47,184 bases of DNA from Burkholderiales bacterium (lineage in GTDB: Bacteria; Pseudomonadota; Gammaproteobacteria; Burkholderiales; Usitatibacteraceae): assembly GCA_017853245.1 (NCBI GenBank), contig JAFMJY010000004.1:1-47184 (forward strand), read 5' to 3'. A program made the translations under genes and the position numbers. The notes below the pieces were generated by a model. The model was given only the letters and a program-made list of their open reading frames with translations, did no database searches and was not told where the DNA came from. Below are positions 1 through 47,184 of this stretch, piece by piece. The first letter of the stretch is position 1. Each line of letters opens with the position of its first letter.

Positions 1-2
1 CG

Positions 3-257
3 CTCATGACCGCACTCGACTTCACCATGAGCGCCGCTGCGCGCGCCGCCTACGATGCGCCCATGGGTGCCGCCACGGTCGACATGCACTCGATGTTCCT
101 CGCCACCTCCCGTAGCGACGTGGTCATCGAGGCACGCTGCCTCCGGGCGGGCAAGACGCTCGCGTTTTGTGAAGCCGAGGTGAAAGATGAGAAGGGCGAA
201 GTGATGGTTCGATCCTCCGCCACGTTTCGGATGATCTCCCTTGGAGAAGGCGCATGA
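3..257 (+). CDS. PaaI-like hotdog thioesterase, 3' part only
   Basis: This is the C-terminal end of a gene that begins before the window; the frame is open to the first base. The visible 84 or so residues have the alternating strand pattern of a hotdog-fold acyl-CoA thioesterase of the PaaI/YbgC type, with stretches such as VVIEARCLRAGKTLAFCEAE and VKDEKGEVMVRSSATF that match the usual end of that family. The family hydrolyses acyl-CoA or aryl-CoA thioesters in the cytoplasm. The stop codon overlaps the ATG of the next gene (ATGA), so the two are probably translationally coupled. The ATG at position 6 lies inside the domain and is unlikely to be the true start. Substrate cannot be told. Confidence 0.72.
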   Translation, partial: LMTALDFTMSAAARAAYDAPMGAATVDMHSMFLATSRSDVVIEARCLRAGKTLAFCEAEVKDEKGEVMVRSSATFRMISLGEGA

Positions 258-1954
258 GCAGCGCCCGGCTGACCGGCGCGGAGGCGATCGTGCGCTTGTT
301 GCAGACCAACGGGGTGAAGCACATCTTCGGCCTGTGTGGCGACACGAGCCTGCCGCTCTACGACGCGCTCGCGCGGCTCGACCACGGCATGGACCACATT
401 CTCACCCGAGACGAGCGCAGCGCTGCCTACATGGCCGATGGCTACGCGCGCGTGACTGGGCGCGTTGGCGTGTGCGAAGGCCCCAGCGGCGGTGGCGCGA
501 CGTACCTGTTGCCCGGCATCGTCGAGGCAAACGAGTCGTCGATCCCGGTCCTGGGCATCACGTCGGACGTATCCGTGGGCTCGCGTGGGCGGTTTCCGCT
601 GACCGAGCTCGACCAGAAAGCCCTTTACGCGCCCCTGACCAAGTGGAACGCCACCATTGACCGCGTCGACCAGATTCCCGGCATCGTGCGCTCGGCTTTT
701 CGCGCGATGACCACTGGCCGCCCGGGCGCGGCTCACCTATGTGTGCCTTACGACCTGCAGAAACACGAGCTGGACGCGGCGGATGTCTGGGCGCAGCCGG
801 GGCATGGCGCTGCGCCCGCGTTGCGTTCCCGTCCCGATGCGCGCGAGGTCGAGCGGGCAGCCGAAAGGCTCGTGGGTGCGCGCTCGCCGGTGATCGTCTG
901 CGGGGGCGGCGTGGTGCTCGCCGGTGCCTGTGGGGCGCTCGATGCCCTGGCCACCCTGCTCAACGCGCCGGTATGCACGACGGTGAGCGGCAAGGGGTCG
1001 CTCGCCGACACGCACCCGCTGCTTGTGGGCGTCGTGGGCACCAACGGCGGCGTGCCGGCCACGCGCGAGGTGGTCGCTGGCGCCGATCTGGTGCTTTTCA
1101 TCGGCGCACGCGCTGGGTCGACGACGACCGAGCACTGGAAGGTTCCAGGCCGGGACATTCCCGTGATTCACCTCGACGTCGATGGCATGACCATCGGCAC
1201 CAATTACCGCACCGAGGTGGCGTTGGTGGGCGACGCGCTCCTCGGGCTGCAGGACCTGGGCGAGGCAGTGAAGGATCGCGTGGCCAAGCGCCGGCCCGAT
1301 GCCGTGGATGGCAAGGCCGTCGCAGCGGCGGCGCGAGCGAAGAAGCGTGCTGCCTTCCAGGCTCTCGCAGCCTCGACGGGCCGGCCGATCCTCCCGGAGC
1401 GCGTCGTCGAGGCGGTAAACCGGCTGAGCCCGCCGGAAACCATCGTGGTCGCAGACCCTGGCACGCCGTGCCCGTATTTCGCGGCGTTCTTCGAAGCACG
1501 GGCAGCAGGACGCCGCTTCATCACCAATCGCGCGCATGGCGCATTGGGCTTCGCCATGTCGGCGGGGTTCGGTGCCGCCGTCGGCCAGCCGAGCGCCACG
1601 GTCATCGCGGCAATGGGTGATGGCAGCTTCAATTTCACGTGCGGCGAGCTCGAGACGATCGTCCGGCGCAACGTGCCGCTCAAGATGATCGTTTTTTCCA
1701 ACTCGGTCTACGGCTGGATCAAGGCGAGCCAGAAGGTAGGCTACGGCGAGCGCTACTTTTCGGTGGACTTCGACCGTACGGACCATGCGCGCGTTGCCGA
1801 GGCTTTCGGGGTGCGGTCCTGGCGCGTTGAAGACCCGGGCGGGGTGGACGATGCCCTGCGTGCCGCGCTCGCCCACGATGGCCCCGCGCTTGTCGATTTC
1901 ATCTCGCAGCCGTTGCAGGATTCCGCCGTGCCCGTCAGCCAGTGGATGGGCTGA
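254..1954 (+). CDS. Thiamine-diphosphate enzyme, acetolactate synthase / benzoylformate decarboxylase-like
   Basis: A 566-residue ThDP-dependent enzyme with the three-domain layout of the acetolactate synthase large subunit family. Seen in the sequence: the conserved catalytic Glu54 in the RDERSAAYMADGYAR stretch, a central domain (about 190-340), and the C-terminal cofactor motif GDG at 455-457 ending in S482-N483 in place of the usual NN, with Asp456 and Asn483 as likely Mg2+ ligands. The family decarboxylates 2-keto acids and sometimes ligates the product to a second carbonyl. No acetolactate synthase small subunit gene is adjacent, and the neighbours are a thioesterase, a carboxylate-binding protein and a glyoxalase-fold protein, so a catabolic 2-keto-acid role is more likely than branched-chain amino acid synthesis. 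That last step is inference. Confidence 0.85.
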   Translation: MSSARLTGAEAIVRLLQTNGVKHIFGLCGDTSLPLYDALARLDHGMDHILTRDERSAAYMADGYARVTGRVGVCEGPSGGGATYLLPGIVEANESSIPVLGITSDVSVGSRGRFPLTELDQKALYAPLTKWNATIDRVDQIPGIVRSAFRAMTTGRPGAAHLCVPYDLQKHELDAADVWAQPGHGAAPALRSRPDAREVERAAERLVGARSPVIVCGGGVVLAGACGALDALATLLNAPVCTTVSGKGSLADTHPLLVGVVGTNGGVPATREVVAGADLVLFIGARAGSTTTEHWKVPGRDIPVIHLDVDGMTIGTNYRTEVALVGDALLGLQDLGEAVKDRVAKRRPDAVDGKAVAAAARAKKRAAFQALAASTGRPILPERVVEAVNRLSPPETIVVADPGTPCPYFAAFFEARAAGRRFITNRAHGALGFAMSAGFGAAVGQPSATVIAAMGDGSFNFTCGELETIVRRNVPLKMIVFSNSVYGWIKASQKVGYGERYFSVDFDRTDHARVAEAFGVRSWRVEDPGGVDDALRAALAHDGPALVDFISQPLQDSAVPVSQWMG

Positions 1955-1984
1955 TCACTTGACCCGTCAAAAGGAGAACACCTC

Positions 1985-2965
1985 ATGTCGTCGAATATTT
2001 CCCGTCGTGACGTTCTGAAGGCCTCGGCTGCCGTCACTGCTGCGAGTTGGCTCCCGGAAGCGCTCGCGCAATCGGATGGGTCCCTGCGGCTGGTGGTGAC
2101 TTTCCCGCCGGGTGGCAGCACCGACATCACCGCCCGCATCATCCAGCCGCAGCTCGCCGAGCGCATCGGGCGCAGCGTAGTAGTGGAGAACAAGCCGGGT
2201 GCCGCGAGCCAGGTGGGTACGCAGTTCGTCGCCAAGGCCGCGCCGGATGGCAACACGTTGCTGGTGTGTTTCGACACCCACGCGATCAACCCCCTCGTCA
2301 AGAAGAGCCTTCCCTACGACACCTTCAAGGATTTCGTGGGCGTCACGCTGGCCGTTCGCTTTCCATTGGTGATTGGCGCGTCGGCGGGCTCGCCGGGCAA
2401 GGATTTGCGTGAGTTCCTCGCGGTGGCCAAGCCCTCGCCCGGGCGTTATAGCTACGCCTCGACCGGCCTGGGCTCGATGAACCATCTGGTGGCCGAGGAC
2501 ATCAAGCGTCGCTCGGGCGTGGATCTCCTGCACGTCCCGTACGGCGGCGGCGGCCCCGCGGTGCAGGCCGTGCTTGGCAGCACGGTGAACCTCACGCTGC
2601 TGAGCTACGCGGCACTGAAGGGCAACATCACCGCGGGCAAGATCAAGCCGCTTGCCGTCACGGGCGCCAAGCGCCTGGCCGACCTGCCCGATACGCCCAC
2701 CGTCGCGGAGTTGGGCTTCCCGGGCTTCGAAGCGTATTCGTGGATCGGCATCTTTGCGCCGGCGGCCACGCCGGGTGGGACGGTGAAGAAGCTGACGGAG
2801 GATTTCCAGGCGGCGCTTCGCCACCCCGACGTGACTAAGAAGCTCACGGATGCCGGGTTCGAGGTCATGGCCACCGACGGCCCCGCTCTCGACCGCTTCG
2901 CGCGCGCGCAGCATGACCGCTGGGCGGAGTTCATCAAGGCGACCGGCCTCAAGGTCGAGGAGTGA
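1985..2965 (+). CDS. Bug/TctC-family periplasmic solute-binding protein, Tat-type signal
   Basis: A 326-residue tripartite tricarboxylate transporter receptor protein. The N-terminus has a twin-arginine signal (SRRDVLK at residues 6-12, hydrophobic alanine-rich core, likely cleavage near ALAQ). The mature part starts with the family hallmark LRLVVTFPPGGSTDITAR and carries the SPGRYSYASTGLGSMNHL and HVPYGGGGPA loops that cradle the ligand carboxylate. Bug proteins bind carboxylates or other small acids in the periplasm and hand them to TctA/TctB membrane subunits, neither of which is present here. The start has a clear AAGGAG ribosome site. The stop overlaps the GTG of the next gene, so it belongs to the same operon. 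Ligand unknown. Confidence 0.9.
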   Translation: MSSNISRRDVLKASAAVTAASWLPEALAQSDGSLRLVVTFPPGGSTDITARIIQPQLAERIGRSVVVENKPGAASQVGTQFVAKAAPDGNTLLVCFDTHAINPLVKKSLPYDTFKDFVGVTLAVRFPLVIGASAGSPGKDLREFLAVAKPSPGRYSYASTGLGSMNHLVAEDIKRRSGVDLLHVPYGGGGPAVQAVLGSTVNLTLLSYAALKGNITAGKIKPLAVTGAKRLADLPDTPTVAELGFPGFEAYSWIGIFAPAATPGGTVKKLTEDFQAALRHPDVTKKLTDAGFEVMATDGPALDRFARAQHDRWAEFIKATGLKVEE

Positions 2966-3717
2966 GCCTCTCCCTCGACCACGTTGTCATCGCCGTTACC
3001 AACTTGGCGGCGACCATCGAGGACTACCGCAAGCTGGGTTTCACGGTGCAGGTGGGTGGTGACCACCCGGGCCGCACCTCGCACAACGCGCTGGTGGTCT
3101 TCGAGGACGGCAGTTACCTCGAGCTGATCGCCTGGCGCGCGCCGGCTCCGCAAGAGCGCTGGTACGTGCACCACCAAACGCACGGCGACGGGTTCGTGGA
3201 CTTCGCGCTGTTGCCCGATGGCGTTGGCGCACGCGTCGCGTCGGCGAAGGCGAGGGGGCTCGTGCTCACGGGCCCCATCGATGGCGGGCGCGTTCGTCCG
3301 GACGGGCTGGTGCTCAAGTGGCAGACCGCGAGGCCGGCCACGCAGGACCTGCCGTTCCTCTGTGGTGACGTGACCCCGCGTGAGGGGCGGGTGCCAACGG
3401 GCTCGTGTCGGCATCACGCGAACGGGGTGACGGGTATTTCGCGGGTGACGCTTGCGGTGCGCGACGTGGTCGCTTCAGCCTCCCGTTATCGGGCCTTGAT
3501 GGGGGATGCGGCGGTGGCTACGGACACTGAAGCGCGAACGGCCAACGTCAGCCTTCCGGGCTGCAGCCTGCGCCTGGTGGGCGGTGAGCCCGACGGCCGG
3601 CCTCTGGGCTTGAAAGGCGAAGGCATACGGGCCGTGGCCCTTCGGTGCCGCTTGGCCGCCCCGCCTGCCCTGGATGAGGCGTTGGCGCATGGCGCGACCT
3701 TCTCGGTCGGGGGGTAG
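2962..3717 (+). CDS. VOC / glyoxalase-like domain protein
   Basis: A 251-residue cytoplasmic protein that opens with the betaalphabetabetabeta signature of the vicinal-oxygen-chelate fold (LDHVVIAVTNLAATIEDYRK), followed by FEDGSYLELIAW; a second half-module starts near residue 155 (GISRVTLAVRDV). This agrees with the glyoxalase-like domain family in which two modules form one metal site; His6 and Glu53 are candidate ligands. The start codon is GTG and overlaps the previous stop by four bases, which fixes the start and implies coupling. The reaction is unknown; the operon with a ThDP enzyme and a Bug protein suggests isomerisation, cleavage or dioxygenation of a carboxylated intermediate. It is the last gene of the run. 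Confidence 0.75.
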   Translation: MSLSLDHVVIAVTNLAATIEDYRKLGFTVQVGGDHPGRTSHNALVVFEDGSYLELIAWRAPAPQERWYVHHQTHGDGFVDFALLPDGVGARVASAKARGLVLTGPIDGGRVRPDGLVLKWQTARPATQDLPFLCGDVTPREGRVPTGSCRHHANGVTGISRVTLAVRDVVASASRYRALMGDAAVATDTEARTANVSLPGCSLRLVGGEPDGRPLGLKGEGIRAVALRCRLAAPPALDEALAHGATFSVGG

Positions 3718-3734
3718 GCAGGCCTGCAGAGGGG

Positions 3735-3760
3735 CTTGAATCACCGGGGCACCGCCCATA
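3735..3760 (+). promoter_or_regulatory. Heat-shock (sigma-32) promoter of htpG
   Basis: CTTGAA at 3735-3740 and CCCATA at 3755-3760 are separated by 14 bases, matching the known RpoH consensus (CTTGAAA, 11-16 bases, CCCATnT) in both boxes and spacing. It sits 42 bases ahead of the htpG start, which is preceded by a good AAGGAG ribosome site. HtpG is a classical heat-shock protein, so sequence and context agree. Confidence 0.75.
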
Positions 3761-3801
3761 GGTAGGACGGTTGAGGAAGCCAACCTGAAGGAGCCCGAGC
3801 C

Positions 3802-5724
3802 ATGAGCGCCACCGCCGCCCCCGAAACCCGGGGTTTCCAGGCCGAGGTGAAGCAACTGCTTCACCTCATGATCCATTCCCTCTATTCGAATCGCGAGATC
3901 TTCCTGCGCGAGCTGGTCTCGAACGCCTCCGATGCGTGTGACAAGCTGCGCTTCGAGGCGCTCGCGAACGCGTCCCTGTTTGAATCCGACCCGGAACTGC
4001 GCATCCGCATCGACTACGACCCCGAAGGCCGCACGGTCACGATTGCGGACAACGGCATCGGCATGAGCCGCGATGAGGCCATCGCGAACCTCGGCACCAT
4101 CGCCAAGTCCGGCACGCGCGAGTTCTTCTCCAAGCTCACCGGCGACCAGCAGAAGGACGCGAGCCTCATCGGCCAGTTCGGCGTGGGGTTCTATTCCTCG
4201 TTCATCGTCGCTGACCGTGTGACGGTTCGCACCCGCCGGGCAGGGCTGCCAGCCGCCGAAGGCGTGCAGTGGGAGTCCGACGGAGGCGGGGAATACTCCG
4301 TGGCCGCCATCGATTGGGCAGGACGCGGCACCGAGATCGTCCTGCACTTGCGCGAAGGCCAGGAGGACCTGGCCGATGGCCAGCGCCTCAGGGAGATCGT
4401 GAGGCGGTATTCCGACCACATCGTGCAGCCAATCGTCATGGCGAAGGAGGAGTGGAAGGACGGCAAGTACGCGAAGCAGGGCGAGGACGAAACGGTCAAC
4501 CAGGCCTCGGCCCTGTGGGCGAAGCCGAAGAGCGACATCACCGAGGACGACTACAAGGCGTTCTACAAGCATGTGGGCCACGATTTCGCCGACCCGCTCG
4601 CCTGGAGCCATGCGCGAGTCGAGGGTCGCCAGGAATACACGCACCTGCTCTACCTGCCGTCGCGCGCGCCGTTCGACCTTTGGGACCGCCAGGCGCGCCG
4701 CGGGATCAAGCTGTACGTCCGGCGCGTCTTCATCATGGACGATGCCGAACAGCTGTTGCCGAGCTACCTTCGCTTCGTGCGTGGCGTGGTGGATTCGGCC
4801 GACCTTCCGCTCAACGTCTCGCGCGAGATCCTGCAGGAGTCGAAGGACATCGAGGCCATCCGCGCAGGATGCGCAAAGAAGGTCCTGGGGCTGATCGAAG
4901 GCCTTGCCAAGGACTCACCCGACAAGTTCGCCTCGTTCTGGAAGGAGTTCGGGCGGGTGATGAAGGAGGGCATCGGCGAGGACGCGTCGAACCGCGAAAG
5001 GATCGCCGGCATCCTTCGCTTTGCGTCCACCCACGCCGACAGCGCCGACGAAACCGTCTCGCTCGCCGATTACGTGGGCCGCATGAAGTCCGGCCAGGAC
5101 AAGATCTACTACGTGACGGCCGATACCTTCAACGCGGCACGCAACAGCCCGCACCTGGAGGTCTTTCGGCGCAAGGGTATCGAGGTGCTGCTCCTCTCCG
5201 ACCGGGTTGACGAATGGGTCGTGTCGCACCTCACGGAGTTCGACGGAAAGTCGTTGGCCTCGGTGGCGAGAGGGGGCCTCGACCTCGGCGTGCTCGAGGA
5301 CGAGGGCGAAAGGAAAGCCCAGGAGGCGGCGGCGGAAGAGATGAAGCCGCTCATCGAGCGCCTCAAGGCGTCACTCGGGGAACGGGTGAAGGACGTCCGA
5401 GTCACCCACCGGCTCACCGATTCCCCGGCCTGCCTCGTGGCAGACGAGCAGGACATCGGAGCCAACCTCGCCCGGATACTCAAGGCGGCGGGGCAGAATG
5501 CTCCCGAGTCTCGCCCCATCCTGGAGGTCAACCCGACTCATCCGGTTGTCCAGCGCCTGAGGGATGAGCGGGAACGCTTCGAGGACTGGGCAGCAATGCT
5601 GTTTGATCAGGCCCTGCTCGCTGAGGGCGGCACGCTCGACGACCCGGGGTCCTTCGTGAAGCGCGTGAACCAGCTCATGCTGGCGCTCGGGGGCGATGGG
5701 TCGAGAATCATCCTCCCCGGCTGA
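3802..5724 (+). CDS. htpG: Molecular chaperone HtpG (Hsp90)
   Basis: A 640-residue full-length bacterial Hsp90, the cytoplasmic ATP-dependent homodimeric chaperone. The N-terminal GHKL ATPase shows all signature blocks: [41 protein letters not shown] and the lid/strand [14 protein letters not shown]. The middle domain (about 230-500) includes the conserved [13 protein letters not shown] stretch, and the C-terminal dimerisation domain ends at a typical length. An AAGGAG site lies just ahead of the ATG and a sigma-32 promoter match lies upstream. It appears monocistronic; the next gene starts 63 bases later with unrelated function. Confidence 0.98.
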
Positions 5725-5787
5725 TCGGAGGCCGCCCGGGCAAGAGTGCCCCTCGGGTATGATGGCGCGCTTTTTCTCCTCGACCCC

Positions 5788-6282
5788 ATGGTTCGCTTCC
5801 TCGTCATCTTTTCGGCGCTGCTCGCAGGGCTGTTCATCGCTGAACTGACCCCGCCCGCCCAGGAATGGGTCGTCCAGCCCTGGACGAATTTCGTCGCCTA
5901 CCTGAGCGGCATCATCGCGCGCTGGATCGACCCGAACACCATCGTCACCGGCGCCACGCTCATGGACCCGGTGAGCCACTTCGGCGTCACCATCGTCGCG
6001 GGCTGCAACGGCGTGGAGGCCACGATCATGTTGCTGGCTGCCATGGTCGCGTTCCCGGCGAGTTTCGTGGCGAAGGCCGTGGGTATCGTCGTGGGAACCA
6101 TCGCCGTGCAGGGCCTGAACCTCGTGCGGGTCGTGAGCCTCTACTTCATCGGCCGCTGGAGCATGCCAGCGTTCGAGTTTGCCCACCTCTACGCGTGGCA
6201 GGTCCTGATCCTGCTCGACGTCCTGATCGTCTGGCTGCTCTGGCTGCGAGCGCTACCGGCAAAAAAGGACGCGCGTGGCTGA
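5788..6282 (+). CDS. xrtH: Exosortase H (XrtH)
   Basis: A polytopic inner-membrane protein of about 164 residues with the exosortase catalytic triad: Cys73 in VAGCNGVEA, Arg114 in GLNLVRVVSLY and His133 in FEFAHLYAW, each at a membrane-segment edge. The short length and these motifs fit exosortase H, the small type known to process proteins ending in an IPTLxxWG-CTERM tail. It is thought to cleave that tail and pass the protein on for surface display or anchoring. I chose the ATG at 5788 (MVRFLVIF), which places the first hydrophobic helix at the N-terminus; a GTG at 5746 would add 14 residues of non-membrane sequence. The next gene overlaps by eight bases. No IPTL-CTERM substrate is encoded in this window. 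Confidence 0.85.
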   Translation: MVRFLVIFSALLAGLFIAELTPPAQEWVVQPWTNFVAYLSGIIARWIDPNTIVTGATLMDPVSHFGVTIVAGCNGVEATIMLLAAMVAFPASFVAKAVGIVVGTIAVQGLNLVRVVSLYFIGRWSMPAFEFAHLYAWQVLILLDVLIVWLLWLRALPAKKDARG

Positions 6283-6820
6283 CCGCGCCAACCTCTGGGC
6301 CTGGCTCGCCCGGGTCGTATTGTGGGTCGTGCCCTGTTTTGCGCTCTGGTATTACGTCGGGCGCCTCGCCGACCCCGTGAGTGGAAGGCTGGCGGTCGGG
6401 TTCATCAACGTGGTCGGAAACGGGGTCATTGAAACGGTTGAGACGGGTGCGAGCCAGCTCACCTTCGTCACCCGCCTCCCCGTTGGCGGGGGCGGCGTGC
6501 TCACGGTCGATGCCGATTCCCGCATTTACTCGTACGGCGTGCCCTTTGCCATGGCGCTGATACTGGCCGCCTGGCCACGGGGCATTGCCTGGCGCCTTGC
6601 GTTGGTGGTCGTGACCCTGTTTCCGCTGGTCGCCTGGGGCGTGACCTTCGATGTACTCGGAACGCTGGTCCGAGCTGCGCCGGGCTGGACTGCCGCCGTG
6701 CTGGGCCAGTGGGGTGCGACGGGGGTGGCGATTGGTTACCAGTTTGGCTCCCTGATCTTTCCAGGCCTCGTTCCGGCTGCCGTGGCCGTGGGCCTGAGCT
6801 GGCAGAAGCTGGGCCGCTGA
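6275..6820 (+). CDS. Exosortase H-associated membrane protein
   Basis: A 181-residue membrane protein with a GTG start that overlaps the end of xrtH by eight bases. Hydrophobic helices lie near residues 8-28, 89-103 and 107-125, with a last one at about 150-175; the region between the first two (about 40-80) is soluble and contains repeated Val/Thr-rich segments. Its position directly behind a short exosortase matches the membrane protein known to accompany XrtH in other proteobacteria. Its biochemical job is not established; an assembly partner or substrate-presenting subunit of the sortase is plausible. The overlap implies the two are made together. Confidence 0.75.
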   Translation: MADRANLWAWLARVVLWVVPCFALWYYVGRLADPVSGRLAVGFINVVGNGVIETVETGASQLTFVTRLPVGGGGVLTVDADSRIYSYGVPFAMALILAAWPRGIAWRLALVVVTLFPLVAWGVTFDVLGTLVRAAPGWTAAVLGQWGATGVAIGYQFGSLIFPGLVPAAVAVGLSWQKLGR

Positions 6821-6824
6821 AGGA

Positions 6825-8791
<1,967 letters not shown>

Positions 8792-8792
<1 letters not shown>

Positions 8793-11179
8793 TGGCACGC
8801 ACAAGACAGGGTCCTCCCCTCTCCGATACGCAGGCGGGCGACCTGTTTGCCCAACCTGCGCCGCCGGCGCGCCCCCCTGCGCCCCCCGTGTCGCCGGGCC
8901 AAGGCGGGGGCGAAGGCGAGGTGCCGCTCGCCCGGTTCGCCGAAGGCGCCTACCTCGCCTATGCGATGAGCGTGGTGAAGGGCCGGGCGCTGCCGGCAAT
9001 CGAGGATGGCCAAAAGCCCGTCCAGCGCCGGATCCTCTTCGCGATGCGCGAGCTGGGCAACCGCCATGACGCGCCGTTCAAGAAATCGGCCCGTATCGTG
9101 GGCGACGTGATCGGCAAGTTCCACCCGCACGGCGATGCGGCGGTCTACGAGGCCGCCGTGCGCATGGCGCAGGATTTCACCCTGCGCTACCCGCTGATCC
9201 AGGGCCAGGGCAACTTCGGCTCCCGCGATGGCGACGGAGCGGCTGCCATGCGCTACACCGAGGTGCGCCTCACGCGGTTTGCCGAGGAGATCGCGCTCGC
9301 CGAGATCGAGCGCGGCACCGTCGATTTCATCCCGACGTACGACGGGTCGCTTCAGGAGCCCCGCCTCTTGCCGGCGCGGCTGCCGCTCGCGCTGCTCAAT
9401 GGCGCCTCCGGCATCGCCGTGGGCATGGCCACCGAAATTCCACCGCACAACCTGGGCGAAGTGGCTGCGGCGTGCGCGGTGGCGCTGAAAAGCGCCAAGG
9501 CATCGGACGCCGACATTCTTGCTCTTGTTCCGGGGCCCGATTTTCCAGGCGGCGGGCAGGTTATCTCCCCAGCCGAGGAAATTGCGCGAGCCTATGAGAC
9601 CGGCCGGGGCAGCCTGCGCGTACGGTGCCGCTGGTCCATCGAAAAGCTCGCCCGCGGTCAATATCGCCTTGTCGTCACCGAGATGCCGCCTGGGGCCAAC
9701 GCCGCGCGCGTTCTCTCCGAGATCGAGGAGCTCACGAACCCGAAGCCCAAGCCGGGCAAGAAGGGTATTCCCCCGGCCGCTGCGGCGCTGAAGACAGCGG
9801 TGTTGGCCATGCTGGAGTCGGCCCGGGACGATTCCGACCGGGAACACCCGGTTCGTCTCCTGCTCGAGCCGCGCACCTCAAAGGTCGACGCCGAGGAGTT
9901 GATGAACCTGCTGCTCGCGCACACTGCGCTGGAATCGACTGCGTCGGTGAACCTGGTGGCGATCGATCGCGAGGGCCGCCCCCGACAGTCGGGGTTTGCC
10001 GATTGGGTGCGGGAGTGGGCAGCGTTCCGGCTGGCGACGCTCGAGCGCCGCCTCGCGCACCGGCGGGGCGAGGTGGAAGGCCGGTTGCACATCCTCGCAG
10101 GCAGGCGCATTGCGCTCCTCAACATCGATGCGGTGATCAAGGTCATCCGGAATTCGGACGAGCCCAAGCCCGCGTTAATCGAGAAATTCAAGCTCTCCGA
10201 CCGCCAGGCCGAGGACATCCTCGAAATGAAGCTTCGCAGCCTGGCCAGGCTCGAGGCGATCAAGATCGAGCGGGAGATCGAGGCCCTCGAAGCGGAGCGC
10301 GCCGAACTCGACAAGCTGCTGGGGGACGAAGGCGCTCGTCGAAAGCTCGCCGTGAAGGAGTTGCAGGCCGATGCGGCGACTTTCGGGGATAAGCGTCGCA
10401 CTCGTATTGAAGTCGCCGAGCGCGCGGCCGCCGCCCCGGTGGAGTCGCTCACCGACGAGCCTGTCACCGTGCTGTGCTCGCGCAACGGCTTTTTGCGCAC
10501 GCGCACCGGGCATGGCATCGACCCCTCCACGCTCAGCTGGAAAGAGGGCGATGGGCCACTTGCCATCGTCGAGACGCGAACGATCCATCCCATCGTGCTG
10601 TTGGGCGCCAATGGGCGCAGCTATACCGTGCGCGCGATCGACCTCCCGGGCGGCAAGGGCGACGGCGTTCCAGCCGCGTCCCTCCTGGATCTAGGCGGCT
10701 CGCGAGTGGTCGGGATGCTTTCCGGGGAGGCCGGCCTGGCGCTGATGCTCGCCTCCAGCGGTGGCAACGGGCTTCGCTGCCAGCTGGGCGACCTCGTGAC
10801 CCGGAGCCGCGCTGGCAAGTCGTTCTTCAACTTGGGTGAGGGCGACAAGTGCCTTGCTCCCGTCATCCTTCAGGCTGGCGCCAGGGAAGTGGCGGCCCTG
10901 TCCGCCGACGGCAAGTTGCTGGCCCTGCCCGTTGAGGAGGTGAATTCGCTCCCGAGCGGTGGCAAGGGCGTGATTCTCATGAAGCTGCGTGACGGGGAGG
11001 AACTGCTTGCGGTTCGCGCCGTTTCGGGTACTTTGCGGGTGGCCGGGCGCGGGCGGGGCGAAAAGCTCACGGTTGTGGAGATCGGCAAGGCGGAACTCGC
11101 CGAGTATCGCGGGAGCCGTGCCCGGGCTGGCCGCCTGGTTCCCAAGGGCCTCAAGGCCGTGGCGGGATTCGTTGACTGA
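8792..11179 (+). CDS. parC: DNA topoisomerase IV subunit A
   Basis: A 795-residue breakage-reunion subunit of topoisomerase IV. After a Pro-rich, poorly conserved N-terminus of about 45 residues come the winged-helix region and the catalytic Tyr155 in [10 protein letters not shown], then the tower, a coiled-coil (about 480-530) and a C-terminal beta-pinwheel with ParC-like blades. The quinolone-determining stretch reads [10 protein letters not shown] (111-120), with Ala116 where many ParC proteins have Ser (Ser80 in E. coli); the acidic residue Glu120 is kept. One-base overlap with parE shows coupling. The next gene follows after 18 bases with its own strong ribosome site. Confidence 0.96.
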
Positions 11180-11197
11180 CCACGAAGGAGGATCGCC

Positions 11198-11644
11198 ATG
11201 TACAAGCGCATCGTTCTTGCCTACGACGGGTCGGAAGCGGGGCAGGCGGCCCTGGTGGATTCGCGCGAGCTGGCTGGCCGCGATGGCGCCGAGCTCTACG
11301 TGATTGCCGTGGTGCCCCCGCCGCTCGAGTTCGCGGGCGGCGAAGTGGGTATCTACGACAGCGGCCAGGAGGATCGAGAGCGCACCGAGTACCAGGGCAT
11401 CCTGGACCAAGGCATCTCGCGGCTCGCCGAAATGGGCTTCGCGGCGCAGGGCAAGGTGGTGGTGGGAGACGCCGTGGACCAGATCGTTCGCCATGCCGAG
11501 GCTGTGAATGCGGACTTGATCGTGGTTGGCCATCATCGGGAAAAGAGCTGGGCGGCGCGCTGGTGGCGTGGCTCGGTGTCCAAATCGCTCGTCGAGCATT
11601 CCCCCTGCAGCGTGCTGGTGGTCATCCACCGCAGCCCTGCCTGA
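11198..11644 (+). CDS. Universal stress protein, UspA family
   Basis: A 148-residue single-domain Usp protein. It starts MYKRIVLAYDGSEAGQAAL, the standard first strand and loop, and ends with GSVSKSLVEHSPCSVLVV, the typical last helix and strand. The ATP-binding G-x2-G-x9-G(S/T) motif is partly altered: VVGHHREKSWAARWWRGS has His where the second Gly is expected, so nucleotide binding may be weak. These small cytoplasmic proteins are induced by starvation and stress. The start has a near-perfect AAGGAGG site. It could be read through from parC, but the strong ribosome site also fits an independent unit. Confidence 0.92.
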   Translation: MYKRIVLAYDGSEAGQAALVDSRELAGRDGAELYVIAVVPPPLEFAGGEVGIYDSGQEDRERTEYQGILDQGISRLAEMGFAAQGKVVVGDAVDQIVRHAEAVNADLIVVGHHREKSWAARWWRGSVSKSLVEHSPCSVLVVIHRSPA

Positions 11645-11660
11645 GCCAAGCGGGCCCGAA

Positions 11661-12872
11661 TTGAGCGCGAGCGAAACAACCTCGATCCCTGGCACGCGCG
11701 CGCAGGCCCCCGCATCGCCGCCGTCGCGGCTTCGCCACATCCTGTCGCTCGACGATTTCGAGCGGGCGGCCGAGCGGTACCTTCCGAAGCCGGTGTTCGC
11801 CTATGTCTCGGGTGGCGTCGAGGACAACGTTTCACGGGAGGGGAACCGGGCCCAATTCGAGCGGTGGCGTTTCGTGCCGCGCATCCTCAGGGGCGTCGGC
11901 AAGCGGTCTCAGAAGACAGTGCTGCTGGGGAAGGAATACGACCACCCGTTCGGCATCGCGCCCATCGGCATCGCCGCGCTCTATGCCTACCGGGGGGACC
12001 TCGTGCTTGCCCGCGCTGCGAAGGCTTCGGGCATTCCCATGGCGATGAGCGGCTCGTCGCTGATTCGGATGGAGGATGTCGCAGCCGAGGCGCCGGATGC
12101 CTGGTTTCAGGCATATGTGACCGGGGAGGGAAAAACCATTCGCGAGGTCGTCGGCCGAGCGGCGGATGCTGGGTTTGGCACCCTCGTGCTCACCGTGGAT
12201 GTGCCGGCGTCCGGCAACCGCGAAAACAATGTGCGGGCGGGGTTCTCGACCCCGTTGCGGCCGAGCCCGAGCCTCGCGTGGCAAGGCATCAGCCATCCCG
12301 GCTGGCTGTTCGGGACGTTTCTCAAAACCATTGCCCGACACGGCATGCCGCACTTCGAGAACAACTACGGCCGTCGTGGCGCGCCCATCTTGTCCTCGAG
12401 CGTGCTGCGGGACTTCTCGGACCGCGGCAATCTCGACTGGCGCCATCTGGAGCTGATCCGCGGCATCTGGAAGGGCAGGCTGGTAGTCAAAGGCGTCCTG
12501 CATCCCGACGATGCCCGGCGCGCCATCGAGCACGGCGCCGATGCCATTGGCGTCTCCAACCACGGCGGGCGCCAGCTGGACCACGTGGTCTCGCCCTTGG
12601 CGGTGTTGCCGGACATCGTGGCGGCTTGCGGGGAGGTGCCCGTGATCTTCGACAGCGGCATCCGCCGAGGCACGGATGTGTTGAAGGCCCTCGCGCTGGG
12701 CGCGCGTTTCGTCATGCTGGGGCGCCCCTTCGGCTATGCCGCCTCGATCGGAGGCGAGGAGGGCGTGCGTCACGCCATTCGCATTCTTGCCACCGAAGTC
12801 GATCGCGACATGGCGATGCTGGGGCTGCGGGATCTCTCGGAGATCAGCGGGGATTTCCTGCGCCCGGCTTGA
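11661..12872 (+). CDS. FMN-dependent alpha-hydroxy-acid oxidase/dehydrogenase
   Basis: About 403 residues; a TIM-barrel flavoenzyme of the LldD / glycolate oxidase / mandelate dehydrogenase family that oxidises L-2-hydroxy acids to 2-keto acids. Family landmarks: LDDFERAAERYLPKPVFAYV near the N-terminus, the catalytic His301 and substrate-binding Arg304 in SNHGGRQLD, and the phosphate-binding tail DSGIRRGTDVLKAL and LGRPFGYA. I chose the TTG at 11661 because the only earlier ATG (11526) would bury 119 bases in the uspA gene and adds non-homologous sequence; no strong ribosome site is visible, so the start is uncertain. It converges with a second hydroxy-acid dehydrogenase of the unrelated Ldh family. 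Exact substrate unknown. Confidence 0.85.
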   Translation: MSASETTSIPGTRAQAPASPPSRLRHILSLDDFERAAERYLPKPVFAYVSGGVEDNVSREGNRAQFERWRFVPRILRGVGKRSQKTVLLGKEYDHPFGIAPIGIAALYAYRGDLVLARAAKASGIPMAMSGSSLIRMEDVAAEAPDAWFQAYVTGEGKTIREVVGRAADAGFGTLVLTVDVPASGNRENNVRAGFSTPLRPSPSLAWQGISHPGWLFGTFLKTIARHGMPHFENNYGRRGAPILSSSVLRDFSDRGNLDWRHLELIRGIWKGRLVVKGVLHPDDARRAIEHGADAIGVSNHGGRQLDHVVSPLAVLPDIVAACGEVPVIFDSGIRRGTDVLKALALGARFVMLGRPFGYAASIGGEEGVRHAIRILATEVDRDMAMLGLRDLSEISGDFLRPA

Positions 12873-12896
12873 GGCGTTCGGCGGCGAGTTCGAGGC

Positions 12897-13919
12897 TCAG
12901 GCTCTCGCTGCCAAGGCGGTGAGCTGCGTGTGCAAGTCGTCTGCTATCACCACGCCTTCAAGGCGGTTTCTCTTCAGGGTGTCGAGCTCCATCTCCCCGG
13001 GCAAGCGCACGGGAATGGAAGCCTCGGCTCGCGGGGTGTCGTGCACGATGGCCACAAAATCCGCCATGCGCTCTGCCAGCCATTCGGGATTTCCCAGACG
13101 CCTCGTGTCGATGGCAATGAAGAAATGGCCGAGGTTCTGAGGCCGCTCCGGGTGTTCCGACCACGATTCCACGTGGGTGAGATACGCTGCGCCGGAGAGC
13201 AGGCCGGCAAACAGGTCGACGATTAGCGCCAGGCCATAGCCCTTGTAGCCGCCGATCGGCAGAAGGAAGCCATCCAGCGCGGCTCGCGGATCCGTTGTAG
13301 CGCGGCCCTGTGCGTCGGTGGCCCAGGTCTCGGGTATCACACGGCCGCTTTTCAGGGCATCGCGGATCTTGGCGCGCGCCACGACTGACAGCGCCATGTC
13401 GAGGATGATGGGCCGGCCTCCGGGGTGCGGGAGACCGAAACCCAGCGGGCTGTTGCCGAGCCGGGCCTCGGCTCCCCCGGTAGGCGCGATGGTGGTCGTG
13501 GCGTTGCTGCCGATGATGGTGGCGAAGCCCTGCTCGGCCGCAATGAGGCAATAGGGCGCGATGGGCCCGAAATGATTGCTCGCGCGCACGAAGGCGGCGC
13601 CGATGCCTGCTTCCCTCGCGCAATCGAGGGCGGCCGCAAGCGCGCGTTGGCCGACGACCGGGCCCATGCCGTTGGCGCCGTCGACACGGCAGAGGGCCGG
13701 AGCCACGCGTTCCACGGAAATGGCCGCCCGGGGGGCGATACCCCCGAGTGGCACACGCTCCGCGTACGAGACGATTCGCGAAGTGCCGTGCGTGTGCAGG
13801 CCAAGCAGGTCCGCGGTCACGAGAATGGACGCCGCGCAAGCTGCATCCTCCTTGCCCAGCCCGGCGCCATGCAGGGCCGATCGCGCGAGCGCTGTCAGCT
13901 CGCTTTCGGAAAGCTTCAC
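12897..13919 (-). CDS. Ldh-family (malate/lactate/ureidoglycolate-type) NAD(P)-dependent oxidoreductase
   Basis: A 340-residue enzyme of the MdlDH fold, unrelated to the Rossmann-type lactate dehydrogenases. Signature parts are DLLGLHTHGTSRI with the catalytic His region, VVGQRALAAALDCAREAGIG, the VRASNHFGPIAPY strand with conserved Asn-His, and the C-terminal GYKGYGLALIVDLFAGLLSG. The family reduces or oxidises 2-keto/2-hydroxy acids with NAD(P). The start codon is GTG, ten bases after the stop of the Bug gene, so the two form a minus-strand operon. Together with the convergent FMN oxidase, hydroxy-acid turnover is the likely local theme; the substrate is not known. Confidence 0.87.
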   Translation of the reverse strand: MKLSESELTALARSALHGAGLGKEDAACAASILVTADLLGLHTHGTSRIVSYAERVPLGGIAPRAAISVERVAPALCRVDGANGMGPVVGQRALAAALDCAREAGIGAAFVRASNHFGPIAPYCLIAAEQGFATIIGSNATTTIAPTGGAEARLGNSPLGFGLPHPGGRPIILDMALSVVARAKIRDALKSGRVIPETWATDAQGRATTDPRAALDGFLLPIGGYKGYGLALIVDLFAGLLSGAAYLTHVESWSEHPERPQNLGHFFIAIDTRRLGNPEWLAERMADFVAIVHDTPRAEASIPVRLPGEMELDTLKRNRLEGVVIADDLHTQLTALAARA

Positions 13920-13929
13920 GCGCAGCCGG

Positions 13930-14889
13930 TCAGTCCGCCTTGATGTTGGCCGTTTTCACCACGCGGCCCCAGCTGTCGTACTCGCGCTTGATGTAGGCGG
14001 CGAGCTCGGCGCGGCTGGTGGGCTGGGGCTCGAGAAAGTGTTTGGCGAGCGCCTCCTTCACCTCTGGCGCGCTCAACGCCTTGACCAACTCTCGGTTCCA
14101 TCGATCGAGGATCGGTACCGGCACCTTGGCGGAGGTAACGAAGGCATACCAGTTGGCCGCCTCGAAGCCTGGAAAGCCGGATTCCGCAATGGTGGGAACG
14201 TTGGGCAGGAAAGGCGAGCGCTTCAGGCCCGTGGTGGCAATGGCGCGGAGCTTGCCAACATCCATGTGGGGTCCTGCAGTGGAGTGGGTCGAGTAATAAG
14301 AGTCGATTCGGCCCGCGAGCAGGTCCGTCATGGCCGGGCCGCCGCCCTTGTAGGGCACGTGCAGCGTGTCGACCCCGGCGCGCTCGTTGAACAGCTCGCC
14401 CGCAAGGTGCGAGGCGCTGCCAATGCCGGTGGAGGCGAACGATACGGTGCCGGGCTTCTTTTTTGCCAGCGCGATGAAGTCGGCGAGCGACCTGGCCGGA
14501 ACCTCGGCGTTCACCACCAGCACGTTCGGGAACGTCACCGCCATCGACAGAGGCGCGAGGTCCTTGAGGGGGTCGTAGCCCAGCTTCGGGAACAGGTGCG
14601 GGGAGACGGAGAGCGGGCCGACGGAGCCCATTAGAATCGTGTAGCCATCCGCCGGGCCATTCGCCATCGCGGCGTGAACGATGTTGCCGCCCGCGCCAGC
14701 CCGATTCTCGACCACGACCGACACGCCGAGGTTGTCGGCAAGCTTCTTCGCAATGATCCGGGCCGACGTGTCGGCAGCCCCTCCAGGGGCAAAGCCAACG
14801 AGGAGCGTCACGGTTCTGGCGGGGAAATCGGCCTGGGCAAAGGCGAATCCGGCGAGGGCAGTTACCAACAACGCAAGCAGTCGCTTCAT
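13930..14889 (-). CDS. Bug/TctC-family periplasmic solute-binding protein, Sec signal
   Basis: A 319-residue carboxylate-binding receptor. The first 19 residues form a Sec signal peptide (MKRLLALLVTALAGFAFAQ), then the hallmark FPARTVTLLVGFAPGGAADT. Ligand-loop motifs FASTGIGSASHLAG and HVPYKGGGPAMTDLLAG are present and the full length is normal. A GAGGAG ribosome site precedes the ATG. It is the first gene of a two-gene minus-strand operon with the Ldh-type oxidoreductase, and is divergent from tcuA across only 33 bases, so one control region probably serves both sides. That arrangement suggests the ligand is a di- or tricarboxylate handled by TcuA/TcuB. No TctA/TctB genes are near. Confidence 0.9.
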   Translation of the reverse strand: MKRLLALLVTALAGFAFAQADFPARTVTLLVGFAPGGAADTSARIIAKKLADNLGVSVVVENRAGAGGNIVHAAMANGPADGYTILMGSVGPLSVSPHLFPKLGYDPLKDLAPLSMAVTFPNVLVVNAEVPARSLADFIALAKKKPGTVSFASTGIGSASHLAGELFNERAGVDTLHVPYKGGGPAMTDLLAGRIDSYYSTHSTAGPHMDVGKLRAIATTGLKRSPFLPNVPTIAESGFPGFEAANWYAFVTSAKVPVPILDRWNRELVKALSAPEVKEALAKHFLEPQPTSRAELAAYIKREYDSWGRVVKTANIKAD

Positions 14890-14922
14890 GGGCTCCTCCT
14901 CAAAGTTGATAGGATTCTACCC

Positions 14923-16317
14923 ATGACGCATCGGAATGATTGCGATGTCCTGATTCTGGGTGGCGGCAATGCGGCCCTATGCGCGGCTCTCACAGCCCGG
15001 CGGGCTGGCGTTTCCGTGATGCTCATCGAGTCAGCGCCCATTGCCTATCGTGGCGGCAACAGCCGCCACACGCGCAACATGCGCACGATGCACGAGGGGC
15101 CGCTGCCGCCCCTCACGGACGCGTATCCGGAAGAGGAGTACTGGCAGGACCTCCTGAAGGTGACAGGGGGCCTCACCCAGGAGCCGCTTGCGCGCATGGC
15201 CATTCGAGGCACGGTGAGCCATGTTCCATGGATGATCGAGAACGGCGTGCGCTTCCAGGCGCCGCTGACCGGAACGCTGCACCTCTCCCGCACCAATGCG
15301 TTTTTTCTGGGTGGGGGCAAGGCGCTAGTGAATGCCTATTTTCGCGCTGCAGAGTCGCTGGGCGTCGACATCCACTACGAGACCGAGGTGGTGGATTTGC
15401 TCTGGGAGGGCAACGCTTGCGTCGGCGTAGTGGTTGCCAAAGGTGGCTCGCAGCGCGAAATTCGCGCCAAGTCGGTGGTGCCCGCCACGGGCGGCTTCGA
15501 GTCGAACCTCGAATGGCTGCGCGAGGCCTGGGGCCCCGTCGCCGACAATTTCCTCATTCGCGGCACGCCCTACAACCGAGGCGTGGTGCTCAAGCGGTTG
15601 CTCGAGGCCGGCGCAGAGCAGGTCTCCGACCCCACGCAGGGCCACTACGTCGCAATCGACGCGCGCGCGCCCAAGTTCGATGGTGGCATCGTCACGCGCG
15701 TGGATGCAGTGACGCTCGGCATCGTCGTCAACGCCCGCGGCGAGCGTTTCTACGACGAGGGCGAGGATTTCTGGCCCAAGCGCTATGCGATCTGGGGGCG
15801 CCTCATCGCCAACCAGACAGGGCAGGTGGGGTATTCGATCATCGACTCGAAAGCCATAGGGCGGTTCATGCCGCCCGTCTACCCCCCCGAGAAAGCTCAC
15901 ACGCTCGCGGAGCTTGCGGTCAAGCTCGGGCTCGACGCCGCCGCGCTCGAGCGAACGGTGGCTGGCTTCAATGCAGCCGTTCGCCCGGGCACTTTCGACC
16001 ATACGGTGTTCGACGATTGCCGCACGGAGGGGCTCGACCCGCCGAAGACGCACTGGGCGCGGGCGATCGACACGCCGCCGTTCTATGGCTATCCACTGCG
16101 CCCTGGCCTTACGTTCACGTATCTCGGCGTGAAGGTGGACGAGCGCGCGCGCCTCATCATGAAGGACGGCAAGCCGGCCGCCAACGTGTTTCCAGCAGGA
16201 GAGATCATGGCGGGCAACATTCTGGGCAAGGGCTATCTCGCCGGCATCGGCATGGCCATTGGCACGACGTTCGGGCGAATCGCCGGAGAGGAGGCGGCTC
16301 GTCATGCGCGTTGCTGA
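14923..16317 (+). CDS. tcuA: FAD-dependent tricarballylate dehydrogenase-like protein
   Basis: About 464 residues, close to the 467 or so of Salmonella TcuA, which oxidises tricarballylate to cis-aconitate. The N-terminus has the dinucleotide-binding ILGGGNAALCAALTARRAG followed by an acidic strand end (IES), and the rest matches the fumarate reductase/succinate dehydrogenase flavoprotein fold: GGNSRHTRNMRT, VVPATGGFESN, and the C-terminal FPAGEIMAGNILGKGYLAG with the FAD-contacting Gly-rich loop. The ATG at 14923 gives a start immediately before the first beta strand. It overlaps tcuB by 14 bases. Enzyme assignment relies on pairing with TcuB; a related dicarboxylate is possible. Confidence 0.84.
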   Translation: MTHRNDCDVLILGGGNAALCAALTARRAGVSVMLIESAPIAYRGGNSRHTRNMRTMHEGPLPPLTDAYPEEEYWQDLLKVTGGLTQEPLARMAIRGTVSHVPWMIENGVRFQAPLTGTLHLSRTNAFFLGGGKALVNAYFRAAESLGVDIHYETEVVDLLWEGNACVGVVVAKGGSQREIRAKSVVPATGGFESNLEWLREAWGPVADNFLIRGTPYNRGVVLKRLLEAGAEQVSDPTQGHYVAIDARAPKFDGGIVTRVDAVTLGIVVNARGERFYDEGEDFWPKRYAIWGRLIANQTGQVGYSIIDSKAIGRFMPPVYPPEKAHTLAELAVKLGLDAAALERTVAGFNAAVRPGTFDHTVFDDCRTEGLDPPKTHWARAIDTPPFYGYPLRPGLTFTYLGVKVDERARLIMKDGKPAANVFPAGEIMAGNILGKGYLAGIGMAIGTTFGRIAGEEAARHARC

Positions 16318-17443
16318 GCGCCCCAGCCTCGAGGAGCTCGTTGCCGAGGCGCAGCGTGTGCTGGCGATCTGCAACGCCTGCCGCTACTGCGAGGGCTATT
16401 GTGCGGTGTTTCCCGCATTGCAGCGTCGGCTGGAGTTCACCGACCGGGACGTGCATTACCTGGCGAACCTTTGCCACAACTGTGGCGCCTGCCTGCACGC
16501 CTGCCAATACGCGCCGCCGCACGAGTTTCAGTTGAACTTTCCGGGAACGCTTGCCCGGGTGCGCGCCCGCACCTACGAGCACTACGCCTGGCCGGCGCCC
16601 CTCGGGCGCCTATACCGCCAGAACGGCGTCACGGTAGCGCTGGCGCTGGTGGTGGGCCTCGCACTGATCCTGGGTGTGATGGGTTGGCAGAACAGCCCCG
16701 GTGCTTTCTTCGCCGCCCACCCGCTGGAGAAGGGCTCGTTCTATGCCGTGATGTCGCACGGCACCATGGTGGCCCTGTTCGGGACGGTTTCCGTGTTCGT
16801 GCTGCTGGCTTTCTTGATGAGCTTCCTGGGGTTCTGGCGAGGCCTCGGCGAGCGGCCGGCGGACGTCATCCAGGGTGGCCCGGTTGCGCATGCCGCCCAC
16901 GATGCCTTCACGCTCAAGTACCTCGATGGAGGGGGCGAGGGCTGCTACAGCGAGGGAGCGGCACCCAGCAACATGCGGCGACTGCTGCATCACCTCACGT
17001 TCTACGGGTTTCTGCTGTGCTTTGCGGCAACCTCCGTGGCGACTGTCTATCACTACGCTCTCGCCCGCCCCGCGCCGTACCCGTTCCTGAGCGTCCCGGT
17101 GCTGCTAGGCACGCTGGGCGGAATCGGGCTCATCATCGGCCCCGTCGGCTTGATGTGGTTGCGGCGCAACCGAAACCCGGACCTGGGTGATGCCTCTCAA
17201 AGGAGCATGGACGTCGGTTTCCTTGCCCTTCTTCTTCTCACCAGCGCCTCGGGCTTGGCGCTGCTCGGCCTACGCGAAAGCGCGGCCATGGGGGGGCTGC
17301 TGGCGTTGCACCTGGGCACCGTGATGGCCCTGTTTCTCACCATGCCATACGGAAAGTTTGCGCACGCCCTGTATCGAATGGCGGCGTTGGTTCGCTATCA
17401 CGTTGAGCGACGCCGCCCAGCACTTTCCACAGGCGCGGAGTAG
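16304..17443 (+). CDS. tcuB: TcuB/CitB-like membrane iron-sulphur protein
   Basis: About 379 residues. The N-terminal part carries two 4Fe-4S motifs, Cys23/26/29/33 in CNACRYCEGYC and Cys57/60/63/67 in CHNCGACLHAC; the rest has about six hydrophobic helices with scattered His residues, as in the TcuB/CitB family. TcuB is known to reoxidise the FADH2 of TcuA and pass electrons to the quinone pool at the inner membrane. The ATG at 16304 sits behind GGAGAGGAGG and overlaps the end of tcuA, so the two are coupled. No TcuC transporter or TcuR regulator follows; the gene converges on a PrsW-like gene 13 bases on. Confidence 0.86.
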   Translation: MRVAERPSLEELVAEAQRVLAICNACRYCEGYCAVFPALQRRLEFTDRDVHYLANLCHNCGACLHACQYAPPHEFQLNFPGTLARVRARTYEHYAWPAPLGRLYRQNGVTVALALVVGLALILGVMGWQNSPGAFFAAHPLEKGSFYAVMSHGTMVALFGTVSVFVLLAFLMSFLGFWRGLGERPADVIQGGPVAHAAHDAFTLKYLDGGGEGCYSEGAAPSNMRRLLHHLTFYGFLLCFAATSVATVYHYALARPAPYPFLSVPVLLGTLGGIGLIIGPVGLMWLRRNRNPDLGDASQRSMDVGFLALLLLTSASGLALLGLRESAAMGGLLALHLGTVMALFLTMPYGKFAHALYRMAALVRYHVERRRPALSTGAE

Positions 17444-17456
17444 GCCTCGCCTCGCG

Positions 17457-18467
17457 CTAGGCGCCCAAGAGACGCAGTTGCCAGATCTCCCGCGCGCCCA
17501 AGTTCAGCATCGGACGAATCGACAGCATCGCCGCCTTGCCAACCGTGCTCTCCAGCACATCCAACTCGGCGAGCTTGGCTTTCGATTCCTCATCCAGCGG
17601 CGCATCCATGCCCTGTTCGCGAAGCATCAGCAGGCCCTTGGCGCGGAGGGCTAACTCCGTGTGCAGGCGCAGGTAGCAGACGATATCCACGACCGCGAGC
17701 GGATCGAAGCGGTCCTTGAGTGAGTGCAAGTATTGGCCGACTGGCGATTCCGTCAGGCGTCCCTCGTTGATGAGGTCCAGCAGTTCCACGTTGGCATCAA
17801 AGCCGCTGCCGAGCCAGGACTGCAGTTGCCGCTCGCTGCTCTCAAACACGAAATAGAAGAGCGGCGGCAGCGCCACCGCCATTCCGGCCGCCTGGATCAT
17901 GGGCGAGAGCAAGAACTGGTTGAAGGCGCCATGGAGTACCACCGCAAGGGCGAAGCCAGGTAGCAGCACCAGCAAGGTGGGGGTCTTGCCGGGCCCGACG
18001 CGGGAGAGGGCGAGCATCGCGAAAAGTGCGGTGGCACCGCCATGCATCAACGCGGTGCCGCAACCTCGCACGAGCCAAGTGGCGAGGCCCAGCTCCGGCC
18101 GCGTGTAGAGGTAGTACAGGTTCTCCGCCACGGCGAACCCGGTTCCGACCGCAAAGCCCGCGATGGCCGCATCCACCACGAAGCCAAGGCGGTGGGTTCG
18201 GATCAGCGCGTAGACGATCGAGGCCTTGAGCAGTTCCTCGATCACGGGCGCGATGTAGAGGCTCAGAGTCTCGAGATCGATCTCCAGCCATTCCATGGCG
18301 CCCACATTGAGGACATAGCTCGCACCCACCAACGCCACGCCCGCGCCGATGAGCAGTCCCACGACACGCAGGGAGACAAGCTTGTAGCTGTCGAGGTAGA
18401 GCAGGACGCCGAGGAGCGCCAGAACGGGCAGGAGGCCGACCACGATGCGAAGCAGGATGTCGACCAT
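17457..18467 (-). CDS. PrsW-family intramembrane metalloprotease-like protein
   Basis: A 336-residue inner-membrane protein with about eight helices in the first 220 residues and a soluble, charged C-terminal tail of roughly 110 residues. The PrsW motifs are present: Glu77-Glu78 in APVIEELLKA, FAVGTGFAVAENLYYLY with Glu115-Asn116, and RGCGTALMHGGATALFA with His142. PrsW of Bacillus cleaves an anti-sigma factor within or near the membrane; other members belong to the CPBP/Abi superfamily and their substrates are unknown. The soluble tail is longer than in the Bacillus protein. It lies 34 bases downstream of the truncated barrel gene on the same strand. No anti-sigma factor gene is nearby. Confidence 0.8.
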   Translation of the reverse strand: MVDILLRIVVGLLPVLALLGVLLYLDSYKLVSLRVVGLLIGAGVALVGASYVLNVGAMEWLEIDLETLSLYIAPVIEELLKASIVYALIRTHRLGFVVDAAIAGFAVGTGFAVAENLYYLYTRPELGLATWLVRGCGTALMHGGATALFAMLALSRVGPGKTPTLLVLLPGFALAVVLHGAFNQFLLSPMIQAAGMAVALPPLFYFVFESSERQLQSWLGSGFDANVELLDLINEGRLTESPVGQYLHSLKDRFDPLAVVDIVCYLRLHTELALRAKGLLMLREQGMDAPLDEESKAKLAELDVLESTVGKAAMLSIRPMLNLGAREIWQLRLLGA

Positions 18468-18501
18468 GGCGTTCTGTGTCCTCTGTCAGCGCGGGGGGTG
18501 G

Positions 18502-19785
18502 CTAGAGAATCTTGAGCGAGATCATCCACTCGTCGCCCGCGCGCTTGCCGCCACGAAAGCCCGTGGCATAGCCGACCGAAAGGGTCATGTCGTACCAGTG
18601 CAGCACGCTGAAGCGCAGGTCCCATTGGGTGCCGAGGCTTGCGTAATCCTTGCGAAGGCTGGAGGAGGTGGGATCCGTCCAAAGCGCAGAGGCGAAGACG
18701 GCACCGCGAAGCCACGCCGCATAGGCACCGGGCGTGCCCAGCCGCTCGAAGATCACCGGCGGCAGGTTCACCTCCACCATTGGCCTCACGAAGCTCTTTC
18801 CGGAGATTTCGTTCAAGCCGAAGCCGGGCAGGGCGTAGTAGTCCCGGTAGCGCTTGATCTCGCGGTTGTCGACGTAGTTGTTGCCGAAGCCGCCGAAATA
18901 CCAGTTTGCGAAGGGGTCCGACCGGTCGCCGCGGGAAGCGCCGCCCACGGTGCGCAACCAGACCGACGCGTGGTTGAAGGGAAGGGGCATGCCGTAGTCG
19001 AGTCCCGCGCGCGCCTGGGGAACCGGGTCCCCCTTGGCGCGGTTGGCGTGCAGCACGGCTTCGTAGTTGAGGCCCTTGTCGTCTTCCACCGCCCCGAGCG
19101 AGCGCTTGGGGTTGGCGTGTCGGAAAGCCACCTCGCCAAACCATAGCTTGTCGGATGTGCTGCCGACGTTCTGGGCATCCGGCAGCGTGTCGATCTTGTC
19201 GTAATAGGCGAGCGTGGTCTCGATGCGCGAGAGCAGCGGCGGGTCGTAGGCGAACCAGTGCGTGTGGTTCACCTTGGCGGCAAGGCCCTTTCGCGCCCGC
19301 TTGGTGGGCCCGAAGATGTCGTAGAAGTCGGAGCGGTTCCAGGAGAGCGAGGCAGCCCAGTTCAGGTACCGGGCGTTGAGCTCCACGTGCGCCTTCTCAT
19401 CTTCCTTGAGCTTGCTGTCGGGCGTGTAGGCAGCGATGGCAGAGAAGTTCGAGAACCCTGCTGGGTCGGAGAAATTCGCCCGCACGCCAGCACCCACGGC
19501 GCCCCGGTAGCCCTGCAGGATGGGAAAGACGTTTTCCTTCTCGACGTGTCGAAGCGGGTGATACGGGCCTTGCCGCGTGATGAGCTTGGTCTCGTCAATC
19601 GTTGAGGGAGACGGCACCTGCCACTTCTTCACGATGGGGTGCTTCTCGGCGACCTCATTGCCCAGAAACCGGATGGCGCTAACGTCCTTGAGCGGCTTCG
19701 GGTCGATGATGCCGGGGACGAATCCGTCGCCGGTGTAGGCGAGCACCAGCAGGCGGCCTCCGGTGGTGGGCAAGTTAGACTTCAT
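18502..19785 (-). pseudogene. 3' part of an outer-membrane barrel gene, 5' end lost at tRNA-Leu
   Basis: The open frame codes for 427 residues. From about residue 90 onward it reads as an outer-membrane beta-barrel: amphipathic strands with alternating aromatics, tight turns and a C-terminal strand ending in EWMISLKIL. The first 60 or so residues (GRLLVLAYTGDGFVPGI and following) look like the last blade or linker of a larger periplasmic protein and there is no signal peptide, so as it stands the product could not be exported. Upstream the same frame closes at a stop inside the tRNA-Leu gene (19834-19836). I infer a decapitated member of a longer beta-propeller-plus-barrel family. A short functional protein cannot be excluded. 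Confidence 0.6.
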
Positions 19786-19800
19786 TATCCAGCACCTGCC

Positions 19801-19887
19801 GCCCGGGTGGCGAAACTGGTAGACGCAAGGGACTTAAAATCCCTCGGCCTGAAGGCCATACGGGTTCGACTCCCGTCTCGGGCACCA
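19801..19887 (+). tRNA. tRNA-Leu (anticodon TAA)
   Basis: An 87-base class II tRNA with encoded CCA. The acceptor stem pairs GCCCGGG with CTCGGGC (one G-T pair), the anticodon stem GGGA/TCCC encloses CTTAAAA with anticodon TAA, a long variable arm (CGGCCTGAAGGCC region) follows as expected for leucine, and the T-arm is CGGGTTCGACTCCCG. Discriminator base is A. It is transcribed on the plus strand, opposite to both flanking protein genes, and lies directly at the break point of the truncated barrel gene. Confidence 0.97.
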
Positions 19888-19897
19888 CCCCACTAAC

Positions 19898-20260
19898 TTA
19901 CCCGCCGTTGCCGCCAACACCCTTGGCAGGTGCCTTCTTGGCATCGCCGGCGCTCCCGCCTGCCCCCCCGTTGCCGCCGTTGCCGCCCACGCCTTTTTGC
20001 GGGGCCACCGCGCCCGCGGCGCCGTGTCCTGCGTTGCCGCCCACGCCTTTTTGCGGCGCCACCGCTCCCGCGGCACCATGGCCTGCGTTGCCGCCGACGC
20101 CTTTTTGCGGCGCCACCGTTCCCGCAGCGCCGGCCTTGCCTTTCTCATCGGCCGCCTTCTTGGCGGGCGGAGCGCTGGCGGCGGCGGGCGCAGCCGGAGC
20201 CTGGGCGTTTGCAGCGAGGGCGACCAGGTTGGCGGCAACGAGATAGGGAAAACGTTTCAT
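19898..20260 (-). CDS. Secreted Gly/Ala-rich repeat protein of unknown function
   Basis: A 120-residue protein. Residues 1-20 form a signal peptide (positively charged start, hydrophobic core, cleavage likely after ANA), then an Ala/Pro/Lys-rich linker (21-46) and three 18-residue repeats at 47-64, 65-82 and 83-100 built on G(A/T)VAPQKGVGGNAGHGAA, with a partial fourth (APAKGVGGNGG) at the end. The mature chain is almost wholly Gly, Ala, Lys, Pro, Asn and Val and is probably disordered or a polyglycine-type fibre. It has no Cys. The start is supported by a preceding GGAGCCTCC-type site on the minus strand (weak). It lies ten bases from tRNA-Leu. I do not recognise a family. Confidence 0.65.
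   Translation of the reverse strand: MKRFPYLVAANLVALAANAQAPAAPAAASAPPAKKAADEKGKAGAAGTVAPQKGVGGNAGHGAAGAVAPQKGVGGNAGHGAAGAVAPQKGVGGNGGNGGAGGSAGDAKKAPAKGVGGNGG
19961..20122 (-). repeat. Three 54-bp tandem repeats inside the Gly-rich protein gene
   Basis: Three in-frame 54-base units, each coding for 18 residues. Units 1 and 2 differ by one residue (Thr to Ala at repeat position 2); unit 3 diverges at its end (NGGNGGA in place of NAGHGAA). On the plus strand each contains the invariant core ACGCCTTTTTGCGG. The near identity at the DNA level points to recent duplication, and copy number could vary between strains. Confidence 0.9.
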
Positions 20261-20298
20261 GGAGGCTCCCGTGGAATGGCGGTTGGACGGTAGAGAGG

Positions 20299-21531
20299 TT
20301 AGCCCAATCTGGGCAACCGGGACAAACGTGGCAGACCCACGGTGATCAGGTCCAGCCGCCAGAGCTGAGCGATCAGGGCCGCGACGGGTGAACCTGAACC
20401 GTGTGCGGCTTCCGGCAGGACGAGCTTGTGGCGAGCGGCGTAATCCTCCAAGTCGCCGAGCGTCCGGCGGCCATCCATTCTGCCCAACAGAACGGCGTCG
20501 TCAACGCCGAGCGCAAGGCTCCAGTCCGGCCGGCAAGCGTGATTCCCATCAAGATGGCAGCGATATCGCCACGAGGGCACGAACTCCCGCGCGTCTGCCC
20601 GGGAAAAATCGATGGCGTAGCGGACTGGGGACCGCTCCGGGCGGCAGGCGAGAAAGAAATGGCATGCATTTCCGAAATGGAACCGCTCCATCACCGACCA
20701 CTGGCGAGGACGAGGCAGCGAGGAGACGGCCTGCAGAAACGCGCCGGAATCGCCAGGCGGTGGATGGTAGGGAGCTTGGAAGAACAGATCTTGGAACACG
20801 AGGCCAGCAGACTCGACCAGCGCAATGCAATCGCCGATCTCGTAGGCTCGCTCGCGCCGGTGCAGGAAGGTGTCGACGAGGCCGGCGTCCGAGCGCAGAT
20901 CCGGGGCAAGCTCCAGGTAGCTTTGTGCCGGGTGGTTGGAGGGCAGGGCCCCCAAGGCGTCGCGCACGAGCGCCACCGACGCCTCGTCCTGCCCGAGGCC
21001 CAGCTCGCGGAACGCCGCCTGCAGCATGCTGACCCCGGTTCGCCCGTGGCGTGCGTACAGCATCAGGGCCGCTACGCCGTCGGGCCGAAGGCAGCGTGCC
21101 AGCGATTGCATGCCCGAAACGGGCGAGGCCAGGTGGTGCAGGACACCCGTGGATACGATGAGGTCGAAGTCTCGCCTCAACCCAACCAAATCCTCGATGG
21201 GCAGCTGGCGCAACTCGAGATTGCCGAGCTGGTACTTGGACTTCAGAAACTCGTGGTGCCTGAGGGACGGGCCACTCACGTCGATCGCGAGCACCCGAGA
21301 CTGGGGATTGGTGTGCGCGATCACGGCCGCCTGGTTCGTGCCGCAACCAGCCACGAGGATATCCATATCGGGTTGGTAATCCTGATCGGGCCAGAACAGG
21401 CGATGCGAGTGGCTTGGGTCGAACCACTGCCAATGGTTCTCGAGCCACTGCGGCAGGTCGACAATGGGCTCCGGATACATCCACCGCGAATACTGCTGAG
21501 AGACGATGTCGGCGAGCGGGGTCGAGGCCAT
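20299..21531 (-). CDS. Class I SAM-dependent methyltransferase with C-terminal extension
   Basis: About 410 residues. The Rossmann methyltransferase core occupies roughly residues 55-190: motif I DILVAGCGTNQA (57-68), the acidic ribose ligand Asp84 in VLAIDVSG, motif IV FDLIVSTGVLHHLASP and the post-motif CLRPDGVAALMLYA. Residues before 55 form a helical lead, and after about 200 comes a long helical region and a final piece (near 365-410) that resembles a winged-helix. The substrate is unknown. I use the ATG at 21531; an ATG at 21570 would add 13 residues (MSARRFRR...), and neither has a good ribosome site. It is divergent from the hydroxypyruvate isomerase gene. Confidence 0.8.
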   Translation of the reverse strand: MASTPLADIVSQQYSRWMYPEPIVDLPQWLENHWQWFDPSHSHRLFWPDQDYQPDMDILVAGCGTNQAAVIAHTNPQSRVLAIDVSGPSLRHHEFLKSKYQLGNLELRQLPIEDLVGLRRDFDLIVSTGVLHHLASPVSGMQSLARCLRPDGVAALMLYARHGRTGVSMLQAAFRELGLGQDEASVALVRDALGALPSNHPAQSYLELAPDLRSDAGLVDTFLHRRERAYEIGDCIALVESAGLVFQDLFFQAPYHPPPGDSGAFLQAVSSLPRPRQWSVMERFHFGNACHFFLACRPERSPVRYAIDFSRADAREFVPSWRYRCHLDGNHACRPDWSLALGVDDAVLLGRMDGRRTLGDLEDYAARHKLVLPEAAHGSGSPVAALIAQLWRLDLITVGLPRLSRLPRLG

Positions 21532-21572
21532 GGTCCGCTCGATTATCCGACGGAATCTTCGGGCTGACATAA

Positions 21573-24392
<2,820 letters not shown>

Positions 24393-24395
24393 GTA

Positions 24396-24752
24396 CTAGG
24401 CCGCGTCTCGAAGCGTGGCGCGAATGACGAGCTCATCGTAAGGAGCCTGAACACGGCCAGCCTGGTCCCGCTCGAGGAGATAGCGCGACTCGAGCTCGCA
24501 GACGTCCGTGTGGACGTTCTTGTAGTCGCGCCCGAGGGCTATCGAGAGGGCCCTAACGGACAAGCCGGGATGTTGGGCGACATGCCGAAGGAGTTCCAGG
24601 CGTTTCGGGGACAGAAGCGCCGTCAGGGCCGAAATGGATTCCACGCCGATGGTGGCCTCCGTGCTTTTATTTTTCGAGGCGCTTTTCCATGCACGGGCGA
24701 ATTGCCGGAGGGCGTCGCGGGACGTCATGACCTCAATGTAGAGTCGCTTCAT
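24396..24752 (-). CDS. TumA-like antitoxin, MarR-type helix-turn-helix
   Basis: A 118-residue protein with a winged-helix DNA-binding domain at about residues 48-105: ALLSPKRLELLRHVAQHPG, LSVRALSIALGRDYKNVHTD and a wing near DQAGRVQAPYDELV. This is the HVO_A0114-type regulator family that is known to pair with TumE-like toxins. It overlaps the toxin gene end by four bases (ATGA), with the toxin first, the order usual for this pair. The protein probably neutralises the toxin and represses the operon. Its stop is four bases from the end of the convergent fadH gene. Confidence 0.8.
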   Translation of the reverse strand: MKRLYIEVMTSRDALRQFARAWKSASKNKSTEATIGVESISALTALLSPKRLELLRHVAQHPGLSVRALSIALGRDYKNVHTDVCELESRYLLERDQAGRVQAPYDELVIRATLRDAA

Positions 24753-25057
24753 TCAGTCCACCTCCAGCCATGGGCCGCATAATCACCACGAAAATCGCTC
24801 AGTAAGCGGTCTACGGACAAAAAATCGTACGACACCTCGGTCTCCGAGGATCCCAGATGCCGATGGTCCCCCTTGCCGGCTTCATTGTCGTAACGCACAA
24901 GGGTCTTGCCGGCACGGCCCAAGTACAGAAGGTACTTGATGCCATGCGGACGGTCCCTGGTAGGCCGCGGCAGCTGCCAGAGCACCATTTGTAGAACGAG
25001 ATCGTGCTGCACCCCCTTGAATTCAAAGATCAAGCTGGCGCGAGATATATGGCTCAT
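24749..25057 (-). CDS. TumE-like toxin (DUF6516 family)
   Basis: A 102-residue protein beginning MSHISRASLIFEFKG. The pattern of the first half (ASLIFEF, DLVLQMVLWQLPRP), the central HGIKYLLYLGRAGKTLVRYDNEAGKGDHRH and the tail DFLSVDRLLSDF match the TumE/DUF6516 toxin family, whose members halt growth when unpaired. An AAGGT element ahead of the ATG at 25057 supports this start; an upstream ATG at 25084 would add nine residues. The antitoxin gene follows with a four-base overlap. The molecular target is not established to my knowledge. Confidence 0.8.
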   Translation of the reverse strand: MSHISRASLIFEFKGVQHDLVLQMVLWQLPRPTRDRPHGIKYLLYLGRAGKTLVRYDNEAGKGDHRHLGSSETEVSYDFLSVDRLLSDFRGDYAAHGWRWTE

Positions 25058-25142
25058 GGGACCATACCTTGATGACCGTGTCAACCGCAGGGGGGCTTCC
25101 CTCTAACGGGCAGCGCCTTCGCTTGGTTGACTGGGTGCGCTA

Positions 25143-25766
25143 TTGAAACGGACATCACCGGCTGTTAGCCCGGTCGCCAAGTCGCCAGCCGATGGCTACA
25201 TGCCCGTGCTGATGGATGTGGGCAACCTTTCCATTTCGCCTGCGCTCCAGAACCTGCCGTTCAATCCGCTGACAGATTTCGCGCCGGTCGCGATGGTCGG
25301 CTATTGGCCGCACCTGCAGGTGACGAGCATTAAGGTTCCGGCCAATACGGTTGCCGAGCTGATCGCCTGGGCAAAGGAGCAGAAGGGCAAGGCCAACTAC
25401 GCGGTCGCGGCGGGCGTCGGTAGCGCCACGCATCTTGCTGGCGTGGTGTTCGCCACGCGCGCCGGTATCCAGTGGGGGAACGTGCCCTACAAGGGCGGGG
25501 CCCAGGCCATCACCGATCTCATCGGCGGGCAGGTCGACGTCACCTTCAACGGCATGGTGGCCACACTGCCGCATGTGAAGTCCGGGACGATCAAGCTCAG
25601 CGCCGAGGTGTTGCGGATTGCCGCGCTCCCCGATGTGCGCGATCGCCTGACGGCACTGGGTGCCGACCCCAGCCCGATGTCACCAGTGGAATTCGGCGCC
25701 TGGCTCAAGGCTGAGGTCGCGGCCATGGCCGAGATCGTTGAGGAAGACAAGATCACGGTTGAGTAG
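25143..25766 (+). pseudogene. Bug/TctC-family gene remnant with 5' and internal deletions
   Basis: The frame codes for 207 residues, about two thirds of a normal Bug protein. It joins the family at SPADGYMPVLMDVGN, so the signal peptide and the first 70 or so residues are missing. It then continues normally (LPFNPLTDFAPV, HLAGVVFATRAG, VPYKGGAQAITDLIGG) up to HVKSGTIK and jumps to LSAEVLRIAALPDVRDRL, which skips roughly 55-60 residues usually found there, without breaking the frame. The start would be a TTG with no ribosome site. Without a signal peptide and part of the second lobe it should not bind or reach the periplasm, so I call it a pseudogene. Confidence 0.78.
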
Positions 25767-25835
25767 CTGTGGCGTGTCAACCGAAGTGGGTCGGGGGGCG
25801 TTGAGTCATGCGGGCGGCCGAGTGAGACGGTCTCT

Positions 25836-25889
25836 CCGGCTACACTAAACAGCATCTTGAAGCAGGCAGGTTTGAGGAAGCGAGGCTGA
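25836..25889 (+). pseudogene. hicA remnant, last codons only
   Basis: Read in the frame that ends with the TGA at 25887-25889, these bases give PATLNSILKQAGLRKRG then stop. That is the conserved C-terminus of HicA mRNA-interferase toxins (T-L-N-S-I-L-K-Q-A-G-L). Upstream in the same frame nothing resembles HicA: the double-stranded-RNA-binding fold and the catalytic His are absent. The stop lies one base before the hicB ATG, the usual hicA-hicB spacing. I infer that hicA was deleted from its 5' side and hicB kept. Confidence 0.7.
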
Positions 25890-25890
25890 C

Positions 25891-26103
25891 ATGCGCTACG
25901 CACTCGTGATCGAAAAAGCGGGAGCTAACTTTTCCGGCTACGTCCCCGATTTACCGGGTTGCGTCGCAACGGGAACAACCGTTGCGGAGACTGAAGAGTT
26001 CCTTCGCGAAGCCATTGCGTTGCACCTCAGCGGCATGCGCGAAGACGGGCTGCCGATTCCGTCCCCGTCCAGCAAGGTGGATTACCTCGACGTTCTGGCC
26101 TGA
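25891..26103 (+). CDS. hicB: HicB-family antitoxin, now without toxin
   Basis: A 70-residue HicB partial-RNase-H-fold domain: RYALVIEKAGANFSGYVPDL, PGCVATGTTVAETEEFLREA and IALHLSGMREDGLPIPSPSS follow the family pattern strand by strand. There is no separate DNA-binding tail, which is common for short HicB proteins. A GAGGAAGCGAGG stretch lies ahead of the ATG. Its toxin partner is reduced to a few codons immediately upstream, so the protein may be a relic or could protect against HicA toxins encoded elsewhere. Confidence 0.85.
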   Translation: MRYALVIEKAGANFSGYVPDLPGCVATGTTVAETEEFLREAIALHLSGMREDGLPIPSPSSKVDYLDVLA

Positions 26104-26153
26104 GAGCCTCGGCCATCCCGCCGGGCGCCGGACGCGGTGACTGACGCGGCGAG

Positions 26154-27353
26154 TTACCCCATGGCCTTCGCCATGCGCGCAGCGGCCTTCTGCAGGTTCT
26201 CGAGCGAAGTGGCGAAGGAAATGCGGATGCATCCCTCGCCGCCAAACGCCGAGCCCGGCACGGGCGCCACGGCTTCCGGCTGCTCCATCAGGTAATCGCA
26301 GAGCGCCATATCCGAGGCCGCCTTGATCTTGCCGGCCGCGTGCAGGCGCTTGATCGCCTCGCTGCAATCCGGGAACACATAGAACGCGCCGGCGGGCTGC
26401 AGGCAACGCACGCCTGGGATCTTGTTCAGCGCCGCCACCAGCCATTCCGCGCGTTCCTTGAAGGCCCTCACCATAGGCGGAATGCAATTCTGGTCGCCGT
26501 TCAACGCGGCTTCCGCCGCCCACTGGGAAATGGAGGTCGGGTTCGAGGTGGAGTGCGACTGCATGTTCTCCATCGCCTCGATCAATTCCGCCGGGCCGCC
26601 GCAGTAGCCGATCCGCCAGCCGGTCATCGAGTACGCCTTCGAGACGCCGTTTTCCACCAGCGTGCGGTCGAAGAGGTCGGGGCAGGCATCCAGGATGTTC
26701 ACGAACTTTGAGCCATCGAGCAGAATCTTCTCGTACATGTCGTCGGAAGCGATGACGATGCGCGGGTGCTTGCGCAGCACCGCGCCCAGCGACTTGAGCT
26801 CATCCAGCGTGTAGACCGCGCCGGTGGGGTTGGAAGGGCTGTTGATGAAGATGAGGCGTGTCTGCGGCGTGATGGCCCGCTCGAGCTGGGCCGCGGTGAT
26901 CTTGAAGCCCTGGTCGATGCCGGCGTTAATGAACACGGGCTTGGCCCCCGCCACCATCGCCATGTCCGGGTAGCTCACCCAGTAGGGCGCCGGCACGATG
27001 ACCTCGTCGCCGGGATTCAGCAGTGCCATGCACATGTTGAAGAGCGTGTGCTTGCCGCCGCAGGAAACCAGGATCTGCTTCTCGGTGTAGGTCAGCCCGT
27101 TGTCGCGCTTGAACTTGGCGATGATCGCCTTCTTGAGCGAGCCCGTGCCGCCGGCCGGCGTGTACTTCGTGAGGCCCTTGTTCAGCGCCGTCACCGCTGC
27201 GTCCTTGATGAACTGCGGCGTGTCGAAATCCGGCTCGCCGGCGCCCAGGCCGATGATGTCCTTGCCCTCGCTCTTGAGTTTGGCCGCCTTGGCGGTGATG
27301 GCGAGGGTGGGGGAGGCCTTGATGGCGGCCAGGCGCTGGGCGACGAGGGACAT
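26154..27353 (-). CDS. Pyridoxal-phosphate aminotransferase, aspartate aminotransferase class I
   Basis: A 399-residue fold-type I aminotransferase of the bacterial AspC/prephenate aminotransferase (Igamma) group. Landmarks: LGAGEPDFDTPQFIKDAA, GGTGSLKKAI, NSPSNPTGAVY with the conserved Asn, DDMYEKI with the cofactor Asp, the PLP lysine in VSKAYSMTGWRIGY, and the C-terminal GSAFGGEGCIRISFATS with the carboxylate-binding Arg. It transfers the amino group between aspartate (or prephenate) and 2-oxoglutarate. I use the ATG at 27353 (MSLVAQRL), the family start, rather than the upstream start 12 codons earlier. Divergent from uvrB. Confidence 0.92.
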   Translation of the reverse strand: MSLVAQRLAAIKASPTLAITAKAAKLKSEGKDIIGLGAGEPDFDTPQFIKDAAVTALNKGLTKYTPAGGTGSLKKAIIAKFKRDNGLTYTEKQILVSCGGKHTLFNMCMALLNPGDEVIVPAPYWVSYPDMAMVAGAKPVFINAGIDQGFKITAAQLERAITPQTRLIFINSPSNPTGAVYTLDELKSLGAVLRKHPRIVIASDDMYEKILLDGSKFVNILDACPDLFDRTLVENGVSKAYSMTGWRIGYCGGPAELIEAMENMQSHSTSNPTSISQWAAEAALNGDQNCIPPMVRAFKERAEWLVAALNKIPGVRCLQPAGAFYVFPDCSEAIKRLHAAGKIKAASDMALCDYLMEQPEAVAPVPGSAFGGEGCIRISFATSLENLQKAAARMAKAMG

Positions 27354-27466
27354 GGGAACTCCGGAAAAGGGCTTCAGGAAAGGCGCCATTTTACCGGGGC
27401 CGGCGATGTGGGGTCGTTCGGACCAGCCAGCGTTGCTAAACTCCTCGATTGCCCGCGCACCGTGCC

Positions 27467-29509
27467 ATGGCCGACGTCGTCACCTTTCCCGGCAGCCCCT
27501 ACCGCCTGCACCGACCCTTCGAGCCCGCGGGAGACCAACCCGCTGCCATCGAGGCGCTGGTCGAAGGCATCCATGACGGCCTCGCCTACCAGACGCTGCT
27601 CGGCGTCACGGGCTCTGGCAAGACGTACACGATGGCGAACGTCATCGCCCGCACCGGCCGCCCGGCGCTGGTGATCGCGCCTAACAAGACGCTCGCGGCA
27701 CAGCTCTACGCCGAGATGCGGGAGTTCTTTCCCGAGAACGCGGTCGAGTATTTCGTCTCCTACTACGACTACTACCAGCCGGAGGCCTACGTGCCTTCGC
27801 GCGACCTCTACATCGAGAAGGACAGCTCGATCAACGAGCACATCGAACAGTTGCGCCTTTCGGCCACGAAGAGCGTGCTCGAGCGGCCTGACACGGTGAT
27901 TGTGGCGACGGTCTCCTGCATCTACGGCATTGGCGACCCGGAGGACTATCAGCAGATGCGGCTGATCCTTCGTGAGCGGGACCCCATCTCGCAGCGGGAC
28001 CTGCTGCGGCGCCTGGCCAACATGCAGTACACGCGCAACGACGTGGACTTCCGGCGCGGCACGTTTCGCGTGCGAGGAGACACCATCGACATCTTCCCAG
28101 CCGAGTTGGGGGAGACGGCGCTGCGGGTGAGCCTCTTCGACGATGAGATCGAGTCGCTGGCGCTCTTCGACCCGCTCACCGGCCGCCCGGGCCCCACGGT
28201 GCCGCGCTTCACGGTCTATGCGAAGAGCCACTACGTGACGCCGCGCGAGACGGTGCTCAAGGCGATCGAAGGCATCAAGGTGGAGCTTCGTGAGCGGCTC
28301 GAGGTGTTCCAGAACGAAGGCAAGCTTCTGGAGCTCCAGCGGCTGCAGCAGCGCACGACATTTGACCTCGAGATGCTGAACGAGCTGGGCTTCTGCAAGG
28401 GGATCGAGAACTATTCCCGGCACCTCTCGGGCCGTGCGCCGGGGGAGCCGCCGCCGACCCTCATTGATTACCTTCCGTCCAACGCGCTGATGTTCATCGA
28501 CGAGAGCCACGTCACCATCCCGCAGGTGGGCGGGATGTACAACGGCGACCGCTCGCGCAAGGAGACGCTGGTGATGTATGGCTTCCGCCTGCCGTCGGCC
28601 CTGGACAACCGCCCGCTCAAGTTCGCCGAGTTCGAGCGGCAGATGCGCCAGGCGATCTTCGTCTCCGCCACCCCCGCGGATTACGAAGATAAACACGCTG
28701 CACAGGTGGTGGAACAGGTGGTCCGTCCAACAGGGCTTGTGGACCCGGAGGTGATCGTTCGTCCCGCGAGCTCGCAGGTGGACGACTTGCTTTCGGAAGC
28801 CAACAGGCGCATCGCTGTCGGTGAGCGCGTCCTGGTTACCACTCTCACCAAGCGCATGGCGGAGGACCTCACAGACTACCTCTCCGAGCACGGAGTGAAG
28901 GTGCGCTACCTTCACTCTGACATCGATACGGTGGAGCGGGTGGAGATTCTGCGCGACCTTCGCAAGGGGCTCTTCGACGTGCTGGTGGGCATCAACCTGT
29001 TACGCGAGGGGCTGGATATTCCCGAGGTCTCGCTGGTGGCCATTCTGGATGCGGACAAGGAGGGGTTCTTGCGCTCCGCGCGCTCGCTCATCCAGACCAT
29101 TGGCCGAGCGGCCCGGCACATCAACGGGACGGCGATCCTTTACGCCGACTCGATGACCGAGTCGATGCAGGCTGCCATTGGTGAAACCGAGCGCAGGCGG
29201 GCCAGGCAGCAGGCGCACAACCTGGCGCACGGCATCGAGCCCAAAGGCGTCTCCAAGCGCATCAAGGACCTGATCGACGGCGTCTACGATGCCGACGAGG
29301 CGAAGGAATCCAAGTGCGCGGCGAAGGCGGCGGCGCAGGAGGCCGAGACTGTAGGCTCGCTCAACGAGCGCCAGCTCGACCAGCGCGTGCGCAAGCTGGA
29401 GAAGGAAATGCTCGAGGCTGCGCGGGGCCTGGAATTCGAGAAGGCGGCACGACTTCGCGATGAGGTGAAACGGCTGAGGGAGCGGCTCATGGCGGTGAGC
29501 GATGGCTGA
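27467..29509 (+). CDS. uvrB: Excinuclease ABC subunit B
   Basis: A 680-residue DNA-damage recognition helicase of nucleotide excision repair. Seen: Walker A in [14 protein letters not shown], the beta-hairpin [13 protein letters not shown] that inserts into the damaged duplex, the DEAD-like FIDESHVT, helicase motif VI region QTIGRAARH, and a C-terminal UVR motif ([20 protein letters not shown]) that binds UvrC. Start at the ATG 27467 gives the normal N-terminus; a TTG six codons earlier is less likely. No obvious LexA box is visible in the short divergent gap with the aminotransferase gene. It overlaps the phosphatase gene by eight bases. Confidence 0.97.
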
Positions 29510-29987
29510 GCGCGTCGGGGTGCTGTTCGTCTGCACGGGCAACATCTGCCGCTCACCGACGGCGGAAGGGGTTTTCCGCAAGCTTTCCGATTCAGCGGGG
29601 CTTCTTGCCCGCGTTCATGTCGATTCTGCTGGCACGCATGACTATCACGTGGGCGAAGCGCCGGATGAGCGCGCAATCGCCCACGCTCTCAAGCGCGGCT
29701 ACGACCTGAAGCCCCTGCGCGCCCGCCAGGTGCGTCGCTCGGACTTCGATGCCTTCGACCGCATCGTCGCCATGGATCGCGGGCATTTGCGCCAGTTGGA
29801 GTCGATCGCCCCACGCGATGCCCGTGCCCGCGTCGATCTCTTTCTCGACTATTCGCTTCGGTGGAAAGGCGAGGACGTACCGGATCCCTACTACGGCGGC
29901 GCGGCAGGTTTCGAGGCGGTGCTCGACATGATTGAAGAGGCGTGCGCTCGACTGTTGGATGACGTGATGCGGCTACGGCCAACCTGA
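29502..29987 (+). CDS. Low-molecular-weight protein-tyrosine phosphatase
   Basis: A 161-residue LMW-PTP. The phosphate loop CTGNICRS has nucleophile Cys11 and Arg17, and the general-acid Asp lies in the VPDPYYGG loop near the C-terminus. The length is the family standard. Such enzymes dephosphorylate tyrosine in proteins, often exopolysaccharide kinases, and some act on arginine phosphate; the substrate is not known here. Eight-base overlap with uvrB suggests co-transcription without a functional link. No tyrosine kinase or polysaccharide genes are near. Confidence 0.94.
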
Positions 29988-30004
29988 GAACGAGGGAAGA
30001 GGCA

Positions 30005-33000
30005 ATGAACGAGGCGAATGTCCAAAGATCACGCGGGTGGATACGGCTTTCGGCAGTGGTGTTGGCCGGACTAATGGGGCTGGGCGCCAACGGGGCTATC
30101 GCGCAGGGCAAGGGTGTGCCCACGCCGGGGTACTTTCGTTTCCCGGCCGCGTCCCCCGACACGATCGTTTTCACCGCCGAGGGAGACCTCTGGCGTGTGC
30201 CGACAAGCGGTGGAACGGCCTCGCGGCTCACAACCCATCCGGGCCTCGAGGCTCACCCGGCGATCTCACCCGATGGCCAAGCGGTTGCGTTCGTCGGGTC
30301 CTACGAAGGCCCTGCCGAGGTGTACGTGATGCCGCTTGCAGGTGGCGTGCCGCGGCGCCTGACCTGGCTGGGTGCTGGCGTTCGCGTGATGGGATGGTCG
30401 CCAGCGGGGGAGGTCTTGTTCACGAGTACCGCATTGCATCCCCTCCGAGACACGAGGCTCGCGGCGGTTCACGCGCAGACGGGCAAGCTCCGTACCGTGC
30501 CGCTCGACACGGCAACCGGCGGCGCCTACATCGACAAGGCCACTCTGGTGTTTACACGCCACGGGCTCACGAGCGACAACGTGCGGGCCTATCGGGGCGG
30601 TGCGGTCGCGAGCCTTTGGCGATTCGAGGAGACGGCGAGCAAGGAAGCCGTGCGCCTTACGGATCCCAAGGAGGGTAACGCTCTCATGCCGATGCCGTGG
30701 AAATCGCGCATCGTATTTCTCTCGGATCGCGATGGCGTCATGAACCTGTGGTCGATGGACCGCGAGGGGAAGGACCTGCGGCAATTGACTAGCCATCGGG
30801 ATTTCGAAGTGCGCTCGCCCTCGCTCGGCGGTTCTCGCGTGGTCTACCAGCACGGGGCTGGGCTTCGCGCGTTTAACCTGGACTCGGGCGCCGATCAGGC
30901 ACTCGCCATCAACCTGGTGTCGGATTTTGACCAGCTGCGCGAGCGCTGGATTCGTAAGCCGCTGGACCAGTTCACCTCTGCAAATCTTTCACGGGACGGG
31001 TCTCGGCTCGCGGTGACCGCGCGAGGACGGGTGGCAACCGCGGGCGTGGGCGAGCTACGCCGCGTGGATCTCGCCGTGCCGGCGGGCGCGCGTGCGCGCA
31101 ATGCTTCCTTTTCGTCTGATGGCAAGACGGTCTACGCGTTTGTCGACGCGTCGGGTGAGGAGGAACTGTGGAGTTTTCCGGCAGACGGTTCCGGCCCCGG
31201 CAAAGCTCTCACGCAAGGCGGTGACTCGCGCCGTTGGAGCATCTGGCCCTCGCCGGACGGCAAATGGGTAGTACACGACGACAAGCGCGGGCGACTTTCG
31301 CTGCTGGAAGTAGCAACGGGCAAGAGCCGCGTGATCGACGACCCGCGTGGCGCCGCCCGCTACCCGCTGTACGAGGATATTTCCTGGGCTGCGGACGGTT
31401 CAGCCTTCGCGCTGGCTGTCTACGACAAGGACAGCGCCGACCGCCGGCGCATCGCGCTTTATCGGCTTCCTGGCGGCGAGCGGATGCTCGTCACCTCGTC
31501 GCGCTACGACAGTTACTCGCCTTCTTTTTCTCCGGACGGGCGATGGCTGTACTTCATCTCGGATCGCAACCTCCAAGCGGTGAACCCGGCGCCGTGGGGG
31601 GATCGCAACATGGGCCCTTTTCTGGACAAGCGGGGCCGCGTGTACGCGCTGAGCCTGCAGCCGGGGACGCGATTCCCCTTCCAGGCGCGCGATGAGTTGG
31701 AGGCACCGGCGCCGCCGACGGCGGGTGCGGCACCGAAGGCCGGGAACAAGGCGGATGCTGGGCCTAACGCGAAGTCCGATGAGAAGGCGGACGGCCCCGC
31801 TTCGGGAAGGCCAGCCGCGCCGCGCATACCCGCCATCGTATTGGAAGGCCTCGCGAGCCGGCTTCATCAGGTGCCGCTACCCCCGGGCAATTACACCCGC
31901 GTTGCGGTTGAGGGCAAGCGACTGTGGTGGCTGGAAGCCGATAGCGCCAGCGAGCGCAAGACGTCCCTTCGCTCGTTAGCGATCGATAACGTCGGCCTGC
32001 CAGCCGAAACCTTCCTGGCAGATATCCGCGAGTTCGCGCTTTCCGGGGATGGCCGCAAGCTCTTCTTTCGCCGCTGGGCGGCTTCCGGCCCGGGCGACCT
32101 CTTCATCGTTGATGTCGCGCCAAAGCCGCCGGCTGAGTTGCCGCGCTTCCAGGTGCGGCTTTCCGACTGGCAGTTCCCGCTCTCGCCGCGCGAGGAGTTT
32201 CAGGGCCTGTTCGCAGAGGCCTGGCGCATGCACCGGGACCACTTCTACGACCCCGGCATGCACGGCGTTGATTGGTCGTCGCTGCGTCGAAAGTACGAGC
32301 CGCTCGTTGCGCGGGTTAGCGACCGACATGAGCTCGCGGACCTGCAGGCGCAGATGATCGCCGAGCTGCAGCTTCTGCACTCCCAGGTGGGCTTGGGAGA
32401 CGCGCGTCGCGGCGAGGAAAATGTGTTGCCCGCTTCGCTGGGCGCGGAGTTGACGGCCGTGGCCAATGGCGCGCGGATCGATCGAATTCTCAAGGGGGAT
32501 CCGGAGCTCGTTGATGCGCTTTCACCGCTCGCCGTTCCCAGTGTGGCCGCCAAGGCGGGGGAAGTCATTGTCGAGGTCGACGGCCGCCGCGTCTCCTCGG
32601 TGCCTGACATTGCCGTGCTTCTGCGCGACAAGGCGGGCAAGCAGGTGCTGTTGTCTCTCCAGGGCGCCGATGGCAAGGCGCGGAAGGTGGTCGCGAAGCC
32701 GATCAATGCGGCGGCCGATCAGGCGCTTCGGCTCGTGGATTGGCAGTGGCAGCGGCGCGCGACAGTCGAAGGGGCTTCCAATGGGCGCTACGGCTACGTG
32801 CATCTCCGGGCCATGGGCCCGAACGACATTGCTACCTTCGCCCGCGAGTTTTATGCCGTATCGGATCGCGAAGGCCTGATCGTTGACGTGCGTAACAACT
32901 CCGGTGGCAACATCGACTCGACGCTCCTGGAGAAGCTCATGCGCCGCGCGTGGGCGTACTGGCAGCGCCGCGAGGGGGGCGTGTCGAATTGGACGCAGCA

Positions 33001-33391
33001 GCACGCCTTCCGGGGCCCGATCGTCGTGCTCGCCAACGAGCGCACTTACTCCGACGGGGAGTTCTTCACGGAAGGCTTCAAGCGGCTGGGGCTGGGCACC
33101 GTCATCGGAAAGCGAACCACGGGCGCGGGGGTATGGCTGTCAGATCGCAACCGTCAGGCCGATGGGGGAATTGCCCGCGCCGCGGAGTATGGCGTGATCG
33201 GGCTCGATGGAGCCTGGCTGGTGGAGGGGAAGGGGGTCTCGCCCGACATGGAGGTCGACAACCCGCCCAACGCCACATTCCGAGGCGAGGACGCACAACT
33301 TGCGGCAGCCCTTCGGTGGCTCGACGCCAGGGCCAAGGAACAGCCGGTAGGGGCACCTGCCGCGGCGGCTTACCCCAGGGTGAATCGCTGA
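30005..33391 (+). CDS. Periplasmic tricorn-like S41 peptidase
   Basis: A 1128-residue protein. A signal peptide (about 1-35, cut near AIAQ) is followed by a WD40-like PD40 beta-propeller (about 40-340), a second propeller (about 340-690) interrupted by a Lys/Asp/Pro-rich low-complexity linker near 573-605, a helical core domain, a PDZ domain (about 810-900) and the S41 protease domain. The nucleophile is Ser1016 in RTYSDGEFF, and DVRNNSGGN precedes it. This is the order of archaeal tricorn protease, but the signal peptide places it in the periplasm. It probably degrades peptides. A clear GAGGGAAGAG precedes the ATG. The gene follows the phosphatase after 17 bases. Confidence 0.9.
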   Translation: MNEANVQRSRGWIRLSAVVLAGLMGLGANGAIAQGKGVPTPGYFRFPAASPDTIVFTAEGDLWRVPTSGGTASRLTTHPGLEAHPAISPDGQAVAFVGSYEGPAEVYVMPLAGGVPRRLTWLGAGVRVMGWSPAGEVLFTSTALHPLRDTRLAAVHAQTGKLRTVPLDTATGGAYIDKATLVFTRHGLTSDNVRAYRGGAVASLWRFEETASKEAVRLTDPKEGNALMPMPWKSRIVFLSDRDGVMNLWSMDREGKDLRQLTSHRDFEVRSPSLGGSRVVYQHGAGLRAFNLDSGADQALAINLVSDFDQLRERWIRKPLDQFTSANLSRDGSRLAVTARGRVATAGVGELRRVDLAVPAGARARNASFSSDGKTVYAFVDASGEEELWSFPADGSGPGKALTQGGDSRRWSIWPSPDGKWVVHDDKRGRLSLLEVATGKSRVIDDPRGAARYPLYEDISWAADGSAFALAVYDKDSADRRRIALYRLPGGERMLVTSSRYDSYSPSFSPDGRWLYFISDRNLQAVNPAPWGDRNMGPFLDKRGRVYALSLQPGTRFPFQARDELEAPAPPTAGAAPKAGNKADAGPNAKSDEKADGPASGRPAAPRIPAIVLEGLASRLHQVPLPPGNYTRVAVEGKRLWWLEADSASERKTSLRSLAIDNVGLPAETFLADIREFALSGDGRKLFFRRWAASGPGDLFIVDVAPKPPAELPRFQVRLSDWQFPLSPREEFQGLFAEAWRMHRDHFYDPGMHGVDWSSLRRKYEPLVARVSDRHELADLQAQMIAELQLLHSQVGLGDARRGEENVLPASLGAELTAVANGARIDRILKGDPELVDALSPLAVPSVAAKAGEVIVEVDGRRVSSVPDIAVLLRDKAGKQVLLSLQGADGKARKVVAKPINAAADQALRLVDWQWQRRATVEGASNGRYGYVHLRAMGPNDIATFAREFYAVSDREGLIVDVRNNSGGNIDSTLLEKLMRRAWAYWQRREGGVSNWTQQHAFRGPIVVLANERTYSDGEFFTEGFKRLGLGTVIGKRTTGAGVWLSDRNRQADGGIARAAEYGVIGLDGAWLVEGKGVSPDMEVDNPPNATFRGEDAQLAAALRWLDARAKEQPVGAPAAAAYPRVNR

Positions 33392-33397
33392 GGCGTG

Positions 33398-34000
33398 CTA
33401 CCAGCCGCCTCGCCGCAACCATTCCTCGAGGTGGGGCAGGCGGTCGTTGCCCCAGAACGGCTCGCCATCGACCTTGAAGAAGGGCGAGCCAAAGACGCCC
33501 GCCCTGAGGGCAGAATCCACCTCGTGTCGCACACGCTGCTTGATCGCTTCGCTGCCCAGCTGGGGCTCGATGGCGGAAGCACCCGCGCCTGCCTTTGCCA
33601 CGAGGTCCATGACGACTGACCCATCCGTGATGTCTCGACCCTCGGCGAAGTAGGCACGATAGGCCAAGCGCGCAAACTGCTTGGCCTGTCCGGAGCTTTC
33701 GTCCTGAATCAGGTAAAACGCCCGGGCCGCCACCTGCGTGGCGACCGGGAATTGATTCGGCAGCGCAAACGGGATGCCAAGCAGCCGGGCCGTACGCGCG
33801 AAGTCGTGCGCAGCGTAGTCACCCTTCACCGGAAGTGTGGTGAGCGGAGCCGTGCCGACCACCTTGAACAGGGGCCCCAGCAGGATGGCGTGCCAGCGCA
33901 CTTCGCGCCCATGGCGGGCTGCAAGGGCGTCGATCTGTTCCGCGGCGAGATAGCCGTACGGGGACGAAAAGTCGAACCAGAAATCGATGGCCGACAACAT
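33398..34000 (-). CDS. 2-hydroxychromene-2-carboxylate isomerase-like (DsbA-fold, GST kappa class)
   Basis: About 200 residues with the thioredoxin-like DsbA fold and the HCCA isomerase signature FWFDFSSPYGYLAAEQI, where the first Ser is the glutathione-contacting residue; FGSPFFKVDGEPFWGNDRL closes the domain, with cis-Pro in place. There is no CxxC. The family isomerises naphthalene-pathway intermediates with glutathione, but most genomic members have no known substrate. I use the ATG at 34000; a GTG at 34021 overlaps the rne stop (GTGA) and would add seven residues, so coupling to rne is possible. No aromatic-degradation genes adjoin it. Confidence 0.83.
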   Translation of the reverse strand: MLSAIDFWFDFSSPYGYLAAEQIDALAARHGREVRWHAILLGPLFKVVGTAPLTTLPVKGDYAAHDFARTARLLGIPFALPNQFPVATQVAARAFYLIQDESSGQAKQFARLAYRAYFAEGRDITDGSVVMDLVAKAGAGASAIEPQLGSEAIKQRVRHEVDSALRAGVFGSPFFKVDGEPFWGNDRLPHLEEWLRRGGW

Positions 34001-34017
34001 CGCCCCGTTACCCCCGG

Positions 34018-36744
34018 TCACGCCCCGGGATTCGCGGGGCTGTCCTTGCCGTCGCGATCGGCTGCAGTCTCGACGAGCTGCAGCGGCTCCGCTGACGCTC
34101 CACCGCCGCCACGACGGCGACGGCGAACCGGGCGGCGAGCTTCTTCCTCGGCGTCGGCGACGGCCTGGGCAGCAGCGCGCTCGGCCGCCGTCTCCACCAG
34201 CTGAAGCGGCTCTGCGGTGCCCTCGCCGGGCGAGCCGTGGCGACGCTTGCGAACGGGGCGCCGCGGCTCGGCAACGGCATCTTCGGCGTGCTGGATCACG
34301 GGTTGAAACGCAACGGTCGACGCCGGCTCGGCCTTCACAACAGGCGCCGAGATGGGAGGAGCCTCGCTCGCGGGTTTCGATGCCGGCGACTCGACGTTAG
34401 CCACAGGGGCTGCGGCTGGCACTGGCTCACGCTCGAGCGAGGACGGGGCTCGTTCAGTTGGGTTTGCCGAAGCGCCTTCCTGCTGCGCCGCATCGGGCTG
34501 GCCCTCGAAGCGCTCGCCCCGCTCGCCCCCACGGCCTCGACCGCCGCGGCCGCGACGGCGGCGGCGCCCGGTTCCCTGTCCATCCCCCGATTCGGAAGGC
34601 GCGCCCGAGCCCGGGATCAGCGCGGCTGCATCCACCGCAGCGACAGGCTCCGTTTCTCTCGGCGGGCGTTGGTCACGGGGCTCGCGTTGAGGCTGGCCGC
34701 CACCACGGCGCGGTTCGCCGCCTCGGCCGTCGCGGCGGCCTTCTCCGCCCCGATCCTGCCCATCGCGACGCTGCTGCCCTTGTCGGTCCTCGCGACGGCC
34801 CTCGCCGCGCTCGCGATCGCCTTCTCGTCCTTCGCCACGACGACGACCGTCGCCGTGGCCTTCACCACGGCCACCGCGACCTTCATCGCGCCGGCCATCA
34901 CCGCGACGCCCGCCTTCACGGCGATCGCTGCCTTCACGGGAAGTCTCGGCGGGCTTTGCCATGGCGGCTGGGGCAGGGATAGCGGGCGTGGGCTCAGGCT
35001 TCTTGAACCATCCGAAAAGCTTGTCGAGGAAACCGGCGGGCTCCTGCTCCCGCGCGACCGGTGAGCTGGCGGGGGCAGGAGCAGCCACAGGCACCGGGGC
35101 CTGCGGCGCGGGTTGCTCAGGCGTGAATGCCTTCACCAGTGGCTCCGGGCGCGGGGCGGGTTTCTCGTCTTCCTTCTTGTGGGGCGCGCCGCGGTGCGGG
35201 CGACGCTCCTCTTCCTCTTCCTTGGGCTGCGCCGGGATCTCGTAGCTCGGCAGCATCTGGTCGAGCAGCGGGGAATCGTGACGCAGGCGCTCGACGTGGT
35301 AATTGGGCGTCTCGAGCGTGGGCGTGGGCACCAGCACGACGCCGACCTTGAAGCGTGCCTCGATCTTGATGATCTCGGAGCGCTTCTCGTTCAGCAGATA
35401 GGTGCCCACGTCCACCGGCACCTGGACATGAATGGCCGCGGTGTTTTCCTTCATCGACTCTTCCTGAAGGATTCGCAGCACATGCAGCGCGGTCGAGGCG
35501 ATGTCGCGGATGAAGCCCGTGCCGCTGCAACGCGGGCAGGCCGCGTGGGTGGTTTCATCGAGCGAGGGCTGCAGGCGCTGGCGCGAGAGCTCGAGAAGGC
35601 CGAAGCGCGAGATCTTGCCCACCTGCACGCGGGCACGGTCGTGGCGCAGCGCATCGCGCAGGCGGTTCTCCACCTCGCGCTGGTTCTTCGCGCTCTCCAT
35701 GTCGATGAAGTCGATGACAATCAGCCCGCCCAGGTCGCGCAAGCGAAGCTGGCGGGCGATTTCGTCGGCCGCTTCCAGGTTGGTATTGAACGCTGTCTGC
35801 TCGATGTCGTGCCCGCGCGTGGCTCGCGCGGAGTTGACGTCCACCGACACCAGCGCTTCCGTGTGGTCGATGACGATGGCGCCGCCCGAGGGCAGGGTAA
35901 CGTCGCGACGGTAGGCGCTTTCGATCTGGTGCTCGATCTGGAAGCGCGAGAAGAGCGGCACGTCGTCACGGTAGAGCTTTACCTTGCCGACGTTGGCCGG
36001 CATGACGGTGCTCATGAACGCGAGCGCCTGTTCGTGGATGTCCGGCGTGTCGACCAGGATTTCGCCGATGTCGGGCTGGAAGAGGTCGCGAATGGCGCGC
36101 ACCACCAGGCTCGACTCGAGGTAGATGAGGCAGGGGCCCTTTTCCTCGGCGGCCGCCGACTCGATGGCTTGCCAGAGCTGCAGGAGGTAGTTCAGGTCCC
36201 ACTGCATTTCCTCGGCGTTGCGGCCGATGCCGGCAGTGCGGGCGATGAGGCTCATGCCTTCCGGCACCTGCAGCTGGTCCATCACCTCGCGAAGCTCGTT
36301 GCGGTCCTCGCCCTCGATGCGGCGCGAAACACCGCCGCCGCGGGGGTTGTTCGGCATGAGCACCAAGTAGCGACCGGCGAGGGAAATGTAGGTGGTAAGG
36401 GCTGCGCCCTTGTTGCCGCGCTCGTCCTTGTCCACCTGGACGATCATTTCCTGGCCGACCTTCAGGTGCGTCGACATTTTGCTGCGGCCGAACTCGCCGC
36501 CGTCGTTCACCATGAACTGCTTGGCGATTTCCTTGAAGGGGAGGAAACCGTGGCGCTCGGCGCCGTAGTCGACGAAGGCCGCCTCGAGGGAGGGCTCGAC
36601 CCGGGTGATGACACCCTTGTAAATGTTGCTCTTGCGTTGTTCCTTGCCGGCGGACTCGATGTCGAGGTCGATGAGCTTCTGGCCATCGACGATGGCGACC
36701 CGAAGCTCTTCGGCCTGGGTCGCGTTGAACAGCATGCGTTTCAT
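34018..36744 (-). CDS. rne: Ribonuclease E
   Basis: A 908-residue endoribonuclease that starts mRNA decay and processes rRNA and tRNA, associated with the inner membrane in many bacteria. The catalytic half shows the S1 domain (about 36-120), the 5'-sensor, the DNase I-like part ([26 protein letters not shown]) and the Zn-link Cys403/Cys406 in CPRCSGTG, numbering nearly as in E. coli. From about residue 515 the chain is disordered and rich in Arg, Gly, Asp and Pro, as expected of the RNA-binding degradosome scaffold. Its last 85 residues contain a duplicated motif. It is divergent from rluC, the usual arrangement, with a long leader. Confidence 0.96.
34054..34263 (-). repeat. Duplicated C-terminal motif in RNase E
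   Basis: Two copies of a short module at residues 828-856 and 870-897: RRPVR(K/R)RR followed by a Gly/Ser-rich spacer and then [11 protein letters not shown](E/D)R. The second copy is close to the protein end. The basic half could bind RNA; the LxLVET half looks like a short protein-binding motif. Similarity at protein level is high in the outer blocks and absent in the spacer, indicating an older duplication under selection. Confidence 0.8.
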
Positions 36745-37107
36745 GTTGCTTTTTCTCCCGCGCTCGAACCACGGAAGCGGGCACCCCGGGGGGTGACCGG
36801 GATGACGGGTGTCAGGAATCGAATCTCGACGGCATCAGGCTGGCGAGTAAGTGGGCGATATCGCTGAAGGTTTCGTCAGGGCACACCGGCCTTGGAAGGC
36901 GGCGTGCCGGGAATCCGGGCGTGAAATCGAGCGCGACTGGTGCTTCGTTTACCATCGCTGCTTGGAACGGCCGGTGAGCGAAGTTAACCGGCTTCGGTGC
37001 CACTTGAGGGCATTCGGATGTGCTGACTTCGCGCGCCTTCCAGCGCGATGGGCCGCGGGCATTTCGCCGGCGGTTCTTTTGAAATCAACGAGATAGAGTA
37101 TACCCGG
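36745..37107. promoter_or_regulatory. Divergent rne / rluC control region with rne leader
   Basis: A 363-base stretch without a convincing gene. RNase E is known to control its own mRNA through a long leader, and this gap is long enough for one. On the rne side there is a GC palindrome CACCCC-GG-GGGGTG at 36782-36795, and an inverted repeat GCCGGT/ACCGGC with a 13-base loop near 36969-36993. On the rluC side TTGAAA (37079-37084) and TATACC (37099-37104) are only 14 bases apart, too close for a standard promoter. I could not assign a firm promoter for either gene. Confidence 0.5.
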
Positions 37108-38088
37108 ATGTCCGAGCCGCGCCAAGGCACCCGTTCCCGAGCGGTGGGGGCCTCCGAGGGGGCTTCCCCGCAGGCGGCAAGCCGCGTCGTGGTGGATGAA
37201 TCGGGCGCCGGGCAGCGCCTCGACAACTTCCTGATCTCCCGCCTCAAGGGCGTCCCCAAGAGCCACATTTACCGCATCGTCCGAAGCGGCGAGGTGCGGG
37301 TCAACAGTGGCCGGGTGACGGTTTCGCACCGCTTGGCCGAGGGCGATCAGGTCCGGGTGCCCCCCATCCGTTTGGCGGAGCCGGATGCAAAGGCCCCGCC
37401 CGCGGGTCTGGCGCTGACCGCGCTCTTCGAGGACGACCAGTTGCTGGTCGTCGACAAGCCAGCAGGGCTCGCTGTTCATGCCGGCAGTGGCATCACCTCG
37501 GGCCTCGTGGAGCGCTTGCGCGTGGGGCGAAGCGACTGCCGATTTCTGGAGCTTGCGCATCGGCTGGACCGCGAGACATCCGGTGTGCTCGTGCTCGCCA
37601 AGCGTCGGCCTGCGCTGGTCGCCATGCATGCAGCGCTCCGCGAGCGTCAGGCCGACAAACGTTATGTGTGCGCAGTGGCGGGCCGGTTTCGCGATGAACT
37701 ACGCCGCGTGAAGCTCGCGCTCCGGCGCCTCCCGGAAGCAGGCGGCGAGCGCCGAGTCGTGGTCGACGAGCGGGAAGGTCAGGTGGCCGAGACGGTGATC
37801 CGGCGCCTCGCGCGCTCGGATGAGTTCAGCCTGCTCGAAGCCGAGTTGGTCACTGGTCGCACGCACCAGATTCGGGTGCACCTCGCCCATCTGGGTCACC
37901 CGATCCTGGGCGATGACCGCTACGGGGATTTCGCGCTCAACCGCGAGTTGCGCTCGCGGGGCCTCAAGCGGATGTTCCTGCACGCCGCCTCGATGACGTT
38001 TCCTCACCCGGTGAGCGGGGAGTCGCTTACCATCCGCTCGCCGCTTCCCCCTGAACTCGATTCCTTCCGGCTCTCGGTCGGATTGTGA
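37108..38088 (+). CDS. rluC: 23S rRNA pseudouridine synthase RluC
   Basis: A 326-residue RluA-type pseudouridine synthase; RluC modifies U955, U2504 and U2580 of 23S rRNA in E. coli. After a variable lead of about 35 residues comes an S4 RNA-binding domain (about 35-90, QRLDNFLISRLKGVPKSHIY), then the catalytic domain with Asp154 in LAHRLDRETSG and the C-terminal GRTHQIRVHLAHLGHPILGD. Divergence from rne is the classical location of rluC. I use the ATG at 37108; the upstream in-frame start at 37048 adds non-conserved sequence. The HAD gene follows after nine bases. Confidence 0.95.
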   Translation: MSEPRQGTRSRAVGASEGASPQAASRVVVDESGAGQRLDNFLISRLKGVPKSHIYRIVRSGEVRVNSGRVTVSHRLAEGDQVRVPPIRLAEPDAKAPPAGLALTALFEDDQLLVVDKPAGLAVHAGSGITSGLVERLRVGRSDCRFLELAHRLDRETSGVLVLAKRRPALVAMHAALRERQADKRYVCAVAGRFRDELRRVKLALRRLPEAGGERRVVVDEREGQVAETVIRRLARSDEFSLLEAELVTGRTHQIRVHLAHLGHPILGDDRYGDFALNRELRSRGLKRMFLHAASMTFPHPVSGESLTIRSPLPPELDSFRLSVGL

Positions 38089-38097
38089 AACTCGCCC

Positions 38098-38751
38098 ATG
38101 AGCCGCTACGACTTCGTGATTTTCGATTGGGATGGCACCGTGATGGATTCCACGGGGCTCATCGCTTCCTGCATTCAGGATGCCTGCCGGGACGAGGGCC
38201 TGCCGGTTCCCTCGGCTCACGACGCTCGCTGGGTGATCGGCCTGGGCATCGCGGCCTCCATGGCGCGGGTGGCGCCGGGAATTACCCCGCAGCAGCAAAT
38301 GTCGCTCGCAGATCGGTACCGCCGTCATTTCCTGTCACGCGAGCATGAGGCGCCGCTCTTCGAGGGGATTCGCGAGACCCTGGACGACTTGCGAGGGCGC
38401 GGGCGCATGCTGGCTGTGGCCACCGGCAAGGCGCGGCGCGGGCTCGAGCGCGCCTTCGATAGCTCGGGGCTTCGTGGCCACTTTGATTTCTCGCGCTGTG
38501 CCGACGAGGGGCATCCGAAGCCGCACCCCGACATGGTGCTGTGGCTCCTCGAGCAGACAGGCGCAGACCCGGCGCGCACGCTGATGATCGGCGACACCAC
38601 TCATGACCTGGAGCTCGCGTCCAACGCGGGTGTCGATGCCGTGGCCGTCTGCTACGGCGCGCACGATGCCGACTCCCTCCGCGAGCACCGGGCGTCGCAC
38701 TACGCGGAATCGGTCGCCGACCTCCGGCAATGGCTCGCCCATCACGCCTGA
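38098..38751 (+). CDS. HAD-IA phosphatase, phosphoglycolate-phosphatase-like
   Basis: A 217-residue haloacid-dehalogenase phosphatase. Motif I is FDWDGTVMDS with nucleophile Asp10 and Asp12; motif II is the Thr in AVATGKARRG; motif III the Lys in GHPKPHPDM; motif IV MIGDTTHDLELASNAGV. The helical cap lies between about 18 and 80. Its genomic place after rluC is common in betaproteobacteria, where it is often labelled Gph-like; the substrate has not been fixed. It overlaps the Rieske gene by 22 bases. Confidence 0.92.
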   Translation: MSRYDFVIFDWDGTVMDSTGLIASCIQDACRDEGLPVPSAHDARWVIGLGIAASMARVAPGITPQQQMSLADRYRRHFLSREHEAPLFEGIRETLDDLRGRGRMLAVATGKARRGLERAFDSSGLRGHFDFSRCADEGHPKPHPDMVLWLLEQTGADPARTLMIGDTTHDLELASNAGVDAVAVCYGAHDADSLREHRASHYAESVADLRQWLAHHA

Positions 38752-39104
38752 TCTGCGCAGGCTCGTCGCTGGAGGAGGGCGGTAATGGCCTGCGCTTCGA
38801 TTGGGCTCCTGCGGGTGGCGAGGGGAAGGGGTTCGCAATTCGGTTCGACGGGGAAGTACGAGCGTTCGTTAACCGCTGCCCGCACCTTGGCGTGGAGCTG
38901 GACTGGGAGCCCGGGCAATTCTTCGACGACGCGAAGCTATACTTGATTTGCTCGACGCACGGCGCCGTGTTCGAGGCCGACTCCGGCCTTTGCGTCGGAG
39001 GGCCGTGCCGCGGCGCCAGCCTGGAGCCGATTGCTGCCGAGGAGCGCGCCGACGGCGTGTTCGTCGCGGCTCCCCCTGAAACCTCACTCCCAAAATCGCC
39101 ATGA
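38730..39104 (+). CDS. Rieske [2Fe-2S] protein
   Basis: A 124-residue small soluble Rieske ferredoxin-like protein. The cluster ligands are Cys50 and His52 in RCPHLG and Cys74 and His77 in CSTHGA; the second box has the usual loop after it (FEADSGLCVGGPC). There is no signal peptide or membrane segment, so it is cytoplasmic and not part of a bc1 complex. It starts inside the HAD gene and its stop overlaps the peptidase ATG by four bases, so three genes are coupled. It may pass electrons to an unknown oxygenase or reductase. Confidence 0.93.
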   Translation: MARPSRLICAGSSLEEGGNGLRFDWAPAGGEGKGFAIRFDGEVRAFVNRCPHLGVELDWEPGQFFDDAKLYLICSTHGAVFEADSGLCVGGPCRGASLEPIAAEERADGVFVAAPPETSLPKSP

Positions 39105-40069
39105 ACGCTTCCCTGCCCCCGGACTGGGAGCGAGCGCTGCTTGAAAAGATTGCCGTGCGCTCCCTCGACGAGCAGCGCCGTGCCCGGCACTGGTCTACGC
39201 TCATTCGCCTGCTATGGCTCACCTTGTTCTTCCTCGTTTTTTCCGCCGTGATGGGCTGGGTCGGGCCGAGCACCCGAGAGCCATTGCATTCTGGCAGGCA
39301 TACCGCGTTGGTGGACCTCAATGGCGTCATCGGCCTGCAGGACGAGGCGAGCGCGGATCGCATCGTCGACGCCCTGAAGAGCGCTTTCGCCGACAAGCGC
39401 ACCCAGGGCGTCGTGGTTCGGATCAACAGCCCTGGGGGAAGCCCGGTGCAGGCGGGCGTCATCAACGACGAGATCCGGCGCTTGCGCCAGCAGCATCCCG
39501 ACATCCCCCTGTACGCAGTGGTGCAGGATCTCTGCGCATCGGGGGGCTACTACGTCGCGGTTGCGGCCGACCGCATCTACGTCGACAAGGCAAGCCTTCT
39601 CGGCTCGATTGGCGTCACCATGGGAGGCTTTGGCTTCACCGGTGCGATGCAGAAGCTGGGGGTCGAGCGGCGGGCTTACACCGCGGGTGACAACAAGGAC
39701 TTCCTGGACCCCTTCGCGCCGGAGAACCCGGCACAGCGCGCGCATGTGCAGAAGATGCTCAACGAGATCCATGCGCAGTTCAAGCAGGTCGTGCGCGACG
39801 GGCGCGGCGAGCGTTTGGTGGAGTCGCCGGAGATCTTCTCGGGCCTGGTGTGGACTGGGGAAAGAGCAATCGAACTGGGCCTCGCAGACGGCCTGGGGAG
39901 CCTCGACAGCGTGGCGCGCGACGTGATCCAGGCGGAGCTCATCATTGACTTCACGCCGACAGAGGATTACCTGCACGCCCTCACGCGACGCCTCGGCGCA
40001 TCGGCGGCCGGCGGCGTGCTGCAGTCGCTGGCAGGCTGGCAGGCGCGGGCGCCGTCGAGCCTGCGGTGA
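39101..40069 (+). CDS. S49 signal peptide peptidase, SppA-like
   Basis: A 322-residue inner-membrane serine protease. A single N-terminal helix (about 42-62, LLWLTLFFLVFSAVMGWV) anchors the protein with its catalytic domain outside. The Ser/Lys dyad is visible: Ser147 in DLCASGGYY and Lys199 in AGDNKDFLDPF, the same spacing of 52 residues as in Bacillus SppA. It is the short, one-domain form rather than the 67-kDa E. coli form. Such enzymes clear cut signal peptides from the membrane. It is the last of the coupled HAD-Rieske-SppA run. Confidence 0.93.
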   Translation: MNASLPPDWERALLEKIAVRSLDEQRRARHWSTLIRLLWLTLFFLVFSAVMGWVGPSTREPLHSGRHTALVDLNGVIGLQDEASADRIVDALKSAFADKRTQGVVVRINSPGGSPVQAGVINDEIRRLRQQHPDIPLYAVVQDLCASGGYYVAVAADRIYVDKASLLGSIGVTMGGFGFTGAMQKLGVERRAYTAGDNKDFLDPFAPENPAQRAHVQKMLNEIHAQFKQVVRDGRGERLVESPEIFSGLVWTGERAIELGLADGLGSLDSVARDVIQAELIIDFTPTEDYLHALTRRLGASAAGGVLQSLAGWQARAPSSLR

Positions 40070-40103
40070 GACCACACGAACACCAACGAACGAAACGGTC
40101 CCC

Positions 40104-41744
40104 ATGAATAAATTCAGGTGGCTGCAATCGGCGCAACGCAGCCAGTGGCTCGCATACCTGGCTGCTGCCGGCGCGTTGCTGCTGGCACCAACGGCTCGGG
40201 CTCAGGACAACGTCGTCTACACGGAGGGCGGCGCTGTTCGCGGCGTCGTGCGTAACGGGGCGCTGGAATTCCGGGGCGTCCCCTACGCCGCGGCGCCGAC
40301 GGGCGCGCTGCGCTGGAGCCAGCCGAGGCCCGCGCCCGCCTGGCAGGGTATTCGCGACGGCGCGGCGTCCGGGCCCGCCTGCCCGCAGGAGGCGCGCTTC
40401 AATCTCACGGAACGCAGCGAGGTGGAAGACTGCCTGTCCATCAACGTGAGCGTGCCGGCCGACCGCAAGCCGGACGAAAGGCTGCCGGTGTTCTTCTACA
40501 TCCACGGCGGCGCTTTCGTCGGCGGCTCGGGCAGCCTGTATCGCCTCGACAAGCTCGCGCGCGAAGGGCGAATGGCGGTGGTGACGGCCAACTACCGCGT
40601 CGGCGTGTTCGGTTTCATGTCGCATCCGTCGCTTGCCAAGGACGGGTTCAATGGCAACTACGGGCTCGAGGACCAGCGCTTCGCGCTCGGCTGGGTGCAG
40701 CGAAACATTGGGCTCTTCGGTGGAGACCCCGGCAACGTGACGGTCGCAGGTGAGTCTGCAGGTGCGGGCTCCATCTGCATGCACCTGGCATCACCCGAGC
40801 GTGCGGCCGGGCTCTTTCACAAGGCATTCATCCTCAGTGCGGGTTGCTTCTCCCGGCTGAAGACAGTGGCGGAGGCGGAGGAGTCGAGTGCCTGGCTTGC
40901 GCGCGCGGTGGGCTGCGGGCTCGCCCCGGACGCGGCTGCCTGCATGCGCTCCAAGAGCGTCTCCGAGTGGCTCGCGGCGCAGGGGCGATTCGCCCAGATG
41001 GATCCCACGGACCTCATCGCGATCAGTCCGGTGGTCGGCGACCGCAGCCTTCCCCGTTTCCCGCGCGACGCGGCCGTGCCCGGGGGGCGCATGATCACGG
41101 TGCCCACGATGATGGGCGGGGCGCGAAACGAGCTGCGGCTCTACGTTGGCTACGCGGTGCAGGCGGGCAATCCGATCACGCCACAGACCTACCCGCAGGC
41201 GCTGAAGCTCTTCTACGGCGACAACGCCGCCGCGGTGGCGAAAGAGTATCCCCCGGGGGATTCCCCGCCCGCGACGCTGGGTTCGGTTCTGTCCAGCTAC
41301 AACCCGAGCCTCGCCATCAACAACTGCATCTATCACCGCACAGCGAGCGCATTTGCAAAGCGGCTCCCGCTCTACGAGTTCGAGTTCGCCGATCGTCATG
41401 CACCTGTGCTTGGCGTGGGTATCGCGCCACCGGACCCGGGGTTCGAGCTGGGTGCCGTGCACTCCGCTGCGGTCAACTACTTGTTCCCGAACTACTCGAA
41501 CACCACGCGCATCAACGCGCCGGACCTCAAGCCCGAGTCGCAACAGCTGTCAGCGCAGATAGTGTCCTACGTGGGGGCGTTTGCGCGCACGGGCAAGCCT
41601 GACGTGAAGGGCCTTCCGGCGTGGCCCCTGTTCACAGGCTCCGACAAGGTCATGCTCTGGGATGCGGGCAAGGTGGGGCCCTACGATGCGGGCGCGCATC
41701 ACCGGTGCAATTTTTGGCGTAGCCTTTACCCGGAATACCTCTAG
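40104..41744 (+). CDS. Type-B carboxylesterase, secreted
   Basis: A 546-residue alpha/beta-hydrolase of the carboxylesterase/cholinesterase family. A signal peptide ends near residue 33 (TARAQ). Visible are the oxyanion-hole HGGAFVGGSG, the nucleophile Ser218 in AGESAGAGS, and a C-terminal His candidate in GAVHSAAVNYLF; the acid residue is less certain. It hydrolyses ester bonds of small or lipid substrates in the periplasm or outside. It begins 35 bases after sppA, has Cys pairs in the positions usual for the family, and seems to start a run of accessory genes that interrupts the otherwise common housekeeping order. Confidence 0.88.
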   Translation: MNKFRWLQSAQRSQWLAYLAAAGALLLAPTARAQDNVVYTEGGAVRGVVRNGALEFRGVPYAAAPTGALRWSQPRPAPAWQGIRDGAASGPACPQEARFNLTERSEVEDCLSINVSVPADRKPDERLPVFFYIHGGAFVGGSGSLYRLDKLAREGRMAVVTANYRVGVFGFMSHPSLAKDGFNGNYGLEDQRFALGWVQRNIGLFGGDPGNVTVAGESAGAGSICMHLASPERAAGLFHKAFILSAGCFSRLKTVAEAEESSAWLARAVGCGLAPDAAACMRSKSVSEWLAAQGRFAQMDPTDLIAISPVVGDRSLPRFPRDAAVPGGRMITVPTMMGGARNELRLYVGYAVQAGNPITPQTYPQALKLFYGDNAAAVAKEYPPGDSPPATLGSVLSSYNPSLAINNCIYHRTASAFAKRLPLYEFEFADRHAPVLGVGIAPPDPGFELGAVHSAAVNYLFPNYSNTTRINAPDLKPESQQLSAQIVSYVGAFARTGKPDVKGLPAWPLFTGSDKVMLWDAGKVGPYDAGAHHRCNFWRSLYPEYL

Positions 41745-41756
41745 GATAGGTTGCCC

Positions 41757-43139
41757 ATGGGCCGCAAGAGATCGACGGTACTTTCCGACCTCGCCGAGTG
41801 GCTGCGCGGCGGGGGCAAGCGCGAGGTTCTGAGCTGGTTTACCTACGCGCGCTACCTGGGCCTGCTGTTGCCCCTGGGCGTCATCGCCTTCATCGCGGTG
41901 ATCTGGCACATCGAACCGAACGCCCCGAACCGGGCGTATCTCGGCACCGGGCAGCCGGGCACTTCCCAGCACGAGATCTCCAAGCGCTTGAAGGCGATCT
42001 TCGCGCGGCATGGCTTCGAGCTCGTGCTGGTGGAAACCGCGGGCGTTCACGACAACCTCAAGAGCCTCAAGGAAGCGGCCTCGCCGGTCAACGCGAGCTT
42101 CGCCCATGCGGGGAGCGTCCTTCCGGATCAATATCCGACGCTCGTCTCGCTTGGCAGCCTGCAGTTTTCACCCGTGTGGCTCTTCTACCGGGGCAAGCCG
42201 TTCTCCAGTGACAATGCGGTCCCGGAAGCGAGCGAGCGGCGTTTTGCCATCGGCGGCAAGGGCACGGGCACGCGGACTCTCCTCGAGCAGTTGGTGCGCA
42301 TCAGCGGCGGCTCGCTGGAAGGGCGCACCAACCTGTTCGAGTACCCGCACGCGGAGGCGGCCGAAAAGCTGCTCAAGGGCGAGCTTGATGCCGTGTTCAT
42401 CATCGACGGCATCGACTCGCCAACTGTGCGCAAACTGCTCGCCGACCCCGCCATCCAGATGTTCGACTTCAATCTCGTCGACGCCTACGCCAAGCGGCTG
42501 CCGTTTCTCGACAAGGTGGTCGTGCCGCGAGCCTCCGTGGACATCCGGCGCGACTATCCGCCCCGCGACACGGACCTGCTCGCCTCAAGCCTCACGCTGC
42601 TGGTGGAAAAGGACCTGCACCCCACGCTCCAGTGGCTCTTCCTGATTGCGGCGCGCGAGATCGGGGCCGAGCGCGGTTCGTTTTTCGCTAAGGCCGGGCA
42701 GTTCCCGGCTTACCTGGACCCCGCGGTGCCGCTAAGCCCGGTCGCCAAGCGCTTCTACGCCGGCAGCATGCCAGCGCTCCACGACTACTTGCCGCTGTGG
42801 CTCGCCGTGATCGTCGACCGCGTTTGGGTGATCGTCGTGGCTTTCTTCGGGCTGCTGCTGCCCATCCTCAACAAGTTCTCGGGCCTGCGCACGGCACCCT
42901 CCGTCAAGCATCTGGAGGACGGCTTCCAGGATCTGCGCGAGATCGACGAGGCCGCCGCGGCAGCCACCACCCGAGCGGAGGCCGAGACCCTGCTCAAAGA
43001 GCTCGATGCGCTCGACGACCGGCTGCGGGGCACGTGGTTCGATGGCGGCGACATCCGCAAGCACTACGGCTTTCAGGGGAACAGTGCCACGGTTCGCCGC
43101 CGGATCGAGGACAAGATCAAGGCGCTGGGCTGGACCTGA
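41757..43139 (+). CDS. TAXI-family TRAP solute-binding protein, anchored at both ends
   Basis: A 460-residue TAXI receptor-like protein. The binding domain (about 58-330) opens with YLGTGQPGTSQHEISKRLK, a family motif. Unlike secreted receptors it has an N-terminal helix (about 33-51) with no cleavage site and a second strong helix at about 344-371 (AVIVDRVWVIVVAFFGLLLP), then an 89-residue hydrophilic helical tail that must return to the cytoplasm. The tail has a coiled-coil-like stretch (REIDEAAAAATTRAEAETL). No TRAP membrane subunits are near. It may tether to a distant permease or act as a sensor. ATG at 41757 is preceded by AGGATAGG. Confidence 0.82.
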   Translation: MGRKRSTVLSDLAEWLRGGGKREVLSWFTYARYLGLLLPLGVIAFIAVIWHIEPNAPNRAYLGTGQPGTSQHEISKRLKAIFARHGFELVLVETAGVHDNLKSLKEAASPVNASFAHAGSVLPDQYPTLVSLGSLQFSPVWLFYRGKPFSSDNAVPEASERRFAIGGKGTGTRTLLEQLVRISGGSLEGRTNLFEYPHAEAAEKLLKGELDAVFIIDGIDSPTVRKLLADPAIQMFDFNLVDAYAKRLPFLDKVVVPRASVDIRRDYPPRDTDLLASSLTLLVEKDLHPTLQWLFLIAAREIGAERGSFFAKAGQFPAYLDPAVPLSPVAKRFYAGSMPALHDYLPLWLAVIVDRVWVIVVAFFGLLLPILNKFSGLRTAPSVKHLEDGFQDLREIDEAAAAATTRAEAETLLKELDALDDRLRGTWFDGGDIRKHYGFQGNSATVRRRIEDKIKALGWT

Positions 43140-43227
43140 AGCCGGGCTTGCGGAGCGGGCGCTAAAAATCCTGCGACGGTCGGCATGTAAAGCTTGCGCC
43201 GGTGTTCGTGGAGCCAGTCGGGCGGCT

Positions 43228-43233
43228 TATACT
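43228..43233 (+). promoter_or_regulatory. Candidate -10 box of the cyclic-nucleotide-binding gene
   Basis: TATACT lies 51 bases ahead of the ATG at 43284, with a weak -35 candidate TTCGTG (43205-43210) at 17 bases. It is in a 144-base gap that otherwise holds nothing clear. Confidence 0.4.
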
Positions 43234-43283
43234 TCGCCGCAGTTGCCCGGGGTTGGCTTGGGCGCCCCAACGCGGAGCAATCG

Positions 43284-43754
43284 ATGAATGCATCAGTGCA
43301 AGCGCTTCGGCAGATCTACTTGTTCAAGGACCTGAGCGATGAGGCCCTTGCGGTCGTCGCGAAGGTTGCGACGCCTCGGGTTTTCGAGCCGGGCCACGAG
43401 CTCTGCAGGGAGGGGGGCGCTTCCGAGGGGATGTTCCTGATTCGGTCAGGAACCGTTCGGGTTACGAAGGGGGGCTCGGAAACGGGCGTCGTGATGCTCG
43501 GATCAGGCAGCCACTTCGGTGAGTTGGCGTTGGTCGATGACGGGCCTCGAAGCGCGTCCGTGACGGCGGTTGAGCGCTGCGACGTTTTGGTGGTCAAGGG
43601 GCCGGAGTTGAAACAGGCACTGGGCTCCAGACCCGAGGTCGGTGCCCCTCTCTATTTCGCGATTGCAGCATCCATCGCGAAGCGACTGCGCGCGACAACT
43701 GACGACCTGGCCTTCGCCCGTCAACTGGCCGCCTCAGCGCGCCATATCAGTTAA
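43284..43754 (+). CDS. Stand-alone cyclic-nucleotide-binding domain protein
   Basis: A 156-residue protein that is a cNMP-binding jelly-roll and little else. The phosphate-binding cassette FGELALVDDGPRSASVTA (about 78-95) has the conserved Gly-Glu and Arg, so it should bind cAMP or cGMP, and the strand before it (GMFLIRSGTVRVTKGG) is typical of CRP-type domains. After the C-helix the protein ends at residue 156 with no DNA-binding or catalytic domain. It could be a cNMP-responsive regulatory subunit of a separate partner. The ATG at 43284 gives the family start. The nearest candidate partner is the upstream TAXI protein with its cytosolic tail. Confidence 0.87.
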   Translation: MNASVQALRQIYLFKDLSDEALAVVAKVATPRVFEPGHELCREGGASEGMFLIRSGTVRVTKGGSETGVVMLGSGSHFGELALVDDGPRSASVTAVERCDVLVVKGPELKQALGSRPEVGAPLYFAIAASIAKRLRATTDDLAFARQLAASARHIS

Positions 43755-43788
43755 GAGCGGTCTGCTCGTGGTAGCAACGGGATCGGCT

Positions 43789-44931
43789 TCAGCGCTCGAT
43801 GCGAATCAGCTTGCCGCCGTCGGTGAGCAGGTAGATCCAGCCGTCGGGGCCTTCCACCACGTCTCGGATGCGCTCCTTGAGGTCGGCGAATAGCCGCTCG
43901 CGCGCCGTCTCGCGATTGCTCTCGATCCGTACGCGCCAGAGCGCCTGGCCGCGCAGGGCGCCCATGAAGGCATCGCCCTTCCATTCCGGGAAGCGCTTGC
44001 CCGAATAGAAAATCAGGCCGGCGGGGGCGATGGACTGCGGCACCCAGTAGCTCACCGGCTCGCGATAGCCCTCCGGGTGCTTGCCGCCGCCAATCCGGCA
44101 CTTTTCGCCCTCGGGCACGCCATACGGGCAGCCGTAGCTCGCGATCGGCCAGCCGTAATTGCCGCCGGGCACAACGCGGTTCAACTCGTCGCCCCCTTGC
44201 GGGCCGTGCTCGTGCGCCCACAGCGCGCCATCGACCGGATGGAGAGCAGCCCCTTGGATGTTGCGGTGCCCGGTGCTCCATACCTCGGGCAAACCTCCGG
44301 TCACCCGCGGATTGTCAGTGGGCACGGTGCCGTCACGGTTGAGGCGGATGACTTTGCCAATCCCGGTCTTGGGGTCCTGAACTGCGTCGCGGCTGCCACG
44401 ATCACCCAAGGTGAGGAAGAGCGTCTTGTCGGGGCGGAAGACGATTCGCGCGCCGAAGTGCACGCCCGAACGAAACTTCGGCGCTTGTCGAAAGAGCACT
44501 TTGACGTCTCGAAGCGTAGTGCCGGAGAGGCGTCCGCGGGCGAGAGCCGTGCCCGTGAGCCCATCCTCATCGCCAGTTCCAAGCTCGGTGTACGCCCAGT
44601 ACACCCACGGGTCCTTCTCGAAATCCGGGTCGATGGCGATCCCGAGCAAGCCGCCCTGGCCGGATATCGCGATCTGCGGCAAACCCTCGATCTCGGAGAC
44701 CACGGATTTGCCGTCGGCTGCGACGAGCAGCAGTCGCCCGCCTTTTTCCGTGATGAGCATGCGGCCATCGGGGAGAAACGCGAGGCCCCAGGGCGACTTG
44801 AGCGAGCCCAGGAGTGTCACCGCCTTGGCGGGCACGGCGGGTTGGGCGATCGCGTGAGGAGCCTGGAGGGCGCACGCTGCCAGAATCACTGCCACAGGGG
44901 CCGAGCGGGAAAGGAGCGAAATCAGGCGCAT
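43789..44931 (-). CDS. PQQ-dependent sugar dehydrogenase (Asd/GDH-like beta-propeller)
   Basis: A 380-residue exported protein with the six-bladed propeller of soluble glucose/aldose sugar dehydrogenases. After a signal peptide (MRLISLLSRSAPVAV...) the blades show LKSPWGLAFLPDGRMLITEK, GGLLGIAIDPDFEKD, LFLTLGDRG, VWSTGHRNIQGAALHP and HEHGPQGGDELN, the last two with the conserved His and Arg of the PQQ site. It oxidises aldoses in the periplasm, passing electrons to an unknown acceptor. The signal peptide contains LAAC, which fits a lipobox, as well as AIAQ, a normal Sec cut site, so it may be a lipoprotein. No PQQ synthesis genes are in the window. Confidence 0.9.
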   Translation of the reverse strand: MRLISLLSRSAPVAVILAACALQAPHAIAQPAVPAKAVTLLGSLKSPWGLAFLPDGRMLITEKGGRLLLVAADGKSVVSEIEGLPQIAISGQGGLLGIAIDPDFEKDPWVYWAYTELGTGDEDGLTGTALARGRLSGTTLRDVKVLFRQAPKFRSGVHFGARIVFRPDKTLFLTLGDRGSRDAVQDPKTGIGKVIRLNRDGTVPTDNPRVTGGLPEVWSTGHRNIQGAALHPVDGALWAHEHGPQGGDELNRVVPGGNYGWPIASYGCPYGVPEGEKCRIGGGKHPEGYREPVSYWVPQSIAPAGLIFYSGKRFPEWKGDAFMGALRGQALWRVRIESNRETARERLFADLKERIRDVVEGPDGWIYLLTDGGKLIRIER

Positions 44932-44979
44932 GGTGGGTTCCAGTGGTGGCGGTACCGGGTACCGTACCCGATACGGACT

Positions 44980-45738
44980 TCAGGGGCGGGATTTTCCCGC
45001 ACTCGGGCGCGGTCTGGGGGGGCGGCGGGCCGCGGGAGCCTGCAGCAGAAAAATGGCGGGCACTTTGCCGACGGTGCCCGGGCTGGCTCGCCACTCGCGG
45101 ACGGGCGCCATCCGGATGTATTCCGCTGGGCCAGTGAGGTCTGCGGCTACCACGAGGCGCGTCTCGGGCGCGCAGGTACGCAGCAGTTCGGCTAGCAAAG
45201 CGTCGTTCCGGTAGGGCGTTTCGATGAAGACTTGCGTCTCGTCAACAGCGGCGGAGCGCGCTTCCAGTTGCGCGATGGCGGCCTGCCTCTCAGCGGGGGC
45301 AACGGGGAGGTAGCCCGCGAATCGAAAGCGCTGGCCCTCGAGGCCGGAGGCCATCAGCGCGAGCACGATCGAGGAGGGTCCCGCGAACGGAACGACGCGG
45401 AAGCCCTCGCGATGCGCGGCGGCAACGAGCAGAGCGCCGGGATCGGCCACTGCCGGCGCGCCTGCCTCGGAAAGCAGCCCGAGGTCGCGGCCTTCGCGCA
45501 GCGGCGCAAGCAAATCGGCTACTGCGGCTGCTGGCGTGTGCTCATCGAGCGTGGAAAGCCGCAGTTCCGCGATGGGCCCGGGGTGCCCGCAGGCCGAGAG
45601 CAGTCGGCGAGCGGTGCGGGGGCTTTCGACGACGAAATCCCGAGTGGCGCGCAAAGCCGCCAAGGCCGCGGCGGGCATCGCTGAGTCGGGCGGAACTCCG
45701 TCCGAAAGTGGCGCGGGAAACAGGAGCAGGGCGCTCAC
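44980..45738 (-). CDS. RsmI-like SAM-dependent methyltransferase
   Basis: A 252-residue tetrapyrrole-methylase-fold enzyme. It contains the family Gly-rich loop LGLLSEAGAPAVADPGALL and the conserved ETPYRNDALLAELL near residue 190, and lacks the longer C-terminal domain of RsmI, which methylates the ribose of C1402 in 16S rRNA. It therefore looks like the short RsmI paralogue found beside maf in many betaproteobacteria; its target is not known. The last four bases of the maf gene overlap its first codon (ATGA), indicating one minus-strand operon. Confidence 0.85.
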   Translation of the reverse strand: MSALLLFPAPLSDGVPPDSAMPAAALAALRATRDFVVESPRTARRLLSACGHPGPIAELRLSTLDEHTPAAAVADLLAPLREGRDLGLLSEAGAPAVADPGALLVAAAHREGFRVVPFAGPSSIVLALMASGLEGQRFRFAGYLPVAPAERQAAIAQLEARSAAVDETQVFIETPYRNDALLAELLRTCAPETRLVVAADLTGPAEYIRMAPVREWRASPGTVGKVPAIFLLQAPAARRPPRPRPSAGKSRP

Positions 45739-46319
45739 GGCACTGGCAATCCTTCGGCGCGGAGCATGCCCGCCAGGGCAATGAGGGGTAGCCCGACGAG
45801 GGCCGTCGGGTCGTCGCCCGTCATTGCCTCGAGCAGGGCAACCCCCAGCCCTTCGGACTTGGCGCTGCCGGCGCAGTCGATGGCAGGCTCTTTCGCCAGG
45901 TAGCGGTCGATTTCCTCGTTGCTCAGGTGGCGAAAGCGGACATCGGTCGGCACCACCGCCTCACGGAGGCCGGTCGCTCCGATCAGGCATAGTGCGGTGT
46001 GAAAGCGCGCCGAGCGGCCGCTCAGTTGGCGCAGTTGCTCCCGGGCGCGCTCAAGCGTTCCCGGCTTGTTGATCGGTGCGCCGTCCAGATCCGCTACCTG
46101 GTCGGACCCGATCACGATGGCGCCGGGAAACTGGCGCTGGGCCGCTTGAGCTTTGAGAAGGGCCAGGCGGCGAGCGGTGTCGGCACAGGCTTCGCCGGAA
46201 AGCGCAGACTCATCGACGTTGGGGGCCCAGGTTTCAAACGCCAACCCCAGGCGGGACAGCAGCTCAGCCCGGTAGCGCGAGCTCGAGGCGAGTATTACTT
46301 TTGATTTATAATCAGTCAC
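45735..46319 (-). CDS. Maf/YceF-type nucleotide pyrophosphatase
   Basis: A 194-residue Maf-fold enzyme. The N-terminus has the signature VILASSSRYRAELLSRLG (Ser-rich loop with Arg), followed by NVDESALSGE, KAQAAQRQFPGAIVIGSDQV with the catalytic Asp, and NKPGTLERAREQL. YceF-type proteins hydrolyse 7-methyl-GTP in a house-cleaning role; the position divergent from yceD supports YceF rather than the other Maf class. The start is a GTG at 46319 in an A/T-rich stretch, without a clear ribosome site; it is the only start that keeps the first beta strand. Confidence 0.92.
   Translation of the reverse strand: MTDYKSKVILASSSRYRAELLSRLGLAFETWAPNVDESALSGEACADTARRLALLKAQAAQRQFPGAIVIGSDQVADLDGAPINKPGTLERAREQLRQLSGRSARFHTALCLIGATGLREAVVPTDVRFRHLSNEEIDRYLAKEPAIDCAGSAKSEGLGVALLEAMTGDDPTALVGLPLIALAGMLRAEGLPVP
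46307..46312 (+). promoter_or_regulatory. Candidate -10 box for yceD-rpmF-plsX
   Basis: A perfect TATAAT occurs 39 bases ahead of the yceD ATG, inside the first codons of the divergent maf gene, in the only A/T-rich patch of this region. No good -35 (position 46284-46289 reads CGAGGC), so an activator or extended element would be needed. Confidence 0.45.
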
Positions 46320-46320
46320 T

Positions 46321-46336
46321 TGAGGTATTTATCTCA
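46321..46336. promoter_or_regulatory. Imperfect palindrome between maf and yceD
   Basis: TGAGGTA-TT-TATCTCA is a dyad with one mismatched position per half-site, filling half of the 31-base gap between the divergent genes. Its place just after the TATAAT suggests an operator or a short RNA hairpin in the yceD leader; no regulator is identifiable. Confidence 0.35.
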
Positions 46337-46350
46337 ACTGTTTTCTTGAT

Positions 46351-46860
46351 ATGGCCAAAGCCCCTGAACCCGACACCATCCATCCCGACCGCCTGACTGC
46401 CAAGGGCGAGGTCTTCCAAGGCACGGTGCATCCAGCTGACCTCGAAGCGCTCGACGACCTGGTGGAGGAGGACGACGGCGAGTTGGTTTACCGCGTCGAA
46501 GCCCGTCTGGATCAGCAACAGCGGTGCATTGTGTCATGTAGAATCGAGGGCTTTGTGATGTTGGCTTGCCAGTCCACCGGCGAGCGGTTCCGGCACCCGG
46601 TGTCGATCGACGACCAGTTGATTCTGGTCCCCACGGAGTCAGACCTTCCTCCCTTCGAGGCTGAGGGGGACGAAGCGGATTACGTGGTGGCCGACGGCCC
46701 GATGCCGGTCCAGGATCTGATTCAGGAAGCGGTCGTGCTGGCTCTGCCGATGGTTCCGCGAAAGCCCGGGGCCCCGAGCAAGCCAGTCGAGGCCGCCAAG
46801 CCCGACAAGGCGCCATCGCCTTTCGCCGCGCTGGCAGGCCTCAAAGGCCGCAAGAAATGA
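46351..46860 (+). CDS. yceD: YceD/DUF177 family protein (23S rRNA accumulation protein)
   Basis: A 169-residue protein of the DUF177 family, which is needed for normal 23S rRNA accumulation in E. coli and plants. The core is DLEALDDLVEEDDGELVYRVEA followed by the Cys-containing strand VSCRIEGFVMLACQSTGERF, the acidic stretch and the conserved VADGPMPVQDLIQEAVVLALPMVP. The C-terminus ends in Lys-rich AGLKGRKK, as usual. The position just before rpmF is conserved in most proteobacteria. No strong ribosome site is visible. Confidence 0.93.
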   Translation: MAKAPEPDTIHPDRLTAKGEVFQGTVHPADLEALDDLVEEDDGELVYRVEARLDQQQRCIVSCRIEGFVMLACQSTGERFRHPVSIDDQLILVPTESDLPPFEAEGDEADYVVADGPMPVQDLIQEAVVLALPMVPRKPGAPSKPVEAAKPDKAPSPFAALAGLKGRKK

Positions 46861-46863
46861 GAA

Positions 46864-46885
46864 GGCAGGCGCTCAAACGCCTGCC
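46864..46885 (+). promoter_or_regulatory. Perfect 8-bp hairpin between yceD and rpmF
   Basis: GGCAGGCG (46864-46871) and CGCCTGCC (46878-46885) flank a 6-base loop CTCAAA. The structure begins four bases after the yceD stop and ends about 15 bases before the AAGGAGAG ribosome site of rpmF. No T-run follows, so it is not a standard terminator; it could stabilise, pause or set the ratio of YceD to L32. Confidence 0.55.
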
Positions 46886-46911
46886 CAAAGCTTAAATAAA
46901 GGAGAGTCACC

Positions 46912-47088
46912 ATGGCCGTTCAGCAAAACAAGAAGTCGCCCTCGAAGCGAGGCATGCACCGGGCGCACGATTTCCTCACCAACCCGCCGCTCGCCGTCGA
47001 GCCGAGCACGGGCGAGACGCACCTGCGCCATCACATCTCGCCCGCGGGCGTCTATCGCGGCAAGAAGGTCGTCAAGACCAAGGATTGA
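46912..47088 (+). CDS. rpmF: 50S ribosomal protein L32
   Basis: A 58-residue ribosomal protein, [20 protein letters not shown]..., with the standard L32 N-terminus and the conserved [15 protein letters not shown] tail. It lacks the Cys pair of Zn-binding L32 forms. A strong AAGGAGAG precedes the ATG by seven bases. Location between yceD and plsX is the classical order. The gene is short and easily missed. Confidence 0.97.
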
Positions 47089-47107
47089 CGCTGCCGCGAA
47101 CGGCTGA

Positions 47108-47130
47108 TTCATTGCACCTGCTGCAATGAA
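47108..47130 (+). promoter_or_regulatory. Perfect 9-bp inverted repeat covering the plsX start codon
   Basis: TTCATTGCA (47108-47116) and TGCAATGAA (47122-47130) enclose a 5-base loop CCTGC. The ATG of plsX (47126-47128) is inside the 3' arm, and no ribosome-binding sequence is visible ahead of it. In mRNA this hairpin would hide the initiation codon. Confidence 0.6.
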
Positions 47131-47184
47131 GACCGTCCTCGCCGTTGATGTGATGGGGGGTGACCACGGCCCGTCGGTCACCGT
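47126..47184 (+). CDS. plsX: Phosphate acyltransferase PlsX, 5' end only
   Basis: The window stops 59 bases into this gene. The visible residues MKTVLAVDVMGGDHGPSVT match the PlsX N-terminus, with the diagnostic DVMGGDHGP. PlsX makes acyl-phosphate from acyl-ACP at the start of phospholipid synthesis. It follows rpmF by 37 bases, as in most proteobacteria, and fab genes would be expected next. The ATG at 47126 is the natural start but lies within a hairpin. Confidence 0.93.
   Translation, partial: MKTVLAVDVMGGDHGPSVT

Follow-up and report, generated by a model that had tools for sequence, protein, structure and literature searches.

Next to a tRNA-Leu gene in the window, by which we mean the whole 47,184-nucleotide stretch of DNA that was analysed, lies a short open reading frame built largely of repeated units (here called the orphan), and a methyltransferase gene precedes it on the same strand. 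The features are as follows.

19801..19887, plus strand: tRNA-Leu (anticodon TAA), from ARAGORN and Rfam RF00005; a convergent neighbour that is not part of the protein
19898..20260, minus strand: orphan open reading frame, ATG to TAA, 120 aa, an exported-looking repeat protein
20204..20260, minus strand: signal-like sequence, residues 1-19, from the translation by eye and an AlphaFold2 helix at residues 4-17
20123..20203, minus strand: Ala/Pro/Lys linker, residues 20-46, from the translation
20069..20122, minus strand: repeat unit 1, residues 47-64, from TRF and unit comparison
20015..20068, minus strand: repeat unit 2, residues 65-82, from TRF and unit comparison
19961..20014, minus strand: repeat unit 3, residues 83-100, with its last third diverged, from TRF and unit comparison
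19901..19960, minus strand: C-terminal tail, residues 101-120, which has a Lys-rich turn and, at the end of the protein, part of a fourth copy (KGVGGNGG), from the translation
20299..21546, minus strand: SAM-dependent methyltransferase gene with Pfam methyltransferase domains, a possible operon partner; its start was placed, by our choice, at an internal ATG of a 632-aa open reading frame

The open reading frame, the TRF array and the translation agree on what the original prediction had described, namely a 120-residue protein with a signal-like N-terminus, a linker and three near-identical 18-residue units; it does adjoin the tRNA-Leu, the end of which is 10 bp from the convergent stop codon of the orphan. 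A Shine-Dalgarno-like GGGAG stands five bases 5' of the ATG. Read by eye, the translation opens with a basic start, a hydrophobic stretch and an ANA motif, from which we infer cleavage at ANA/Q, after residue 19. The predicted mature chain is 101 residues and 8.5 kDa, with 30 Gly, 10 Lys, no Cys and a pI of 10.2, and GVGGNAGHGAAGAVAPQK is a tryptic peptide of the protein. The nearest minus-strand promoter-like site is more than 200 bp upstream, within the methyltransferase gene; this gene ends 38 bp before the orphan start, so read-through is plausible.

TRF places the array at 19978-20132 (period 54 bp, 2.9 copies, 90% matches, score 254), which corresponds to three in-frame 54-bp units of 18 residues each plus a partial fourth copy. 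Units 1 and 2 are identical at 17/18 residues and differ at 5 nt, bearing out the low divergence claimed for them, while units 2 and 3 differ at 10 nt, mostly in the last third of unit 3, which tracks unit 2 over two thirds and then enters GGNGGNGGAGG. Indeed, as had been stated, the repeats are free of Cys and of the aromatics Phe, Tyr and Trp. The regular spacing of His and Lys proposed at the same time stands in part: Lys is present in all three units, but His occurs only in units 1 and 2 and is replaced by Asn in unit 3, and for this reason a regular His-based metal site is unsupported. The two-copy core of the repeat matched the window twice and had 0 matches in 100 shuffles, so the repeat is beyond chance; elsewhere in its own genome the array has nothing beyond one 41-bp, 80% match. 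A second short tandem repeat lies in the window at 34889-34937, with a period of 18 and 2.7 copies.

The differences between units bear on whether the frame is translated. Of the 15 base changes between adjacent units, 11 affect the third base of a codon (binomial P 0.0018), and in the minus frame the codon changes comprise 9 synonymous and 4 non-synonymous ones; since they are mostly synonymous, the orphan probably is a genuine gene. One antisense frame, which has the third positions in common with it, does nearly as well (8 synonymous, 5 not), so the substitution test alone argues only against the other four frames. This matters for an alternative in which the function of the array lies in the nucleic acid itself, DNA or RNA, perhaps in a terminator or folded structure by the tRNA-Leu, with the reading frame incidental, or in which the plus strand is the coding one. 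A plus-strand open reading frame of 112 aa does cover the array with its third positions in common with the minus frame, and one plus-strand terminator-like site lies within the array (20085-20100), but such sites number 3 against 1.1 expected, RNA folding is unremarkable relative to shuffles on both strands (z -0.65 and -1.59), Rfam at the gathering threshold returned the tRNA and no other family, and the array is not repeated in the genome apart from the short match given above. The minus frame is favoured because the start, the ribosome-binding-like GGGAG and the signal-like sequence all belong to it. We regard the DNA, RNA or plus-strand explanation as very unlikely, and the orphan as probably real, coding and exported, as judged from sequence.

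No homologue of the orphan was found in the 27 other genomes of the family, and Pfam, NCBIfam and PHROG gave no family match, in keeping with the statement that no family was recognised. Searches of genome contigs, viral contigs, phages and plasmids returned no relative, in collections some of which may omit records very near the window. In a sample of the order (399 genomes, including its own), 18 other genomes gave matches at E 2e-4 to 0.01; at 12 of these the loci were inspected and none has the 18-residue unit, and the remaining 6 have stop codons inside the match. The other hits in its own genome are at E 0.065 and 0.47, the first of them due to similar signal peptides in otherwise unrelated proteins. 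None of the hits in these searches was accepted as a relative. Low-complexity filters in BLAST-type searches may hide weak relatives, so exact DNA patterns were also searched. The two-copy DNA pattern, which fixes one codon as GGC and so does not cover all synonyms, matched nothing in genome contigs outside its own genome, with the window matched as the positive control. The motif QKGVGGN was present in 1/399 order genomes, its own only, where a reversed control pattern hit 4/399. A literature search found no paper on the protein, which is weak as evidence. At present sampling, the orphan appears confined to one species.

The motif GGNGGNGG is more widespread. Stretches coding for it occur in 53/399 order genomes, its own included, and the reversed control often falls in the same genomes. 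At 28/30 of the loci examined an open reading frame of 50 aa or more contains the motif; two of these frames are under 200 aa (L092, and L096 at a contig edge), and no short signal-bearing triplet protein was seen among these loci, the signal-peptide test applied being a crude one.

The surroundings of the orphan also differ from those in related genomes. The tRNA-Leu(TAA) was located in five sister genomes, and in all five the next gene is NuoE/NuoF-like (domains checked in G006). The order in G006 is this gene, hydrogenase small- and large-subunit-like genes, and then a gene shared with the downstream part of the window, which we take to be dienoyl-CoA-reductase-like. Between the tRNA and this shared gene, the window has the orphan, the methyltransferase and a hydroxypyruvate isomerase. 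Compared with locus L053, the replaced stretch is window 19801-24392, where the sisters have the hydrogenase-like genes. Because the sisters carry other genes there and the methyltransferase is unmatched in seven sister genomes, the replacement is read as lineage-specific, and the orphan as lying within it beside the tRNA-Leu. On the other side of the tRNA, a 427-aa open reading frame (18502-19785, minus strand) matches, at 59-64% identity, only the C-terminal part of a protein that three sister genomes encode in an open frame of 813 to 1023 aa, and a 502-aa N-terminal query from G006 has no match in the genome of the window. The 427-aa frame appears to encode a truncated protein of outer-membrane type, the cut being 15 bp away from the tRNA-Leu.

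Considering that the methyltransferase is on the same strand with a gap of 38 bp, the orphan might be its substrate or partner; together they would make up a small operon for the modification of a Gly-rich chain that is exported. Among the 399 genomes searched, 7 others have a methyltransferase homologue, four of the seven being of one genus; in a distant one, G369 (L071 5531-8543, minus strand), 14 bp separate the homologue from a Gly-rich GGX protein of 570 aa. However, with larger flanks inspected, such a neighbour is present in only 1/7 of these genomes; the gene order in that case differs, the two Gly-rich proteins are unlike in size, and a cytoplasmic methyltransferase would need to act before export. 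We consider such a partnership improbable and keep the link between methyltransferase and Gly-rich protein as a lead. The Gly-rich GGX protein of G369 is itself beside proteins with repeated YNPDVAAAV-like units.

What is new here, and absent from the earlier description, is the glycine-triplet register of the protein. Residues 54-120 can be written in triplets as GVG GNA GHG AAG AVA PQK, the same six again, and then GVG GNG GNG GAG GSA GDA KKA PAK, GVG GNG G. Glycine falls 15, 0 and 12 times in the three triplet phases. An empty phase arose in 4/400,000 permutations, in which only one unit and the tail were permuted because duplicated units would count twice. It also occurs in 25/534 windows of 67 residues from 17 other Gly-rich entries, a comparison set with one protein entered twice and with many entries chosen for holding GGNGGNGG; thus the register is non-random but of a known sequence type, and not unique. 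Runs of G-first triplets are three long in units 1 and 2 and six long in unit 3 and the tail.

The register reads as the GXX/GGX signature of polyproline-II (PPII) segments. An excerpt of PMC13243192 assigns GGX to PPII bundles rich in glycine and GXX to collagen, describes simulations that support PPII bundles in PE_PGRS proteins, and cautions that glycine richness alone is insufficient; there and in an excerpt of PMC10235112, GGX/GXX triplets are tied to PPII bundles with three to four triplets per helix.

We propose, tentatively and at somewhat less than an even chance, that the orphan is a species-restricted gene for a small exported protein with PPII strands and Lys-bearing turns, which would serve as a cationic spacer or adhesive in the envelope or matrix. 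Sec export and cleavage after residue 19 would release the basic 8.5-kDa chain. Each unit would then form one short PPII-type strand (GVG GNA GHG AAG) and, after it, a turn that bears Lys (AVA PQK), a module suggested by the link of GGX/GXX triplets to PPII bundles in the literature. Three or four such strands may lie side by side, or the chain may stay extended. In the periplasm or outside the cell, the protein would be a non-enzymatic cationic spacer or adhesive on anionic surface polymers, its length set through duplication of the 54-bp unit. Counting against this proposal, AAG AVA PQK breaks the glycine run in each unit, the register is not peculiar to the orphan, and the searches brought up no relative in which conservation could be seen. 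The candidate role suggested earlier, a polymer of the matrix or surface, is in keeping with both the composition and the Gly-triplet register. DNA binding, also suggested, has no specific support, since the mature chain is simply basic and looks exported.

AlphaFold2 run without an alignment gave a mean pLDDT of 51, a pTM of 0.17 and no structure beyond residue 17, a poor model equally compatible with disorder. It is quite possible, though we lean somewhat against it, that the orphan encodes a real exported protein which is an intrinsically disordered low-complexity chain, a young gene grown by unit duplication and perhaps of little function. A model structureless beyond the signal helix, a protein without homologue in any collection searched and a locus that is a lineage-specific replacement would all suit such a chain, whereas the empty glycine phase continues outside the duplicated units and through the tail, and the predominance of synonymous changes from unit to unit suggests selection at the protein level. 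If the unit is truly a strand-plus-turn module, as we tentatively prefer, the protein would show in minimal form how duplication of 54 bp gives rise to a repetitive fold in a bacterium, and at 8.5 kDa it would be a scaffold easily made and measured; if this module reading is false, the orphan would be another orphan low-complexity exported protein.

Several known systems can be set beside it. Like collagen-like proteins, the orphan has short stretches in which every third residue is Gly; unlike them, its run is broken by AAG AVA PQK, with a longest G-first run of six triplets, there is little Pro within its strands, and no trimerisation domain was seen. Within the same order, large surface proteins rich in Gly (e.g. 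L071, L078, L106) share GGX with Asn, His or Ala as X, but are hundreds of residues long and multi-domain, without the 18-residue unit in the loci scanned. An unrelated open reading frame of 270 residues at L080 (1476-2288, minus strand) has a Lys/Ala/Pro stretch and then GGNGGNGGAGGS at its end, which resembles part of the tail of the orphan, probably by convergence.

The PGRS domains of mycobacterial PE_PGRS proteins are Gly-rich GGX triplets, and the tail GGNGGNGGAGG is of the same type; these proteins are likewise surface-associated and of low complexity, with GC-rich in-frame repeats, according to an excerpt of PMC11939664. Relative to their GGA-GGX pattern, the orphan is GGX-like only in its tail, its units reading GVG GNA GHG AAG AVA PQK. 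It also differs in having a signal-like N-terminus instead of a PE domain (Pfam returned no family up to E 1), a size of 8.5 kDa, Lys-bearing turns and a host that, from its gene content, appears non-mycobacterial.

The PPII antifreeze proteins of springtails (snow flea type) differ from the orphan in that disulfides are predicted there, whereas the bacterial protein has no Cys. Nor was a sequence relationship found: among PDB sequences, no chain related to the orphan came up to E 1 (the best hits, at 0.15 and 0.49, are unrelated), and ice binding by the orphan is speculative. The likeness lies in a short chain with a signal peptide, putative in the orphan, and in GXX/GGX runs of three to four triplets; the excerpt of PMC10235112 describes a springtail isoform of 8.5 kDa with a 19-residue signal peptide. 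It is conceivable, though rather unlikely, that a young lineage-specific bacterial protein has independently reached a bundle of PPII strands resembling that of PGRS domains and of the springtail antifreeze proteins, its 18-residue unit of one strand and turn duplicated in frame and the product exported; its binding partner might be an ordered polymer or the surface of ice.
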